64,000 nt of DNA from Deltaproteobacteria bacterium (lineage in GTDB: Bacteria > Desulfobacterota > Desulfobulbia > Desulfobulbales > Desulfobulbaceae): assembly GCA_024280455.1 (NCBI GenBank), contig JAJRQC010000094.1, forward strand, positions 1 to 64,000, given 5' to 3'. Below, piece after piece: positions 1 to 64,000 of this stretch. Made by a program: the position numbers and the translations under genes. The stretch's first letter is position 1; each line of letters starts with the position of its first letter. The notes under the pieces were generated by a model. It did no database searches. It was not told the origin of the DNA and saw only the letters and a list, made by a program, of their open reading frames with translations.

Positions 1-170
1 AAAAAAGCTTTTCAGAACCACGTTGTGCCATCATTATCATGAAATATCAGTCAAATTTCATGATGAAATGCGGAAAATACGCAGTTGACCTGGCTGTAAT
101 GTACCGTTTTCCAGTGCTGGAACAGGCGCGTAATGCTCCCCTTCAGGCTGAGTGTGTTCTATCTGGTTGC

Positions 171-980
171 TTATTCTTCATCTTTGATCAGTACTACCAC
201 CTTGTCACCAGGTCTGCAACCGGTCAGTTTGGCGGCATTGCCTCTGTTTACAGCAAGTTCAAGGTAGCCGGAAGAGTCAATCAGGGCGATAAGCTCACCT
301 CCGGGATGCTCGGCATAGGTACTTAAAATGGAGTCAATCGTGTGGTCGCCGATGCGAATACCGGCAAAATTTGAGGGCTGAAACCGGCTCAGATGGCGGG
401 TATTGATGGTTGTTCGAATATTGCCGAAATGATCGATATGCATAACCTGGCCGGTAATGCTCTCTTTGTCGATAACCGGTTCCGGAATATCGAGCTGAAC
501 GCACTTGGTAAATGTTGTCTCCGGCCCGACTTTATCGAGCGGAAGGCCGCTGGCAAGTGCGGCTGCTATCGGGGCCATGATGTCGCGGCCGTGAAAGGTG
601 CCGCTGACCTCGGATGGAAAGAGTGAGCTGTTTTCCACCCGGTGTACGGCTTCAATTTTATTATTCATGGCCAGCAGGGTCAGCAGGCCGTTATCCGGGG
701 CAATAAACAGCTGGTCATCACCGGTGGCGGCAAGGATGCCGCGCTGGCTGCCGACACCGGGGTCGACCACGACAAGGTGGATTGTGCCTTTGGGGAAATA
801 TCTGTAGCTGGTCTGGATGGCGACGGCGGCACCCAGAACGTCATGAGGTGAAATACCATGGGTCAGGTCAATAATACGGGCGGTGATGTTGCGTTTGAGA
901 ATCGCACCTTTCATCTGGCCGACATAGGGGTCCTGGAGCCCGAAGTCTGTTGTCAGGGTAATGATATTGGCAAAGTTCAT
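171..980 (-). CDS. SAM hydroxide adenosyltransferase (DUF62 family)
   Basis: The 269-residue protein opens with ITLTTDFGLQDPYVGQMKG and carries DPGVGS, PDNGLL and the HGRDI segment, all typical of the DUF62 / SAM hydroxide adenosyltransferase family. Known members hydrolyse S-adenosylmethionine to adenosine and methionine in the cytoplasm; the fluorinase and chlorinase are relatives, but nothing here suggests halogen use. Length is normal for the family. It is the last gene of a minus-strand run behind mltA, separated from it by a repeat-filled gap, so it may be transcribed apart from the envelope genes. Family assignment is firm; the physiological role is not known. Confidence 0.88.
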   Translation of the reverse strand: MNFANIITLTTDFGLQDPYVGQMKGAILKRNITARIIDLTHGISPHDVLGAAVAIQTSYRYFPKGTIHLVVVDPGVGSQRGILAATGDDQLFIAPDNGLLTLLAMNNKIEAVHRVENSSLFPSEVSGTFHGRDIMAPIAAALASGLPLDKVGPETTFTKCVQLDIPEPVIDKESITGQVMHIDHFGNIRTTINTRHLSRFQPSNFAGIRIGDHTIDSILSTYAEHPGGELIALIDSSGYLELAVNRGNAAKLTGCRPGDKVVVLIKDEE

Positions 981-1123
981 CTGTTTATTTCCTGTTACCG
1001 GCAGCTGAAATGCGGGAGCTTTTCCACCCGGTCATGCCGCCTGCGGTTCTTTGAATTGTTTCCGGCAAGGAGGTGGGGACACCAATGGTGACCGTATTCC
1101 CCGGACTTGAAAAAATATTCTGT

Positions 1124-1245
1124 GATAAACCAGCATGGCTGGACCAGGTAAGCGGAGCAAAGCGTAGACTCCGGGCTTTTAACGTCACAGCCACAACCAA
1201 CCATGAAAATAGCCTGATACGACATCACTTCGTGGGCTATTTTCG
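1124..1245 (+). repeat. Two-hairpin dispersed repeat, copy 1
   Basis: This is the first of two tandem copies. It starts with the palindrome CCAGCATGGCTGG and ends with an inverted repeat, GAAAATAGCC ... GGCTATTTTC, around a loop containing CACTTCGTG. This copy has about 27 extra bases after the first hairpin compared with copy 2. The same element recurs inverted at 54744-54840, and a fragment lies at 19765-19788. No coding role is seen; it behaves like a REP or small non-autonomous element. Confidence 0.8.
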
Positions 1246-1349
1246 GATAAACCAGCATGGCTGGACCAGGATTTTTAACGTCACAGCCACAACCACGGAT
1301 GAAAATAGCCTGATGCGGTATCACTTCGTGGGCGATTTTCGGATAAAAG
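1246..1349 (+). repeat. Two-hairpin dispersed repeat, copy 2
   Basis: A direct repeat of copy 1 without its internal extra bases: the CCAGC-ATG-GCTGG hairpin, a middle part containing GTCACAGCCACAACCA, then GAAAATAGCC paired with a one-mismatch partner (GGCGATTTTC). It sits just downstream of mltA, between it and the SAM adenosyltransferase gene. Confidence 0.8.
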
Positions 1350-1370
1350 GTTGTTCTATCATGAGTACTG

Positions 1371-2576
1371 TTATATCAGAGGATAATCGTAATTTACAAG
1401 GGCAGGTTTGAGAAATTGTTCTTTCAGCAGCAGAAAATACAGGGTTCCCTCTTCCTTCATCCTGCCGGCGGCAAGACCTGCGTCTGTGCCGGTACCCCAG
1501 AAAAGGTCAACCCGGCCGGATCCGCGGATGGCCGAGCCGGTATCCTGAACCAGAACAAAGCGGCTGAACGGAATCCAGTTGACGATACGGCCATTGTTGA
1601 GCACCGGTTTTCTGCTGCTGAGAAAGGAGAGAGCCCCTGCCGGGAAACGGTCCTGATCCATGGCGATGGAGCGCCCGGCCGTGAGTTCACGACCCAGGTT
1701 GCCGATGGCGCCGTATGTCGTCGTCCAGTCAAAAAAGATAAAGGAGTCATTATGATAGAGGATCTCCCGGAGTTCTTCCGGGTGGGCGGCAAGATAGCTG
1801 CGGATGGAGTCTATACTCGCCTCGGCAAGGGTCATCCTGCCGGTCTGCACCATATATTTACCGATGCTCTTATATTCTCGGCCGTTTTTCATCGCGTAAT
1901 GTATTCCCCTTATTGAACCGTCGGGCAGTTTGATGAGGCCGGAGCCCTGCACATGGAGAAGAAAGGCGTCAAGGGGATCTTTCAGGTAGACTAGTTCATT
2001 GCCCGCAGCCCGTCCCTTGTCTTCAATCTCACTTCGGCTCCAATAGTTGAGAAAACGGCCGCCTTCCAGGCGCCCGATCCGTTTCTTACCGGATCCGGAG
2101 TCGTGGCGGAGAACAAGGGTGTCGGGAATACCATAGATGGGATAACGATACGCTCCCTCGGCGGTCAGGTTGCCCTCAAAGAGAGGTTGGTAGTAGCTGG
2201 TCACCAGCATCTTGCGCTGCGGGTTATAGCCGTCGGTCCCGGAGGCCTGGTAGATGTCGAAATAGGCGTTGATCTGTCGGTTGAGTAGCTCAGCGGAGGG
2301 GTGCTCGGCAACAAGGTTGCGAAAAAAGAGCAGCGAGCGGGTGAGGTGGTCGATGGGGTAGGAACGACCTGCTATTGTAATTTGGCTGGAGCGGGGGCGT
2401 TTTCTTAAATAGATAAGGCTCTGCTCGATGGCCCGGTCAAGATCGGCATACTCCAGATCGTCGGCAAAGACGGGGTATTTAGTTGCAGCCAGCGGTAGTA
2501 GAGGTCTTTTTCCGCATCCGGCAAAGATCAAAATGGCGACACAACACAATGTTAGAAAAGAAAATACTTTGCTCAT
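1371..2576 (-). CDS. mltA: Membrane-bound lytic murein transglycosylase A
   Basis: The 401-residue protein starts with a lipoprotein signal peptide and a lipobox (LIFAGC, Cys near residue 21), so it should be anchored to the outer membrane. The body has MltA-family segments such as TSYYQPLFEG, YLKDPLDAFLLHVQGSG and the C-terminal 3D domain with VQDTGSAIRG and DLFWGTG, where aspartates act in catalysis. The enzyme cleaves peptidoglycan glycan strands to 1,6-anhydro products. It follows mltB by 9 bp in an operon with lptD, so two lytic transglycosylases and the LPS exporter appear to be co-expressed. Confidence 0.93.
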   Translation of the reverse strand: MSKVFSFLTLCCVAILIFAGCGKRPLLPLAATKYPVFADDLEYADLDRAIEQSLIYLRKRPRSSQITIAGRSYPIDHLTRSLLFFRNLVAEHPSAELLNRQINAYFDIYQASGTDGYNPQRKMLVTSYYQPLFEGNLTAEGAYRYPIYGIPDTLVLRHDSGSGKKRIGRLEGGRFLNYWSRSEIEDKGRAAGNELVYLKDPLDAFLLHVQGSGLIKLPDGSIRGIHYAMKNGREYKSIGKYMVQTGRMTLAEASIDSIRSYLAAHPEELREILYHNDSFIFFDWTTTYGAIGNLGRELTAGRSIAMDQDRFPAGALSFLSSRKPVLNNGRIVNWIPFSRFVLVQDTGSAIRGSGRVDLFWGTGTDAGLAAGRMKEEGTLYFLLLKEQFLKPALVNYDYPLI

Positions 2577-2585
2577 GGTCGGGAG

Positions 2586-3677
2586 CTACTGTCCGATTCG
2601 TTCTCCTTTGATGGCCTCGGCCAATTCCGTGACCGCCATGGCATAACGGTTGGAATGATTCCACTGGGTGATCGCCTGGAAGTTCGGATATCCGGCAATA
2701 TAGCGGATTGAGTTTTTCCCACCCGGTTGGAGCTCCAGGCCGACGATAGACAGGGCCTTGTTTCCGGGAGAGGGTGGAATGTCAGGATTTTGCACATCCC
2801 GGACGACTGCCCAGTCCACCCGACCCTTTCTCCCTTTGAGCTTTGCGGCAACCAGCCGCTGGTCTTTGAGGGTGTGACCGAGTTCGGCATATATCGGGGC
2901 ATGCAGTGTCCAGTTAAATTGTTTAAGATAGTTGGCAATGGAGGCCAGTATGTCGGGAATAGAATGCCAGACATCCCGCTTGTCGTCGCCGTCGAAACTG
3001 ACCGCGTAGGCGCGAAACGATGAGGGAATAAATTGAGTCTGACCGAAGGCCCCGGCATAGGAACCCTGAATCGAGCTCGGATCGACATTGTTTTCCCGGC
3101 AGAGAACCAGGAAGTGGACCAACTGTTTGCGAAAAAAACTTGATCGCCTGGGGTAGGCGTCAAACAGGGTGTTGAGTGTCTGCAGGACATTGAAGCCACC
3201 CTGGTGGGTGCCGTATCTGGTTTCAATGCCCCAGATGGCAACGATGACTTCCCGATCGACCCCTAATTTTTCTTCTATTTTATCCAGGAGCTCGCGGTAT
3301 TCCTGCACCTTCTTTTTTCCGGTGGCTATGGTTTTATCAGTGATAAACAGGGTCCTGTATTTGTAGTATGGTTTGGATTCCCATTGCTTATCCATCAATT
3401 CCAGAACCCGTCTGGATATTTTCTGACCCTTGAAAATCGACTGCAGCTGCTGGTCGGTAAATTGATGCTTATTTTTCAACTCGGCAAAGAGCTCCTGGTA
3501 TTTTTTCTGTTGCAGGTCAATGGGCTGGCCGTCTTTGACCAGGTCAGCCGCCTTCGGTCCGGCGGCCTGAATGGTTGTACCGGTCAGCAGGATACTGACA
3601 GTAAAAATAAAGAACGTGAGCGCTAAAGAGGCTCTGGCAAAAATGCAATTACGCATGGAAGGTGTCATGAGTCGCAT
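2586..3677 (-). CDS. mltB: Membrane-bound lytic murein transglycosylase B
   Basis: An MltB/SLT3-type lytic transglycosylase: GVDREVIVAIWGIETRYG contains the catalytic Glu, followed by GSYAGAFGQTQFIPSSF and SIPDILASIANYLKQFNW. An N-terminal hydrophobic stretch reads as an export signal. The frame stays open upstream into the DHH gene, but the ATG at 3677 is preceded by AAGGA and lies after that gene's stop, so it was chosen; ATGs at 3668 and 3656 are alternatives. It cuts the murein glycan backbone in the periplasm. It sits between the DHH gene and mltA in the same operon. Confidence 0.92.
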   Translation of the reverse strand: MRLMTPSMRNCIFARASLALTFFIFTVSILLTGTTIQAAGPKAADLVKDGQPIDLQQKKYQELFAELKNKHQFTDQQLQSIFKGQKISRRVLELMDKQWESKPYYKYRTLFITDKTIATGKKKVQEYRELLDKIEEKLGVDREVIVAIWGIETRYGTHQGGFNVLQTLNTLFDAYPRRSSFFRKQLVHFLVLCRENNVDPSSIQGSYAGAFGQTQFIPSSFRAYAVSFDGDDKRDVWHSIPDILASIANYLKQFNWTLHAPIYAELGHTLKDQRLVAAKLKGRKGRVDWAVVRDVQNPDIPPSPGNKALSIVGLELQPGGKNSIRYIAGYPNFQAITQWNHSNRYAMAVTELAEAIKGERIGQ

Positions 3678-3693
3678 GGGATATAAAAAATCC

Positions 3694-4656
3694 TTAAGCG
3701 GAGAATTGATCTGAAAAGGCAGCAAGAAAGGCGTCTTTCTGCTCCGGAGGCAGCTGGTTGATACCGGCGGCGGCAGCGCGGCCCCCGCCGGTCGGGAACC
3801 TGCGGCAGAGCTCATCGGCCCCGTGGCGTCGGTTCAGCGGCGCCCGGACGGAGATACGCAGCGAATCGTCATCGTTTGGCATCAGCAGGGCATGGGCAAG
3901 TTTCGGCTGCTCTCGGGCCAGGGTGTTTGCAAAAACACCGGCCACCCGCCGTGACCAGGATGCGCCGGGCAGCTCAAAGACACGGCCGGATGAATTTTCC
4001 TGGATTGGAGAATAGGTACCGGCCCGGTCCATATCGTCTTGATAGCCCTGGCGCAGGGTCTGGAGGATGGGCGACTGCGCATGAAAGAGCAGGGGATCAT
4101 CAAATTGCCGGATCTGAGAAAACAGCTGGTCCGGGGGAATAAAGAGATCGTCCTGATTAGCCCCGTAGCCGTTGTAATTTAAGAGAATGCCTGTTTCCTG
4201 TAACCTGCTTAACTCATCATTGTTCAGATGCAGGGGTTGAGCCGCTTTTTGAGCGGCTTCATCAAGATTGTCACCGAATGCGCCGACTACGGCCCAGCCG
4301 CGGTATTTTCCTTTCAGCAGCCGGTCAACGATCAGAGAAGTGCAGGTCTGTGGCGCGGGATCAATATGGGCATCCAATAGTGGTGAATTCGGGATGTCGC
4401 CGCTGAAATGGTGATCAACATAAAAGATGGTGTTGCCCTGTTTCAGGAGGGCCAACAGGGCATCGCGGTTCTGATCCATGGAAATGTCGAGCACGGTTAT
4501 ATCGCTGTCCGCAACCTGTGCAATCCGGTCGAGCAGGCGAATGTCGCGTTTAACTCCGGTTATCAGACGGGCCTCTGGTTTTGGGGTGTGCAGACGCAGT
4601 TGATGCAGGGCACAGATACCATCGGCATCGCCGTTAAAGATGTCAAAAGACGTCAT
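3694..4656 (-). CDS. DHH-family phosphoesterase
   Basis: The 320-residue protein has the DHH superfamily signature: NGDADGIC at residues 8-15, LDISMDQN near 57-64 and VDHHFSGD at 80-87, whose Asp and His residues bind the metals. The C-terminal part ends in an RFPTGGGRAAAAGIN motif typical of the DHHA1-type substrate domain. Relatives include RecJ, nano-RNases and cyclic-dinucleotide phosphodiesterases; this short, RecJ-unlike form could be any small-substrate phosphoesterase. It lies 17 bp downstream of lptD and 16 bp upstream of mltB. Substrate not predictable from sequence. Confidence 0.82.
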   Translation of the reverse strand: MTSFDIFNGDADGICALHQLRLHTPKPEARLITGVKRDIRLLDRIAQVADSDITVLDISMDQNRDALLALLKQGNTIFYVDHHFSGDIPNSPLLDAHIDPAPQTCTSLIVDRLLKGKYRGWAVVGAFGDNLDEAAQKAAQPLHLNNDELSRLQETGILLNYNGYGANQDDLFIPPDQLFSQIRQFDDPLLFHAQSPILQTLRQGYQDDMDRAGTYSPIQENSSGRVFELPGASWSRRVAGVFANTLAREQPKLAHALLMPNDDDSLRISVRAPLNRRHGADELCRRFPTGGGRAAAAGINQLPPEQKDAFLAAFSDQFSA

Positions 4657-4673
4657 GGAAGGTGTTACTTGGT

Positions 4674-6998
4674 TTACAGGCCGGGCAGGTCGAAACCGAA
4701 TGGATTGCCGATATTGGCCAGCCTGAATGTGAGCATGTACTTCTGGTTGCCGGGAGTATAGTTGGAGGCTAGTTCAACCGACCAGCAGGATGGTTGATAC
4801 ACCAGGCTGAAATTTTCCTGCACGGTCTTGCTGTCTTCAAGAGAGCGTTCAATGTCATAACTCGCCATCAGGGAATACAGTAAAAAGACCTTTAACCCGC
4901 CTTTTATCGATTCGGTATCCTTGCTGTTGTCCTTGGCTGAAAAGTAGTCGAAAAAGAACCGGTCGCCTCTGCTGGTTCTGTAATCCGATTCCAGGACGTT
5001 TTTCAGGAATCCGTCACCATATACGCTTATATCGGAACGGTATACAATACGAAAGTTCTGGACGGGATAATAGGCAGCTTTGATCTCAACCGGGGTCAGC
5101 GGTGTTTCACTTTCACTGGTACGGAAATCATACCCCTGGCGAAGTTTTACGTAGCCGTATTCACGTTCATACTCGGATCCGTTTTTCCGGCCGAAGAGAG
5201 TGAAAAAGTTGTCCAGCCCGTAATAGGTGATGTTCTGCTCACCCACCCGGTCGATATCGTCAAATTGAGGAAGATCATCCTGGTTGACATCAGAGACGTA
5301 ACGGTAGGAAACATAGGGCCTGAATGTATGGTTCCAGCTGTAGATTTCACCCATGTTGACGGCAAAATCCCGAACCATGTTGGTGCCGATTTTGCCGCCG
5401 GCATTGATCAGAAAACGATTTTCCGTTTCCGAGTCCTGCCAGGCGGCATCGCCGTTATCGTCAATGAGGTAGCTGGTATTTCGGAAACCGGCATCAACGG
5501 TTGTTTCGAGATACGGAGTCAGGGGGATACCGGTACTTAATCTGACCGGCAGGTCAAGCCGTTGTGCCCTCACGCCCTTGTCGCGCCAGAAGTTGGTGTA
5601 GTTTGCGGTCCAGGAAAAATCCATTCCGGTGTCATAGACCGGGAGCAGGCCGGTGTAATTCACCACCGGCAGATTCCACAGCGGGTCAGGCCCGTCTTTT
5701 ATCTCGCGCAGATCGTTCATGCCGAGGACGTTGACCTGCAGAGCCTGACCATTAGCCCATGACCGGAGCACTTTAAGGGAATTTTCCCGGGCCAGTTCGG
5801 TTTTATTCTGGAAGCCGCGGCCAAAGGCATCAAGAAACCTGTCCTGGGTCTCAAGAAAGCCGGTCATGCCGCTGTTGAACTCGGTCAGGTAGTCAAGGTC
5901 GGAAACAATATCCAGATCAAGTCGGGAGGTCCAGGGCCCGAAATTCTGATCGGCTTTTCCGCGCACCCAGTAGCGATCCTGATTGGTGTGCGTATAGCCG
6001 CCATCGGTAAAATAATCATCATTGTCCGGATCATTGGGATCGCTCAGGTCATCATACAGATAGTTGGCCATGAAAAAGCCCATGGTCTCAGGGGCGGCGG
6101 TGTAGCGGAATTCCGCTCCGCCCATAAAACCGCGTTTGGTGAGATATTCAGGATACAGGGTAATGTCGCTGCTTGGTGAAAGGTTGATGAAAAACGGGGT
6201 AGTCAGGTCAAAACCGTCCCGGTCGGAGGCGGCTAACGATGGGAAAAGCAGTCCGGTCTGCCGGTTCCGTTTAGCCGGCAGCATCATGATCGGGGTGTAG
6301 AGAACCGGGACGCCTTTTATGCGAAAGGTCGCGTGCTTTAAAAAGGCATACCCGTTATCGGTGATCTCGGCATCGGCGGCGGCAAAACTCCAGGGCGGGG
6401 TCTCTCCTTCCTTAACCTTACAGGTGATGATCCAGCCGTCTTTTATGTGGTAGGTCATGTCGCCGGTTTTTTCAATGACCCTGCCTTCGAGATGCATGTC
6501 TTTGTATTCCCGAATAATCGTGGCGTTGTAAAAGGTGCCGGTTTCCTGGTTCAGGTCAACTGCTCCCTTGTCGGCCGTAAGCTCGTCGGGACCGATGTTG
6601 ATCAGCAGGTTGCCCCGGGCTTTGATCTTGCCGAGGTCGACATCATAGGCGATCCAGTCGGCCTTGATGGTCGTCAGTGTTTTCTGCTCGGTAACGGTTT
6701 CCGGTTCAGTCGAGGCAGTGTCCCGGTCTTCTTTAGTTTTTTCACCAAGCAGGTCGGACCAGTTCGTTTTTTGTGCTCTTTTCTTCTGTCTGGTAACCGT
6801 TTCTATCTTTTCAAGGACGACATTACCCTCGGCGATGACACTGGCCGGGTTTTCGTAGCGGGTGATTTTGTCTGCGGTAATCTGCCATTCATCGGCCTGG
6901 ATGGAACCGGTATGGCCGGTTGCGGGAGAGAGGAGACCACAGGCCGACATGAGGAGAACAGCAAGGACAAACGGAGTGGATTGGATGTTATGGTGCAC
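4674..6998 (-). CDS. lptD: LPS-assembly protein LptD (OstA)
   Basis: 774 residues with an N-terminal signal peptide, then an OstA-type N domain (ADEWQITADKITRYENPASVIAEGNVVLEK), and a long beta-barrel region that includes the LptD landmark GVPVLYTPIMMLPAKRNRQTGLLFPS. The C-terminus ends with an aromatic-rich strand pattern. LptD with LptE inserts LPS into the outer leaflet of the outer membrane. An extra ~35-residue charged insertion around residues 65-105 interrupts the OstA domain. No lptE is visible in the window. First gene of the minus-strand envelope operon. Confidence 0.92.
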   Translation of the reverse strand: MHHNIQSTPFVLAVLLMSACGLLSPATGHTGSIQADEWQITADKITRYENPASVIAEGNVVLEKIETVTRQKKRAQKTNWSDLLGEKTKEDRDTASTEPETVTEQKTLTTIKADWIAYDVDLGKIKARGNLLINIGPDELTADKGAVDLNQETGTFYNATIIREYKDMHLEGRVIEKTGDMTYHIKDGWIITCKVKEGETPPWSFAAADAEITDNGYAFLKHATFRIKGVPVLYTPIMMLPAKRNRQTGLLFPSLAASDRDGFDLTTPFFINLSPSSDITLYPEYLTKRGFMGGAEFRYTAAPETMGFFMANYLYDDLSDPNDPDNDDYFTDGGYTHTNQDRYWVRGKADQNFGPWTSRLDLDIVSDLDYLTEFNSGMTGFLETQDRFLDAFGRGFQNKTELARENSLKVLRSWANGQALQVNVLGMNDLREIKDGPDPLWNLPVVNYTGLLPVYDTGMDFSWTANYTNFWRDKGVRAQRLDLPVRLSTGIPLTPYLETTVDAGFRNTSYLIDDNGDAAWQDSETENRFLINAGGKIGTNMVRDFAVNMGEIYSWNHTFRPYVSYRYVSDVNQDDLPQFDDIDRVGEQNITYYGLDNFFTLFGRKNGSEYEREYGYVKLRQGYDFRTSESETPLTPVEIKAAYYPVQNFRIVYRSDISVYGDGFLKNVLESDYRTSRGDRFFFDYFSAKDNSKDTESIKGGLKVFLLYSLMASYDIERSLEDSKTVQENFSLVYQPSCWSVELASNYTPGNQKYMLTFRLANIGNPFGFDLPGL

Positions 6999-7294
6999 CT
7001 CGACCTGCTCCTGTAAAGAAATTAATGTGTTGTACCGGGCACATAGGCTGCGCTGCCTGTTGAGACATCAGGTACCGGTCAATTTACGCTTAATCTGTGG
7101 AAATGTACGCTTACCGGTAGGTTGTGTCAAGAAAAAAGGGGGAGAATAGACTTGCATGGACACTGAAATTAGTTTATCTATATAGTCAATAATTAAAATT
7201 ATTTTTTTATACAGTTCTGTTTGCTGTACAAGCCCGGTGGCCACAATGTTCGGCCTTCGGGCCACGACGGCAATTCGCAGGCATCTCACCTCTT

Positions 7295-8269
7295 ATGGAT
7301 CACATCTTCGGCCCGGTCAATTCCAGGCGACTTGGTCGTTCACTGGGTATTGATCTTCTTCCTGAGAAAATATGCAACTTAAACTGTATCTACTGTGAAG
7401 TAGGTGCGACGACGAAGTTGACCTGTGAGCGGCAGGAGTATGTTCCGCCGGCGGAAATTTTAGCAGAGATTGATACGTATTTCTCCGACGGCGATCGGCT
7501 GGCTGAAATCGATATCGTCACCGTGACGGCCAGCGGCGAGCCCACTCTGCATTCAGGATTTGGTGAAATTCTTGCCCACTTGAAAGAAACAACCGGCAAG
7601 CCGATAGCAGTGCTGACAAACGGCACAACCCTGATGGATGAGCAGGTCCGGCAGGAACTTGCCCTGGCCGATGTAGTGATTCCATCGCTTGATTCGGTCC
7701 GGGTTGAGAGCTTCAGGAAACTGGACCGCCCCGCAACCTGTCTTGATCTTGGGGAGATAATAGACGGGCTGGTTCTCTTTTCCCATGAGTACACAGGGAA
7801 GCTCTGGCTCGAGATATTGCTGGCCCGGGGCATCAATGATTCGGATGAGGATGTGATGGCCCTGCAGGAGGTCATCAAGCGGATACGTGTTGATCGAATT
7901 CAGCTCAATACCGTTGCCCGGCCGCCTCTGGAATCCTTTGCCAGGCCCGTCAGTGAGCATCGCCTGCAGGAAATCTCGGCCCTGCTGCATCAGTGGAATC
8001 CCGGAGTCCCGGTTGATCTGCTGGCCCAGGGTGCGCCGACAAAAGATATACCGTCAACGGATGTCAAGGCAGAAGATCAGCCGGACCTTGTTGATGAGAT
8101 TATACAAATGTTAAAACGGCGGCCATGTACGGCCGCTGATATAAATAAGATCTTCCACTGTGGAGGTCTTGAAAAAGTTGAGCAGTACCTTGCACCACTT
8201 GTCCGATCAGGCAAAATTTACACCCGTCGCCACGGCGACAGGTTGTATTATCTGCTGAGCGCTGAGTGA
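7295..8269 (+). CDS. Radical SAM protein (COG0731-like)
   Basis: 324 residues with the radical SAM motif C27-x3-C31-xx-C34 (ICNLNCIYCEVG), preceded by FGPVNSRRLGRSLGID, a start typical of the COG0731 group related to wyosine-synthesis enzymes. Further radical SAM features are VTASGEPTLH and VLTNGTTL. The last ~60 residues look like a small winged-helix (RRPCTAADINKIFHCGG). Bacterial members have no settled function. No strong ribosome-binding site precedes the ATG. It stands alone, divergent from lptD and followed by a 9-bp-stem hairpin. Confidence 0.85.
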   Translation: MDHIFGPVNSRRLGRSLGIDLLPEKICNLNCIYCEVGATTKLTCERQEYVPPAEILAEIDTYFSDGDRLAEIDIVTVTASGEPTLHSGFGEILAHLKETTGKPIAVLTNGTTLMDEQVRQELALADVVIPSLDSVRVESFRKLDRPATCLDLGEIIDGLVLFSHEYTGKLWLEILLARGINDSDEDVMALQEVIKRIRVDRIQLNTVARPPLESFARPVSEHRLQEISALLHQWNPGVPVDLLAQGAPTKDIPSTDVKAEDQPDLVDEIIQMLKRRPCTAADINKIFHCGGLEKVEQYLAPLVRSGKIYTRRHGDRLYYLLSAE

Positions 8270-8274
8270 TTACT

Positions 8275-8295
8275 GCGGGAAACATTGTTTCCCGC
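8275..8295. other. Perfect 9-bp hairpin without T-tract
   Basis: GCGGGAAAC and GTTTCCCGC flank a 3-base loop just after the stop of the radical SAM gene. There is no following T-run, so this could be an mRNA 3'-end stabiliser or a weak terminator rather than a standard intrinsic terminator. Confidence 0.5.
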
Positions 8296-8428
8296 CAGCC
8301 GGCAGAACTTTTGTACGGTGAGAATACTTCGTCTCCGATGATCGTGCAGATGTGGATATTTTTCGGCCATGATTGGTTCTGAGTGTACGCAGAGGTACTG
8401 GATCTAAAAAATTGTACTAGGAACTTTC

Positions 8429-10351
8429 ATGACTGAGAAAAAAGAAACAGAGGCCTCTGATAAGGCCAAAAAGCAAAAAATACAAAAGGCAACAACCGGT
8501 GCCTGGTGGAAAGGGGTCTCCAACCTGCTGGGCAAGAAGGATTCGACGGAATCGAAGGAGTCCGACAACTCGGCACCTGTAGTGGAACAACAGGCCAAGC
8601 CGCCTGAAGAACCCAAAAAACAGAAGAGAAAAAAACGTTCTGCTCCGCGCAAACCCAAGGCGGTGGTGGAGAAAACGGAAGAGACCGGGGACGTGCCGGA
8701 GAAGGATACTCCGAAAAAGAAGGCTTCTCCAGAGGGTAGACAGAGCGGACAGCGGAAAAAGCAACCCAAATCCGGAGGCCCCGGCCGGCAAAAAAATGAG
8801 GAACGGACCGCACCGCAGAAAACGCCTGAGAAAAAAGGACTGGTTAAGCTGCTGATCAATGCGGAGGAGCCGGAGGAATGCCGCATAGCCCAGGTGGAGA
8901 ACGGGCGCCTGGACTCCTACCATGTTACCACCGTGGTTCGGGAACGGACAAAAAATAATATCTACAAGGGCAGGATTGTCGCGGTTGAGGCCAACCTGCA
9001 GGCGGCCTTTGTCGAGATCGGCACCGACCGCAACGGTTTTCTGCCCTTTAATGAGATCCATCCTGAATATTTTCGGGAGGATGTCGGTGAACGTGACCGG
9101 AAGCTTATCTCCCAGCACCAGTGGAAGAAGCTGAAGATCGAAGACGTGGTCAAAAAGGGCCAGGAAGTTCTGGCCCAGGTGGTCAAGGAGGTGACCGGCA
9201 ACAAAGGCGCCAATATGACGACCTACCTTTCCCTGCCGGGCCGGAGCCTGGTGCTGATGCCGGGAAGTGACAGTGCCGGGATTTCAAGAAAAATCGTCGG
9301 TGAGGAGCGGAGATCCGCCCTGCGGGAAATAATGAGCAACTTCTCCATTCCCGAAGGCATCGGCTATATTATTCGAACCGCCAGCGTTGATATTACCAAA
9401 ACCGCCCTGCAGAAGGATTTACGCTATCTGCTCCGTCTCTGGAAGGAGATCAAAAAACGGGGCCAGACCATGAATGCCCCCTCCCTTGTCTATGAAGAGC
9501 AGGATACGGTGGTTCGTTTCCTGCGCGATCATTTTGTCCCTGAAATTGATGAGATTCAGGTCTACACCGAGGAGTCCCTGGAACAGGTGAAGCAGTTTGT
9601 CGAGTTGCTGCCCACAAAACAGAAAAAGGTACAGGTTAAACTGCACCGGGGGGCAAAGCCCATCTTCAATCAGAACAATATTGAAGAACAGATTGAGTCA
9701 ATCTATAAACCCCAGGTGCCGCTGCCGTCGGGTGGGTCGATTGTTATCGACCCGACCGAAGCCCTGGTTGCCATTGATGTCAACTCGGGCCGGACCTCAA
9801 AAAACGGGGATTTTGAAGAGACCATATTCCTTGCCAATATGGAGGCCGCGGTTGAACTTGCCCGGCAGCTCAGGCTTCGCGACCTTGGCGGTCTGATCGT
9901 GGTCGACTTCATTGATATGCGCAATAAAAAGCATATCCGCGAGGTCGAAAAGCAGGTGAAAACCAGTATGAAACGGGATAAGGCCAAGGTTGATATAAGC
10001 CGGATCTCCCGGTTTGGCCTGATGCAGATTTCCCGCCAGAAAATGGGTGCACCGATTGAGAAGGGCAGTTACCTCACCTGTGAGCACTGCCAGGGACGGG
10101 GGGTGGTAAAATCGGTTGAGACCCAGGCCCTGTATTATCTGCGCCGCATCCAGACCGGTATTCTGCGCAAAAAAATTCAACGGGTGGAATGTAGATTGCC
10201 ACTGGACGTTGCTAATTATCTGCTCAATAAAAAGAGGCGGGAAATTGCCGACCTTGAGGCAAAGCACCGTGCCTTCATTGACATTATCCCGCGGCCGGAA
10301 ATGAAACCCGGTGACAATCAGATTGAATTTCTTCAGGCCCCGGGGGCGTAA
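8429..10351 (+). CDS. Ribonuclease E/G family protein
   Basis: 640 residues. Residues 1 to ~135 are a low-complexity Lys/Glu/Pro-rich extension, unusual because RNase E normally has its disordered part at the C-terminus. Residues ~140 onward match the RNase E/G catalytic core: AQVENGRLDSYHV, an S1-like RNA-binding segment (IYKGRIVAVEANLQAAFVEIG), VAIDVNSG, GGLIVVDFIDM, and the zinc-link CEHCQGRG. It should be an endoribonuclease for mRNA decay and rRNA/tRNA processing. Without a long C-terminal scaffold it resembles RNase G more, with the charged arm moved to the N-terminus. A tRNA gene lies 78 bp downstream. Confidence 0.93.
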   Translation: MTEKKETEASDKAKKQKIQKATTGAWWKGVSNLLGKKDSTESKESDNSAPVVEQQAKPPEEPKKQKRKKRSAPRKPKAVVEKTEETGDVPEKDTPKKKASPEGRQSGQRKKQPKSGGPGRQKNEERTAPQKTPEKKGLVKLLINAEEPEECRIAQVENGRLDSYHVTTVVRERTKNNIYKGRIVAVEANLQAAFVEIGTDRNGFLPFNEIHPEYFREDVGERDRKLISQHQWKKLKIEDVVKKGQEVLAQVVKEVTGNKGANMTTYLSLPGRSLVLMPGSDSAGISRKIVGEERRSALREIMSNFSIPEGIGYIIRTASVDITKTALQKDLRYLLRLWKEIKKRGQTMNAPSLVYEEQDTVVRFLRDHFVPEIDEIQVYTEESLEQVKQFVELLPTKQKKVQVKLHRGAKPIFNQNNIEEQIESIYKPQVPLPSGGSIVIDPTEALVAIDVNSGRTSKNGDFEETIFLANMEAAVELARQLRLRDLGGLIVVDFIDMRNKKHIREVEKQVKTSMKRDKAKVDISRISRFGLMQISRQKMGAPIEKGSYLTCEHCQGRGVVKSVETQALYYLRRIQTGILRKKIQRVECRLPLDVANYLLNKKRREIADLEAKHRAFIDIIPRPEMKPGDNQIEFLQAPGA

Positions 10352-10429
10352 GCTTGGAGATATGTACACAGGAGAAGGAAATTTCTTGCGCTTCGGAATG
10401 AGATGCGCTATGAATGCAATCCGCAATAT

Positions 10430-10506
10430 GCGCCTGTAGCTCATCTGGATAGAGTATCGGACTACGAATCCGAGGGTAGCAGGTTCGAATCCTGCCAGGC
10501 GCACCA
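10430..10506 (+). tRNA. tRNA-Arg (anticodon ACG)
   Basis: A 77-nt cloverleaf with acceptor GCGCCTG/CAGGCGC, the CCA end encoded, anticodon loop CTACGAA between TCGGA and TCCGA, and T-loop TTCGAAT. Anticodon ACG (read as ICG after deamination) decodes CGU/CGC/CGA arginine codons. A strong terminator follows within 8 bp. Confidence 0.96.
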
Positions 10507-10513
10507 GAAATAC

Positions 10514-10554
10514 CAGCCTCTTAACCGTTTCAGTTAAGAGGCTGTTTTTGTTTC
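10514..10554 (+). terminator. Intrinsic terminator after tRNA-Arg
   Basis: A perfect 12-bp stem, CAGCCTCTTAAC / GTTAAGAGGCTG, with a 7-base loop, followed by TTTTTGTTT. It ends the tRNA-Arg transcript and perhaps RNase E/G read-through. Confidence 0.92.
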
Positions 10555-10657
10555 GTGCCGGTTCTGGTGTTGCACTTATTGCTTATCCGTGTTGCCCCTG
10601 CAGTTCAAATCTTGTGTACGAGGTCATTGTTTTTATACTAATAGAAAAAATGTCCTT

Positions 10658-10879
10658 TCAAGCCCACCAGATCGAGCGTTTGGGTGGGTTGCCGTTTTTA
10701 TCGAACACATCGCCCGATTCCTTGAGGATTTTGTCCAGCTCTTCGACGGTGAAGTTATAGCCATCCTCGGCAGCCAGGGTGACAAATTCATCCATGGTGG
10801 CGGGAACGTTATATTTGGCACGGAAATGTTTATCCTCGCCCCCTGCAATAAGTAAATTTTCTACGTCTTTTCGAGCCAT
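10658..10879 (-). CDS. Nif11-type small protein
   Basis: 73 residues, MARKDVENLLIAGGEDKHFR, then TMDEFVTLAAEDGYNFTVEELDKIL, which is the Nif11 domain pattern (DEFVxLAxxxGYxFTxEEL). It ends with GNPPKRSIWWA and has no cysteine-rich core, so it is not evidently a lanthipeptide precursor. Nif11 proteins were first seen in nitrogen-fixation clusters, where their function is unknown. A clear AAGGGAG site precedes the ATG. It is the last gene of the run that begins at nifH. Confidence 0.82.
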   Translation of the reverse strand: MARKDVENLLIAGGEDKHFRAKYNVPATMDEFVTLAAEDGYNFTVEELDKILKESGDVFDKNGNPPKRSIWWA

Positions 10880-10920
10880 AGGTGTCTCCCTTGGTTTCTT
10901 TTTGTTAATGAGTTGTTTTT

Positions 10921-11217
10921 TTATAAAAATTCAATCTGGATATTGCCGTCATCCGCCTCGTTCAACCGATAGCGGCCACCGTGGCCGAATACCAGGCCCA
11001 GTTCTGTGCCCTTGGCCTGAAGAAGGGCAATGGCAATGGTCAGCTCATCTTCGTTGGCCTGGTCATTTATAAGGATGGCCAGTTGATGCGGGTTGTCACT
11101 AAACTGCAGCAAAAAACCGTTATGTTCGAGAAAGATCAGATCCTCATAGGCATAGGAAATATCCATGCCTGCTGCTGACAGGGCTTCGCGTACCAGTCCT
11201 AACTCCCTGGTGGTCAT
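10921..11217 (-). CDS. Unknown small nif-cluster protein
   Basis: 98 residues, acidic and mixed alpha/beta in appearance (REALSAAGMDISYAYEDLIF, HNGFLLQFSD). No signal peptide, membrane segment, cysteines or family motif recognised. The start codon overlaps the stop of the HEPN-like gene by 4 bp, implying translational coupling and a linked role. The end is followed 41 bp later by the Nif11-type gene. Confidence 0.7.
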   Translation of the reverse strand: MTTRELGLVREALSAAGMDISYAYEDLIFLEHNGFLLQFSDNPHQLAILINDQANEDELTIAIALLQAKGTELGLVFGHGGRYRLNEADDGNIQIEFL

Positions 11218-11678
11218 TGTGTTTTCTCCCGGATCAGGGCATGAATCAGATTTTGCAGTTGAGCGGCGATCTCCAGCATGCCGGCAATCTCCTTACGTTT
11301 GGGCGGCCTGATCATGAAGGCATCCACATCGCAGATTTCCTGGTAGCGATCCAGAGCAATAATTTTCTCCCTGATCTCGCCCAAAGCCCCGGGAAAGGTT
11401 TCTTCCATGGCTTCAACCAGATCACCCATGGTGTGGTTATAGGGCAGGGCACCGTATTTCATCAGGGCTGCCATGACGAATTTTTCAATGGCCATGGCAA
11501 TGATGTTATAGAGAATCTCCGGAGTAAACACCTCTCTCCTTCTGGCGTAGGCACCGTGGCCGGTTTTTAAATACGCCTCTCCCTCGTGCAGGAATTCTTC
11601 CCATCCTTCAATGGGCTGGGTTTTGATGTCATCAAACCCTATGAGAGAAGGAGCTGTGTCTGGGTTGGTTTCAAGCAT
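11214..11678 (-). CDS. HEPN-domain-like nif-cluster protein
   Basis: 154 residues, largely helical. The middle (MAIEKFVMAALMKYGALPYN followed by H-T-M-G-D-L-V-E-A-M) resembles the HEPN fold, in which a first helix with AEK..A and a later H-x-L..L helix pair up. It has no obvious catalytic RxxxxH arrangement of a toxin-type HEPN, so a binding role is as likely. An AAGGAG site precedes the ATG. It is translationally coupled to the next small gene by a 4-bp overlap. The HEPN call rests on pattern reading only. Confidence 0.6.
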   Translation of the reverse strand: MLETNPDTAPSLIGFDDIKTQPIEGWEEFLHEGEAYLKTGHGAYARRREVFTPEILYNIIAMAIEKFVMAALMKYGALPYNHTMGDLVEAMEETFPGALGEIREKIIALDRYQEICDVDAFMIRPPKRKEIAGMLEIAAQLQNLIHALIREKTQ

Positions 11679-11705
11679 TTTGTTTTTCTCCTTATTGAGG
11701 GATGT

Positions 11706-12161
11706 TTACCGCTTATACAGGCAGATGAGTTCAGTTTTTCGCCATTTCAACGTGTGATAAAATTTCAGAGCCGCCGTGTTTGATCGGTCTGCCAGCAGTT
11801 GCAGGCGCAAGACGTTATTCTTTGTCGCCCAATCCTGCAAAGCCGTAAGCAGTGCCGTACCCACCCCTTTATTTCGCCAGGGCCTGTCGACAACGACATC
11901 CTCCACCAGCAGGGATAAACCACCCTCTGCGGTAGAGACCATGAGCTGGCCGCAACACATGCCGATGACCCTGGTCTCCTTTTCCGCCACCAGCAGGATG
12001 GCGCGATCACCGACAAGCATCATCGCCAGGCCCGCCCGTTGCCGGACAGGGTTAAAGGTAAAATCCTTCTCTATGCTGAAGAGGCTGCGGAGCAGGTGAA
12101 GCAGAAATTCCATATCTGCCGGTTGGGCTCTGCGTATGATTACCCCGGACATGGTTTGCAC
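11706..12161 (-). CDS. GNAT-family N-acetyltransferase
   Basis: 151 residues with the GNAT core: IRRAQPADMEFLLHLL at the start, VEDVVVDRPWRNKGVGTALL (the acetyl-CoA loop, R-x-x-G-x-G/A) near residues 91-110, and LRLQLLADRSNTAALKFYHTL at the end. A GTG start at 12161 has GGGAG six bases upstream; an ATG nine bases later is an alternative. It should transfer an acetyl group to an amine or protein lysine. Its place between the ferredoxin and HEPN-like genes, behind nifK, suggests a nitrogenase-related target, but this is inference. Confidence 0.85.
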   Translation of the reverse strand: MQTMSGVIIRRAQPADMEFLLHLLRSLFSIEKDFTFNPVRQRAGLAMMLVGDRAILLVAEKETRVIGMCCGQLMVSTAEGGLSLLVEDVVVDRPWRNKGVGTALLTALQDWATKNNVLRLQLLADRSNTAALKFYHTLKWRKTELICLYKR

Positions 12162-12181
12162 CGTTGACTCCCGTTGATCGG

Positions 12182-12484
12182 TTAGGAAATAAGGTAATCA
12201 GCCGCAGGTTCGCCATCTTCCAGGCCGTCGAGAATAGCATCAATGGCCTCTTCGGAGTTGACCTCTTTAAACCACCAGTTTTCCGGCTGAATCACCATGA
12301 TCGGGCCATTGTCACATTGTTTGAGGCAGGTGGTGGCCGAAATTAAACAGTCCAGACCCCGATCAAGCACCTCTTCTTCAATGTATTGTAAAAAACCATC
12401 AGTTTCCTTGTGGCAGATGCCCTTTTTGTCACCCGACACTCTAAAACTCTGACAGACCAGTATCTGTCGTTCTGCTATAGCCAT
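12182..12484 (-). CDS. Thioredoxin-like [2Fe-2S] ferredoxin
   Basis: 100 residues with four spaced cysteines, C11 and C24 (CQSFRVSGDKKGIC) and a TTCLKQC pair near residues 52-57, matching the thioredoxin-fold [2Fe-2S] ferredoxin family that includes the Clostridium pasteurianum protein reported to interact with MoFe protein. The motif ISATTCLKQCDNGPIMVI is characteristic. A GAGGTG site precedes the ATG. Likely an electron carrier or structural partner of nitrogenase. It follows the NifB-like gene after a gap that holds an inverted-repeat element. Confidence 0.85.
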   Translation of the reverse strand: MAIAERQILVCQSFRVSGDKKGICHKETDGFLQYIEEEVLDRGLDCLISATTCLKQCDNGPIMVIQPENWWFKEVNSEEAIDAILDGLEDGEPAADYLIS

Positions 12485-12548
12485 TTTTTCACCTCTATTC
12501 TCTGTCGATATTATTTAAATATTGTTTTTGATTACCCGTAACCCTCAC

Positions 12549-12677
12549 TCTGTTGCGAGGGATACCATCGCTGAGTATCAAAGAGCATTACGTATTGGAT
12601 GAAGCCATGAGCTCATTGGGCTCCACAGTCCGGTTGAACAGGCGATGTTACCCCTGATTTGTAAAAAGCTGAGCTGT
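12549..12677 (+). repeat. Inverted-repeat element, copy 1
   Basis: The gap between the NifB-like and ferredoxin genes holds an element that starts with AGGGATACCATCGCT and ends with an imperfect reverse complement, GGCGATGTTACCCCT, about 75 bp apart. A second copy with better-matched ends is at 56363-56493, in the same orientation. It has no ORF and looks like a small hairpin-forming mobile or regulatory repeat. Confidence 0.72.
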
Positions 12678-12693
12678 ATATCTGATCAGGTTA

Positions 12694-13767
12694 TTATTTA
12701 CATTTTCCTTTCTTGCCACCACCGTAAAGAACATCGACCATCCCCTCAATCTGATCTTCGGTAAGGATGACCCTGATCCCCTCCTTGGCCAGATACTGGC
12801 GGGGGGCCTCACCGGCATGGGAGGCGAGCAAGGCGAAACAGTCGGGTATGGCTGCGGCTAAACTCAGCCAGCGATCCGGGCTGCCGCCGGGCGGAGTATC
12901 TCGGGTATCGAGCAGGCAGGTTAAACCATCATCTCGTGGGCCATAGATCAACAGTTTGCCGGCCTGCCCCAGGTGCAAATCCACATCCATGCCGTTACTG
13001 CTTGCCACGGCCACATTAGGCCGCTCCCTGCCAGGCTTGGGAGTGACGGGTGTTAAACCCGATTGCGGAGTGCCGGGAGGGGGCAGGTCGGGTTCCGGTT
13101 GAAAGACTGTTGCCGTAAGATGGGACGAGGCCTGGCGTGCAAGCTTTTCAAGGTCGGCTCCTTCTCCGGTTATTTCCATGACCGTTGCGCCGAGTTCAGC
13201 CATCTTCTCGGCAATGGCCGTGATCTCATCTTCATTGATTCCTTGCTGGATAGTGGTTCGCAGAGCGACCTGTATTCCGGCCTCGGTAAAGCTTTGTACC
13301 GCCTCTGCTTGATCCTGGATGAGGATTTCTGTGGCTTGGGGCAGAGGCACGGTCTTCCTGGCCGGCCTGATCCAGCGGTAGATTTTTGCTGCCGTTTTCT
13401 GGTTTACCGTGTCCACCAGCACCGTCACCCTGTCGACCCCAAGGTCAGCCAGGTCAGCGGCGTGAACGACTCCGTTCAACCCCAGGGTGGTGAGAGAAAT
13501 CCTGCTCCCCCTGGCATGGGCCGGTAAAAGCTCCAGACAGGCCCGGGTAGCGGGCCAGGAAGCCAGCACGTCACCGGGACCGCACAGCTCAATGGCTGGG
13601 ATCTCCTTGCCGCCTCCCTGCAAATCATCCAGCCATGCCACCGCCTCAGCCGGAATCATGGCTGGAGGTGTTTTCCCTTCCGCTGCTGCCCGCAGGCAAT
13701 GATTGACATTGGGGGCGATGGAAAGTGTCAGATTAATGCTGACACGATGTGGTGGATTTTTTGTCAT
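12694..13767 (-). CDS. NifB-like/NifX-like fusion lacking radical SAM cysteines
   Basis: About 357 residues. Residues ~55-215 align by eye with the NifB barrel (ELCGPGDVLAS against AGPGDPFA; LTTLGLN against LASNGLN; LADLGVDRVTVLVDTVN; IQQGINEDEI against VIPGINDHHI). However, the C-x3-C-xx-C cluster motif of NifB is absent; the N-terminal part has a single Cys at about residue 24. The last ~110 residues are a NifX/NafY-type domain (VAVASSNGMDVDLHLGQAG). An AAGGAG site nine bases away favours the ATG at 13767 over 13776. It follows nifK, with a strong hairpin between. A cofactor-binding or scaffold role is more likely than radical chemistry. Confidence 0.82.
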   Translation of the reverse strand: MTKNPPHRVSINLTLSIAPNVNHCLRAAAEGKTPPAMIPAEAVAWLDDLQGGGKEIPAIELCGPGDVLASWPATRACLELLPAHARGSRISLTTLGLNGVVHAADLADLGVDRVTVLVDTVNQKTAAKIYRWIRPARKTVPLPQATEILIQDQAEAVQSFTEAGIQVALRTTIQQGINEDEITAIAEKMAELGATVMEITGEGADLEKLARQASSHLTATVFQPEPDLPPPGTPQSGLTPVTPKPGRERPNVAVASSNGMDVDLHLGQAGKLLIYGPRDDGLTCLLDTRDTPPGGSPDRWLSLAAAIPDCFALLASHAGEAPRQYLAKEGIRVILTEDQIEGMVDVLYGGGKKGKCK

Positions 13768-13801
13768 AGTCGTCATCTCCTTCCAAATAACCGGTGGTGT
13801 A

Positions 13802-13826
13802 CGTTACACCGCAGAGCGGTGTAACG
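13802..13826. other. Hairpin between nifK and NifB-like gene
   Basis: CGTTACACCGC and GCGGTGTAACG form a perfect 11-bp stem with an AGA loop. Nearly the same hairpin occurs at 26395-26424, downstream of nifB. Neither has a T-tract on the minus strand, so an RNA-processing, stability or partial attenuation role is more likely than full termination. Confidence 0.8.
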
Positions 13827-13857
13827 AGGCCGGACGTTCTCTGTACCAGAAACCCTT

Positions 13858-15231
13858 TTACAGCACCAGCTCAAAGCTGGTCTCAGGATCATCGCGATCC
13901 TTACGATCCAGCAGGGCATTGAGGATTTTTTCCAGCAGCCGCAGGCCACCCTTATATCCTACCGTCGGGAAGTACTGGTGTCCCTGGCGATCCAGGATCG
14001 GGAATCCCCATCGTATCAACGGTACATCCTCGTCCCTGGCCATATATTTTCCGTAGGAGTTGCAGATCAGGAGATCCACCGGCTCATTCTTCATCCACTG
14101 ATGGAGAAGGAAGAGGTCACCCTTGGCCTTGACATTGACGTCGATGCCCATGCCCTCGGTGAGCTCCTTGATCCGTTTTTCAAACTTCTTGCCCGGGGTA
14201 CCTGTGACGATATGGACCGGACACATATCAATGGAGACCAGAAATTCCACCATGGCGATGACCTGATCCGGATCACCGGCAATGGCCACTTTCTTCTTGT
14301 AGAAGTACTGATGCATGTCGGTAATAAGATCAACCAGCTGGCCTCGTTCAAAGGACAGTTCGTCAGAGACTGAAACTCCGGCGATGGTGCGCAGGGCATC
14401 GACAAAACGATCGGTGGCCTGAAGACCAAAGGGCATATCCAGCCCCTTGCACGGCACCTTGCATTTCTTGTCCAGCTCGCGGGCCGCCGCTGCCGAACAC
14501 CATTCGCCCAGGGCCAGGGTGCCGATGGAATCACCGGTGGATTTCAGTTCTTCAATGGTGGTTCCACCGTCCGGGAACATCTTGTATTTCCCGGTCATGG
14601 GGCCGTTTAAGACACCTGATGTGTCCGGGAATATGATGGTTTCAACTCCGGTGAGTTGTGCCATCCGCTTGATCTCTTCCATGTCGGAGGGCTCTACCCA
14701 GCCGGGAATGATGTTGATCTTGCCGTTTTTCTTGTCTGTTCTCTCGGAAAATTCCACCATGGACTTGACCATGGTGGAAAAACCGGTAACGTGTGAACCC
14801 GAATAGCTTGGCGTGGAAGCGCCGAGGACATATTTGCCCTCCGGGATCTTGCCTTCCATTATGGCTTTTTTTCTAATCTGGGGCAGATCGTCGCCGATGG
14901 TCTCTGACAGGCAGGTTGTATGCACGGCAATGACATCGGGCTCGTAGACCGTGAAGATGTTATTGATGCCCTGCAGCAGGTTGGCCTGGCCGCCGAAGAC
15001 GGAGGCCCCTTCAGTAAAGGAACTGGTGGCGGCTGAAACCGGCTCTTTATAGTGACGGGTCAGGGTGGAACGATGGTAGGCGCAGCAACCCTGGGAGCCA
15101 TGACTGTACGGAAGGCATCCGTGGATGCCCAGCGCCGCGTACATGGCACCGATAGGCTGGCAGGTCTTGGCCGGATTAATGGCCAGGGCCTTGCGCTCTG
15201 GTATTTCTTTTGGTGTATGTCTCAGTAACAT
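13858..15231 (-). CDS. nifK: Nitrogenase MoFe protein beta subunit NifK
   Basis: About 457 residues from the ATG at 15231 (GAGG nine bases upstream); the open frame reaches 15300, but the extra part is not NifK-like. P-cluster cysteines lie in AKTCQPIG, GSQGCCAYH and HTTCLSETIGDD. The protein lacks the ~50-residue N-terminal extension of Azotobacter NifK, as in Clostridium- and methanogen-type (group II) nitrogenases. With NifD it forms the alpha2-beta2 MoFe protein that reduces N2. It is separated from nifD by 238 bp that include a heptanucleotide array. Confidence 0.97.
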   Translation of the reverse strand: MLLRHTPKEIPERKALAINPAKTCQPIGAMYAALGIHGCLPYSHGSQGCCAYHRSTLTRHYKEPVSAATSSFTEGASVFGGQANLLQGINNIFTVYEPDVIAVHTTCLSETIGDDLPQIRKKAIMEGKIPEGKYVLGASTPSYSGSHVTGFSTMVKSMVEFSERTDKKNGKINIIPGWVEPSDMEEIKRMAQLTGVETIIFPDTSGVLNGPMTGKYKMFPDGGTTIEELKSTGDSIGTLALGEWCSAAAARELDKKCKVPCKGLDMPFGLQATDRFVDALRTIAGVSVSDELSFERGQLVDLITDMHQYFYKKKVAIAGDPDQVIAMVEFLVSIDMCPVHIVTGTPGKKFEKRIKELTEGMGIDVNVKAKGDLFLLHQWMKNEPVDLLICNSYGKYMARDEDVPLIRWGFPILDRQGHQYFPTVGYKGGLRLLEKILNALLDRKDRDDPETSFELVL

Positions 15232-15419
15232 TGAAGAAACCTCTATTTGTAAAGTTACATTTCTCGTCATGCCCGGGTAAGTTGTCGGGTATCCAGGCAA
15301 CCGAATTGGCCATGGAATACGCTGGATCCCCCGCCTGAAAGACCACGGGGACGACAGGATTGGGCACCTGCGAGGATAACGAGCAGGAAAAAAATTACCG
15401 GCGATTAACGTTCAGTGAA

Positions 15420-15447
15420 CTCAATACTCAATACTCAATACTCAATA
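15420..15447. repeat. Heptanucleotide tandem array (4 x CTCAATA)
   Basis: Four perfect copies of CTCAATA lie in the nifD-nifK intergenic gap. They belong to a set of 7-mer arrays of differing sequence seen at other gene junctions in this window. Confidence 0.9.
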
Positions 15448-15469
15448 CTCGGAACTCCGGAAAAGTCGG

Positions 15470-17104
15470 TTATTCCCAGACATAGGCAGCTGTGAGTTCA
15501 GGATTTTCCTGCCAGGGGGCCTTCAGGTAAGCCCATACCTTGGAGCTGGTTAACCTGTCTATTTCCTGGTAGAAATTAACGGCACCCTTGAAACCGGCAT
15601 AGGGGCCGCCGGAATCGTAGCTGTGCAGTTGTTTCATAGGTATCCCCAGTTTCATGATCGAGAACTTCTCCTTGATGCCGGCGCAGAAGATATCCGGTTT
15701 CATAAGTTCCACCAGCTTTTCGGCCTCGTACTGATTGAGGTCGTCAATAATCAGGGTACCCTTTTCCATGTCCGGGATTAAACCATTATAATTCTTAAAG
15801 TCCATGCCGGCTTTTTCCAACTCTGCCATCTGCTCCGGTGTTTTCCGGGGTGCATAGCGGGTCTCGTCGGCCTCAACCTCAATTTCCTCGATGTTCCGGC
15901 TGTCCGCGTCCACCTTGAGAGGCAGTACCTGGCGACCTTCGTAATCGTCACGATGGGCAAACTCGTAACCGGCGGAGATGACCTTCATGCCCATTTCGTT
16001 GAAAAGCCCCTGGTAATGATGGGCTCTGGAGGCACCGACAAAGAGCATGGCAGTCTTACCTTCGGTGCGGGTGCGTACCTCAGCGGCCGCAGTCTCTACC
16101 TCGGGCATCTCTTCGGCAATGACTTTCTCCACCTGGGCGATGAGTTCCTTATCATCAAAATAGGCGGCGATCTTGCGCAGAGATTTGGCAGTGGACTGGG
16201 CGCCGATGAAGTTGACTTTGACCCACGGGATCCCGTACTTGGTCTCCAGCATGTCGGCCACGTAATTAATTGAACGGTGGCACATGACGGCGTTTAAGTC
16301 CGCCGTATGGGCTGAGGCAAACTGGTCATAGGTGGCATTGCCTGAAAAGGTGGAAATGCAGGTAATGCCGCACTTTTTGAATATTCGGTCAATCTCGAAT
16401 CCATCGCCGCCGATATTGTATTCGCCCAAGAGGTTGATCTTGAACTTGCCGGGCTTGACCTCGTCGTTTTCTCCGACAATGTGCCTGAAGACCTGATTGT
16501 TGGCGATGTGATGACCGGCTGACTGGCTGACACCCTTATAACCCTCACAGGAGAAAGCATAGACGTTACAGTCGCCGAATTTTTCCTTCATGAGTCTGGC
16601 CACGGTATGAATATCATCACCGATCAGCCCCACCGGACAGGTGGCAAATATTGCAATGGACTTGGGGTGAAAGATGTCGTAGGCTTCCTGAATAGCCGTT
16701 GTCAGTTTTTTTTCGCCGCCGAAGATGATATCCTGCTCCTGCATATCAGTGGAAAAGGCGTAGGGGATGTAGTTTTCGCCGTTCTCCCCTGCATCGGTCT
16801 GGTTGCGGCGGGTAAGCCAGGCGTAAAAACTGCAGCCGATAGGGCCGTGTACCAGGTTGACGATATCCCGGGTAGGCCCCATGATAACGCCCTTGCAACC
16901 GGCATAGGTACAACCGCGCATGGTAATAATACCGGGAATGGTCCGCACATTAGCGGTGATTTCCGGGGTCTCGTTTTCAAGCGCCTCATTGATCATGATC
17001 TGCTTGGCGCGTTTACGGGCAACTTTGGGGGGATATTTGGCAATCAGCTTGCTTTTGATATCCGCCGGATCCCATTGCACCAGCTTTTCCTTTATTTCCG
17101 TCAT
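15470..17104 (-). CDS. nifD: Nitrogenase MoFe protein alpha subunit NifD
   Basis: 544 residues. The P-cluster ligands correspond to C65 (MRGCTYAG), C91 (GPIGCSFYAW) and C156 (TCPVGLIGDD). FeMo-cofactor ligands are C275 (MCHRSINY) and H494 (LHSYDSGGPYAGF). Gln194 and His198/199 (GVSQSAGHHIAN) match the active-site residues of molybdenum enzymes, not the vanadium or iron-only forms. A ~50-residue insertion near 385-445 is the hallmark of the C. pasteurianum-like group. It catalyses N2 reduction with NifK, receiving electrons from NifH. Confidence 0.98.
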   Translation of the reverse strand: MTEIKEKLVQWDPADIKSKLIAKYPPKVARKRAKQIMINEALENETPEITANVRTIPGIITMRGCTYAGCKGVIMGPTRDIVNLVHGPIGCSFYAWLTRRNQTDAGENGENYIPYAFSTDMQEQDIIFGGEKKLTTAIQEAYDIFHPKSIAIFATCPVGLIGDDIHTVARLMKEKFGDCNVYAFSCEGYKGVSQSAGHHIANNQVFRHIVGENDEVKPGKFKINLLGEYNIGGDGFEIDRIFKKCGITCISTFSGNATYDQFASAHTADLNAVMCHRSINYVADMLETKYGIPWVKVNFIGAQSTAKSLRKIAAYFDDKELIAQVEKVIAEEMPEVETAAAEVRTRTEGKTAMLFVGASRAHHYQGLFNEMGMKVISAGYEFAHRDDYEGRQVLPLKVDADSRNIEEIEVEADETRYAPRKTPEQMAELEKAGMDFKNYNGLIPDMEKGTLIIDDLNQYEAEKLVELMKPDIFCAGIKEKFSIMKLGIPMKQLHSYDSGGPYAGFKGAVNFYQEIDRLTSSKVWAYLKAPWQENPELTAAYVWE

Positions 17105-17199
17105 ATTGTTTACTCCTTATTTAGGGGTTTAGGCTGAAGTCTTTGAGACGTTGTGCAATATATCTGACAGCCTTCAGACAACAGTCTAAACAACCTGTA

Positions 17200-17574
17200 T
17201 TACGCAATGGCTTTGGCGCCGGTCTCACCTGTCCGTACGCGCACAGCGTCAGAGATAGGCAGAACAAAGACCTTGCCGTCTCCCGGCTTGCCGGTCTGGT
17301 TGGTCTTGATAATGGTCTCCACCACTCCGGCCACCTGGTCGTCTTCAGTGACTATGGTGATCATCCGCTTGGGGTAGAGTTTGCCCTTTTCCCCAAGCAG
17401 GGCGGCGGCTTCTTCGTAGCCTTGTTCCGCACCGGCCAGCACCTGTGGGTTGACGAATCCTTTACCGCGGCCTTGAGCCTCGTGGGCAAAGAAAGCGTCA
17501 ACACCGGCTGCGGTCAGGGCCTTTTTTGTCTGGTTCATCATGTTTATCCGCACGACGGCGATCACCTCTTTCAT
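17200..17574 (-). CDS. nifI2: Nitrogen regulatory PII-like protein NifI2
   Basis: 124 residues of the GlnB family, with KEVIAVVRINMMNQTKKALTAAGVDAF and the B-loop region TGKPGDGKVFVLPISDAVRVRTGE, and a T-loop of the NifI2 type (VNPQVLAGAEQ) rather than the uridylylated GlnB T-loop. In methanogens NifI1 and NifI2 act together to switch MoFe protein off after ammonium addition and respond to 2-oxoglutarate. Its start overlaps the nifI1 stop by 4 bp. Placed between nifI1 and nifD, as in group II clusters. Confidence 0.95.
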   Translation of the reverse strand: MKEVIAVVRINMMNQTKKALTAAGVDAFFAHEAQGRGKGFVNPQVLAGAEQGYEEAAALLGEKGKLYPKRMITIVTEDDQVAGVVETIIKTNQTGKPGDGKVFVLPISDAVRVRTGETGAKAIA

Positions 17575-17927
17575 GCCGGTACCCCCTCGGAGGCGGCAGC
17601 TGTATCCAGTACACCGGAACTGATGGTGTAGGACTCTTCCACCGGGCTGATAAAGATCTTGCCGTCACCAAATGCGCCTTTTTTCTCGGTCCGTGCTGTT
17701 TTCATAATGGTATCAATCACAAAATCCTTGTCTGCCTCGTTGATCACACTCATCAACATGGTTTTGGGGATCTCGTCATAGGTGACCTCCCCGATCTTGA
17801 TACCGCGCTGTTTGCCCCGGCCGGCCACCGAGTATTTTGTTACGGCCGGAAAACCTGCATCCATGAGGGCTGCCAGTACCGCGTCTGATTTTTCCGGTCT
17901 GACAATGGCTCGAATCATAATTATCAT
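17571..17927 (-). CDS. nifI1: Nitrogen regulatory PII-like protein NifI1
   Basis: 118 residues: IIMIRAIVRPEKSDAVLAAL at the start, the NifI1-type T-loop GRGKQRGIKIGEVTYDEIPK, and GAFGDGKIFISPVEESYTI at the end. It is the partner of NifI2 in post-translational control of nitrogenase by nitrogen and energy status. GGAG lies upstream of the ATG at 17927; a second ATG nine bases on is possible. It begins 51 bp after nifH. Confidence 0.95.
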   Translation of the reverse strand: MIIMIRAIVRPEKSDAVLAALMDAGFPAVTKYSVAGRGKQRGIKIGEVTYDEIPKTMLMSVINEADKDFVIDTIMKTARTEKKGAFGDGKIFISPVEESYTISSGVLDTAAASEGVPA

Positions 17928-17977
17928 ATTCTTTTCTCCATTCTTTTCTTGATCGTTTCTGCTCTGCCTGCTTTTTC

Positions 17978-18901
<924 letters not shown>

Positions 18902-18945
18902 TTACCTGAAGATGGTTTGGGACGATGTCAACTGCCCCCTGTTTC

Positions 18946-18960
18946 GCAAGGGATGTGCCA
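18946..18960 (-). promoter_or_regulatory. Sigma-54 promoter of nifH operon
   Basis: The minus strand reads TGGCACATCCCTTGC, a full match to the -24/-12 consensus (TGGCAC-N5-TTGC). Transcription should start about 12 bases downstream, some 110 nt ahead of the nifH start. It implies activation by an enhancer-binding protein, most likely the NifA-type protein encoded at 22163. Confidence 0.95.
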
Positions 18961-19070
18961 GGTGGAATATTTTATAATTTAAATTGTTGGAACAGTATGT
19001 TGAGCAATCTTCTTTGACATTCCCTGTCTGGAGAAGAAGGGGTAATGTCAGCCGCTTTTGTTGACAATTC

Positions 19071-19101
19071 GACAATAAGGTAGGGTGTTGACATTCTTGT
19101 C
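19071..19101. promoter_or_regulatory. Putative activator site upstream of nifH
   Basis: The element GACAATAA-N6-GTGTT-N-ACATTCTTGTC is shared, base for base outside the N positions, with 30783-30813 upstream of nifE. It starts ~110 bp upstream of the sigma-54 site, a normal enhancer distance. The outer GACAA/TTGTC arms form an inverted repeat, and ACA-N4-TGT is a smaller palindrome. An extra GACAATT half-site starts at 19062. It is not the classic TGT-N10-ACA NifA site. Confidence 0.8.
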
Positions 19102-19369
19102 GGTTTGAACAATCAGCAGGGGGGAAGGGGGAGAGGGGAAAAGAATTGTCTTGCCCGCGCAGTGAAAAGTGTGGAAAAGAGGTCAGATTTATTTACCCCC
19201 TCCGTCTGGTTCGAATAATAATCGTGAGAGGATGCCGTTTGGTTGGCACCCCTACCTGCGCAGATCTGTTACGTGAGGAATTATCTCTTACGGTACCTGC
19301 CTCGGATTACATGACGGTAGCCTCTGACTTGGATAGGAATGTTTTACTGCAAAATTGCTGTCATTCTGC
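19102..19369. other. Gene-free stretch upstream of the nifH enhancer
   Basis: No credible gene, tRNA or promoter was recognised here. It separates the nifH regulatory region from the mazF-like remnant. Short open frames exist but have no family-like sequence. Confidence 0.5.
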
Positions 19370-19600
19370 TTAAATTGCCCTGACCTTGGCCAGGGCATCA
19401 CTGGTCACGTTTTCCGGGGCATTTTCGGCAAACCGGATACCCCTTTCATCAAAATCGATCATTTTTACCTGTTGGCACAACACAACGCCTTTAACCTTCT
19501 TTCCATTCAGGTGCACTTCAAAACCATGGCCTCTGACCCTGCTTGTTATCGGGGCAACCATAGACAGACCGATTTCCTTTTTTTTAAGTTCACCGGACAA
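19370..19600 (-). pseudogene. 5'-truncated MazF-type toxin remnant
   Basis: The 76 codons encode only the C-terminal two thirds of a MazF/PemK endoribonuclease: MVAPITSRVRGHGFEV, GVVLCQQVKMIDFDERGIRFAENAP, and the closing LAKVRAI. The N-terminal strand with the usual G-D-I-W motif is missing, and the frame can only open at a TTG. No mazE-like antitoxin gene is adjacent. It looks like a decayed toxin gene stranded between nifV/rhodanese and nifH. Confidence 0.7.
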
Positions 19601-19764
19601 TCTTTATATTTTTGCACAAGGTGATGATTCCGAGAATAAACAGATGGATGAAAAGGGGCGGGAAGAGCAGGAAAATGACCACAAAAGTTCCATAAAACAA
19701 GGCCACCTTGATGAGGCCCCTTTCCCTTGCCCGTTCCAGACGTTCTTTAACGGTGTTGTATAAT

Positions 19765-19788
19765 CTGGTCCAGCCATGCTGGTTTATC
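19765..19788 (-). repeat. Fragment of the two-hairpin repeat
   Basis: Contains the palindrome CCAGCCATGCTGG flanked as in the copies at 1124-1349 and 54744-54840, but the second hairpin is missing. It abuts the 3' end of the rhodanese gene. Confidence 0.65.
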
Positions 19789-20464
19789 GTTGTTTGACAA
19801 TGGGAAATCCCCGGCGTGCCCAATCGTGGGCCCCGTAGCGCAGGTTATAGATTCGTTTAAAGCCGGCATCCGCCAGGATTTTTGAAGCCACCGTACTTCT
19901 GTTGCCGGTGGCGCAGTAGACAAAGACGTCATCGTTTTCGTAGGCTTTCAGCTCCTTGATACGTGCCTGCAGCTGTCCGATGGGGAGCAGGTGCGCGCCC
20001 TTGATGCTGAATTGTCTGTATTCCTGCGGTGTCCGCACATCGAGAATAAACGGCTTGATATTTTTCAGCAGTTCTGCGGCCTGGGCAGCGGTGAGTTCGG
20101 TATAGTTGGGGCGAATCAGCTCAATAACCCTCAGCGTTCCCGCACGATCACCCAGAGTAAACCCATAGGTCCCGACTTTTTTCATTTTGAAAAACGGTGA
20201 TTTTTCCGGTGAGGGCGCAATCGTTTGTTTATATTTGAGTTTTTGTACCGCAAAGGGTTGGGGCCCGAGTTCTTCATCATAACTGAATTTGATGTAATCA
20301 CCGCGAAAGACGGTAAAGCTGAGCTGATTCCGACCGGCCGGTACCTTCAGTATCCTGTACCCGGCAATGACCTGACCGGATACGGTGTTTTCAGCGGCTG
20401 TTGTGTTGAGGGCCACTGCCAGGGAAACGAGAAGGGCAAGGGTGAGTATCCAGATGTTTTTCAT
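19784..20464 (-). CDS. Exported rhodanese-domain protein
   Basis: 226 residues from the ATG at 20464; the longer open frame upstream overlaps nifV and lacks a signal. Residues 1-24 are a signal peptide ending in TTAAEN. Residues ~28-118 form a beta-rich domain that may be cupredoxin-like, with no clear copper ligands. Residues 120-226 are a rhodanese domain with the active-site loop CATGNRS, catalytic C184 and LDVRTPQEY. It could handle sulfane sulfur or cyanide in the periplasm. It follows nifV, but a nitrogen-fixation role is only suggested by position. Confidence 0.82.
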   Translation of the reverse strand: MKNIWILTLALLVSLAVALNTTAAENTVSGQVIAGYRILKVPAGRNQLSFTVFRGDYIKFSYDEELGPQPFAVQKLKYKQTIAPSPEKSPFFKMKKVGTYGFTLGDRAGTLRVIELIRPNYTELTAAQAAELLKNIKPFILDVRTPQEYRQFSIKGAHLLPIGQLQARIKELKAYENDDVFVYCATGNRSTVASKILADAGFKRIYNLRYGAHDWARRGFPIVKQR

Positions 20465-20594
20465 GGTTTTTTTTTGTGTTTGTCGTTTTTGTTTTGAGGG
20501 AATGTGCCGGTACGGTTTTCCGGCGGATTGTAGAGCTGTCCGTGCAGCGCTCTTTAGCGCAACCGACTTACCACAACCGACGGAAGACTGCACG

Positions 20595-21731
20595 TCAATT
20601 ACCGGCCGGGAGGTTCTGCATATTTCGCAGGGCAAACCGGTAGAGCTGTTCTTCATTAAAGGCGTGTTTACTGGACCGGATGAGGCTTGCCAATGACCGG
20701 ATCTGGATGTCGTCAAGGTGCAGCCCGCTTTTTATTAGTTGCAGGCTGATCGCCCTTACACCTGTTTTAGGGCCGAAGTTGAGTTTTCGTGCCGTTCCGA
20801 CCCGGTGTGGTTCGTAGGGCTCGTAGGTCTCTGGAGCCACAGACAGTCCATGCTGATGGAGCCCGGTCTCGCAGGTGAAAATATCATCGCCGACTATCGG
20901 GTGGTTGCCTGGGACCGGGATTCCAGTCACCCCGGCGACATAGCGGCAGAGTTCCGGCAGCCGTCGCGGTTGATACTGCTGGTTATGGCGGATCAGGGTC
21001 ATAAATCCCACCACCTCTTCAAGGCGGCAGTTTCCGGCTCGTTCACCCAGGCCAAGTACGGTAGCGTCAAGCCATTCCGCTCCTGATTCAACGGCTGCAA
21101 TTGAGTTGGCGGTGGCCATGCCGAAATCGTTGTGGCAGTGGACGCCGATCTCCAGCTCGACTGTTTTTCTTACCAGGCCGACAAGGTTTTGCAGCATGCC
21201 CGGAGTGCAGGTTCCCACCGTATCGGCCAGGCGAACTCTCTGGGCCCCATTTTCCTCAGCCACCTTCGCAACCTGCTGAAGGAATTTTGGGTCGGCGCGG
21301 GAGCTGTCCTCCAGTCCCACTGAAACATAAGGGATGCCAAAGGAAAAAGCCTGCCCGATGGATGCCGCCAGGGTTTGTCTGACCCAGGTCCTGTCCTTTT
21401 GCAGTCGTTTTTCAATGTGCAGGTCGGAGACCGGGATGGATAAAGAGAGTACATCCGGTCTGCAGGAAGCGGCAAAATCAATATCTTCCTTTCTGCACCG
21501 GCTCCAGATCCCGAGTCGGCAGGCGTTTCCGGTTATTTTTCGCGCGTCGCAGACAAGCGTTTTGAGGTGGTTGTGAACAGGCGAGGCTATGCCCAGTTCT
21601 ATCTCGTCAATACCAACCTTGTGAAGGTGGTGGATGATTGTACGCCGGACGGTATCGGTAAACGTGATCCCGGGTGTCTGTTCCCCTTCACGCAAAGTGG
21701 AGTCAATGATGCCGAATTGTTTTCTGGTCAC
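20595..21731 (-). CDS. nifV: Homocitrate synthase NifV
   Basis: 378 residues with the DRE-TIM metallolyase signature DSTLREGEQTPGITF near the N-terminus, and GVHCHNDFGMATANSIAA and ATVLGLGERAGNC, which bind the metal and substrates. It condenses acetyl-CoA and 2-oxoglutarate to homocitrate, the organic ligand of FeMo-cofactor. In this setting NifV is preferred over isopropylmalate or lysine-pathway homologues. The start is GTG at 21731, preceded by GGGAGG. Monocistronic or paired with the rhodanese gene. Confidence 0.93.
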   Translation of the reverse strand: MTRKQFGIIDSTLREGEQTPGITFTDTVRRTIIHHLHKVGIDEIELGIASPVHNHLKTLVCDARKITGNACRLGIWSRCRKEDIDFAASCRPDVLSLSIPVSDLHIEKRLQKDRTWVRQTLAASIGQAFSFGIPYVSVGLEDSSRADPKFLQQVAKVAEENGAQRVRLADTVGTCTPGMLQNLVGLVRKTVELEIGVHCHNDFGMATANSIAAVESGAEWLDATVLGLGERAGNCRLEEVVGFMTLIRHNQQYQPRRLPELCRYVAGVTGIPVPGNHPIVGDDIFTCETGLHQHGLSVAPETYEPYEPHRVGTARKLNFGPKTGVRAISLQLIKSGLHLDDIQIRSLASLIRSSKHAFNEEQLYRFALRNMQNLPAGN

Positions 21732-22162
21732 GGTTCACCTCCCCGGTCTGTTTTTTATTTAAGGAATCCGCAAGGAAGCTTCACTCTCAATGGGTACTCT
21801 TCATGTCGTGTGCCAGTTCCGGAAATAAACGAGCGAGCAGGGGCTTGTCCAGGTGCGTATCCCCCTGCATGGCATCCAGTGGTTCATTGAGGGGTGCGGC
21901 GCATGAAGCAGAATGAAGGCAGCCTGCCCTTCTGGTGATGCTACATTTTTGTATTTTTTTAGTGTATTGTTGTCTATAATGTTACAAAAAAGGCATACCT
22001 GATATTGGTATTTGGGGTGACTGGGTACCGATGGTCGTGTTTTTGTCGGGGATACCGGGTCAATAGGCCGGATAGTGAGGGGAGCACAAAGGGGTTGGGT
22101 GTTTGGAATGATTATTGCTTGAGAATGCGGGAGGTTAAAAAAAATAGCGAGAGGACGCGGCA
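21732..22162. other. nifV-nifA divergent intergenic region
   Basis: This 431-bp stretch separates divergent nifV and nifA. No gene was recognised. A TATAAT box at 21975-21980 may be a -10 element for nifA, but no convincing -35 sits at the right spacing. No -24/-12 site was found, so nifA may be read by a housekeeping sigma factor. Confidence 0.4.
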
Positions 22163-23794
22163 ATGTATAGATCGGCAGAGAGCAGGGAGCAGAGGGATAC
22201 GACAGGGGGAGGATCAGGAACGGTTTCCTCCATTGAGGCGCTTGAGCTCAAGGCCTTGTATAGAATTATCAATTTTATCGGATCCGCTGCCCATCTGGAC
22301 ACGGCCTTATCGGCAATATTAAAGGTGCTGCATGATACTCTGCGGATGGAAAGGGCGACCCTTGCCTTGCTTGATGAAAATAACCGGCACCTGACTATTC
22401 GTGCTTCGTACGGCCTGAGTGTGGAAGAAGAGCAGCGCGGTGTGTACGATCTGGACGAGGGTGTGTGCGGCCAGGTTTTCAGCACGGTTTCGCCCTTTAT
22501 TGTTCCTGACGTGCGCAGTGAGCCCCTGTTTTTAAACCGAACCGGGGCCCGGCCGAAACTCAGTAAAACAAAAATTTCCTTTATCGGTATTCCGGTTGTC
22601 CTCGGAGAGGTTCCGGTCGGGGTGTTGAGCGTTGATCGGTTGTTCGGCAATGACGTTTCCTTTGAAGAGGATGTTCGTTTTCTTACGGTTGTGGCAACTC
22701 TGATTGCCCAGTTTCTGAGCCTGAACCGGGCCATTCGCCGGGACCGGCAGAAACTGGTCCAGGAAAATATCAGCCTCAAGGCCCAGCTCCACAATCGCCA
22801 TAAAAAGCATTATATTATCGGCCACAGCAAACCAATGCAGGAGGTCTTCTGGTCGATTGAGCGAGTGGCGCCCAGTAAGGCCACGGTTCTGCTGCTTGGT
22901 GAGTCAGGAACCGGCAAAGAGCTGGTTGCCCAGGCAATTCATGAGGCCAGTCCGCGCCGGGACAAGGCGTTTATCAAATTAAATTGTGCCGCTCTGCCTG
23001 AGACACTTTTGGAAAGTGAATTGTTTGGTCATGAAAAGGGTGCCTTTACCGGTGCCGCCGGCACCAGGATCGGTCGTTTTGAACTGGCGGACAATGGAAC
23101 ATTGTTTCTTGATGAAATCGGTGAAATGCCTTTGCTGCTGCAGGCAAAACTGTTGCGGGTCTTGCAGGAACAGCAGTTTGAGCGTCTGGGCTCGACAAGA
23201 ACAGTGAGCGTGGATGTACGAATCATTGCCGCCACCAATGTCAGGCTGGAAGATGCGGTGGCGGCAGGGAGTTTCAGAAATGACCTCTATTTTCGTCTGA
23301 ATGTAGTTCCCATCGTGCTGCCGCCGCTCAGAGAGCGAAAAGGGGACACCACGCTGTTGCTCGACAATTTTCTCCAGTTGAGTAACAAACGCAATAATAA
23401 AAATATTCGAATGTCAAAAGATTTCCTGGATTTTCTGAGGGAATATGAATGGCCCGGCAACGTCCGTGAGCTTCAGAACCTGATGGAACGATTGGTTATT
23501 CTGTCCACCGAAGATGTTCTGCGGGTTGAAGATCTGCCGGCACATATTGTCCATCCGGTCGCCCGTGTTCAAAGAGACGAAGAACCAGCTGTTCCCTCAT
23601 CGTCCGTTATGCGTACAACCACCACGCCCAAGCGACGAAAATCCCTGCAGGATGTTGAGCGTGAACAGGTTGAGGACGCCCTGGTTCGTCACGGCTGGGT
23701 CCAGGCCAGGGCTGCCAGAGAACTGGGCCTGACCCAGCGTCAGATCGGCTATCGGATGAAAAAGTTTCACCTTCAACGGCCGGAGTTTCCTTAA
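22163..23794 (+). CDS. nifA: NifA-type sigma-54-dependent transcriptional activator
   Basis: 543 residues: a GAF domain (~30-190), AAA+ domain with Walker A GESGTGKE (246-253) and the sigma-54 contact loop GAFTGA (293-298), then a Fis-type helix-turn-helix ([21 protein letters not shown]) at the C-terminus. It lacks the cysteine-rich interdomain linker found in oxygen-sensing rhizobial NifA. It should open sigma-54 promoters of the nif operons; two such promoters with a shared upstream element lie in the window. It is the only plus-strand gene in the nif island and reads toward modC. Confidence 0.92.
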
Positions 23795-23812
23795 AAACCC
23801 GGCTTATGCCGG
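23793..23812 (-). terminator. Intrinsic terminator at the end of modC
   Basis: On the minus strand CCGGC-ATAA-GCCGG is followed by GTTTTT. The hairpin overlaps the final codons and stop of modC and the end of convergent nifA, so termination is packed into the 9-bp gap. Confidence 0.75.
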
Positions 23813-24484
23813 TAAAGCTGTAATGGGCACAGGAATAAAGCTTTTTCTACTTTTTTGCGTGCAGGAAATCACGCTTCCCTGCTCCAGACAGATATGGTGA
23901 TCGGCAAGTTGGCGGGCCTCCTCAAGATCATGGGTGACCAGGATAATCGGGATTTCAAGACGGTTTTTCAGGTTGCTGAGTTCTCCACGCAGCCGGTTGC
24001 GGGTGAGACTGTCCAGAGCGGAAAAGGGCTCATCCAGAAGCAGCACCTCCGGGTCGGATGCCAGGGCCTGGGCCAGGGCGGCCCGCTGTCGTTCTCCACC
24101 GGAAATCTGCCGTGGACTGCTGTCTTCAAGATGTCGGATCCGCAGCAGCTCCAGCAGTTCCGTCACCCGCTGTTCATCCCTGCAGGCAAAGCCGATGTTG
24201 TTTCGTACTGTCAGGTGCGGAAAGAGCGTATGTTCCTGAAACACATAGCCGACCTTTCGTCTTCGTGCCGGCAGAAAAATTTGTTTTGTACTGTTATACC
24301 AGTCCCTTTGTTTGAAGCTGATGTATCCGGAGTCCGGTCGTTCCAGACCGGCCAGGGTACGGATGATGGTTGTTTTTCCGCAGCCGGACGGCCCGGTGAG
24401 GGCAAGAAGTCGGCCTTCTTCACAGGAAAAACTGATGTCTATCCTGACGTGTCCCCGCTGTTTGACAATATGTACATCAAGCAT
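23804..24484 (-). CDS. modC: Molybdate ABC transporter ATP-binding protein
   Basis: 226 residues with Walker A GPSGCGKT (31-38), the signature QISGGERQR, Walker B VLLLDEPFSALD and the switch His in ILVTHD. It is short for ModC: the C-terminal molybdate-binding MOP domain is missing, so this is an ATPase-only form. It powers molybdate import together with ModB. It overlaps modB by 8 bp. Position behind nifE-N-B-X-modA-modB makes molybdate, rather than sulfate or phosphate, the likely substrate. Confidence 0.88.
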   Translation of the reverse strand: MLDVHIVKQRGHVRIDISFSCEEGRLLALTGPSGCGKTTIIRTLAGLERPDSGYISFKQRDWYNSTKQIFLPARRRKVGYVFQEHTLFPHLTVRNNIGFACRDEQRVTELLELLRIRHLEDSSPRQISGGERQRAALAQALASDPEVLLLDEPFSALDSLTRNRLRGELSNLKNRLEIPIILVTHDLEEARQLADHHICLEQGSVISCTQKSRKSFIPVPITALPA

Positions 24485-25142
24485 GCCTGCTCCCCCTTTT
24501 ACCGAGCATATTGACCATGAGCAGGATCGAATAACTGATCACCACCAGGATCAGGGACAGCAGAGCAGCCTCCCGGTATCGCATGGCCTCTACATACTCG
24601 TAAATAGCAATGGAGGCGACCTTGGTCCTGCCGGGAATGGAGCCGCCGATCATCAGGATAACCCCGAATTCACCCATAGTGTGGGCAAAGGCCAATATTG
24701 CCGAAGCGGCGATACCGCTGGTGGCGTTCGGGAGGATAACTCTAAAAAAAGTGGATATCGGTGAGGCGCCCAGCACATCCGCCATTTCAAGCAGTCTCGG
24801 ATCTATTTTTTCATAGGCGGTTTTTAAGGGCTGGACGGCAAAGGGTAGACTGTGGACCATGGCTGCCAGGACAATACCGCCGAAGGTAAACACTATCGAT
24901 CCCCCCCAAAGACCGGCCCAGAGTCTGCCGACCGGACCATCCGGCCCCATGATGATCAGCAGGTAAAAGCCGAGTACCGTCGGTGGTAACACCAACGGCA
25001 GGTTGACCAGACTGTCAGCCAGAAAACGGCCGCGAAAGGGCACGAAGACCAACAGCGCGGCAAGGGGCATGGCAAGGACGAGCAGGATTGCCGTGCTTAC
25101 CAGGGAGAGCTTTGCCGAAAGATAGAGCGGGGTAAGATCCAT
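24477..25142 (-). CDS. modB: Molybdate ABC transporter permease
   Basis: 221 residues, five or six hydrophobic segments and the permease EAA loop in the cytoplasmic motif EKIDPRLLEMADVLGASPISTFFRVILP. ModB family features include LPLVLPPTVLGFYLL and MGEFGVILMIGGSIPGRT. It forms the inner-membrane channel for molybdate. The gene starts 3 bp after modA and overlaps modC, indicating one operon. Confidence 0.92.
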   Translation of the reverse strand: MDLTPLYLSAKLSLVSTAILLVLAMPLAALLVFVPFRGRFLADSLVNLPLVLPPTVLGFYLLIIMGPDGPVGRLWAGLWGGSIVFTFGGIVLAAMVHSLPFAVQPLKTAYEKIDPRLLEMADVLGASPISTFFRVILPNATSGIAASAILAFAHTMGEFGVILMIGGSIPGRTKVASIAIYEYVEAMRYREAALLSLILVVISYSILLMVNMLGKRGSRHA

Positions 25143-25145
25143 ACG

Positions 25146-25931
25146 CTACTCCGGTTTCAGGTTTTTGGGTTTGGTTCTGTAGCCGTATTGTAGAAGTATA
25201 GTCTTTGTTTCCTCCGACGACATAAATGTAAGGAATTTGTCAGCGGTCTTCCGGTTGTTGGAATTACGGACCAGACAGGCACTTTGAGCAACCGGTTCGG
25301 CCTCGGGAACCGGTAGAAAACAGCCTTGTTCACCTCTTGGTGTATTGGTCAGGGACAGGGCAATAAAAGAGGCGTCTGCTGCCCCGCTGGCCGCATACTG
25401 AAACGCCTGGGCCACATTATTGCCGAAGACCAGACGATCCTGTGCCCTGTTCCAGAGTTTTTCTGCAAGAAGCGCATTTTTTGCGACTGCGCCATAGGGC
25501 GCAAGTTCTGGGTTGGCCATGCCTATCTTTTTCAGCCCGAATCCGCTGACTGCGTTCTGCCAGCTGCCGGCCTCGCTGCATAGAGCCGTATTGCGGCTCC
25601 AGAGCACAACGACGCCGTTGACATATACCATTGGCTGCTCGCATCGGCCTTCCTGAAAAAGTCGTTCCGGTCGATTCTGGTCGGCTGAAAAAAAGAGATC
25701 AAAGGGAGCGCCATTTCGAATCTGGGCATAGAGCCTGCCCGATGAGGAGACCGACACCTGTACAGGAATGCCCGTTTTTCCGGTGAAATTTCGGCTGATC
25801 CTTTCCATGGCCGGGGCAAAGTTAGCGGCAACCGCCACGGTCAATCCTGAGTCGGCCAGGCTGTTGCCTGAAAAACCAAGGAAAAAACAGAGCCCACAGA
25901 TCCAGAGCGCAAGATTTTTTTTTCGCAGCAT
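25146..25931 (-). CDS. modA: Molybdate-binding periplasmic protein
   Basis: About 261 residues with a signal peptide (LWICGLCFFLGFSGNSLADS), then LTVAVAANFAPAMERI, VSVSSSGRLYAQIRNGAPFDLFFSAD and NPELAPYGAVAKNAL, the usual ModA oxyanion-binding segments. Two adjacent ATGs at 25934 and 25931 follow GGAGG; the second has the better spacing. The open frame reaches 25970 but would overlap the NifX-like gene. It delivers molybdate to ModBC for FeMo-cofactor synthesis. Confidence 0.92.
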   Translation of the reverse strand: MLRKKNLALWICGLCFFLGFSGNSLADSGLTVAVAANFAPAMERISRNFTGKTGIPVQVSVSSSGRLYAQIRNGAPFDLFFSADQNRPERLFQEGRCEQPMVYVNGVVVLWSRNTALCSEAGSWQNAVSGFGLKKIGMANPELAPYGAVAKNALLAEKLWNRAQDRLVFGNNVAQAFQYAASGAADASFIALSLTNTPRGEQGCFLPVPEAEPVAQSACLVRNSNNRKTADKFLTFMSSEETKTILLQYGYRTKPKNLKPE

Positions 25932-25950
25932 CATTGCCTCCTGCGGGCCC

Positions 25951-26265
25951 TCAACCCTCGGTAATCTCACTGATTGATCGTTTTCCGACTATAGCCTTGA
26001 TACCTGATTTCGCCAGCTCTTTTTCAGGGCGTTCACCGATCCTGGTGCAGTAAACCTGAGTGCAATCCTTGAGTGGATCGAGTACTTCGGCCATCCTCTT
26101 GCCGTCAAAGAGATGCTCCTTGTCGCCGGTTGATAACGGCGTTACCTCTCGAACCGTGACCAGATTCAGCTTGTCACCGGTGATATCATAAATGAAAAAC
26201 CTCTCGGCCCGGCCAAAGTGTTCGTTGACTGTTTCGCCGTCGGTGGATGCTATGGCTACCCGCAT
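25951..26265 (-). CDS. NifX/NafY-family cofactor-binding protein
   Basis: 104 residues of the dinitrogenase iron-molybdenum cofactor family: MRVAIASTDGETVNEHFGRAERFFIYDI, then a Cys-containing middle (DCTQVYCTRIGE) and KSGIKAIVG. NifX-type proteins hold NifB-co or FeMo-co precursors during transfer. It follows nifB after a 172-bp gap containing two palindromes and precedes modA by 19 bp. The symbol is left open because NifX, NafY and VnfX cannot be told apart here. Confidence 0.88.
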   Translation of the reverse strand: MRVAIASTDGETVNEHFGRAERFFIYDITGDKLNLVTVREVTPLSTGDKEHLFDGKRMAEVLDPLKDCTQVYCTRIGERPEKELAKSGIKAIVGKRSISEITEG

Positions 26266-26298
26266 GTCGTCCTCCTTTGAGTTTCGATCTAATTGGTA

Positions 26299-26389
26299 TT
26301 TTAATGGGGTCAGAGTAAAATTAAATGGTCACTCTTATTATGTACTGCGAATATTCTTGGATTTAACTTTTACTCTGACCCCATTAAAA
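26299..26389. repeat. Palindromic element with 22-bp inverted ends
   Basis: The ends read TTTTAATGGGGTCAGAG... and its exact reverse complement, 22 bp of perfect match extended by a one-gap TTAAA, around a ~36-bp centre. The GGGGTCAGAGTAAAA core is a sequence seen at many loci in diverse bacterial genomes, often as a REP-like or transposase-associated end; that link is from general knowledge. It sits between nifB and the NifX-like gene. Confidence 0.8.
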
Positions 26390-26394
26390 CTAAC

Positions 26395-26424
26395 CTCGTT
26401 ACACCGCAGGAGCGGTGTAACGAG
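26395..26424. other. Hairpin downstream of nifB
   Basis: CTCGTTACACCGC and GCGGTGTAACGAG form a perfect 13-bp stem with an AGGA loop, immediately after nifB. Near-identical to the hairpin at 13802-13826 behind nifK. No T-tract follows on the minus strand. Confidence 0.8.
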
Positions 26425-26437
26425 ACGAATTCAACGT

Positions 26438-27715
26438 TCATCCACATCCGGTTCCGGTACCGACGCAGGCCTCTTTAGAAGAGCATTTATGCATCCGTCC
26501 CTGCAAACTGGTCAGCCCTTTGCCGGTGTAGACCGCTTCCAGCCCTTTTTCAATGAATCCGGTCATGGTGACCGGATTGATGCCGTTTTCCTTTAAGGTG
26601 GTCTTCGGGCTCTCGCCCAGGTCACTGACAAGTATGGCCCGGCAATCGCCAAGAATGCGACTAATATTGAACCAGCGCTGGGATCCGCCCCCTGCAGCAG
26701 GAGCAGGACGCTCCTCAATCAGCCGGTAGCCCCCATCCCCATTTTCGCCCCAGATCTGAAACCGGGTCGCCTCGCCGAGATGTTGATTGACCAGTACTCC
26801 TTCCAGTGTGGCCACGGCGACATAGAGCCGTTTGGCCTCGGAATGTTTCGGCAGTTTGGCACAGACTGAAAGGCAGCCCCGCATCTCATCGGTTTTGTCA
26901 TCATCGAGCAGCCCTACAGCATCGGCCCGGCAGCGGGTACAGTGCCGCATCTGGGGCAGATGTTTTTCCGCCTGATTGCGAAGCTTGGTCATGGTTGCCT
27001 TGGACGGTTCAGGAACATCTTCAAAAACAGTATCAGCGTTGGGGAACATGGCCATGCAGTTAAGGAGGTCCGCCCCGAGCTTTTTCATCATTCCGGCAAC
27101 CTCGATGATGTGGTGGTCATTGATCCCGGGAATGACGATGGTATTGATCTTCACCGTTATACCATATCGCTTCAGTTTTTTAATCGCGCTGATCTGACGA
27201 GCCAGCAGCAGTTCCGCCCCCTGCAGACCGCGGTAGAGTATTTTGCCGTCACGGACCCAGGAGTAGATGTCTTTAGTGATCTCCGGATCAACCGCATTAA
27301 CGGTCACCGTCACATGGGAGACCCCGATCTCGGCAAGTTCAGGCACATGGGGCTCCAGGTTCAGTCCGTTGGAGGCCAGGCAGAGTATTGTATCCGGATA
27401 GGTTGTGCGGATAAGGCGCATGGTTTCCAGAGTATCATCAGCATTGGCAAAGGGATCACCGGGGCCGGCAATACCGGCGACTGAAATACGTGGTTCTTTT
27501 TCCAGGACCTTGCCCATGTAGTAGAGTGCCTGCTCAGGCGAGAGGATGGTGCTGGTCACCCCGGGTCTCGATTCATTGACACAGTCGTATTTACGGTTAC
27601 AGTAATTGCACTGGATATTGCATTTAGGTGCCACCGGAAGATGGACCCGGCCGTACTGCCCCTTGACCTTGGCGTTGAAACAGGGGTGTCGGTTGAAATC
27701 GATTTTTTCGAGCAT
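26438..27715 (-). CDS. nifB: FeMo-cofactor maturase NifB
   Basis: 425 residues from the ATG at 27715 (GGGAG seven bases upstream). Radical SAM cluster motif C32-x3-C36-xx-C39 (KCNIQCNYC), plus C12 and C45 as further NifB cysteines, and AGPGDPFANADDTLETM. The C-terminal ~120 residues add a NifX-like domain (VAVATLEGVLVNQHLGEATRF) and a cysteine-rich tail. It fuses two [4Fe-4S] clusters with a SAM-derived carbide to make NifB-co. Follows nifN in the nifE operon. Confidence 0.97.
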   Translation of the reverse strand: MLEKIDFNRHPCFNAKVKGQYGRVHLPVAPKCNIQCNYCNRKYDCVNESRPGVTSTILSPEQALYYMGKVLEKEPRISVAGIAGPGDPFANADDTLETMRLIRTTYPDTILCLASNGLNLEPHVPELAEIGVSHVTVTVNAVDPEITKDIYSWVRDGKILYRGLQGAELLLARQISAIKKLKRYGITVKINTIVIPGINDHHIIEVAGMMKKLGADLLNCMAMFPNADTVFEDVPEPSKATMTKLRNQAEKHLPQMRHCTRCRADAVGLLDDDKTDEMRGCLSVCAKLPKHSEAKRLYVAVATLEGVLVNQHLGEATRFQIWGENGDGGYRLIEERPAPAAGGGSQRWFNISRILGDCRAILVSDLGESPKTTLKENGINPVTMTGFIEKGLEAVYTGKGLTSLQGRMHKCSSKEACVGTGTGCG

Positions 27716-27784
27716 GCTTTTCTCCCTTGATAAACTGGTAATACAGGATTTTTTCAAGTCTATGGAAGTGCCGGCCGTCTCAAT

Positions 27785-27819
27785 GCTGACACCTGAAATC
27801 TGAAACCTGAAATCTGTAG
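27785..27819. repeat. Heptanucleotide-phased array (CCTGAAA/TCTGAAA)
   Basis: Five consecutive 7-mers, GCTGACA, CCTGAAA, TCTGAAA, CCTGAAA and TCTGTAG, fill part of the nifN-nifB gap. Same 7-base period as arrays at 15420, 47293, 49761 and 50178. Confidence 0.75.
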
Positions 27820-27822
27820 TTT

Positions 27823-29184
27823 CTACATGTAGGAATAGCCAACCGACGAATCGGTCTGTTTTTTGGCTATAATGGCATTGGTTATAGTATCAAACAACTG
27901 CTGGGCACCGGAGTAGCCGAGATGAAGGATTCGCTGCCCGCCGACCCGGTCGTGAATGGGGAAGCCGACCCGGATGAGGGGAATATTCAGTTTTTTGGCC
28001 AAAGGGTAGCCCTTGGAGTGACCGATAATGAGGTCAGGCGCAAGGGTTTCGGCGATCTCGCTGATCTCAAAAAAATCCATGCCCTCATGGACCCCGGGCT
28101 GGCTGGGCAGGATATCGCCCGTGACATCGTCAATGGCCTCGGCGAGCCGTCCAGATCTGCCGCCCGAGGCGCAGAGCACCGGAAAAATGCCGATTTCAGC
28201 AAGAAAAGCACTCATACCGACCACCAGATCTTCCTCACCGTAGATGATCGCCTTTTTGCCGAAGATATACTTATGGCCATCCACATAGGCGTCCACCAGA
28301 CGGCCTCGTTCATGCACATATTTATCCGGAACCGGACGCCCGCTGAGCTTTGAGAGCAGGTTGAAAAAAAGGTCGGTCTCCTCAATGCCGATGGGTATCC
28401 CGAGCCGATGGTTGGTAATCTTGTGAGATTTTTCCAGTTCTTTGCCGCCGGTCTCTTCGTCATCCAGTGTACGCCCCAGTTCAATGGTGGCCCGGCTTCG
28501 CCCCATGGCCTTTATTGCAGACAACGGGGTGCCGCCGGCAGGGATCTTTTCGTATTCCAGCAGGGCCGGGCCGTCCATGGTCTCGGACAGATCGGGCAGC
28601 ATGGTACAGGCCAGGCCGAAATCATCCATAATTTCCTTGAGCAGGCGGTAATCGGCCGAAGAAACGAAACCGGGCAGCAGGTTCACGGTCCGGTTCCCGG
28701 GTCCGCCTTCGGCCCTCTGTTTGATGATTTCGTAGATGGCACCATGAAACCCCTCCATGTGGGTGCCTGAATAGCTTGGGGTCGACACATTGACAAAGTC
28801 AGGTAATTCTTTACTGCCGGCGGTATCCAGGGCGTATTCCCGTAGAAACATGGCTACGTCATCGCCTATTGTTTCGGTCAGGCAGGTGGTGGTAATACCG
28901 ATCATCTGCGGCCGATATTTTTCCGTTACATTGGTCAACCCCAGTTTCAGGTTGGGGCCGCCGCCGTACACGGCATGCTTTTCAGAAAGGGAAGACGAGG
29001 CTATGTCGATGGGTTCGTTATAATGGCTGATGATGTAGCGTCGCATATAGGTGGCACAACCCTGGGAGCCGTGCAGATAGGGAACAGTCCCCTCGATCCC
29101 TTTGAAGGCCAGGCAGGCGCCCAGCGGTTTGCAGAGTTTGCAGGCGTTGGTGGTGGATATATAATTTGGATGATTTTTCGTCAT
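27823..29184 (-). CDS. nifN: FeMo-cofactor scaffold subunit NifN
   Basis: 453 residues. Matches the NifK/NifN family (NACKLCKPLGACLAFKGIEG, HGSQGCATYMRRYIISHYNEP, GITTTCLTETIGDD) but carries the NifN pattern in the nifE neighbourhood. With NifE it forms the scaffold on which NifB-co becomes FeMo-co with Mo and homocitrate. It is separate here, not fused to NifB. Ends with TAG, which shows UAG is used as a normal stop in this genome. Confidence 0.95.
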   Translation of the reverse strand: MTKNHPNYISTTNACKLCKPLGACLAFKGIEGTVPYLHGSQGCATYMRRYIISHYNEPIDIASSSLSEKHAVYGGGPNLKLGLTNVTEKYRPQMIGITTTCLTETIGDDVAMFLREYALDTAGSKELPDFVNVSTPSYSGTHMEGFHGAIYEIIKQRAEGGPGNRTVNLLPGFVSSADYRLLKEIMDDFGLACTMLPDLSETMDGPALLEYEKIPAGGTPLSAIKAMGRSRATIELGRTLDDEETGGKELEKSHKITNHRLGIPIGIEETDLFFNLLSKLSGRPVPDKYVHERGRLVDAYVDGHKYIFGKKAIIYGEEDLVVGMSAFLAEIGIFPVLCASGGRSGRLAEAIDDVTGDILPSQPGVHEGMDFFEISEIAETLAPDLIIGHSKGYPLAKKLNIPLIRVGFPIHDRVGGQRILHLGYSGAQQLFDTITNAIIAKKQTDSSVGYSYM

Positions 29185-29231
29185 GATCTGTTTTTTATCC
29201 CCAGGATGAAATTGGATGGAGAAAACCGTTG

Positions 29232-30626
29232 TTACCCTACCGCAGGTGGAAGATTTTCTGTCTTCTGTTTTCGTGGGACAAAGCGCCAGACCGGGCTCAT
29301 CACCGAGGAGTAGACCTCACGGGCAAAATTGAGCATGCCCTCAAATCCGGCCAGGGCCTCTTTTCGTTCATGGTTATGGTCGCAAAATCCAATCCCGAGT
29401 TTGTAGGCGATGGGCCGTTCCTTGACCCCGCCGACAAAGATATCAACCGCCTTTTCCTTGAGAAAAGAGGTCAGTTCCAGGGGGTTGGAGTCATCGACAA
29501 TGATGGTGCCGGGATCGGTGATGGCTTCAAGCTCTGCATAGTCCTCTTTGGTTCCGGTCTGGGAGCCGACCAGAACTACCTGCATGTCGATCAGGCGGAA
29601 GGCCTTGACCAGGGAAAAGGCCTTGAAGGAACCGCCGACATAGATGGCCGCTTTTTTTCCGGCCAAAGCCTGGCGGTACTGTTCAAGTTCCGGTACCAGA
29701 CGGCTGACCTCTTCCTGGACCAGAGTTTTTGTATTCTCCATGATCGCATCGGCTTCGGGATCGTCCGGATATTGTTGTTTGAAAAATCGGGCAATGTCGT
29801 ACAGGGCTTCCGACATATCCTCGATGCCGAAGTAGGACACCCGCATGGAGGGAACCCCATACTCCTCTTCGATCATGTCGGCCAGGCCCATGGTGGAACC
29901 GGAACACTGCACCACATTGAGGGCGGCGCCGTGGGCCCGGCGGATGTCGTCCACCCGGCCGTCACCGGTGATGTTGGCCACCACCTCAATCCCCATGCGC
30001 TCGTAATACTTGCGGATCATCCAGATCTCACCGGCCAGGTTGAAATCACCCAGGATGTTGAGAGAAAATCTGGAAATTTTTTCTGTATCCCCGGTACCGA
30101 TCAGGCGAAACATGGCATCGCAGGCCGCCTGGTAGCCAGCCCGTTTATTGCCCATAAACCCTTCGGATTTCACTGGAATGACTGAAATGCCGGTCTCAGA
30201 CTCCACCTGACGACAGACCGCTTCCATGTCATCGCCGATGATGCCGACAATACAGGTGGAATAGACAAAGGCGGCTTTAGGAGTATGACGCTTGATCAGC
30301 TCAAGCAGAGCAAGGCGCAGCTTTTTTTCGCCGCCGAAGATAACGTCCATTTCCTGGAGATCGGTTGAAAAGGAAAGCCGATGCAGTTCCGGACCGGAAG
30401 AAAGGGCACCACGGATATCCCAGGTGTACACCGCGCAGCCGATGGGGCCGTGGACCAGATGCAGGGCATCGGCAATGGGATAGAGCACCACCCGTGATCC
30501 GCAGAAAACACAGGCCCGCTGGCTGACCGCTCCCGCCAGGCTGTCCTGGTTGCAGGTAATGTTAAAGGGGGCCTGACCTTTGACGTGAATCTGATTTTGC
30601 CGATCTTTTAATGCAACCGCTTCCAT
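29232..30626 (-). CDS. nifE: FeMo-cofactor scaffold subunit NifE
   Basis: About 464 residues from the ATG at 30626 (GGGGG upstream). The open frame begins at 30671, but that would place the start inside the sigma-54 site. Features: QRACVFCGSRVVLYPIADAL, VHGPIGCAVYTWDIRG, YSTCIVGIIGDD, ILGDFNLAGEIW. It lacks the His equivalent of the NifD cofactor ligand context, as expected for a scaffold. First gene of the nifE-N-B-X-modABC operon, 47 bp ahead of nifN. Confidence 0.96.
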   Translation of the reverse strand: MEAVALKDRQNQIHVKGQAPFNITCNQDSLAGAVSQRACVFCGSRVVLYPIADALHLVHGPIGCAVYTWDIRGALSSGPELHRLSFSTDLQEMDVIFGGEKKLRLALLELIKRHTPKAAFVYSTCIVGIIGDDMEAVCRQVESETGISVIPVKSEGFMGNKRAGYQAACDAMFRLIGTGDTEKISRFSLNILGDFNLAGEIWMIRKYYERMGIEVVANITGDGRVDDIRRAHGAALNVVQCSGSTMGLADMIEEEYGVPSMRVSYFGIEDMSEALYDIARFFKQQYPDDPEADAIMENTKTLVQEEVSRLVPELEQYRQALAGKKAAIYVGGSFKAFSLVKAFRLIDMQVVLVGSQTGTKEDYAELEAITDPGTIIVDDSNPLELTSFLKEKAVDIFVGGVKERPIAYKLGIGFCDHNHERKEALAGFEGMLNFAREVYSSVMSPVWRFVPRKQKTENLPPAVG

Positions 30627-30667
30627 GATAATTTTCCCCCTGTTGGTTGTCGATTGCCCTGTAAAGC

Positions 30668-30682
30668 GCAAGAGATGTGCCA
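30668..30682 (-). promoter_or_regulatory. Sigma-54 promoter of nifE operon
   Basis: The minus strand reads TGGCACATCTCTTGC, a full -24/-12 match that differs from the nifH site only at one spacer base. The expected start of transcription is near 30656, giving a ~30-nt leader to the nifE ATG. Confidence 0.95.
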
Positions 30683-30782
30683 GGGAAGAAAAAACAAGAG
30701 TTTCTCTTGTATATCAACCTGTTGGTGATGCTGGGCGGTGTTTGGGCCGATACGGTAAGGGGGGGGCTTTTGTCTCAATGTT

Positions 30783-30813
30783 GACAATAATGAAGAGTGT
30801 TTACATTCTTGTC
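30783..30813. promoter_or_regulatory. Putative activator site upstream of nifE
   Basis: GACAATAA-N6-GTGTT-N-ACATTCTTGTC, matching 19071-19101 in sequence, orientation and internal spacing. It starts ~100 bp above the sigma-54 site, about one helical turn closer than in nifH. Probable binding site for the NifA-type activator. Confidence 0.8.
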
Positions 30814-31232
30814 AACTCTGGGTCGGGGGAATATGGAATGGTCTGTCTACAAAGGGGAAGGTGCAGGCGGCAGGTTGTCGAACGGGAGGGTACTCCCTGT
30901 AAGGGATGAGAGAAAGGCGGCGGGGTTTAGGTTCCGTTTAACGGTAACCACAGACCTCGTAAAAACCGGATGCTGACTCCATATATTTTAACGCAAAATC
31001 AACAAGTTGAGTTAAAGCTGAACGGCTGGAATTCTATCAAGACGGTATCTTTATTGGAGTCCGCCCCTGCGGACGATTGCGGCCTGGTCATTGCCCGCAG
31101 GGACGGGCTCCGGAATAAAGCCGTTATATTGTCCAGAAAAACATACGATTTCAGCTTCGGTTTAAGAGGTCTGTACTACGTGTTTTTGTCGACTGGGAAC
31201 GTTTAAATTTACGTTTTGCCCGTGGTTACCAA
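30814..31232. other. Gene-free stretch upstream of the nifE enhancer
   Basis: No gene with recognisable family features was found on either strand. The stretch contains short open frames with atypical composition only. It marks the right edge of the nif island. Confidence 0.5.
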
Positions 31233-31628
31233 TCATCTACTGTTGTTCCCTGAAAGGATAGCGGGCAGGAAAAGAGCCCAGGGAGATGAACATTCCCTGT
31301 CAGCGGTACTGGTGTACCGGTATATCTCCCGACCCAAGTCGGCCGTGCCGAAAATATCATACAAACCGTTGCTGCCTTCCATTCCCCATACCTTTTCCAG
31401 AGGTGGCACACCGGGAATATTCATTTGTTTCCAGCCGTTTGAGCAGCGATCATTACGCAATGCCCGGGAGCCAAAGGCAAAAACATCTGTTTTTGACCGT
31501 CCCCAGATTGCCGTCAGCGACTGCGGGGGGATATAATTGTAACTGTAATAAACACTCTTCCAGCTGCTGCCGTCATAATGCAGGATTTCCGTTTCATTAT
31601 GATATGGCATTGAATATAAGTTCGTCAA
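31233..31628 (-). pseudogene. Fragment of a propeller-type repeat protein
   Basis: 131 codons with two degenerate repeats of a motif like ILHYDGSSWKSV ... LTAIWGRSKTDVFAFG and a second partial one (GWKQMN ... LEKVWGMEG ... LYDIFG). Such WG-x-D-V-F-A-x-G repeats build beta-propeller-like surface or secreted proteins in deltaproteobacteria. There is no signal peptide and the repeat register decays toward the end, so this looks like a remnant of a larger gene. Confidence 0.55.
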
Positions 31629-31800
31629 ATAAATTTTTTCAGGCCAGCCGAAGGCAAATGGACTGGCAGCGGGTCTCCTCGACCGATGTTACTGATTTGC
31701 GACCCGGTAACCCAGTTTCCTGGAATTGGCAAGGGCATGCCCTGTGTCTGGAAGATTGTTGCCTTTTGTTGAAGAGTTGTGTGTGAAGAGAAAGCGGCGG

Positions 31801-33405
31801 TTATTTACCGTTTAAGGTGTCGATCCGGGCAAGGACCTCTTCAGGGGACAGTGGCCGGCAGATGTAGAATCCCTGGACGGTTTCACAGCCGAGTTCGAGG
31901 AGTTTTTCCATGACTTCTCTGTGTTCAACTCCCTCTGCAATCGGCCTCAGCCCCATGTTGTTTGCAAGGTCAATGGTGGATTTGACAATGACCCTGTCAT
32001 TTTCATCACTGATCATGTCCATGACAAAGGATTTATCGATTTTCACCTCGCTGGCCGGTAGTCGTTTCAGGTAGGAAAGCGAGGAATAGCCGGTGCCGAA
32101 ATCATCAATGGCAAACTGAACTCCCAGGCTGTGCAGGTCCTCGATGACCCGAAAGGCGCGGTCGGGGTCGACCATCATGCTGCTTTCCGTTATTTCAAGG
32201 GTGATGTTGTGGGCGTCTATTTCCCATTTTTCGAGTAATGCCCTGATCTGGGCATAGGCTTCACCATCGTGCAGGTTTTTTGCCGACAGGTTGATGGCTA
32301 TCGGAATCTGGTACCCGGCCAGCTGCCACTGGTGGTGTTGGGCAAAGGCAGTATCCAGGACCCAGTAGGTCAGGGGCCTGATGAGTCCTGTCTGCTCGGC
32401 AACGGGGATAAAATCATTGGGAGGAAGTAACTCGGCATGATCGGGATGTTGCCAGCGGACCAGGGCCTCAACTCCGCAAACCCGCTGTTCCGCCAAAGAA
32501 AATTTCGGCTGATAGTACAGAACCAGCTGTTCCGCTTCTACGGCCTTTCGCAGCTCAACGGTGAGCATCAACCGGTTCATGCTGTACTCGTCCTGGGCCG
32601 CATCGTAGACCGCATAGTTGCCTTCGCTTCGTTTGGCCACATACATGGCGACATCGGCGTGCTGCAGCAGGGTGTCACTTTCCAGGCCATGTTCGGGGAA
32701 CATGGCGATTCCGATACTGATATCGAGATGCAGGTCGTTGCCTTCGATCTGGAAACTCTCTTCCATGACCCGGGTCATCTGGTCGGAAATAGCGGCTGCT
32801 TTTTCAAGGTTTACGCCGGGCAGCACCACGGCGAATTCATCTCCGCCCAGACGTGCTATTGTATCTGATTCCCGAATGCAGCTCCGCAGTCTCGGGGCAA
32901 TAAGCTGGAGCACGTAGTCGCCATAATAGTGACCCAGGGTATCGTTTATCTCTTTGAAACGGTCAAGATCCATGAGCAGGAGCGCGATAGGGGTATCGGA
33001 ACGTTTTGAATCCAGGATGGCCTGGTCGATTCGTTCCTGGAGGAGGGTACGGTTGGGCAGATCGGTGAGTCCGTCGTGGAGGGCATGATGTCGTTCCACC
33101 GCTGCCGCCTCCTCCAGTTCCTCAATGGAATGCAGGCTCAGGCGAACTACCAGGGCGACGAAAATGGAACCGCCGAACAGGACCAGTGCTATCAGCAGTT
33201 CGGTATAATTACCTTTGTCATCGTTGAGAAGAAGATAAAAAAATGTAAGGTAACCGACAACAAAAAACATGATGAACGCGCCCAGAACTCTCCAGTCGGT
33301 ATAATGTTTTTTTGCTTTATGGCAGATCCGCAGGGTGGGAAAAACGGCAAAGAGCAAGCCAATTATCCCGGCAGCGATAAAAAATATGGAAAATGATTTA
33401 ATCAT
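31801..33405 (-). CDS. Membrane GGDEF-EAL protein (c-di-GMP turnover)
   Basis: 534 residues: three N-terminal membrane helices (residues ~5-105), a GGDEF domain with intact RLGGDEFAVVL, and a C-terminal EAL domain with EALVRW and the conserved DDFGTGYSSLSYLKRLP loop. Both catalytic motifs are complete, so it may make or degrade cyclic di-GMP. No periplasmic sensor domain is evident. Single gene, next to the SDR on the same strand. Confidence 0.92.
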   Translation of the reverse strand: MIKSFSIFFIAAGIIGLLFAVFPTLRICHKAKKHYTDWRVLGAFIMFFVVGYLTFFYLLLNDDKGNYTELLIALVLFGGSIFVALVVRLSLHSIEELEEAAAVERHHALHDGLTDLPNRTLLQERIDQAILDSKRSDTPIALLLMDLDRFKEINDTLGHYYGDYVLQLIAPRLRSCIRESDTIARLGGDEFAVVLPGVNLEKAAAISDQMTRVMEESFQIEGNDLHLDISIGIAMFPEHGLESDTLLQHADVAMYVAKRSEGNYAVYDAAQDEYSMNRLMLTVELRKAVEAEQLVLYYQPKFSLAEQRVCGVEALVRWQHPDHAELLPPNDFIPVAEQTGLIRPLTYWVLDTAFAQHHQWQLAGYQIPIAINLSAKNLHDGEAYAQIRALLEKWEIDAHNITLEITESSMMVDPDRAFRVIEDLHSLGVQFAIDDFGTGYSSLSYLKRLPASEVKIDKSFVMDMISDENDRVIVKSTIDLANNMGLRPIAEGVEHREVMEKLLELGCETVQGFYICRPLSPEEVLARIDTLNGK

Positions 33406-33476
33406 TGGAAGTAGGTGCGTATTGCCCTGAATTCCAGGTGGCCCTCGTCCGGCATCGTTTTTTCAAGTCGTCGAGG

Positions 33477-34610
33477 CTACCTGTGACTGTTTTTATGGGT
33501 AGCAGCCAGCAGTTTACCTGGGTTGGTTTTAAAGTCGTCTAGGTTGTTTTTTGGCGAGTAAAATTCCGTATTAAAGGTGGTGATCAGGTTGAGATGTTCC
33601 CACCGGGTAAGGTAGTATTCGATCAATGCAGGCAGTTCTGAGTAAATGGTTACCTGCGGTTGTGGATCCTGATAGCTCGATTGAAGCAGTTTCCTGGTCG
33701 ACAGGGTCTGGCTCTTGTAAAAACTTTCAAGAAACATGAGCTCTCCGGGCATTCGCGCCTCAATACCGATTCTGTTCAGCTTGCGGATAAACCAGAAGAT
33801 AATGTTTTTGCCGGTACGGGCAACGGGCAGAGGAAGGTATACTTTTCGTGGGGTGTTCAGATCCAGCAGTGCCTTGATGGTCAAAATAAGGTGGCCGAGT
33901 TCAACCGGTTCAGAGTCGGCAAAGTTATAGGTCTGGCCGGAGAATTCTTCCCTGTTTTCGAGCAGGTGATGGACAAACGGAGATATTTTTTTCGCATTAC
34001 TGTAGGAATGCATGGCCTGTTTTCGGGTCAGGAGAATAGGCATGGCCTGATCGGCGATGGAGTACAGCAGCCGGTGAAACCCCTGGATCTTGTGATCGTG
34101 CTTGCCGTAGACGATGGAAAGTCGGACGGTTGTAAAATCCAGCCCCCTGGTTTTGGCCAGATGCTCAAGGGTCAGCTCGGCCATTAACTTGGATTTTGAA
34201 TAGTTTGGCAGGTTCGGCCGCAGCGGCAGGCAATCTTCTTCAGACAGATTGGTGCCCATGGGCATGGTCGCCGCCGAGCTGATGTGAATATAGGGGATGT
34301 TGTGTTCTATGGCTACCTCGGCCAGATTCAGGGCGCCGAGGTAGTTTGTTTCATAGGCCAGCTGGGCGTCACTGTTAATGGCGGCAATGGCGGCGTTGAT
34401 GATAAAGTTCGGTCGATACTGCCGGAAATACAGCTGGATGTCAGCAGGTTTGCCGAGGCTGAGTCGTTTACTGTTCGGGGCCAGGATCTCTGTGTTCTCG
34501 ACTCTGGTTTTGAAGTAATGAACAAGCGCACCCCCGATTAACCCCGAGCCGCCTATGATTATGCCGCGTCCTCGATCCTGTTGTTGTTCCGTGCAGTTTT
34601 CTGCAGCCAT
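33477..34610 (-). CDS. NAD-dependent epimerase/dehydratase-like SDR
   Basis: 377 residues of the extended short-chain dehydrogenase family. The Rossmann glycine motif GGSGLIGG is near residue 19, and the catalytic YSKSK follows the SSAATMPMG strand. The first 14 residues are polar. The last ~110 residues are unlike common sugar epimerases and suggest a specialised substrate, perhaps a nucleotide sugar or lipid-linked intermediate. Neighbours on the same strand do not specify a pathway. Confidence 0.78.
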   Translation of the reverse strand: MAAENCTEQQQDRGRGIIIGGSGLIGGALVHYFKTRVENTEILAPNSKRLSLGKPADIQLYFRQYRPNFIINAAIAAINSDAQLAYETNYLGALNLAEVAIEHNIPYIHISSAATMPMGTNLSEEDCLPLRPNLPNYSKSKLMAELTLEHLAKTRGLDFTTVRLSIVYGKHDHKIQGFHRLLYSIADQAMPILLTRKQAMHSYSNAKKISPFVHHLLENREEFSGQTYNFADSEPVELGHLILTIKALLDLNTPRKVYLPLPVARTGKNIIFWFIRKLNRIGIEARMPGELMFLESFYKSQTLSTRKLLQSSYQDPQPQVTIYSELPALIEYYLTRWEHLNLITTFNTEFYSPKNNLDDFKTNPGKLLAATHKNSHR

Positions 34611-34757
34611 AATTTCCGCTACCCCTGACCTTTCCTTCTTGATACCTGTACATATTTTATGAAGTATATACCATTAGATCCGCCTTCTCCATTGAAATCT
34701 TGATCGATGTGCAGGAGAGTTTGGGCTGAGGTTCAGGACTGGTCCCTGCTGCAAGCT

Positions 34758-35402
34758 CTATATGGCCTTTACCTTTCTTTTATTGTATGACACCTGCTCC
34801 ATCTGGAATGAAACCTTTCCCTTCCATGGAATAAGCATCGGTACCTGTCTGCAGTAATGCTCGTATACTGTTCCCAGCTCGCATCGTAATTTTCGTTCTT
34901 CAAGCAGGGTGCCGATAATCAGGTAAGCCGTGAGAATACATTTACCAAGCAGGCCGGCATCGGTGATCGGTTCAAGTGCCCAGAGCAAGGCGATACCGCC
35001 GCTGTACCAGGGGTGGCGGACATACTGGAGGATGCCGGAACAGCGAAAGGGAAACTGTCGGGCTGGTTTTCCCTCTTGGTATTCCCGCCACTGGGTCAAG
35101 CCGAGAAAAAAATCCATATCGTAGTTTTTTTTTCCGTACCAGAACAGGATGACGGCGTAGAGCAGGAGGAAAAACTGCACCAGTCGCAGGTACCCATGCC
35201 AGGAAAAGAGCAGTTGCTGGGGCAGGGTATACTGGTAGTAGAGGACAGGTACAAGCGAGAGGATGGAAAAGAGGATATAGCCCAGGCGGTACAGGCCAAG
35301 ATAGAGGCCGCCTTTTTTTCTGAACCAGCTGCTGACGGTTGTGGTGATCAGCAGGCTGTGCAGGATGCACCAGGTGATCCAGAGCAGGGCGAGAGAAAGC
35401 AT
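34758..35402 (-). CDS. ICMT/MddA-like membrane methyltransferase
   Basis: 214 residues with about five hydrophobic helices. The C-terminal part, with YVRHPWYSGG and LLEERKLRCELGTVYEHYCRQVPMLIP, is the signature of isoprenylcysteine carboxyl methyltransferase-like proteins, a family that includes the methanethiol methyltransferase MddA and NnrU-like proteins. The SAM-binding site lies in the RHPxYxG and E-E-R segment. Substrate unknown. Confidence 0.8.
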   Translation of the reverse strand: MLSLALLWITWCILHSLLITTTVSSWFRKKGGLYLGLYRLGYILFSILSLVPVLYYQYTLPQQLLFSWHGYLRLVQFFLLLYAVILFWYGKKNYDMDFFLGLTQWREYQEGKPARQFPFRCSGILQYVRHPWYSGGIALLWALEPITDAGLLGKCILTAYLIIGTLLEERKLRCELGTVYEHYCRQVPMLIPWKGKVSFQMEQVSYNKRKVKAI

Positions 35403-35477
35403 AAGAGGCTGTGGGGAACGGCATTCACTAGGTAAACCAGGTCGTTACCGCTGTTGCGGCAACGACCCGGTCAGGGT

Positions 35478-38117
35478 CTATTGATTTCGGAACCTGCGCA
35501 GCATGTTGGGATGATGCATTTCTTCGTCCATCTCCACGGTATGGCAGACCGCACAGCCCATGTTGGAGCCGATGGGATACGGCGTGTTCTGGTACTGCAG
35601 GGGCTGCTGGTTGTCCAGATCTTTGCCGTAGGGGTTGACGGCGGGATAGAGTGCGTGAGTAGAGTTGTGGCAGGCGCTGCAGCGCAGTTGTCCCGACTCG
35701 TCGGTACGGTTGCGAAACAACGCTGCCTCATTTACCGTCCACTGGTTAAAGGTGATGTCGTCTTCGGGAGCCTGAAAATCCACATGACAGTTCAGGCAGT
35801 CCGGCTGGTTGATCCAGGGTTGCCTGGGTTTGATATCGGCTGCGTCGGCAACCATTTCCGGCTGCAGATGTTCCATGAGTACGGCCGCCCTCTCCTTGCC
35901 GGCTTCCTGTTCCGCCCTGAGCAGGCTGATTGCGTGGTCGGCCAGAGATCCGTGGCAGTGGGTGCATTTGAGTTCAAGTGTATGGTGAATGCCCCGGAAA
36001 CTGCGGCTGGCACCGTTTGTATTTGCCGGATGACAGGCGGTGCAGGCATCGGCCCCTTGCGGGTCAAGAAAGTTGGCATGAAAGCCGTGAATGGAGGCCG
36101 ACATGTTGAGCTGTTTGCCGTTACCCGGCTGGTCAAAGCGGCTGTCGGCGTGACATTGCTGGCACAGGACAGGCTTTCCTGCTTCCGCCTGCTGCCTGAG
36201 GTCGGTTCCGGAGAGCCGGTCGTGGAGGGCCAGGATGTTGTCGGCTGTTGCAGCCGACAGACCGGCCCTGCCGTCAACCCGCCACAGACCCCCGTGGCAT
36301 GTGCTGCAGCCCATTTCAGTGGCAGTGGGGATTATGGTCTTTGTTGTTGCAAGCACCTTTCCCGCAGTATTGACGGCGGTTATGGTCATCTCTGGATAGG
36401 GCATATAGCCGCCACCGGCGGGGTAGGGCGCAACCGGCAGCAGGTCAGCGCTGAAGCCGGTTGCCTCGACTTTCATGGTGCCGGACAGCGGGTTCCCGGA
36501 AAGACCGGTATTGGGTTGTATTTTTTTGCCGTAGAGCAGCGATGCGTTGTCCCAGAATTCGATGGTTGCGGCAGGATCGGCAAAGGCCGGATCGATTGTG
36601 TACTCGATTCGCACGTTTTCGGTTACCACTTCAGGCAGTTCACCGCGTTTGATCAGCTGCGCGTGCAGGTTTGCCCCCGGGGGCAGCATCATCCAGCTCC
36701 GGCTGGCATCGGTCATGGCCTGCATGCCCATGTCAACCCAGGAGAGCAGGACGTACTCGTCTGCTGCCGGGTTAAAGGGTGGAATTTTAGCCTCGGAGAT
36801 CGGCTGGAGAGCAATGGGTTCGGTCCGGTCCCTGCGACCATTCAAACCAAAGGCGATGTAATAGGCCAGGGCCTTGGCCTCCAGCCTGGTCCCGGCAAAG
36901 GGCGGCATGTAGGGGTGAAAACGATCGATGGCACCGATCATGTTTTCCAGGCCCCAGGGCGTAAAATTTTTTGTCACCGACTTGATGTCGTTTAACGGCC
37001 CGCCGATGGAATGGCAGGAGAGGCAGAGGAGGTTGTACAGCTCTTTGCCGGAATCAAGCCGGTTTTCCCTGGTGACGTTTTTTTCCCGGGTCCATTTTGC
37101 TGTCTGCAGCACGCCCTGTTTTTGGACCGATTGCAGGTCATCCTTGAGAATGGAGTTTGAATACATATAGTTGCGGATAATATACGGTCTGCGGCCGCCT
37201 TCGCGGATGAATTCAAAGCATCCCATGTAGAGCAGGCCGATGATGACCATGACGGCGGCGGCAGTGCTGCTCATGCGGCGGGGAAGACGAATGGCCATCA
37301 GCAGTCCGCCGAGAAACAGAATGGCGGAAATAAAGATAAAACCGCTGATAAAGGGTTTCATCTCCGGCATGAGCTCAAAGATCATAGTCCGGAGTTCCGG
37401 CGGCAGGGCTGCCTTGTACCACCAGGTGGATGCGAGCAGAAGGACAAAGGGAATCAACAGGTAGAGGGCGCAGTAGCGAACCAGATGGTGGCGCAGTTCG
37501 GTATCTTTTATCCGGGTTGCGGTCAGCAGCCCGAACAGGCCGGCAAATATCAGGGCAAGAGCGGTTCGGAAAAAGAGTGCAGGCCAGAAGGTCGGATTGA
37601 AAAAACCGGACCAGAAACTGTGGTTTTCTATCCACCTGCCCGGGGTGAGCATGAAGTCGATGATCCCGTTGATGATGAAGAGTGACATCCAGGCTGCACC
37701 GAAATAGATCCAGCCCATAATAAGATGGGTTCGTCGGTCAAGGCGGTCAAAGGTGTAGGCGTAGATAAGAAGCGAAATGATTTCAAGCAGAAAAAAGACC
37801 CATTCAGCGGCCCAGCCAAACACGAAATTGTGAATGAGTACGGAGGTGGCGGCCGGGTTGAGCAGGGCGATGGTGAACCAGATGCCGACCCCGGTCATGG
37901 AACCGGCGACCATGGTCACCAGCAGGAAAAATTTTGCATGCCTGCGGACATATTCAATGATGGCGGGGTTGTCTTCCCTGTACCCTTTCCGTTCGGTCAG
38001 GACCAGAAAGAGTCCGCCGCCGACGGCAAAATGGGCGATGTAGACATGGAAGACGGCAATCAGGGCGATCAGCAGGCCGCCACCGAAGATGTCAAGGTTC
38101 CAGACCGGATAATTCAT
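35478..38117 (-). CDS. CydA-like membrane protein fused to octaheme cytochrome c
   Basis: 879 residues. Residues ~1-330 are a polytopic domain that resembles the quinol-oxidase subunit CydA: FHVYIAHFAVGGG, a MTGVGIWF loop where the usual Glu of the GxTMEF motif is missing, and WAAEWVFFLLE keeping the second Glu. The C-terminal ~500 residues face the periplasm and hold eight CxxCH haem motifs (CLSCH, CSTCH, CQQCH, CTACH, CTHCH, CLNCH, CSACH, CAVCH). It likely transfers electrons between quinones and periplasmic carriers. The stop overlaps nothing downstream; its start overlaps the next upstream gene by 4 bp. Confidence 0.85.
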   Translation of the reverse strand: MNYPVWNLDIFGGGLLIALIAVFHVYIAHFAVGGGLFLVLTERKGYREDNPAIIEYVRRHAKFFLLVTMVAGSMTGVGIWFTIALLNPAATSVLIHNFVFGWAAEWVFFLLEIISLLIYAYTFDRLDRRTHLIMGWIYFGAAWMSLFIINGIIDFMLTPGRWIENHSFWSGFFNPTFWPALFFRTALALIFAGLFGLLTATRIKDTELRHHLVRYCALYLLIPFVLLLASTWWYKAALPPELRTMIFELMPEMKPFISGFIFISAILFLGGLLMAIRLPRRMSSTAAAVMVIIGLLYMGCFEFIREGGRRPYIIRNYMYSNSILKDDLQSVQKQGVLQTAKWTREKNVTRENRLDSGKELYNLLCLSCHSIGGPLNDIKSVTKNFTPWGLENMIGAIDRFHPYMPPFAGTRLEAKALAYYIAFGLNGRRDRTEPIALQPISEAKIPPFNPAADEYVLLSWVDMGMQAMTDASRSWMMLPPGANLHAQLIKRGELPEVVTENVRIEYTIDPAFADPAATIEFWDNASLLYGKKIQPNTGLSGNPLSGTMKVEATGFSADLLPVAPYPAGGGYMPYPEMTITAVNTAGKVLATTKTIIPTATEMGCSTCHGGLWRVDGRAGLSAATADNILALHDRLSGTDLRQQAEAGKPVLCQQCHADSRFDQPGNGKQLNMSASIHGFHANFLDPQGADACTACHPANTNGASRSFRGIHHTLELKCTHCHGSLADHAISLLRAEQEAGKERAAVLMEHLQPEMVADAADIKPRQPWINQPDCLNCHVDFQAPEDDITFNQWTVNEAALFRNRTDESGQLRCSACHNSTHALYPAVNPYGKDLDNQQPLQYQNTPYPIGSNMGCAVCHTVEMDEEMHHPNMLRRFRNQ

Positions 38118-39193
38118 GACTGTACCTCCTTGCTGTCAAAGGCGGCATAGGTTGTCTTCAGCATCCAGCCGACAAGTACCAGCCCTGCTGCAAAGAAGAG
38201 CAGGAAGAGGATAAATGGTGACCAGTCCGACTGGACGGTGAGTTCCGTGGGCGAAAACCAGGGCCTGAGATAGGAGGCCCGCAGGAACTCACGCACCAGT
38301 ACCATGAACAGCAGGGTGGCCAGGGTCAGACCCGCCGCAGGCAGAGGACGATAGCGCATGGCGGCGATTACCGCCAGGACGGCGGTAATCAGGGCAAGGA
38401 CCAGAAAGAATGCAAACAGACCGCCGATAAGGGTGGAGGGGATGATGAGCCCTTTGGGCAGAGAGCCGAGAAACCAGAAGCCAATTGCAAAGTTGACGAA
38501 GGTTGCCCCGGCAAACCAGTTGCAGCCGTATTGAATCCACCTTGAGCTCTCCTTGTGCCCCCGGGAGGATTTATAGGTGTAGAACAGGGCAATGGCAAGG
38601 CCGCCGACCGCAACCGCCGAAGTGACGAAGTGGAGGTAGCGGGGAATGAGGGTCGGGTCGCCGAAGTTGAGCAGAAAACCGTCCGGGTGGTCAAAAAACC
38701 GGACCCACGATTCGGGGTGGAGCATCAGGGTCATGGTGTTGCTGAGAAAAAAGCCGATACAGAGGAGCGAGACCATGGTGATTCCGGAGGTGATCATCCG
38801 GCCCGCCCGCATGGTTTTATAGCGATAGGCATTGATGTAGGCCGAGTAATAGGCAATGATCAGCAGCAGGAAGATGGAGAGCCAGAAGGTGCCCAGAAGC
38901 ATGGAGCCGACATAAAGGAAGTGGCCGTATAAAACCTGGGCAAAGAGCAGAGGGGCAATGCCGAGGTTAACGGCCAGGGCAATGATATAGGGAAGTTTCT
39001 TTGAAATTTCCCGGGTAACCGGCAGGGAATCCCCCTCTGATGAAAAATGGTGGATAAAGGTGATGATGGCCGTGCCCAGCATGGTGTCCATGGCCAGGAC
39101 ATGCAGGTAAAAGGTCGAGGTTAGAAGGATTTGGAAGCAGCCCCAGCCAACGGGGATCTGGTCGGGAGTTGGAATGAGAGTGGCCGGATCCAT
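38114..39193 (-). CDS. Second CydA-like membrane protein
   Basis: 359 residues with about nine membrane helices. GWGCFQILLTSTFYLHVLAMD, VNLGIAPLLFAQVLYGHFLYVG and ISGITMVSLL-like stretches place it in the cytochrome bd superfamily near CydA. No CydB gene is present. It overlaps the octaheme fusion gene by 4 bp, so the two proteins probably form a heterodimer of two CydA-like subunits. Histidines in the first helices could ligate haem b. Oxygen reduction is doubtful because of the replaced glutamate in the partner. Confidence 0.8.
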   Translation of the reverse strand: MDPATLIPTPDQIPVGWGCFQILLTSTFYLHVLAMDTMLGTAIITFIHHFSSEGDSLPVTREISKKLPYIIALAVNLGIAPLLFAQVLYGHFLYVGSMLLGTFWLSIFLLLIIAYYSAYINAYRYKTMRAGRMITSGITMVSLLCIGFFLSNTMTLMLHPESWVRFFDHPDGFLLNFGDPTLIPRYLHFVTSAVAVGGLAIALFYTYKSSRGHKESSRWIQYGCNWFAGATFVNFAIGFWFLGSLPKGLIIPSTLIGGLFAFFLVLALITAVLAVIAAMRYRPLPAAGLTLATLLFMVLVREFLRASYLRPWFSPTELTVQSDWSPFILFLLFFAAGLVLVGWMLKTTYAAFDSKEVQS

Positions 39194-39221
39194 GGAAATC
39201 TCCTTGGCTGAGGATGGGGGG

Positions 39222-39413
39222 TTACTCCTTTATCTCAATACATTTTTCAGGGCAGAACGCTGCCGCCTGATAAACGTCATCGGTTACAGGCGGGTTGACC
39301 CGGATCAGCTCGGCTTTTTCCGATACCGGATCCATGCGGAAAACCTGCGGACACATTTCTGCGCAGGTGGCACAGCCGCTGCAGAGGTAGGAGTCGATGA
39401 TAATCTCGGTCAT
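39222..39413 (-). CDS. [4Fe-4S] ferredoxin
   Basis: 63 residues with CSGCATCAEMCP (C11, C14, C17, C21) and a closing FCPEKCIEI motif. This matches single-cluster [4Fe-4S] ferredoxins with three CxxC-spaced ligands plus a distal Cys. It is 28 bp upstream of the CydA-like genes on the same strand, so it may be co-transcribed, though it is cytoplasmic and the octaheme domain is periplasmic. Confidence 0.85.
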   Translation of the reverse strand: MTEIIIDSYLCSGCATCAEMCPQVFRMDPVSEKAELIRVNPPVTDDVYQAAAFCPEKCIEIKE

Positions 39414-39542
39414 TTTTTAAGGGAAGGTGATAAATGATTCTTTGAGTAATATTATCATATTTACTGCCCGGAATCAAAGGAAAAGTAGGCAGTTATGTGG
39501 GGCAGTAGGCGGATGGTGAGCCGTGACGGCCGGGTCGCCCGG

Positions 39543-40973
39543 TCAGCATCCGCATCCAGACAGGGCGTCTTTTTGAAAGTTTCGGTCCGGCTCAATGGGA
39601 TACTTGCCATTAAAGCAGGCCAGGCAGAAGTTCTCCGGTCCGAGCCCGGTGGCCTCGACCAGTCCGTCGATGCTCAGGTAGGTGAGTGAGTCCAGTCCCA
39701 GGTGAGCGGCAATTTCGGCAACACTGTTTTTAGCGGCAATCAGTTCCTTGTTGGAGGGGAAATCAATGCCGTAAAAACAGGGATTGACGGTCGGCGGGCA
39801 GGAAACCAGCATGTGTACTTCCTTGGCACCCACATCCCGCAGGGCGCGAACTCTGCTCCTGCCGGTTGTGCCCCTGATAATGGAATCCTCGACAATGATT
39901 ACCCGCTTGCCTTTAAGCAGTGAACGGACCGGGTTCAGTTTGACCCGAACGGAGAACTCGCGCATGGCCTGGGATGGCTGGATAAAAGTACGTCCCACGT
40001 AATGGTTGCGGATCATGCCCATCTCCAGGGGAATACCCGAGGCCTGGGAATAGCCGATAGCAGCGTAGTTGCCGGAATCGGGAAAGGGCATGACAAAGTC
40101 GGCGTCTATTTTTGCCTCTCTGGCCAGAATTTTTCCCATTCGTTTACGGGCCTCATAGACATTGAAGCCGAATACATCGCTGTCGGGGCGGGCAAAGTAG
40201 ACCTGTTCAAAGATACAGTAACTCTTTTGCCGCGGCGACCAGGGGAAGATGGATTCCAGGCCGTTCTCATTGATGATCAGGACTTCGCCCGGTTCAATAT
40301 CACGCTGGTATTGGGCCTCTATCAGGTCGAGGGCGCAGGTCTCCGAGGCAACCACGTAGGCGCCGTCTCCCAGGCGTCCCAGGCAGAGAGGGCGGAATCC
40401 GTTGGGATCACGCACCGCGATCATGGAGTCTTTTGTCATCAGGAGCAGGGAGTACGCACCGCGGATACAGGCAAAGGTCTCCTTGATGGCCTTGGCCATT
40501 CCCATGTCCAGCGTTCGTGCCAGCAGGTGGATTACGATTTCGCTGTCCATGGTGGTCTGGAAGATTGAGCCTTTTTTTTCAAGATGTTTACGCAGATCCA
40601 CAGCGTTGACCAGGTTGCCGTTATGGGCAACCGCCAGCGGCATACCTTGGTAGGTTACCATAAAGGGCTGGGTGTTGATGATATTGGACTCGCCGGTTGT
40701 CGAATACCGGACGTGACCGACGGCCAGATGCCCGGCCAGCCGTTTCAGGTGAGATTCTGTAAAGACTTCGGAGACCAGCCCCATGTCCTTGTGCAGAACC
40801 ATCCTGTTTCCGTCACCGGCAACAATTCCGGCACTCTCCTGTCCCCTGTGTTGCAGGGCGTAGAGCCCGAAATAGGCGAGTTTTGCAGCATCTTCATGGC
40901 CATAAATACCACAGATGCCACATTCATGTGTTGGTCTGGTTGATTCGGTCTCATTGGAAATAATATGCTTCAT
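39543..40973 (-). CDS. purF: Amidophosphoribosyltransferase PurF
   Basis: About 476 residues from the ATG at 40973; a TTG at 41069 would add 32 poorly conserved residues. A 17-residue propeptide precedes C18 (ECGICGIYG), the catalytic nucleophile freed by processing in this class. The PRPP loop VIIVEDSIIRGTTGR and GLYALQHRGQESAGI are clear. The cysteine-rich C-terminus (ALSGCGC) and class suggest an Fe-S form like that of Bacillus. Catalyses the first step of purine synthesis. Confidence 0.95.
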   Translation of the reverse strand: MKHIISNETESTRPTHECGICGIYGHEDAAKLAYFGLYALQHRGQESAGIVAGDGNRMVLHKDMGLVSEVFTESHLKRLAGHLAVGHVRYSTTGESNIINTQPFMVTYQGMPLAVAHNGNLVNAVDLRKHLEKKGSIFQTTMDSEIVIHLLARTLDMGMAKAIKETFACIRGAYSLLLMTKDSMIAVRDPNGFRPLCLGRLGDGAYVVASETCALDLIEAQYQRDIEPGEVLIINENGLESIFPWSPRQKSYCIFEQVYFARPDSDVFGFNVYEARKRMGKILAREAKIDADFVMPFPDSGNYAAIGYSQASGIPLEMGMIRNHYVGRTFIQPSQAMREFSVRVKLNPVRSLLKGKRVIIVEDSIIRGTTGRSRVRALRDVGAKEVHMLVSCPPTVNPCFYGIDFPSNKELIAAKNSVAEIAAHLGLDSLTYLSIDGLVEATGLGPENFCLACFNGKYPIEPDRNFQKDALSGCGC

Positions 40974-41120
40974 CTGCTCTGCAACCTGCGTTGTACCGAA
41001 AATTGTCGGTGTCGAAAACAACCTCGCCACCGACGGCAGAGAGATTGTAACTCGTTGTATTTCATTCAATACAGTGCAAATAATCTTTTAGACTTTATTG
41101 GAGTCCATCAAAATTGAGAA

Positions 41121-41205
41121 GGCACAAAGAGGATGATTCTTTGTGCCCTTAAAGAAAAAATGACTGTATAGGGATTCTGTTCAAAACAGATTCCAGCTTT
41201 TTTTT
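41121..41205 (+). terminator. Two hairpins upstream of selD, the second terminator-like
   Basis: First: GGCACAAAGA / TCTTTGTGCC, a perfect 10-bp stem (41121-41147). Second: GGATTCTGTT-CAA-AACAGATTCC with one mismatch, then AGC and eight T (41172-41205), a good intrinsic terminator on the plus strand. No plus-strand gene ends upstream, so these may belong to a selD leader or to a short unrecognised RNA. Confidence 0.6.
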
Positions 41206-41313
41206 CAACAAAATATACGGACATTGTGGAGAATAAGATAGAATCTATGGTATAAGAAGCTTGTTCTGCAGGTTAATCTGGACAACGCCCTTTTTTTATT
41301 TTAATCGGAAATT

Positions 41314-42372
41314 ATGCGACAACAGGAACAAACGCCCCTGACGGCAACGGTGAAAGCCGCCGGTTGAGCGGCCAAGCTTGGCCCGGGGGACCTGAGCCGA
41401 ATACTATGTGGTCTGCAGCTGCCGACCGATGTCAACCTTATCGTCGGGTCGGAAACCTGCGATGATGCCGGGGTGTATCGTCTCAATGAGACCACGGCCC
41501 TGATCCAGACCCTTGATTTTTTTACGCCCATTGTTGATGACCCCTATGATTTCGGTCGCATAACCGCCGCCAATGCCCTTTCCGATGTCTATGCCATGGG
41601 GGGGCGTCCTCTCTTGTGTATGAACATCCTTGCCTGTCCGGTGGGCGAGATGGATGATCAGGTTTTTCGTGATGTGGTCGAGGGCGGACTGGCCAAGATC
41701 AAGGAGGCCGGGGCACTGCTGGTCGGTGGTCATACCATAGAAGATGCCGAACTGAAATACGGGCTCTCTGTAACCGGTCTTGTTCATCCTGACCGGGTTC
41801 TGCTCAATTCAGGGTCCAGGGCCGGTGACGTGCTGGTTCTCACCAAGCCGCTGGGGACGGGGATTTTATCAACGGCCATTAAGGGCGGGCTTGCCGGTGG
41901 TGATGTTGAGAAACTGATAGTTGACACCATGGCTACCCTGAACCGGCTGCCGGCGGAACTTGTGCAGGAAGAAAAAATTCCGGTCCACAGCTGCACTGAT
42001 ATAACCGGGTTTGGACTCCTTGGTCATCTGCATGAAATGGCTGAGGCATCCGGAGTCTCAATGATTCTCAACCGCTCCCGGCTCCCTGTTCTTTCAGGAA
42101 CTTTGGATTTTGCCGACATGGGCATTATCCCCGAGGGTGCGCACGCCAACCGTTCTTTTTATCGGAAATGGGTGGACTGCGGCAGCGATGAGGCGGACGG
42201 CCTTGAAATGGTCTGTTATGACCCTCAGACCTCGGGCGGCCTGCTTTTTTCCATGCCGTCTGCTGCAGCCGGGCAGTTGCTTTCCGGCCTGGAGAAAATC
42301 GGCTATGGCCTGGAAAGCCGGATTATCGGCGAGGTCGTTGAAGGGAAATCCGGTTATATCGTCCTGCGCTGA
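41314..42372 (+). CDS. selD: Selenide, water dikinase (selenoprotein)
   Basis: The frame from ATG 41314 runs to 42372 with one in-frame TGA at 41365-41367 (codon 18), in the context KAAG-U-AAKLGPGDL, exactly where SelD has its active-site Cys or Sec. Protein of 352 residues including Sec. Downstream motifs: SETCDDAGVYRL, DFFTPIVDDPYDFG, GGHTIEDAELKYG and CTDITGFGLLGHL. It makes selenophosphate from selenide and ATP, so the host must decode UGA as Sec. Calling the gene from the ATG at 41473 would lose 53 residues, including the active site. Confidence 0.95.
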
Positions 42373-42452
42373 ATACAAACGTTCGTACATTCACAGCCGT
42401 GCCCGTTGTTGAACCGGAGTTATTTTTCGGCTATTGATGGAGATCCTCTGTA

Positions 42453-43589
42453 ATGAAAACAAGGTCGTCGCATTTTCTCTTGAGTTGTGGCCTCTTTTTT
42501 TCCCTGTTCCTGTTTCCTCTCTTTTGCTCCGCCGGCAATGTGTACAAGATATTTATTGTCCACAGCTATGAAGCCGAAAATGTCTGCGGCTGGCCCCAGG
42601 AGCGCGGAATTCTGGAAGGGCTTGCTGAACAGGGATTTACCGAGGGGAACAATTTGCAGGTAGAACGGTTTTATATGGATACCAAGCGGGTCCATACAAC
42701 CCCGGAACAGATCGCCGCCCAGGGACGAGCCGCCCTTGCGGCGATCAAAAAAATGCAGCCGGATGTCGTGGTCACCCTGGACGACAATGCCGCCCGCATG
42801 GTTATGCTGCCGCTGGTGGACAGTGAGGTGCCTGTGGTTTTTTCCGGCATCAACAATACGCCGGAATGGTACAACAGCCGTAAACAGTTTATGAACAGCC
42901 GGAAAAGGCCGGGACATAATGTCACCGGCGTCTATGAAAAACTGCATATGGCCAAATCCCTGCAGGTTATGAAAGCGGTGCTGCCGGATCTTAAACGTAT
43001 CGTTATTCTAGTGGATGATTCTCCCACCGGCCTGGCCATGCAGAAACAGGTTGCGGCGGAACTGGCAGGCAACAGCGGCGATATTCTGTACAGTTTCCGG
43101 CAGGCCGGTGATTTTTCCGAGTACAAGCGGATCATCCGGCAGATTAACAGTAATCCAGCCATAGGTTCGTATTATCCGGCCTGCAGCAAGCTTGATGATG
43201 GTGCCCGCGGGGTCGCGACCGTGCCGGAAATTATCGCCTGGAGTCTTTCCCATTCCACCAAGCCGGCCATGGCGGTTAATTACAGCTTTTCCCGGTTGGG
43301 GCTTTTCGGAGGGGCATCGGTCAATTTTCCGGCCATGGGGCGGCAGGCAGCGCTTAAAATAGCAGCGATCCTCACCGGTACCAGGGCCGGAAATATTCCG
43401 GTGGAGGACGCTGAAGATTATGCCATTGTTTTTAATCTGGCCCGGGCAAGACAGATCGGGATCAGTATACCCGTCGATCTGCTTGGAGCCGCTGATCAGG
43501 TATACAACACCATGGAACTCGGTGGCCCAATGCTCCAGCCCCAGGTCATGATCATTCGCAGCCGGGGAAAAAGAGTGATGAGGCCCTGA
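42453..43589 (+). CDS. Periplasmic ABC-type binding protein, first domain
   Basis: 378 residues: a signal peptide (FLLSCGLFFSLFLFPLFCSAG), then a PF04392-type ABC transporter substrate-binding fold (IFIVHSYEAENVCGWPQERG, DVVVTLDDNAARMVMLPLV, VPVVFSGINNTPEW, GHNVTGVYEKL). The reading frame then meets TGA at 43587-43589 just after an AAAAA run (43568-43572). Adding one base there would join it to the following domain. It probably senses a small molecule for the histidine kinase downstream. Confidence 0.82.
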   Translation: MKTRSSHFLLSCGLFFSLFLFPLFCSAGNVYKIFIVHSYEAENVCGWPQERGILEGLAEQGFTEGNNLQVERFYMDTKRVHTTPEQIAAQGRAALAAIKKMQPDVVVTLDDNAARMVMLPLVDSEVPVVFSGINNTPEWYNSRKQFMNSRKRPGHNVTGVYEKLHMAKSLQVMKAVLPDLKRIVILVDDSPTGLAMQKQVAAELAGNSGDILYSFRQAGDFSEYKRIIRQINSNPAIGSYYPACSKLDDGARGVATVPEIIAWSLSHSTKPAMAVNYSFSRLGLFGGASVNFPAMGRQAALKIAAILTGTRAGNIPVEDAEDYAIVFNLARARQIGISIPVDLLGAADQVYNTMELGGPMLQPQVMIIRSRGKRVMRP

Positions 43590-44536
43590 TCGAACGGGGG
43601 ATATTTGACGAACTGGAAAAGGTCGGCTGGCTGGCCGACCGAACGTTCAAGGTCCAGCACCATTCTCTCCACGTAGAGAACATCTCGTCACAGGAGAAAC
43701 TGCGCAAGCGCGCTGCTCAGGCCCTGGATACCGTCTACCGTCTCAAACCCGATGTAGTGATCGTTCTCGGGGATGCTGCGGCGAGCGAGATTATGCCGCC
43801 TCTGGTCGATTCGGCCTATCCGGTGATTTTTGGCGGAGTCCATGCACCGCTCTCTTATTATCGGCGGAAGACTTCGGACCGCAAGGGTCTGTTTCCCGGA
43901 AAGAATGTGACCGGTGTCGTCAGTGCCTTTAATTATGTAAAGACTCTGGAAGCTTTGCATATCATGCTTCCCGAGGTCCATCGGATAGTGGTTGTCCATT
44001 CCGGTGTCTGGTCCTGGCTTGATGCTATTGCCAGGGATTTCCTCCTCAAGATCCGTACGAATTACAGGGGGAGCGGTTTCCCGGATATTCGTTTTGAGCG
44101 TGTCACCACTCTTGGTGAGTTTCAACAGGCGATCAGCCGTTTGGATGCCGACCCCGAAGTTGATGTATTAAGTGCCATGCTTCCTGTTGGTCTGCGTCGT
44201 GAAGATGGTTGGACGGCGTCGAGGCAACAGGTCTTAGACTGGCTTTTTGCCCATCAGAACAAGCCCGGCTTTACCTTTTCAGTCAGTGGTGTGCGGCGCG
44301 GTTTTCTGGTCTCTGCGGCGGCCGACCCGGAGAGCATCGGCAGGCAGCTCGGCCGTCAGCTGATCCGGATTTTTGCCGGAGAACTGCCGGCCGAGATACC
44401 CATTGAGCGTCCGGCTGAGAGCGGACTTTATCTGAATCAGGCCCGGGCCAGTCAGCTTGGAATACAGATTCCGGTGGATATTTTTGAGGCGGCCAGACAG
44501 GTATACACTACCATGGCGCCGGTAACTGTCCAGTGA
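43574..44536 (+). pseudogene. Second binding-protein domain, cut off by frameshift
   Basis: About 320 codons of a second PF04392-like domain (KPDVVIVLGDAAASEIMPP, VIFGGVHAPLSYY, KNVTGVVSAFNYVKTLE). It repeats the order of motifs in the first domain but has no ATG, GTG or TTG start before 43757 (a GTG inside the fold) and no signal peptide of its own. With a single added base near 43570 the two domains become one exported tandem protein. Ends 4 bp into the histidine kinase gene. Confidence 0.75.
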
Positions 44537-47295
44537 GAGGAAAACAGGGAAAAGGCCCTGTGGGCCGTCGTCGTTTTCTGTATTCCCTGCAGACCCGTCT
44601 GCAGGCGATGACCTTTATTATTGTCCTGCTGCCCATGCTGCTGGCCAGCTGGAGCTCCTTGTATTTGTTGAAGAATCATCTTGTCAAGGATATGCACGGG
44701 CAGCTCCGGGCCTCGATTTCAGCCGCAAGCTTAAGTTACCGCCATGAGATGAGCCGGGTGGAACGGGCGATCATGGCTATTTCTCTTAATAATACCGTCA
44801 AGACAACCCTGCGCCTGGAGATTTTCGGTCAGCTGAAGCGGGAACTTGATCAGATGGCCGGACAGTATGGCCTGGATTTTCTTCTTATCACCGATGGGCT
44901 CGGCGATATCCAGGTCAGTCTTTTTCCCGGCTTTGAGTTGAACCGGGACCTGTATTCACATCCTGGACTCTATAGGGCAATGACTCAGGGCGTCTATTCC
45001 GGAACCATGCTGGAAGAGAACACCACGATATTGCATTTCCTTGAGTTGAAAGGAAAAAATATTGATTACGCCCCCATCGTCACTATTGAAGCGGCTTCGC
45101 CGATCATTGTTCGTGACCGGATTATCGGCTATATCCTTGGCGGAATAATGGCGACCGGTAACCAGAAGTTGATGTCGGCGTTGCAGGAATCGGCCGGTTG
45201 CAAGGTGAGTCTGGTTGCAGGCAACCGGGTTGCCGCCGTCAGCGGCCTCACCGCCGGTCAACCCGACCGGGGGTTTCGTTTTCCAGGAGAACTCGATTAT
45301 CAGAAACCTCTGTCTTCTGTTGAACATTTGCACAAGCTCACCTCTGTTTATGGTGAAACCGATAGCGTGTTTGAATACCACCCCCTGGAAATGCCGGATG
45401 AGGACTCCATGATTGCCCTGGTCTGTTCCTACTCCCTGGCTGGTTTTTCTCAGTTACTTGCCAATATCCGGGGATCCATGATCGGCGTTTTTATTGCCGG
45501 CATGCTGTTGGCCGTCGTTTTAACAACGCTTATGTCACGCTCTATCGCCGCCCCGCTGCATCGGTTGACCAAGGCCATGGGCAAGATGCGGAAACAGGGC
45601 ATATACGAGCCTCTGCCGATGGGTCGTGATGATGAAATCGGTGAACTGGTCACCGGATACAACCAGATGGTCACCACTATAGACGAGCGGATCTCGGATT
45701 TGAACCAGGAGGTCGAGCAACGAAAGAATGCGGAACATCGGCTGGCTTCCGAATCCGAACGACTGCATGTCACCCTGCAGTCCATTGCCGATGCAGTGAT
45801 GGCGGTGGATATCGAGGGCAGGGTTGTTTTGCTCAACAGGGTTGCAACGGAGTTGATCGGCTGCAATGAGGAAGATGCCTGGGGCGGGCGTCTTGAAGAA
45901 TTTTTCAGCGTTAAAAGTCTCCGAACCGGTAAACCGGTTGAAAATTTACTTGCCCCGATTCTTGAGCGAAACCGGCCGCGACTGGCCGAAGGTGACCTGC
46001 TGCTGACAACCCGTGACGGCCGTGAAATCCAGGTGACCGAGAGTTGTGCGCCGTTGACCGATAACAGCGGCCAGGTAATCGGAGCGGTTATAGCCTTTCG
46101 CGATGTCAGTGATCAGCGGCTGATGGAAGAAGAGCTCGCAAAAACAAAAAAACTCGAGTCCGTCGGCGTGCTGGCCGGCGGTATAGCTCATGATTTCAAC
46201 AATCTATTGACCGCTATCTTGGGTAATCTCTCCCTGGCCAGGCTGGAGGCCGTCGGTCGTGATGAGCTCTATCAGCATCTTATCGATGCCGAAAGAGCCA
46301 GCCTGCGGGCCAGGGACCTGACCCTGCAGTTGCTGACATTTTCCCGTGGTGGTGCACCGGTGAAACGCAGCGTGGATCTGTCCGGGTTGATCCGGGAATC
46401 AGCTATTTTTGTTGCCCGTGGAACCAGGGTCCAGCTGAACTTTGCCCTTGCTGCAGATCTCCGGCTGGCCATTGTCGATAAGGGTCAGATCGGTCAGGTT
46501 ATCGATAACCTGGTGATTAACGGAATCCAGGCCATGCCTGAAGGTGGGACGATAACCGTCAGCGCGGTCAATGTTGAAATTGAACCGGAGACCCCCTTAC
46601 CCCTGGTTCCGGGAAAGTATATCCGGATTACGGTGGAGGATTGTGGATGTGGAATTAACGATGACGTGCTGGGTAGAATTTTTGATCCCTATTTCACAAC
46701 AAAAGAATCCGGCAATGGCCTCGGCCTTGCCATATGTTATGCCGTTGTCAGTAAACACGGCGGTTACATCGGGGTTCGGTCGACGGTGGGTCGGGGAACG
46801 CTCTTTGACATATACCTGCCTGCAGTGGGAGAGGATGTGACTTCGGAAGAACCGGTCGCAGTGATTGAGCCTGGGAAAATACCGAGTGGCGGCCGGATAC
46901 TGGTGATGGATAATGAACAGATGGTTCTCAGGGTCTTGAAGTCCATGCTGAAGACCCTGGGCTATACGGCTCGGTGTGTAGAGGATGGGCTGGAAGCCAT
47001 CCGGGTGTATCAGCAAGCCATGGGTACGGATTCAGCCTTTGATGCCGTTATTTTTGATCTGACCGTTCCCGGCGGTATGGGCGGTGAAGAGGCTGTTCAG
47101 CGGTTACGTGCCATTGATCCATCGCTGACGGCTATTGTTTCAAGCGGGTATTCCGGTCATGCGGTCATGGCCGATTACGGCAGGTACGGCTTTGACGGCG
47201 TTGTTGCCAAACCATATCGGTTGAGCGAGCTGTCGCAGGTGCTGAAGTCGGCCCTGGTGAGGCATGCTAAGGCGGGCAAGCCCGCAGGTTTTTAG
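44533..47295 (+). CDS. Hybrid sensor histidine kinase
   Basis: 920 residues from a GTG that overlaps the previous stop: two membrane helices bounding a periplasmic sensor region (~45-310), HAMP (~330-385), PAS (~415-540), HisKA with phospho-accepting His in LAGGIAHDFNNLLTAI, HATPase with N/G boxes (GQVIDNLVINGIQAM, GNGLGLAICYAV), and a C-terminal receiver with IFDLTVPGGMGGEE carrying the phospho-Asp. It couples to the adjacent periplasmic binding domains. No separate response regulator is seen nearby. Confidence 0.92.
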   Translation: MRGKQGKGPVGRRRFLYSLQTRLQAMTFIIVLLPMLLASWSSLYLLKNHLVKDMHGQLRASISAASLSYRHEMSRVERAIMAISLNNTVKTTLRLEIFGQLKRELDQMAGQYGLDFLLITDGLGDIQVSLFPGFELNRDLYSHPGLYRAMTQGVYSGTMLEENTTILHFLELKGKNIDYAPIVTIEAASPIIVRDRIIGYILGGIMATGNQKLMSALQESAGCKVSLVAGNRVAAVSGLTAGQPDRGFRFPGELDYQKPLSSVEHLHKLTSVYGETDSVFEYHPLEMPDEDSMIALVCSYSLAGFSQLLANIRGSMIGVFIAGMLLAVVLTTLMSRSIAAPLHRLTKAMGKMRKQGIYEPLPMGRDDEIGELVTGYNQMVTTIDERISDLNQEVEQRKNAEHRLASESERLHVTLQSIADAVMAVDIEGRVVLLNRVATELIGCNEEDAWGGRLEEFFSVKSLRTGKPVENLLAPILERNRPRLAEGDLLLTTRDGREIQVTESCAPLTDNSGQVIGAVIAFRDVSDQRLMEEELAKTKKLESVGVLAGGIAHDFNNLLTAILGNLSLARLEAVGRDELYQHLIDAERASLRARDLTLQLLTFSRGGAPVKRSVDLSGLIRESAIFVARGTRVQLNFALAADLRLAIVDKGQIGQVIDNLVINGIQAMPEGGTITVSAVNVEIEPETPLPLVPGKYIRITVEDCGCGINDDVLGRIFDPYFTTKESGNGLGLAICYAVVSKHGGYIGVRSTVGRGTLFDIYLPAVGEDVTSEEPVAVIEPGKIPSGGRILVMDNEQMVLRVLKSMLKTLGYTARCVEDGLEAIRVYQQAMGTDSAFDAVIFDLTVPGGMGGEEAVQRLRAIDPSLTAIVSSGYSGHAVMADYGRYGFDGVVAKPYRLSELSQVLKSALVRHAKAGKPAGF

Positions 47296-47365
47296 GCTGT
47301 AGGCTGTTAGCAAAGGGTTAAAAAAGAGCAGCCCTAACAGCCTTCAGTCTAAGCAACCTGTTGGT
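47293..47365. repeat. Heptanucleotide-phased repeat region
   Basis: Starts with two copies of TAGGCTG (47293-47306) and, after a short spacer, contains an inverted counterpart CTAACAG, CCTTCAG, TCTAAGC. A related string lies near 17165-17195 between nifI2 and nifD (ctgacag ccttcag acaacag tctaaac). No gene here; it separates the kinase from convergent pepT-like. Confidence 0.6.
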
Positions 47366-47447
47366 TTGATGAATAAAAAACGATTTAGCTCGCTCTCTCG
47401 GGTTCTACGCTACCTGTTTTTTATGATAGAAGTTGAAGAGTAAGGCA

Positions 47448-48593
47448 TTAAAGCGTCAGCAGGGCAAGGATCAAACGGGTAAGGTCGGTCATGTCCTGCA
47501 GGCTGACCTGCTCTCTAGTTGAATGGACATGGGTCATGCCGGTGGCAATAATAGCGGTTTCCAGGCCATACCCGTTAAAGATGTTGGCATCACTGCCGCC
47601 GCCGGCCACCTCAAAGTCGAGTTCCATGTCGATTGCCCGGGCCACCCGTTCAATCTCGACGAAGACCGCATCTTTCCTGTCAAGTCGCATCAGGGGAAAG
47701 TCAAGTTTTGCCCTGAAATCAACCGATGGTATTCCCCTGGCTGTGCCGGTTGGATCCTGCCAGTCGGCTATTGTCTGCCCAAAGCTCTCTTCCACCTCTC
47801 CGGTCAACCCATCAAGCCGCTGTTGTGAGTGGCTGCGCACTTCACCCTCTATGACAACTTTTTCCGGGACAATGTTTGAGGCGGTTCCGCCCTTGATAGT
47901 GCCGAAGTTGACCGTGCTCTGCTCGTCAATCCTGCCGCAGGGTGCCAGGGCCAGGGCCTGTCCGGCTAGAACAATGGCGTTGATTCCCCATTCCGGGTGG
48001 AGGCCGGCATGGGCCGCAACCCCGTGTACCGTGATGGAGAGCCGGTTGGAGGCCGGGGCACCGATGATGACCCGGCCAAACCCGCTGGAATCCAGGGCAT
48101 AGCCGAATTTAGCCCTGATATGTTCAGGGTTGAGGGCCTTGGCTCCGAGCAGGCCGATCTCTTCACAGGTGGTGAAAATAAACTCAACCGGGCGAAAAGG
48201 CAGATCGTGCTCGCGAATGATCCGCATGGCCTCGATCAGCGCGGTTATGCCTGACTTGTCGTCACTGCCGAGGATCGTGTCGCCCGCACTTGTAAAAATA
48301 TCTCCATCCCGTTGGACCCTGACCCCGATTCCCGGTTGCACCGTATCCATGTGGCAGTTGAAAAAGAGCGGTTCCTGCGCCGTTGTTCCTGCAAAGCGAA
48401 AAAAAAGGTTGCCGCTTTCCGACCCGGTCACGGTTGCGGAATCATCTTCAAAGGATTCGTCTGGATTAAGGGCTGCAAATATTTTTTTTAGCTCAGCAGC
48501 CATCTTTCCTTCCCGGCGCGACGGGCTGTCGGTTTCACAGAGACGAGTAAAGGTGGCGGCCAGTCGGTTTTGATCTATTGGTATAGTTTTCAT
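47448..48593 (-). CDS. M20-family peptidase (PepT-like)
   Basis: 381 residues with the zinc-site pattern CHMDTVQPG, LGSDDKSG, TTCEEIGLLGAKAL and a closing HSTREQV. These match the M20/M25/M40 exopeptidases and PepT-like tripeptidases, cytoplasmic and two-zinc. Its start overlaps the stop of ispDF, so the two are translationally coupled, although their functions are unrelated. Confidence 0.88.
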   Translation of the reverse strand: MKTIPIDQNRLAATFTRLCETDSPSRREGKMAAELKKIFAALNPDESFEDDSATVTGSESGNLFFRFAGTTAQEPLFFNCHMDTVQPGIGVRVQRDGDIFTSAGDTILGSDDKSGITALIEAMRIIREHDLPFRPVEFIFTTCEEIGLLGAKALNPEHIRAKFGYALDSSGFGRVIIGAPASNRLSITVHGVAAHAGLHPEWGINAIVLAGQALALAPCGRIDEQSTVNFGTIKGGTASNIVPEKVVIEGEVRSHSQQRLDGLTGEVEESFGQTIADWQDPTGTARGIPSVDFRAKLDFPLMRLDRKDAVFVEIERVARAIDMELDFEVAGGGSDANIFNGYGLETAIIATGMTHVHSTREQVSLQDMTDLTRLILALLTL

Positions 48594-49780
48594 GCTTTCC
48601 GTAACAGGACGACCGCATGGGCGCTGATACCTTCGCCGCGTCCGGTATAGCCCATTTTCTCAGTGGTGGTTGCCTTGATGTTGATGGTGGTGATTGGAGA
48701 ATTGCAGGCACCGGCCAGATTGTGCTGCATCTGTTCCAGGTGCGGGGCCAGTTTCGGGCGCTGACAGATAATGGTGAGATCGGCATTGCCCATGCTGTAG
48801 CCTTTGTCTGCCGCCAGTCCAAAGGCATGTTCAAGTAGGTGCAGGCTGTTTATATCCTTGTAGCGGTCATCGGAGTCGGGAAAATGTCTGCCGATGTCAC
48901 CCTCGCCCAGAGCTCCCAGGATGGCATCAATAAGGGCGTGGCTGAGGACGTCGGCATCGGAATGGCCCAGCAGGCCCATGGGGAAATCAATGGTTTCGCC
49001 GCCGAGAATCAGCGGTCGGTCTCTAACCAGCCGGTGGGCATCAAAACCGTGACCGATGCGGATCATGGGGTGTTCTCCAAGCAGGCAGCGGGCGATTTTC
49101 AGATCACCGGGCCGGGTAATTTTCATGTTCTGCTCCTCACCGGAAACAATGGCAACCGGAATGCCTGCATGCTCAAGCAGTGAGGCCTCATCCGTGCCTG
49201 TAAATCCGTCTCGTTCTGCGACCTGATAGGCCTGTTCAAGGAGATGGCGCTGTGCGCCCTGCGGGGTTTGGGCCCGATAGATTCCGGCCCGGTCGATGGT
49301 TTGAACAATGGTATCGTTTGTATCCACCAGTTTGAGGGTATCGTTAACCGGAACCGCTGCAATAACGGCGCCGTGCTCCCGTACACCCTCAAGGCAGTCT
49401 TCAATGAGATCGGTTCTGATCAGCGGCCGGGCAGCATCGTGAACCAGGACCAGTTCAATCTCACCGGGCAGAGTGTCAAACCCTGATTTCACGGATTGCT
49501 GACGGGTGGCTCCGCCCCGGGCAAGGAGGATCTTGTCAAGCTTTTCAGGGGAGATGTTTTGCTCAAGAAGGGCGGTAACCTGTTCATGGCGGTCGGCGGC
49601 AACGGCAACGACTATGCAGTGAATCTCCGGATTTTCAAGGAAGGCCTTGACGGTTCGAATCAGAATCGGTTCTCCGGCCAGTTCCAGGAATTGCTTGGGT
49701 TGGTTTGATTCCATCCTGGTGCCGAAACCGGCAGCTGGAAGAATCACCCCGGCTTTCTGCTGACACCTGACACCTGACAC
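48590..49780 (-). CDS. ispDF: Bifunctional IspD/IspF enzyme
   Basis: About 396 residues in two domains. The N-terminal IspD part: VILPAAGFGTRM, LVHDAARPLI, GTDEASLLEHAG. The C-terminal IspF part: MIRIGHGFDAHRL with metal ligands, LGHSDADVLSHALIDAILG, TTTEKMGYTGRGEGI. It catalyses cytidylylation of MEP and cyclisation to MEcPP in isoprenoid synthesis. The frame extends upstream to 49852 but that would lie inside the RNase P RNA. The best start is a GTG at 49780, inside a tandem 7-mer array, so the exact start is uncertain. Confidence 0.92.
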   Translation of the reverse strand: MSGVRCQQKAGVILPAAGFGTRMESNQPKQFLELAGEPILIRTVKAFLENPEIHCIVVAVAADRHEQVTALLEQNISPEKLDKILLARGGATRQQSVKSGFDTLPGEIELVLVHDAARPLIRTDLIEDCLEGVREHGAVIAAVPVNDTLKLVDTNDTIVQTIDRAGIYRAQTPQGAQRHLLEQAYQVAERDGFTGTDEASLLEHAGIPVAIVSGEEQNMKITRPGDLKIARCLLGEHPMIRIGHGFDAHRLVRDRPLILGGETIDFPMGLLGHSDADVLSHALIDAILGALGEGDIGRHFPDSDDRYKDINSLHLLEHAFGLAADKGYSMGNADLTIICQRPKLAPHLEQMQHNLAGACNSPITTINIKATTTEKMGYTGRGEGISAHAVVLLRKA

Positions 49781-49788
49781 TTGACACC
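49761..49788. repeat. Heptanucleotide tandem array (TGACACC x 4)
   Basis: TGACACC, TGACACC, TGACACT, TGACACC, overlapping the probable ispDF start. It lies between ispDF and rnpB. Confidence 0.88.
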
Positions 49789-49802
49789 TGCAGTAAAAAA
49801 AA

Positions 49803-50168
49803 TGGGGCGGGCTGTAAGCCGAATCCTGTATTCCCGAAGGAACCATGATCATTTGACTCAGGATGCCGGTTGCCCGGCACCTCGTGCGACCTACCCGGAA
49901 GCATCAGGCGGGCAGCCCTCAAACGCTTCCCTATTTGGTCTTGCACCCGGTGGGGTTTACCCTGCCTTCCGTGTCGCCACGAAAGCGGTGAGCTCTTACC
50001 TCGCCATTTCAACCTTACCTGTCTCCGCTTTTCAGCGGCCCATCGGCGGTGTATTTTCTGTGGCACTTTCCTGCGGTTGCCCGCAGTTCGCGTTACGAAC
50101 CACCGTGCCCTGTTGGTGTTCGGACTTTCCTCTCCGGCAGATGGCCGGAGCGATCATGCGCCCGCCCC
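49803..50168 (-). ncRNA. rnpB: RNase P RNA, class A
   Basis: The minus strand carries the RNase P landmarks: the conserved GAGGAAAGTCCGAAC near the 5' end (~50132-50117), ACAGAAAATACACCGCC in the middle, and a closing GGATTCGGCTTACAG. The two ends pair as P1 (GGGGCGGGC with GCCCGCCCC). Length ~366 nt fits bacterial type A. It is the ribozyme that matures tRNA 5' ends. No alternative identity is likely. Confidence 0.95.
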
Positions 50169-50177
50169 AAATTGTTG

Positions 50178-50240
50178 AGGGGCCAGGGGTTAGGGATTAG
50201 CGCGGATTTTCACCACCTAGTCCCTGGTCCCTAGCCCCTG
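50178..50240. repeat. Inverted heptanucleotide arrays between rnpB and rnhA
   Basis: AGGGGCC, AGGGGTT, AGGGATT (50178-50198) followed ~20 bp later by TAGTCCC, TGGTCCC, TAGCCCC (50218-50238), an imperfect reverse complement with 17 of 22 positions paired. It could fold as a hairpin in transcripts. Confidence 0.75.
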
Positions 50241-50812
50241 TGTTTCTCATCTATTCCCCGGTTGGCCAGCTCGTCGGCGCGACTGTTCTGGGCTCGGGGG
50301 ACGTGAGCAACGCTGTAACTGTCAAACCCCTGCAGCAGGTTTTGTACCTTGGCAAACAGTGGTTTCAGGGTTGCGTTTTTTACCTTGTACCTGCCTGTAA
50401 TCTGCCGGACAATCAGTTCGGAGTCAAGAAAGACGGCCGGCTTCCGGCAGCCGATTTCCCGGGCAGCCTGGAGGCCGATAATCAGGGCCTGGTATTCGGC
50501 AACATTATTGGTACACCGGCCAAGATACTTGGCCCTGGTGCAGATCTCCCTTCCTTTGTCATCAAAAAGAACCACTCCGGCACCGGCCGGGCCGGGATTT
50601 CCACGTGAGGCCCCGTCGGTGAACAACCTGCAGCTGACGGGTTCTTTTGTCCTCTCCCTGTCGCCGGTTGCAGCAGAAGGGGGGGCGGGTGTTGTCCTTT
50701 TCTCAAGGAGCAGGTCTCTTACAGTCTGCGGAGCTGTATTGGGAAATATTTCCTGCAGGACCTCGTTGGTCAGTTTGTAGGCCAGTTCCTGGGCAACCCT
50801 CTGTTTATCCAT
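50231..50812 (-). CDS. Ribonuclease HI-family protein
   Basis: 193 residues: an N-terminal helical extension (~60 residues), then an RNase H fold with LFTDGASRGNPGPAGAG (catalytic Asp), NNVAEYQALIIGL (Glu), FLDSELIVRQI (Asp) and a C-terminal HVPRAQNSRADELAN. This is the reverse-transcriptase-like, RnhA-related group. It should cut the RNA strand of RNA-DNA hybrids. Co-oriented with the zinc-ribbon gene, 14 bp apart. Confidence 0.9.
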   Translation of the reverse strand: MDKQRVAQELAYKLTNEVLQEIFPNTAPQTVRDLLLEKRTTPAPPSAATGDRERTKEPVSCRLFTDGASRGNPGPAGAGVVLFDDKGREICTRAKYLGRCTNNVAEYQALIIGLQAAREIGCRKPAVFLDSELIVRQITGRYKVKNATLKPLFAKVQNLLQGFDSYSVAHVPRAQNSRADELANRGIDEKHRG

Positions 50813-50826
50813 GAATGCTCAGACCT

Positions 50827-51594
50827 TTATTCTTCGCTTTCTTCTTCCTGAAAATAAAGGATTCGCTGGCAGGTCGGGCAGAGCTGGAGCTTGTCGCCTT
50901 TGCGCACCTCATTGAACTGCTGCGGCGGAATCGACATGTGGCAGCCCTGGCATACACCATTTATTGTCTGGGCAACCGCAAGGCCTTCGCGCTTGATCAG
51001 CAGCATATTGTACCGCTTAAGGAGGGCAGCGCCCAGCACTTCTGAAAGTTTTTTCCGCTGGGCAGCAACGGTTTTACGGCGCGATTCAATTTTCTTGATT
51101 TTTTTCTTCACAGCCGTAGTTTCTTTGTTGAGCAGTTCCTGTTCACCGGTCAGCAGGTTTTCAAGTTCGGCAACCTCACTCTCCGTTTGCTCTATGGTTT
51201 CCATGACCGTGAGCAGTGTTTCCTCTGTCTCCTTGATCAGCCGTTTGTTTTCTTCGATCTCTTTGAGCAGGGCCTGATGTTCACGGCTGGTCTGCACCTG
51301 CATCATCTTGTTTTGTCGATCTTTTATCCTGGCACCGGCATCATCGTTTTCCAGGGCAATGTCTCGTTGTTGCTGCTCAAGGCTAGCTACCTTTTCATGG
51401 CAGGCGGCAATGGCGGTCTCCTTGTCGCTGATTGACTGCTCCCTCTTGCTGATCTCCTGCTGCTGCTCGTTGATCTCTCTGTCAAATCCGGCTAGTTCAG
51501 CGTCAATCTCCTGCAGGGCAATGAGCTGATTCATCTCTTCGTTCAATGGTTTACTCCTTGTTCCAGTATCTGTTTGCGTCGGTTTTATCGACAT
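50827..51594 (-). CDS. Coiled-coil zinc-ribbon protein (COG1579)
   Basis: 255 residues, two thirds of it a long coiled coil rich in Glu/Gln/Lys, ending in a C4 zinc ribbon (CQGCH ... CPTCQR). Matches COG1579 (CT398-like) proteins, which often sit beside nif3-like and rnhA genes as here; their role is unknown, perhaps linked to the flagellar or secretion apparatus or nucleic acids. Confidence 0.88.
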   Translation of the reverse strand: MSIKPTQTDTGTRSKPLNEEMNQLIALQEIDAELAGFDREINEQQQEISKREQSISDKETAIAACHEKVASLEQQQRDIALENDDAGARIKDRQNKMMQVQTSREHQALLKEIEENKRLIKETEETLLTVMETIEQTESEVAELENLLTGEQELLNKETTAVKKKIKKIESRRKTVAAQRKKLSEVLGAALLKRYNMLLIKREGLAVAQTINGVCQGCHMSIPPQQFNEVRKGDKLQLCPTCQRILYFQEEESEE

Positions 51595-51600
51595 TTGCGG

Positions 51601-52407
51601 TTATGCCATAATCAGGGGCGGTTGCTGCCGCACCGTATACACGCTATTTTTCAGGTTACGATTTTCCATTTCCCGCTGCAGTCGTTCCTGCAGCGGAGAA
51701 ATGGCTAACTGTTCGGTGGCAAAGTGGCCGCCGTCGATAATCCAGAATCCCGCCTCCTCAGCCCAGCGGGCTATGGAATGTTTGACTTCTGCGGTTATAA
51801 AGAGATCGGCACCGGCCAGCATGGCGGTTTCGGCAAATTCCGAGCAGGAACCGCCGCAGACTGCTATTGTCTTGACCTGCGCCGGACGGATCCCGGCTTC
51901 AAGGAGCCAGGGAGCGCCGCAGGCCAGGCGAAGCTGTTTAATACACTCTTGCGGCGACATCGGTTTGCTGCACCGTCCGAATCGACCCAGCCCGCAGGCC
52001 GAGGTTTTATCACTCCGGCTTGGAACCAGCGGAACAATATCGGTCAGATCAAGCCGCTGGGCAAGAATATCACTGACCCCGCCTGCAGCGGAGTCCAGAT
52101 TGGTGTGGCAGGCAATGACGTGAATATCTTTTTGAATGGCTCGGGTCAGGAATCGACAGCCGGGCTGATCGGTGCGCAGGGCTTTGAGGGGGTGAAAAAT
52201 GGCTGGATGATGGGTAATGACGACGTTGGCTCCTTTGGCCTCCGCTTCATCAAGCAGAGCGGTGGTCGGGTCCAGGGCCACGAGCAGTGACTGGGCCTCT
52301 GCATTCGGGTTTCCGACAAGCAGACCGACATTATCCCAAGACTCAGCCAGTTCGACAGGGGCAATTTCTTGAAGAATGTCGATAATGTCTTGAATAAACA
52401 GAACCAT
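51601..52407 (-). CDS. Nif3-like dinuclear metal protein
   Basis: About 268 residues from an ATG at 52407 (alternatives: ATG 52437, TTG 52443; no clear ribosome-binding site). Conserved HHPAIFHP, HTNLDSAAGG and a late DGGHFATE provide the metal ligands of the Nif3/YbgI/YqfO family. Short form without the inserted YqfO domain. GTP cyclohydrolase-like activity has been proposed for relatives. Despite the name, no link to nitrogen fixation. Confidence 0.9.
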   Translation of the reverse strand: MVLFIQDIIDILQEIAPVELAESWDNVGLLVGNPNAEAQSLLVALDPTTALLDEAEAKGANVVITHHPAIFHPLKALRTDQPGCRFLTRAIQKDIHVIACHTNLDSAAGGVSDILAQRLDLTDIVPLVPSRSDKTSACGLGRFGRCSKPMSPQECIKQLRLACGAPWLLEAGIRPAQVKTIAVCGGSCSEFAETAMLAGADLFITAEVKHSIARWAEEAGFWIIDGGHFATEQLAISPLQERLQREMENRNLKNSVYTVRQQPPLIMA

Positions 52408-52600
52408 TGGGTAGTTTATAAAGAAAAAGAGGCACATCCGCAAGGGGTGTACCTCTTTCTTTCGATCCTGTCCGCTGTCCTGGTCGGCAGCGCAGAGGGG
52501 AAATGTGGTCGAAAAGGCGTTGTTTTCAAAAGCCTGTATTTATTGGTTGAGGAAGGAGGACAAAGCTCATATAATCGTCTTCTTCCATGATCTGTGAATA

Positions 52601-52677
52601 TGGTGGGCCTACCTGGACTCGAACCAGGGACCGACCGGTTATGAGCCGGTGGCTCTAGCCAACTGAGCTATAGGCCC
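52601..52677 (-). tRNA. tRNA with CAU anticodon, probably tRNA-Ile2
   Basis: 77 nt with encoded CCA. Acceptor GGGCCTA/TAGGCCC and anticodon loop CTCATAA (CAU). Pairs C4-G69 and C5-G68 are features that the lysidine synthetase TilS recognises in tRNA-Ile2 and that elongator tRNA-Met lacks, so Ile2 (reading AUA) is preferred; elongator Met is the alternative. Initiator is excluded because the 1-72 pair is G-C and the stem lacks the three G-C pairs of initiator type. Confidence 0.93.
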
Positions 52678-52923
52678 AATGTTTACGTAAAATATTTTAT
52701 ATTACCAGAAAATGATGCTCGGTCAAGTTCTTTTTTAACCGATGCTGGATTATAGTGCAATCGTGAACTATCACATATGCCGGTTATACAGCTTGGAAAA
52801 TCAGGATGTTACGAGTTCTCCGCAGTCGGCGGCGAGGTTTTTAAAGTCTGTGCTTACCTGCTGCAACAGCGATAATTATGAGGAGTCGTGCTCTGAGCAC
52901 GAACTCCAAGGCCCTGTATTTTT

Positions 52924-54735
52924 ATGATATATACCAATTTGCTTTATTTTTTGGTGGTGATTTTTGTGTTTTCCACCAATACTCCTGCAAAAGAACCCGT
53001 ACCCGGTCCGTGGACGGCGCTGTTGTCCGGTGGACTGGTCCTCTTTTTCTTTGCCCGCATCGCTGCAAATTTCTATGCTCGGTGCCTGCCCGGCTCCTCA
53101 CGGCTGTATTTTTCTGCGGAAAAAAAGCTCTCCATGCTTGCGGTTGCGGTGTTCATTTTTTTTACCTATGGACTGGATCTGAAGTACTATCTTCATCCCC
53201 TGTCCATGGATGACCACCTGCCGGTCCTGGAAAATCTGGCTGGTCTTGCCTTCTTTTTTCTCCTGCTCTCCATCATGTGGATCAAGGGGCGTCCGGCTTA
53301 CGAGGCGGTTTTCCAGCGGAAATATTCCACCGGCGCCTTTATTCTTTCCAACATCAAGGCGAATCTGCCCATTGTTCTCCCCTTTCTGGTGCTGTCGGCG
53401 GCCTTTGACCTCATGGCCCTGCTACCCTGGCCGCGTTTTCATGCCCTGCTGAGCTCCCCGTGGGGCGATCTGTTGCTTTTTGGGGTTTTTGTCTGCTTTC
53501 TTGCCCTGTTTTTTCCACCCCTTGTCCGCTGGCTCTGGGGGTGCAAGCCCATGCCCCAGGGTCCTTTACGGCAGCGTATCGAGGCCTTCTGCAGTTCTCA
53601 AGGATTTTCTTCGGAGATTTTATACTGGCCTCTTTTTGAGGGCCAGGTCCTCACCGCCGGAATAATGGGTATTGTGCCCAAATTTCGTTACCTGCTGATC
53701 ACTCCGGCCCTGCTGGCAACGCTTGATGAACAGGAGTTAGACTCGGTGCTGGCCCATGAAATCGGCCATGTCAAAAAGATGCATCTTATACTTTATATAG
53801 TGCTTTTTTTCGGTTTTTCCATTGTAGCCGGAGCCCTTGCCGAACCCCTGCCGTACCTGCTGCTCGGCAGTGAAACCTTTTACAGTCTGCTCGGGTTTTT
53901 TAAGACCAGCCCCGACGCCCTGCTTGCTGTGCTGGCCTCGCTGCCTCTGCTGGTGTTCATGCTGATTTATTTTCGTTTTATATTCGGCTATTTCATTCGT
54001 AATTTCGAGCGTCAGGCCGACCTGTACGTCTTTAAGGCCCAGGGAACGAGCGGTCCCCTGATCCGTTCCTTTGAAAAGATTGCCGTTTTAAGCGGCAATA
54101 TCAGGGATGAGAAGAGCTGGCATCACTTCGGTATTGGGGAACGAATCGATTTTCTGGAAAAATGCGAAAAAGACCCTTCACTGATCCGTCGCCAGGACCG
54201 CAAGGTCTATACCAGTCTGGCTGTATATTTCCTGGTAATTCTCTGCACTGTTCTCGCCATGCGGCAAGTTGATGTGGAGTCCATGGCCGCCGGTTTCGAG
54301 ACCCGTTATGCCGAGGCGGTCCTGGAACAGAAACTGCAACAGGAACCGGAAAACAGTCTGTGGCTGCAGCTGCTTGGCGATCTGATGCAGAAGAAGGCGA
54401 TGGAAAAAAAGGCCATTGAGGCCTATGACCGGGCCCTGGCGCTGAACCCGATGAATGCGGAGTTGAACAATAATCTGGCCTGGCTGCTGTTGACCGCCCG
54501 GGACAAGTCGGTACGCGATCCGGTCCGGGCCCTGACCCTTGCCCGAGCTGCCGCCATGCTCAAAGAGGAGGGGTTTATTCTTGATACCCTGGCCACCGCT
54601 TACTGGGCCAATGGGCTCATTGAAGAGGCCCTGGCCCTTGAAGTCAAGGCCGGGCGGCTCGATCCGGAAAACAGAAAATATTACCGCAGCCGGTGGGAGA
54701 AGTTCCGCACCCAGTCCTGGAACGTAGAGCCGTAA
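52924..54735 (+). CDS. M48-family membrane metalloprotease with TPRs
   Basis: 603 residues. Several N-terminal membrane helices (1-220), zinc motif HEIGH at 278-282 (AHEIGHVKKMH), third ligand in NFERQADLY, more helices, and C-terminal tetratricopeptide-like repeats (~450-590, e.g. AIEAYDRALALNPMNAELNNNLA). This is an HtpX/Ste24-like peptidase fused to TPRs. It may degrade membrane proteins. It starts 188 bp downstream of a minus-strand tRNA. Confidence 0.86.
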   Translation: MIYTNLLYFLVVIFVFSTNTPAKEPVPGPWTALLSGGLVLFFFARIAANFYARCLPGSSRLYFSAEKKLSMLAVAVFIFFTYGLDLKYYLHPLSMDDHLPVLENLAGLAFFFLLLSIMWIKGRPAYEAVFQRKYSTGAFILSNIKANLPIVLPFLVLSAAFDLMALLPWPRFHALLSSPWGDLLLFGVFVCFLALFFPPLVRWLWGCKPMPQGPLRQRIEAFCSSQGFSSEILYWPLFEGQVLTAGIMGIVPKFRYLLITPALLATLDEQELDSVLAHEIGHVKKMHLILYIVLFFGFSIVAGALAEPLPYLLLGSETFYSLLGFFKTSPDALLAVLASLPLLVFMLIYFRFIFGYFIRNFERQADLYVFKAQGTSGPLIRSFEKIAVLSGNIRDEKSWHHFGIGERIDFLEKCEKDPSLIRRQDRKVYTSLAVYFLVILCTVLAMRQVDVESMAAGFETRYAEAVLEQKLQQEPENSLWLQLLGDLMQKKAMEKKAIEAYDRALALNPMNAELNNNLAWLLLTARDKSVRDPVRALTLARAAAMLKEEGFILDTLATAYWANGLIEEALALEVKAGRLDPENRKYYRSRWEKFRTQSWNVEP

Positions 54736-54743
54736 TTATGTGT

Positions 54744-54840
54744 TTATCCGAAAATAGCCCACGAAGTGATACCGTATCAGGATATTTTCATTCTTTGTTG
54801 TGGCTGTGTCGTTAAAAACCTGGTCCAGCCATGCTGGTTA
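54744..54840 (-). repeat. Two-hairpin dispersed repeat, inverted copy
   Basis: The complement of the 1246-1349 copy, with the same order of hairpins (TTATCCGAAAATAGCCC at one end, CCAGCCATGCTGG at the other). It lies directly after the M48 gene and before the truncated methyltransferase. Confidence 0.8.
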
Positions 54841-54877
54841 CTCCCGAAGATCGCTCCCGGGAGCGCACCGTGGCAAG

Positions 54878-55333
54878 TCAGGCCGCTTTTTGCTGCAAAG
54901 GATTCGATCGTTTCAGGGAACCGGCAATATTCATAAGCGTCTGATCCCGGCTGTTGAGAATAACCGCGTCCAGGACTGATTGCACCAGCAGGGGCAGCAT
55001 CCGACAGTGCAGGCTGGAGCGTTTGCGTGGAGATAACCCCAAGGTGCCGTTGCTTAAACCGACAATGGTTTTTACCTGCCCGGCTGAGAGTTCTCCGATC
55101 AGGGAGATGGTCTGCAGGATCGGATCGAGGTCGGGCATGCCGCCGGTCAGGTTCCAGGCAACGGGATCCGTTCTGACCGAGAGTACCGGGTCAAGGTAGA
55201 GTTGCTCTCGGGAGAGCCCTATCCCGTCTGCCTGTTCAAGGACATCAAGCGCTATCTGCAGACGGTGCCGGGTATACTCTATCTTGTATGTCTGGTCGAT
55301 GAATCTGACATCGACCAGACGGTTGTGCGACAA
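54878..55333 (-). pseudogene. 5'-truncated pterin-binding methyltransferase remnant
   Basis: 151 codons that encode only the end of a dihydropteroate-synthase-fold domain as in methyltetrahydrofolate methyltransferases: REQLYLDPVLSVRTDP, ILQTISLIGEL, VKTIVGLSNGTLGLSPRKRSSLHCRM, LDAVILN. The first half of the barrel is missing, and residues 1-25 are unlike the family. A repeat element flanks the 3' end, so deletion by repeat-associated events is likely. Confidence 0.65.
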
Positions 55334-55336
55334 TGC

Positions 55337-55546
55337 TCAGCAGCCCTCAATGGCTTTTTTCTTATCCGCTTTGACCTTGACCTTGTCGCCGACCTTCATC
55401 TTGGCTGCTTTTTTACCGCAGTCAAGGGTGACCACTGCATCCTTTACCTCCGTCACCGTGCATTTTGTCGTTGCTGCCATGGCTGCGGGAACAGTAAAGG
55501 CGAAAAGGGCGATGGCTGCCAGCAGGATGGATGTTTTTTTGAACAT
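55337..55546 (-). CDS. Small exported protein, unknown
   Basis: 69 residues from the ATG at 55546, preceded by AAGGAGG; a longer open frame upstream lacks a site. A signal peptide (SILLAAIALFAFTVPAAMA) leads to a ~45-residue mature part, KCTVTEVKDAVVTLDCGKKAAKMKVGDKVKV, with two cysteines that could pair and a Lys-rich end. It resembles small periplasmic OB- or SH3-like beta modules, but no family was recognised. Confidence 0.72.
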   Translation of the reverse strand: MFKKTSILLAAIALFAFTVPAAMAATTKCTVTEVKDAVVTLDCGKKAAKMKVGDKVKVKADKKKAIEGC

Positions 55547-55802
55547 TATGTTCCTCCTTAAAAAAAAATAAAATGGGGACTTCTCCTGTTTCCTGTACTT
55601 CAACAGTAGGGCATAATCGCTTGCAGGAGAACCCGACATCGGGTGATGCCGACCTCTGACTTGTATCTATGTCGGGTCGTCATTGATGATATTTCAATTA
55701 GTTACGTGGTGGTTCTTGTTTTGTTCCAGGAGGTTTTTTGTCGTGTAGAAGATGCATAACATGATGTTGTTGCAGGGGGAGGGAAAATGCCTTTGTCACC
55801 GG

Positions 55803-56354
55803 TCAGGCAAGATAAAATCCGATGGCCGGCAGGACGCCGCCACTGATTACAAGGAACCAGTCCAGGGGGCGATAGCGAAAGATGACCAGCCCGGTCAGAG
55901 TAATCAGCAGGATGGCGATGCAGGTAAAGTCGGCAATGATGAGCCAGATGGTACTTGTCTTAAAGACCTTGTGCAGACTGTTGAGCCGGTTCCAGGGCTG
56001 GCGGGGATTTTTTTCAATGGTTGTCATCTCACCCTTTTCCGGGTCAATGATATAGGTCGTCTTGCCGTGGGAACCGTAGAGGAATTCGATGGTTCTGGCG
56101 TCGCGGATCCGGATAACCGTGGGGTCATCGGCTCTGCCGATCTGATTTTTATACAGATCGATAAACTCACGCATGAGTGTGATGTCGGACGGCTCCACCC
56201 GGGAAACGGCCTGGTGTTTATCGATGAAATAGCCGAACGCCTTCCTGTGATTGAGCAGGATTCCGGTAATACAGTAAAAGATGACCAGTCCGGCGAGCAA
56301 CAGGCCGAACCAGCGGTGCAGTTTGCGCAGCAGGCGAAGGGTTGAGGGATTCAT
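55803..56354 (-). CDS. PepSY-associated membrane protein
   Basis: 183 residues with three hydrophobic helices: WFGLLLAGLVIFYCITGILLN near the N-terminus, a middle PepSY-like soluble part (FLYGSHGKTTYIIDPEKGEM), and two closing helices. The HRWFG and GLLLN features match the PepSY_TM family, often linked to metal uptake or reductases. Single gene, no clear partner. Confidence 0.82.
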   Translation of the reverse strand: MNPSTLRLLRKLHRWFGLLLAGLVIFYCITGILLNHRKAFGYFIDKHQAVSRVEPSDITLMREFIDLYKNQIGRADDPTVIRIRDARTIEFLYGSHGKTTYIIDPEKGEMTTIEKNPRQPWNRLNSLHKVFKTSTIWLIIADFTCIAILLITLTGLVIFRYRPLDWFLVISGGVLPAIGFYLA

Positions 56355-56362
56355 TTCTTTTG

Positions 56363-56493
56363 TCTGTTGAGAGGGATACCATCGCTGAAATCTTTAGGGA
56401 GAAGGAACTCTGCGATCTGATGAAGATCTCGCATGGTTTTCCCTGTAGTCAAACAAAGCGATGTTATCCCTGATTATTGAGAAGCTGAGCTTG
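56363..56493 (+). repeat. Inverted-repeat element, copy 2
   Basis: AGGGATACCATCGCT at the left pairs with AGCGATGTTATCCCT at the right (14 of 15), with a ~70-bp centre. Same orientation as the copy at 12549-12677. It starts 9 bp from the PepSY gene and ends 10 bp from the extended end of nrdG. Confidence 0.75.
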
Positions 56494-56641
56494 TAAAAAA
56501 AAATCAGGTGCTCCCGGCTTGTCGAGCCAATGCCGTTTCTTTACCACAGAGCTCGGGTTCCAGGGCATATTCCGGGTTGAAGGACTGGAAAACATGACGG
56601 CAGTTTTTTGTTTTCCGCAGCATGGCCGGTATCTGCTGTCG

Positions 56642-57163
56642 CTACTCTGGCCGGTGCAGTCCGTCCACCCAGGTGGTACGAAACAGGACCGGAATATCGG
56701 AATCTGAAAGAAGCTCAATAGACCGTCTGATACGGGCGGTGTCCACTGGCGTGCCGGTCAGGACGGAATAGCGGGCAAGGGGTGCCTTGATATCCATGGC
56801 AACGAAATCGACCAGCGCAGCATCCAGCAGCCGGTCCAGCACCTCGGGTCTGGAACCGTTGGTGTCCAGCTTGACCTGAAAACCCCGTTCCCGCACCTGG
56901 TAACAGAAATCAGTGAGGCCGGGCTGCAGGGTCGGCTCTCCGCCGCTGATCACAACTCCTTCCAGCAGGCCGGACCGCTTTTCAAGAAATGCGAGGATAT
57001 CTTTTTCTCTCAGCTGGTTCCCCTGGTTTCCCGACACCAGCAGGAAGCCGTTATGGCAGAAGGGGCAGCGGAAGTTGCACCCCTGGGTAAAGAGCACGGC
57101 CGCCGTTTTGCCGGGATAGTCGCAGAGGGAGAATTTTTGCATTCCACCAAAGAGTATTGTCAT
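56642..57163 (-). CDS. nrdG: Anaerobic NrdG-type activase with early TAG
   Basis: 173 residues to a TAG, with the radical SAM cluster CNFRCPFC (C29, C33, C36) and SGGEPTLQ. The same frame stays open for 45 more codons after TAG (56642-56644) to a TGA at 56504, and that part looks like a genuine NrdG end (FNPEYALEPEL near residue 195). So the protein is either truncated or read through. It generates the glycyl radical in NrdD. It overlaps nrdD by 4 bp. Confidence 0.88.
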   Translation of the reverse strand: MTILFGGMQKFSLCDYPGKTAAVLFTQGCNFRCPFCHNGFLLVSGNQGNQLREKDILAFLEKRSGLLEGVVISGGEPTLQPGLTDFCYQVRERGFQVKLDTNGSRPEVLDRLLDAALVDFVAMDIKAPLARYSVLTGTPVDTARIRRSIELLSDSDIPVLFRTTWVDGLHRPE

Positions 57164-59307
57164 GCTTTCCGGGCGGTTTTCGTTACCTGATACCGGCTGC
57201 GCAGGCTGAATTCCTCCCGCTTGCCGCTATTCCATTGGTCCACCGGCCGCAGGTAGCCCACGACCCTGGAGTATATCTCGGTCCGGGTCCCGCAGTCCGG
57301 GCACTGTTTTTGCTCGCCGCGCAGATAACCGTGGGTCGGGCAGATGGAAAAGGACGGCGTAATGGTGAAATAGGGCATGCGGTACGAACTGCAGACTTTC
57401 TTGACAAACGATTTGACCGCACCGGGATCGGCCACGGATTCGCCGAGAAAGACATGCTGCACCGTGCCGCCGGTGTAACGGGACTGCAAAGGGTCCTGGA
57501 GATCAAGAACTTCAAAGATATCATCACTGAAGTTGACCGGCAGTTGGGTTGAGTTGGAATAGATGGGAACCGGTTCCTCGCCGCTGGTCTGCAGCCCGCA
57601 TCGCAGCCCCGGGAATCGTTTGGCATCCAGTCCGGCCAGCCTGAACCCGGTACCCTCGGCCGGGGTCGCCTCCAGGTTATAGTGGTTGTCGGTTTCTTGC
57701 TGAAACTGTTGCAGCCGTGACCGCATATGGTCCAGGACCCGGATGGCAAATTGCTGCCCCTCGGAATCACCTATACTCAGTCCCTTGAAGTTCAGGCAGG
57801 CCTCGTTCATGCCGATCAGACCGATGGTGGAGAAATGGTTGTCCCAGTATCGGCCAAATCGTTCCCTGACCCGGCGCAGGTAATAGCTGGTGTACGGGTA
57901 CAGTCCTTTTTTTGTGAACTGTTCAAGTACCTTGCGTTTTGTTTCCAGACTTGTACGGGCTATCTCCATGAGATGGTCGAGGCGGGAAAAAAAATCGGCT
58001 TCGTCTGTTGCCTGATAGCCGATAGCACCCATGTTGATGGTGACCACGCCGATGGATCCGGTCAGGGGATTTGCACCGAACAGGCCGCCGCCGCGTTTTT
58101 CAAGCTGTCGGGTATCAAGACGCAGGCGGCAGCACATGGAGCGGGCATCATCGGGTGAAAGATCGGAGTTGATGAAGTTGGCAAAATAGGGAATCCCATA
58201 GCGGGCCGTAACCTGCCAGAGCGGTTCCAGGTCGGGGTCATCCCAGTCAAAATTCTTTGTAATGTTGTAGGTGGGAATAGGGAAAGTAAAGACTCTACCT
58301 TTGGCATCACCCTCGGTCATCACCTCGAGAAAGGCTCGATTGAGCAGGCTTACCTCGGCCTGATAATCGCCGTACACCGTCTCCTGCCGGCGGCCGCCGA
58401 TGACCACCGGTTGCTCGGCAAGTGCCCTGGGTACCTGCAGGTCAAGGGTCAGGTTGGTAAACGGGGTCTGAAAACCGACCCGGGTCGGCACGTTGAGGTT
58501 GAAGATAAATTCCTGCAGGGCCTGCCTGACCTCTTTAAATTCAAGGCCGTCATGGCGGATAAACGGAGCCAGCAGAGTGTCGAAGGAGGAAAAGGCCTGA
58601 GCCCCGGCCGCTTCACCCTGCAGGGTGTAAAAAAAATTGACGATCTGGCCAAGTGCGGTGCGCAGATGTCGGGCCGGGGCTGATTCGGCCTTGCCCGGTG
58701 CGCCCCGAAATCCGTGTATAAGCAGGTCCTGAAGGTCCCAGCCCACGCAGTAGACCGACAACTGGCCCAGGTCGTGGATATGAAGATCACCCTGCTGATG
58801 GGCATGCCGGACTTCAGGGGTGTATATTTTGTTTAGCCAGTACACCTTGCTGATTTCACTGGCGATATAGTTGTTGAGGCCTTGCAGCGAGTAGGCCATG
58901 TTGGAGTTTTCCTCCACCTGCCAGTCAAGGCGCTCAAGATAGTTCTCGATCAGATCCACGTCTGCCTTGAGGACCATTTCTCGAATACGGGCATGCTGGT
59001 CCCTGTACAGAATATAGGCCTTGGCGGTTTTTTTGTACGGAGAAGTCAGCAGGACTTCTTCCACCAGATCCTGAATTGTTTCCACGGAGGGAACTTCTTC
59101 CTCCAGCATGGTCTGGGCCAGGGAAAAAACCCGGATGGTCAGCCGTCTGGCCTCGGGTTCGCCGAATTCGCCGCTGGCGCGACCGGCCTTGAGAATGGCC
59201 AGGGTTATCTTGTTGATATCAAAGGAAACAATCTGTCCGTTACGTTTACGGATTTGTGAAAAAACAGAAATTTCCGCCGCAGGTGCGGCCTGAACAGACG
59301 CAGACAT
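57160..59307 (-). CDS. nrdD: Anaerobic ribonucleoside-triphosphate reductase
   Basis: About 715 residues from the ATG at 59307 (AGGAGAG site). N-terminal ATP-cone (RKRNGQIVSFDINKIT), glycyl-radical enzyme core (DLHIHDLGQLSVYCVGWDL), zinc-site cysteines CPTHG ... CPDCG, and the radical glycine in SRVVGYLRPV near the end. Class III enzyme for dNTP synthesis without oxygen or cobalamin. Its leader carries a cobalamin riboswitch, so it is probably lowered when cobalamin is plentiful. Confidence 0.96.
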   Translation of the reverse strand: MSASVQAAPAAEISVFSQIRKRNGQIVSFDINKITLAILKAGRASGEFGEPEARRLTIRVFSLAQTMLEEEVPSVETIQDLVEEVLLTSPYKKTAKAYILYRDQHARIREMVLKADVDLIENYLERLDWQVEENSNMAYSLQGLNNYIASEISKVYWLNKIYTPEVRHAHQQGDLHIHDLGQLSVYCVGWDLQDLLIHGFRGAPGKAESAPARHLRTALGQIVNFFYTLQGEAAGAQAFSSFDTLLAPFIRHDGLEFKEVRQALQEFIFNLNVPTRVGFQTPFTNLTLDLQVPRALAEQPVVIGGRRQETVYGDYQAEVSLLNRAFLEVMTEGDAKGRVFTFPIPTYNITKNFDWDDPDLEPLWQVTARYGIPYFANFINSDLSPDDARSMCCRLRLDTRQLEKRGGGLFGANPLTGSIGVVTINMGAIGYQATDEADFFSRLDHLMEIARTSLETKRKVLEQFTKKGLYPYTSYYLRRVRERFGRYWDNHFSTIGLIGMNEACLNFKGLSIGDSEGQQFAIRVLDHMRSRLQQFQQETDNHYNLEATPAEGTGFRLAGLDAKRFPGLRCGLQTSGEEPVPIYSNSTQLPVNFSDDIFEVLDLQDPLQSRYTGGTVQHVFLGESVADPGAVKSFVKKVCSSYRMPYFTITPSFSICPTHGYLRGEQKQCPDCGTRTEIYSRVVGYLRPVDQWNSGKREEFSLRSRYQVTKTARKA

Positions 59308-59409
59308 AGCTCTCTCCTTTCCTCGAAGGGTCAAGTATGGATGATTTTTACCGGCAGGTTTTCGGACTTGTGGACTATGGTTTGGATAGAGTAAAAAATA
59401 AAGAAAATA

Positions 59410-59575
59410 TCCGGGCCTACTGACCGTCGCTTCCCGTGCCGTTGTCGGCCCAGTGCTTTTCCCCTTTCCGGGGAGACGGTGGTCGTTTCCACTTACCGCT
59501 GCGGGACAGTTCCGGATTCACACCGGATTCCCTTTCGTGCATCAATCTGATACATTTTTACGCTTCCCGTGAAGC
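59410..59575 (-). promoter_or_regulatory. Cobalamin riboswitch upstream of nrdD
   Basis: On the minus strand: GGGAATCCGGTGTGAATCC, then GGAACTGTCCCGCAGCGGTAA, the conserved B12-box core, and a later GGGAAGCGACGGTCAG segment before nrdD. It faces nrdDG. No clear terminator hairpin lies between it and the nrdD start, so the switch may act on translation or by another transcript-level route. Confidence 0.85.
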
Positions 59576-59697
59576 GTACCAGTAAACGTATTGGTACTGT
59601 ATATGGTGTCTCTTTGTCGGTCAAGTACTAAATGAAGTGTTTTGGTGAAGTTTTCTTGACAGTGAAAAGATCCCGTAGTAATGATCTGTTTTAGATT

Positions 59698-59872
59698 TTC
59701 AGGTTCTGCGAAAGCAGATGAAAAGGGAACCCGGTGTAACTCCGGGACGGGCCCGCCGCTGTAACCGGGGACGAATTTCGTAAGTTTGCCACTGTCTTTT
59801 TTAAGATGGGAAGGTGCGGAAGGAGGTTGAACCGGAAGTCAGAAGACCTGCCTGAAAAAATGCGTCTTTGTC
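59698..59872 (+). promoter_or_regulatory. Cobalamin riboswitch upstream of cbiK
   Basis: Plus-strand aptamer with AAAAGGGAACCCGGTGTAAC, GACGGGCCCGCCGCTGTAACC, GGGAAGGTGCGG and the closing GAAGTCAGAAGACCTGCC. All canonical conserved blocks are present in order. An intrinsic terminator follows at 59922. Confidence 0.95.
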
Positions 59873-59921
59873 CTGTGGCTCAAGGAGAAGGCAGACGGAA
59901 GATTCTGGGATAAAGTAGGGA

Positions 59922-59965
59922 AATCCTGGATCAATTTTTATAATTGGTCCGGGATTTTTTGTTTT
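59922..59965 (+). terminator. Riboswitch expression-platform terminator
   Basis: A 15-bp stem (AATCCTGGATCAATT with AATTGGTCCGGGATT, two G-U pairs), loop TTTAT, then TTTTTTGTTTT. It sits between the aptamer and cbiK, implying transcription attenuation when cobalamin binds. Confidence 0.9.
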
Positions 59966-59992
59966 CCCGGGCCGTGAAAGAAGGAGATTGTC

Positions 59993-60982
59993 ATGAAGTC
60001 GAGGATGTTTTTTTTCACGGTGGCAGTGTTATTTCTGTGTACCGCAACGACCAGTTTTGCCAGTGGAGCGTGGAAGGTGGAACATAAAAATGCCATTGTC
60101 CTGGCCATGTTCGGAACAACAGTGGAACCTGCCTTGCAGGGACTGCTCAATATCCGAACCAAGATGATTGAAAAGTATCCAGATACCCCGGTCCGGATAG
60201 CCTTTACCTCAAATATCATTCGCAAGAAATGGCAGCACCGGGCAGAAGATCCTGCCTATATCAAAGCCCATCCTGAGATCCCCTCCGATGTTCTTCATGT
60301 AAAAACCCCGCTGGCCACTATCGCTGACCTGCAGAACGAGGGCTATGACACCATTGTGGTTCAACCGACCCATATTGCCATGGGTGAGGAATATCTTGAC
60401 CTGGCCACCTATGTAGACAGCCTGATGCGGATGGGTACCCTGAAAAAACCCAAGTATAAACCGTTTCATAAGGTTGTCCTTGGCCGTCCTGCCCTCGGTA
60501 CCTATGGTACGGATCACCCCTATGCTGAAGACATAATGACGGTTGCCAAAGTCTTAGCCCCGGATGTGGAGCTGGCGGTACAGGAAAAGGCGGCCCTGGT
60601 TTACATGGGCCATGGCAATGAATATTTTCCCTCTGCCGGAGCCTATCTTGAACTCGCCGACCGCATGCGGCAGCTGTACCCGGAGGTTGTGACCGCCATC
60701 GGTAACGTGGAGGGGTTTCCGGCCCTGGAGGATGTGATGGATACGCTGAAGCTGTATGGCGTGAAAAAAGTCGTCCTCAAACCCTGCATGGTGGTTGCCG
60801 GTGATCATGCCATGAACGATATGGCCGGGCCTGAAGCGGATTCCTGGAAATCGGTACTGGAAAAAAACGGTTTTGAGGTGGTTGTGGTCAAGCGTGGCCT
60901 TGGGGAACAGGATGCCTTTGCCGATATCTTTGTCAATCATGCCGCAGATGCAGCTAAAGACGCTGGCATCGTCCTGAAATAA
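59993..60982 (+). CDS. cbiK: Periplasmic CbiK-type cobaltochelatase
   Basis: 329 residues: signal peptide (FFFTVAVLFLCTATTSFASG), then the class II chelatase fold of CbiK (ILVLAMFGTTV-like AIVLAMFGTTVEPAL, VVQPTHIAMGEEY, VYMGHGNEYFPSAGAY, GNVEGFPALEDV). The histidines in PTHI and MGHGNE are likely metal-site residues. Cytoplasmic CbiK inserts cobalt into sirohydrochlorin; exported homologues are known in Desulfovibrio, where a role in haem or cobalt handling is unsettled. First gene under the plus-strand riboswitch. Confidence 0.92.
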   Translation: MKSRMFFFTVAVLFLCTATTSFASGAWKVEHKNAIVLAMFGTTVEPALQGLLNIRTKMIEKYPDTPVRIAFTSNIIRKKWQHRAEDPAYIKAHPEIPSDVLHVKTPLATIADLQNEGYDTIVVQPTHIAMGEEYLDLATYVDSLMRMGTLKKPKYKPFHKVVLGRPALGTYGTDHPYAEDIMTVAKVLAPDVELAVQEKAALVYMGHGNEYFPSAGAYLELADRMRQLYPEVVTAIGNVEGFPALEDVMDTLKLYGVKKVVLKPCMVVAGDHAMNDMAGPEADSWKSVLEKNGFEVVVVKRGLGEQDAFADIFVNHAADAAKDAGIVLK

Positions 60983-62023
60983 ATGGCTGCACGGCCGGGA
61001 TTTTCATTTGCCACAGGCATAGTCCTGCTTGTATTGCTGCTTGCCTCCATGGTGCTGGCGGCAACCATGGGCTATATGAAGGTTCCGGCCGCTGATGTCC
61101 TGGAGGTGGTTTTTCAGCAGATAACCGGTGGTGCGTCCACCCTGGAACCTGTCACCGTGGCGGTTGTTGCCGATGTCCGTCTGCCCCGTATTCTTGCGGC
61201 CGTGCTGGTCGGCGGGGTGCTGGCCCTCTGCGGTACGGTGTTTCAGGCTATTCTGCTCAATCCCCTGGCCGATCCCTATACCCTGGGTATCTCATCCGGG
61301 GCCGCCTTCGGGGCCTCTCTTGTAATCGTGCTCCAGGTCTTTGGCCTGGCCCTGCCGCCTGCACTGTCCATCCCGGTTTTTGCTTTTATCGGCAGTGTCG
61401 GCACCCTGTTTGCCGTGCTCGCCCTGGCCTCCGGTGACCGGCGGTTGTCTTCCACCAGCCTGATCCTCTCCGGGGTGATTGTGGCGGCAATTCTCTCGGC
61501 CGCGATCGGCTTTCTCAAGTTCCTGGCCGATGAACAGGTGGGTATTATTATTTTCTGGCTCATGGGCTCACTGTCCGGGGGTTCCTGGCAGAATCTTTCT
61601 CTGCTGTTCCCGGTTGCCTTTGCCGGGCTTGCGGTTTGCCTGCTGTACGGGCGGGAGCTCAATATCATGGCAACCGGAGAACGGGCCGCGGCAACCCTTG
61701 GGGTCAACACGGTCCGGCTGCGCTGGATTTTGCTGCTGGTCTGTTCCCTGATGACTGCGGTCTGTGTGTCTGTTTCCGGAATCATCGGTTTTGTCGGTCT
61801 GATCGTGCCCCATCTCCTGCGGCACCTGATCGGCCCGGATAACCGTTGGCTGATCGGACTCTCGTTTCTGGGTGGCGGCCTGCTTTTACTCTTTGCCGAT
61901 ACCCTGACCCGGGCGGTCTTACCGGCCGAGGTGCCCATCGGGGTTTTGACCGCACTTATCGGTGGTCCATTTTTCTGTTTTATTTTTAAAAAACGGCAGC
62001 AGGATGGCACATCAGGACTCTGA
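60983..62023 (+). CDS. FecCD/BtuC-type ABC permease
   Basis: 346 residues, about ten hydrophobic helices; DVRLPRILAAVLVGGVLALCG and NPLADPYTLGISSGAAFGA are landmarks of the BtuC/FecC family, as is GIIGFVGLIVPHLLRH. Starts on the first base after the cbiK stop. By context likely imports cobalamin, cobinamide or a metal chelate. BtuC is the probable role; siderophore transport is the alternative. Confidence 0.88.
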   Translation: MAARPGFSFATGIVLLVLLLASMVLAATMGYMKVPAADVLEVVFQQITGGASTLEPVTVAVVADVRLPRILAAVLVGGVLALCGTVFQAILLNPLADPYTLGISSGAAFGASLVIVLQVFGLALPPALSIPVFAFIGSVGTLFAVLALASGDRRLSSTSLILSGVIVAAILSAAIGFLKFLADEQVGIIIFWLMGSLSGGSWQNLSLLFPVAFAGLAVCLLYGRELNIMATGERAAATLGVNTVRLRWILLLVCSLMTAVCVSVSGIIGFVGLIVPHLLRHLIGPDNRWLIGLSFLGGGLLLLFADTLTRAVLPAEVPIGVLTALIGGPFFCFIFKKRQQDGTSGL

Positions 62024-62858
62024 ACAGCTCTGGCAGCTGCAGCAGGTCGGGTTCAAGTACGGGGCTGCGTCTGTTCTGCAGGGACTTGATCTGCAGCTTG
62101 CAAAAGGGCGTTGTTACGGAGTATTGGGGCCAAACGGCAGCGGTAAGACCACGCTGCTTGACCTGCTCTGCGGGCTGCTTGTTCCTGAATCAGGGGAGAT
62201 TGCATTCTGTGGCCATCCCCTGGCGGGCTGGAGCCATCGGCAACTGGCCCGTAAGGTAGCTCTGGTGCCCCAGGATTTTGTGGTTCGTTTCGGATTTACG
62301 GTCCGTGAGGTGGTGGAAATGGGGCGTCATCCCCATCTGGGCCGTTTTGCCGGTCTGAGCACCCGGGATCACCAGCTGGTGGATCAGGTGATGGAAGAAC
62401 TCGGTATTTCCGCCTTTGCCAACCGGCCGGTGACCCGGTTGTCCGGGGGGGAAAAGCAGCGGGTGGCGGTGGCCCGGGCACTGGTTCAGGATCCGGAGGT
62501 CCTGCTGCTTGATGAGGCCACCTCAAATCTTGATATTTTTCATTCCCTGTCCATTCTCGGTACCATCCGGAGCCGGATTCGGGAACAGGGGTTGACGGTG
62601 GTTGCGGCCCTGCATGACCTCAATCTGGCCACCTTTTTTTGTGATCAGTTGATTTTTATAAAAAATGGCAAAATGGTCTGCCAGGGTCCGATTGATCAGG
62701 TGCTGCGGGCTGAAATCATTCATGAGGTCTACGGGGTGGAGGCAGAGGTCAGGCAGGATGCATTCTCCGGCAGCAGACAGGTGAGTTACAAAATGCCGGA
62801 TTCAGACCTCACGCAGAGGTGCGAAGGCGCAGAGAAAAGAGAAAGAGAAACTTTATGA
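62004..62858 (+). CDS. BtuD-type ABC transporter ATPase
   Basis: 284 residues from the ATG at 62004, which overlaps the permease end by 20 bp; a GTG at 61962 is less likely. Walker A GPNGSGKTT, signature LSGGEKQRVAVARAL, Walker B VLLLDEATSNLD. Energises the permease. Substrate as for the neighbours. Confidence 0.9.
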   Translation: MAHQDSEQLWQLQQVGFKYGAASVLQGLDLQLAKGRCYGVLGPNGSGKTTLLDLLCGLLVPESGEIAFCGHPLAGWSHRQLARKVALVPQDFVVRFGFTVREVVEMGRHPHLGRFAGLSTRDHQLVDQVMEELGISAFANRPVTRLSGGEKQRVAVARALVQDPEVLLLDEATSNLDIFHSLSILGTIRSRIREQGLTVVAALHDLNLATFFCDQLIFIKNGKMVCQGPIDQVLRAEIIHEVYGVEAEVRQDAFSGSRQVSYKMPDSDLTQRCEGAEKRERETL

Positions 62859-63799
62859 GATTGTTGAGTTGTAGGAGAGGTCTGGTGCAACAGTTTATTT
62901 TTCTGCTGCTGGTCTGCTTGTGCGTTGCCGGACCTGCAGCTGCAGGCCCGATTATCGACAGTGACGGCCGGGTGATTGTGGTGGACAAACCATTTGTCCG
63001 GATTATTTCCTTATATGGGGCCCACACCAGGAACCTGATCGACATGGGGGCGGGAGGCCAGATCGTGGCGGTCGGCCGCAGTGACCGTCAGCTTCCTGAT
63101 CTGCCGCGGCTCAGTTTTCGTGATGATCCGGAACGGTTGCTGGCCCTGAAACCCGATCTGGTTTTGATCCGGCCGATGATCAGTCGTGCCTACCCGCAAC
63201 TGGTCCAGCGTATGGAGCAGAGCGGGGTAGCGGTGGTCTCTCTGCAGCCCGCTGCCATGGATGAAATGTTTCGCTACTGGGAAACCCTGGGCAAGCTTTC
63301 CGGCCATGAGCAGGAGGCCCGGCAGATGATTTCCCGCTTCGGGGTCGGCCTGGCTGAGATCAAACAGCAGGTGGATCAAATCCACCCTGAAGATCGAAAG
63401 CGGGTCTACTTTGAATCCATCCACAAACGGATGAAAACCTTTACCCCGACGTCCATGGCCATTTTTGTGCTGGAAAGTGCAGGCGGCATCAACGTGGCCA
63501 CCGATGCGCTCCAGGTCCGCAAGACCAATATTGCTGCCTATGGAAAAGAACGTATCCTTGCCAGGGCCGACCAGATCGATGTCTTCCTGGCCCAGAAGGG
63601 GCGGATGAACGCGGTCACCGTGGAGATGATTAAACAGGAACCCGGATTTCAGGTGATCAAGGCCATCCGCAATAACCAGGTTTTTCTGGTGGACGAAAAA
63701 CTGGTCTCCCGGCCGACGCTGGGCTTATTAGATGGGATTCAAACCGTGTATGACATGCTGTATCCCTTAGTGAATCAGGATGTACCTGATGGAAAATAG
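62855..63799 (+). CDS. BtuF-type periplasmic binding protein
   Basis: About 314 residues from the ATG at 62855, which overlaps the preceding TGA by four bases; a signal peptide follows ([19 protein letters not shown]). Class III helical-backbone fold: [55 protein letters not shown]. It captures the substrate for the permease. Cobalamin or a precursor is the best guess, given the riboswitch. Confidence 0.86.
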
Positions 63800-64000
63800 T
63801 TTGCCTGCAATAATACTGGCTGGAACCCATTCCGGTTGCGGGAAAACCACCGTTACCCTCGGTATCATGGCGGCCCTTTGTAAACAAGGTCTTAATGTTC
63901 AGCCGTTTAAATGCGGGCCGGATTTCATTGATCCTACCCTGCACCGGCTGGTGACCGGCCGGGTTTCCCGGAACCTGGACGTGCGTATGTGTGGGGCCGA
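63789..64000 (+). CDS. cbiA: Cobyrinate a,c-diamide synthase, 5' part
   Basis: From ATG 63789, overlapping the previous gene by 11 bp, the frame encodes ~70 residues and runs off the window. It shows the amidotransferase ATP motif [17 protein letters not shown] and [13 protein letters not shown], both characteristic of CbiA/CobB. It amidates cobyrinate with glutamine and ATP in the anaerobic cobalamin pathway. Incomplete only because the sequence ends. Confidence 0.9.

Follow-up and report, generated by a model that had tools for sequence, protein, structure and literature searches.

The window, the whole stretch of 64,000 nucleotides analyzed here, comes from a sulfate-reducer-type bacterium and carries a nif cluster on the reverse strand, in which the gene directly behind nifK encodes a NifB paralogue without cluster ligands, henceforth pNifB (Table 1). 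The usual gene order at such loci is nifH-nifI1-nifI2-nifD-nifK-pNifB-ferredoxin-GNAT followed by two small genes without a family match. The longer open frame of pNifB (12694-13776, 360 codons) opens at ATG 13776, from which residues are numbered in this study, albeit ATG 13767, the start already given in the sequence-only reading, is the better one because the ribosome binding site GGAAGGAG sits 9 nt before it. Between nifK and pNifB lies a perfect inverted repeat, CGTTACACCGC-TCT-GCGGTGTAACG (13802-13826, reverse strand), which is not followed by a T run and is possibly a stem-loop stabilizing or processing the mRNA; as a conserved element, this hairpin scored a z of only -1.4.

Table 1. 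Genes and features of the pNifB locus and of the nifB region in the window.
Feature	Coordinates	Strand	Evidence or remark
98-aa protein, pNifB gene group	10921..11217	-	no Pfam/NCBIfam match; conserved
154-aa protein, pNifB gene group	11214..11678	-	no Pfam/NCBIfam match; conserved
GNAT acetyltransferase, pNifB gene group	11706..12161	-	PF00583, E 3e-14
2Fe-2S ferredoxin	12182..12484	-	NF041612, 54 bits, under cut-off 150; follows pNifB at nearly all homologous loci
pNifB (NifB paralogue, no cluster ligands)	12694..13767	-	357 aa from ATG 13767
Lys-rich C-terminal tail	12697..12720	-	seen in most homologues
NifX-like domain, residues 252-352	12721..13023	-	PF02579, 28 bits; NafY core Z 12.5, NifX Z 11.3
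His268, equivalent of NafY H121/NifX H35	12973..12975	-	kept in 48/48; aligned with 1P90 and 9IAN
Degenerate NifB barrel, residues 14-224	13105..13737	-	AF2 pLDDT ~90; VIA Z 26.3 to 7jmb/7jma
GPGD, residues 66-69	13570..13581	-	GPG kept in essentially 48/48 family members
V24-N-H-C-L-R-A-A31 in place of NifB CNIQCNYC	13684..13707	-	alignment
Ribosome binding site (Shine-Dalgarno) GGAAGGAG	13777..13784	-	9 nt before ATG 13767
nifK, directly upstream of pNifB	13858..15300	-	TIGR01286, 448.9 bits, above cut-off
nifD	15470..17104	-	position and similarity in nif cluster
nifI2	17200..17574	-
nifI1	17571..17927	-
nifH	17978..18835	-	sigma-54-like promoter (10/11) 125 nt upstream
Small NifX-like protein adjoining nifB	25951..26265	-	PF02579, 69 bits
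Intact nifB (catalytic NifB)	26438..27757	-	TIGR01290, 390.5 bits, above cut-off

The sequence-only reading had described the product as keeping four NifB barrel patterns (CGPGD, TLGLN, GVDRVTV, and QQGIN) while lacking CxxxCxxC, in a region shortened around the motif site. All four patterns are indeed there, no radical SAM site is left, and the loop that carries C62, E65, and ExRP in NifB is absent. The relationship to NifB, which that reading had left to a profile search and a structural overlay, holds by both. NCBIfam TIGR01290 (nifB) matched pNifB with 100.5 bits (E 8e-29), far short of its cut-off of 343.65, and Pfam Radical_SAM fell 0.1 bit under its cut-off. NifB was the top match when the PDB was searched with pNifB by sequence and by structure, and in a second structural alignment the predicted barrel reached Z 26.3 to NifB vs 17.4 to the radical SAM enzyme ranked second. 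The second nifB gene that had been noted is intact, with HPC, CNIQCNYC, ExRP, and CTRCRADAVG, and its product shares 28% identity with pNifB over the length (E 3e-37). Thus, pNifB is a genuine NifB paralogue. Another radical SAM family was rejected as its source, as NifB stood well above viperin and MoaA in both sequence and structure.

The motifs that define NifB are missing all the same. Cx3Cx2C was found in 32/32 NifB sequences vs 0/48 members of the motif-less family, and the alignment leaves none of the three radical SAM cysteines in the V24-A31 segment of pNifB. HPC is absent from pNifB of the window and kept within the family only in L122; ExRP went with the deleted loop; Cx2CRxDAxG occurs in 0/48 members; and the TxTxN site reads TVLVD in the window. 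At the AGPG site of the window's protein, GPG is kept and Ala is replaced by Cys. As these defining tests failed, pNifB was not filed as a NifB enzyme; it is a member of the NifB/NifX superfamily, most likely working like NafY or NifX. A sequencing artefact repaired in close relatives, raised in advance as an objection, is refuted by the 48 related proteins from many genomes, all of which are motif-less and encoded by open frames.

We analyzed 80 sequences by the maximum-likelihood method in IQ-TREE (LG+C20+F+G4 by PMSF). All of the 48 motif-less proteins grouped together with full support (100/100) and were nested in the NifBs of the phylum, on a stem of 0.93 that is long enough to make the exact sister of the clade less sure. 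An origin from NifX by fusion was rejected, as the full-length tree places pNifB inside NifB. Inside the clade, the family coded f54 branched first and f29 next, followed by the window's order. When the ligand assignments of PMC9692996 were transferred to this phylogeny, the radical SAM cysteines, C62, and E65 turned out to be lost in all pNifB lineages and the K2 cysteines were essentially lost across the family. The K1 ligand His42 was kept in f54 and f29 and lost in the window's order; Cys128 was kept in f29 and likewise lost in the window's order. L122, which belongs to f54, bears HPC together with SNIRRRFG at the site of NifB CNIQCNYC. In a minority of the members of the window's order (about 30%), one Cys of the Cys-rich and poorly alignable N-terminus falls close to the HPC Cys in the alignment. 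The loss of ligands thus looks stepwise, following the branching order. In the window's group, the alignable metal-ligand positions were kept at 1% vs 45% for other NifB-invariant positions of the barrel (permutation p 0.001). Of the 48 pNifB sequences as trimmed, 14 have at least two cysteines among their 28 N-terminal residues, and the N-termini of L042, L058, L062, L063, and L041 contain clusters such as CCC, CNCAC, CCPC, and CSC.

PF02579 (Nitro_FeMo-Co) matched the C-terminal part of pNifB above its cut-off of 26.3 bits, and it matched 35/36 family members at E <= 0.001. The fusion to a NifX-like domain put forward from the sequence is therefore present. Its apparent oddity did not survive: a barrel with a NifX-like domain is the layout of 73% of bacterial NifBs (PMC5715403), so that pNifB inherited the fusion, which is nothing unusual in itself. 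The profile of the domain aligned the invariant His with NafY H121 (1P90, E 1.1e-4) and NifX H35 (9IAN, E 0.024), which are known ligands of FeMo-co and NifB-co (PMC8496260, PMC13128457). Modelled alone, the domain resembled the NafY core and NifX well above unrelated folds (Z of about 6), in a model of moderate confidence (pLDDT 77). Fold by itself does not mean cofactor carriage, because NafX and NifY of A. vinelandii keep the fold while the His is absent (PMC13128457). Retention of the His may reflect ancestry and fold constraints, since canonical NifB keeps it too, yet the low dN/dS of the domain speaks against this. The Lys-rich tail of most pNifB proteins is GGGKKGKKC-like and differs from the NifE-docking tail described for NifX.

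Across 17 genomes with both genes, NifB identity was 64.6% in the barrel and 59.5% in the NifX domain, and the corresponding values for pNifB were 39.1% and 58.3%, a reversed ranking in which the NifX-like domain is conserved to the same extent as in NifB. The whole-protein dN/dS of pNifB ranged from 0.12 to 0.39, from few pairs, some of which had high dS; the ratio was lower for the NifX domain than for the barrel in all pairs computed. This pattern of dN/dS and identity implies that the barrel is not drifting freely and that the NifX-like domain is held tightest.

Homologues of pNifB were found about 30 times in 57 relatives sampled from genus to order, with 42-52% identity. The gene was present in 33/36 genomes with nifK vs 0/21 genomes without it (Fisher p 9.5e-13), the former comprising 35 genomes recognized by score and G035, in which nifK is cut by the contig end (L072). 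Searching 395 genomes of the phylum with a profile added a second order (f29, six genomes), f54 (two), and f91 (one), as well as further members in the window's order; many of the genomes surveyed are metagenome-assembled and incomplete. Named carriers are Desulfogranum marinum, Desulfosediminicola flagellatus, and Candidatus Desulfobulbus rimicarensis, and no clear member from outside the phylum appeared in the plasmid collection searched. The three nifK-bearing relatives without pNifB indicate that it is not essential. In G039, its absence is clean, with 11 nt between nifK and the ferredoxin gene.

The position behind nifK, conservation of which had been an issue from the start, recurs in 43/48 assessable loci (40 scored by script, the window, and L124 and L040, both mis-scored by the script; L040 is the same locus as L068). 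Five loci, which belong to two genera (L048, L049, L057, L060, and L064), have a unit of pNifB, ferredoxin, GNAT, and unknown genes apart from nifHI1I2DK. All five have an exact sigma-54 promoter (TGGCAC-N5-TTGCT) 61-95 nt upstream of pNifB, although they do not count as five independent events because a single ancestral relocation is possible. Their score was reached by 0/500 composition-matched random sequences, and the upstream regions were otherwise dissimilar to each other. An exact upstream site for NifA was found in only one of them, L057. In many nif clusters of the order, the genes for the 154-aa and 98-aa proteins trail those for pNifB, ferredoxin, and GNAT, and they move along when the pNifB unit relocates away from nifHDK.

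The suspected specificity to nifI-containing clusters stood in one direction. Wherever the cluster was seen, pNifB accompanied one of the nifHI1I2DK type, but it does not mark nifI clusters generally: N. vulgaris, Desulfobacter latus, and the three of the 36 nifK-bearing relatives mentioned above have nifHI1I2DK and no pNifB. Several other arrangements were met in the survey. D. latus (L043) possesses two NifB genes, both full-length and with all motifs intact (9881-11182 and 13302-14702), beside one nifHI1I2DKEN-type cluster, as well as a NifB-like fragment (9089-9511). On a plasmid of N. vulgaris DP4 (L045), a gene for the antiviral reverse transcriptase Drt2 (15754-17037) lies directly behind the nif cluster. 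Genomes G044 and G013 encode short NifB-like proteins of a single domain in which CxxxCxxC is intact (L079 and L085), and the gene of L085 adjoins divergent nifH/nifD/nifE-like genes that may form a nitrogenase-like system.

Compared with two-domain bacterial NifB, pNifB shares the barrel fold, the domain order, descent, the GPG turn, and the His of the NifX domain. It differs in lacking CxxxCxxC, HPC, ExRP, and CxxCRxDAxG, without which it would be unable to hold the RS, K1, and K2 clusters as NifB does, and in sitting behind nifK with the true NifB encoded nearby. NafY and NifY, the assembly factors of the MoFe protein in A. vinelandii, resemble it in the NifX-like C-terminal domain, the cofactor His of NafY, and the possession of a second, N-terminal domain; the gene for NifY is linked to nifK, as is that for pNifB. 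In contrast to NafY and NifY, the N-terminal domain of pNifB is predicted to be a dead NifB barrel instead of a small helical domain, and the whole protein descends from NifB. With NifX, pNifB has in common the fold of the domain and the equivalent of H35, but only pNifB bears a barrel, and its tail is basic whereas that of NifX is a helical one for NifE docking.

Extra copies of NifB occur in Paenibacillus, and NifB3 has lost the fingerprint motif in two strains. Those two copies, in which CxxCRxDAxG and the NifX domain are missing and the radical SAM motif is still present, were deemed likely non-functional (PMC8287671); pNifB, in contrast, has no radical SAM motif and is subject to selection. 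Arragain et al. (2017) dropped 28% of putative NifBs, most of them without Cx3Cx2C, as being "instead NifX" (PMC5715403). The excluded annotations and pNifB are alike in missing that motif and bearing the NifX domain, and pNifB may have been among them; unlike what those authors judged, the pNifB class has a clear NifB barrel and is not simply NifX. No prior description of pNifB was found in the open-access literature searched.

That pNifB is without radical SAM catalysis is well supported by the alignments, and the chemistry of NifB is very unlikely to be performed by a protein in which the RS, K1, and K2 ligands are missing. As it is conserved across an entire bacterial order, it probably functions as a helper protein. 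Binding of FeMo-co or a precursor, a chaperone, a sensor, and competition with NifB had been listed unranked; the evidence favors cofactor binding and a chaperone-like role, leaving the sensor and the competition with NifB as rivals. From sequence, structure prediction, and comparative genomics, we propose that pNifB is a NifB pseudoenzyme reused as a NafY/NifX-like carrier of FeMo-co or NifB-co in the maturation of NifDK, a reading that we judge about equally likely to prove right or wrong. One duplication of nifB in Desulfobacterota would have given rise to a copy that lost the ligands of the radical SAM cluster first and nearly all K1/K2 ligands afterwards, and retained the NifX-like domain with its His for NifB-co or FeMo-co. 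The protein would be made with NifDK, or under the same type of promoter. The NifX-like domain may then carry FeMo-co (or NifB-co), and the old barrel may recognize apo-NifDK or NifEN, a docking task that falls to the N-terminal domain in NafY; both the partner and the direction of transfer are inferred. The proposal builds on the analogy to NafY and on the location of the gene with nifDK. NafY has a separate N-domain that binds apo-NifDK and a core that binds the cofactor (PMC8496260), and the MoFe protein devoid of cofactor copurifies with NafY and NifY (PMC6016461). As the barrel is unrelated to the helical N-domain of NafY, docking by the barrel is argued from analogy only.

The descent from NifB, the preserved barrel fold, and purifying selection on the barrel would also suit a partner or brake of the true NifB, which pairs with it (NifBs of A. 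vinelandii and K. oxytoca are homodimers; PMC5715403) or competes for cluster donors or NifEN and thereby tunes the flow of NifB-co. We consider this rather unlikely, as in the window and in most genomes pNifB is linked to nifHDK instead of nifB, and the barrel evolves faster than the NifX-like domain, contrary to expectation for a part that has to preserve an interface with NifB. Similarly, the NifX-like domain with its His, for which the C-terminal model fits NifX nearly as well as NafY, may point to a NifX-type carrier of NifB-co that serves NifEN only, redundantly with the small NifX and with no role for NifDK. The location behind nifK speaks against such a carrier, and the small NifX adjoining nifB in the window and some relatives could already serve NifEN, making the idea doubtful. 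Small PF02579 proteins proved too numerous per genome for a count of NifX-like proteins to show whether pNifB replaces NifX.

Of the SAM-side turns, GPG, G99, and N181 persist, and nifI genes are present in the nif contexts seen, so a sensor, in which the barrel or the NifX-like domain perceives SAM or the cofactor and signals to NifI or NifA, deserves mention. We regard it as improbable: the other pocket residues (N130, T152, K203, and N205 of NifB) are lost, the main anchor of SAM is gone along with the cluster, there is no output domain, and many nifI clusters do without pNifB. A decaying, functionless duplicate carried with the operon would account for the faster evolution of pNifB than NifB and for its absence from three nifK-bearing relatives, and degenerate copies of nifB3 in Paenibacillus have been called possible pseudogenes (PMC8287671). 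Open frames in all homologues, the range of dN/dS given above, retention across an order and other lineages, and the separate sigma-54 promoter where the gene is relocated render decay highly improbable, and we disfavor it.

Returning to the carrier for NifDK maturation, a broader version is that a radical SAM barrel, having lost its clusters, was remade as a domain for protein docking (or for sensing SAM or the cofactor), and that nifK-linked pNifB is a distinct maturation factor of the MoFe protein in Desulfobulbales-type nif systems, replacing NafY/NifY. We put this forward tentatively, as a possibility we would sooner doubt than rely on. NifB is the bottleneck enzyme for nitrogenase cofactors and for efforts to engineer other hosts to fix nitrogen. 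Proteins of the pNifB type can pass for a second nifB or be dismissed as NifX when nif genes are surveyed. That selection has kept a NifB pseudoenzyme throughout a bacterial order suggests an assembly factor undescribed in the open-access literature searched, and pNifB offers a natural test of the role of the NifX-like domain apart from catalysis.
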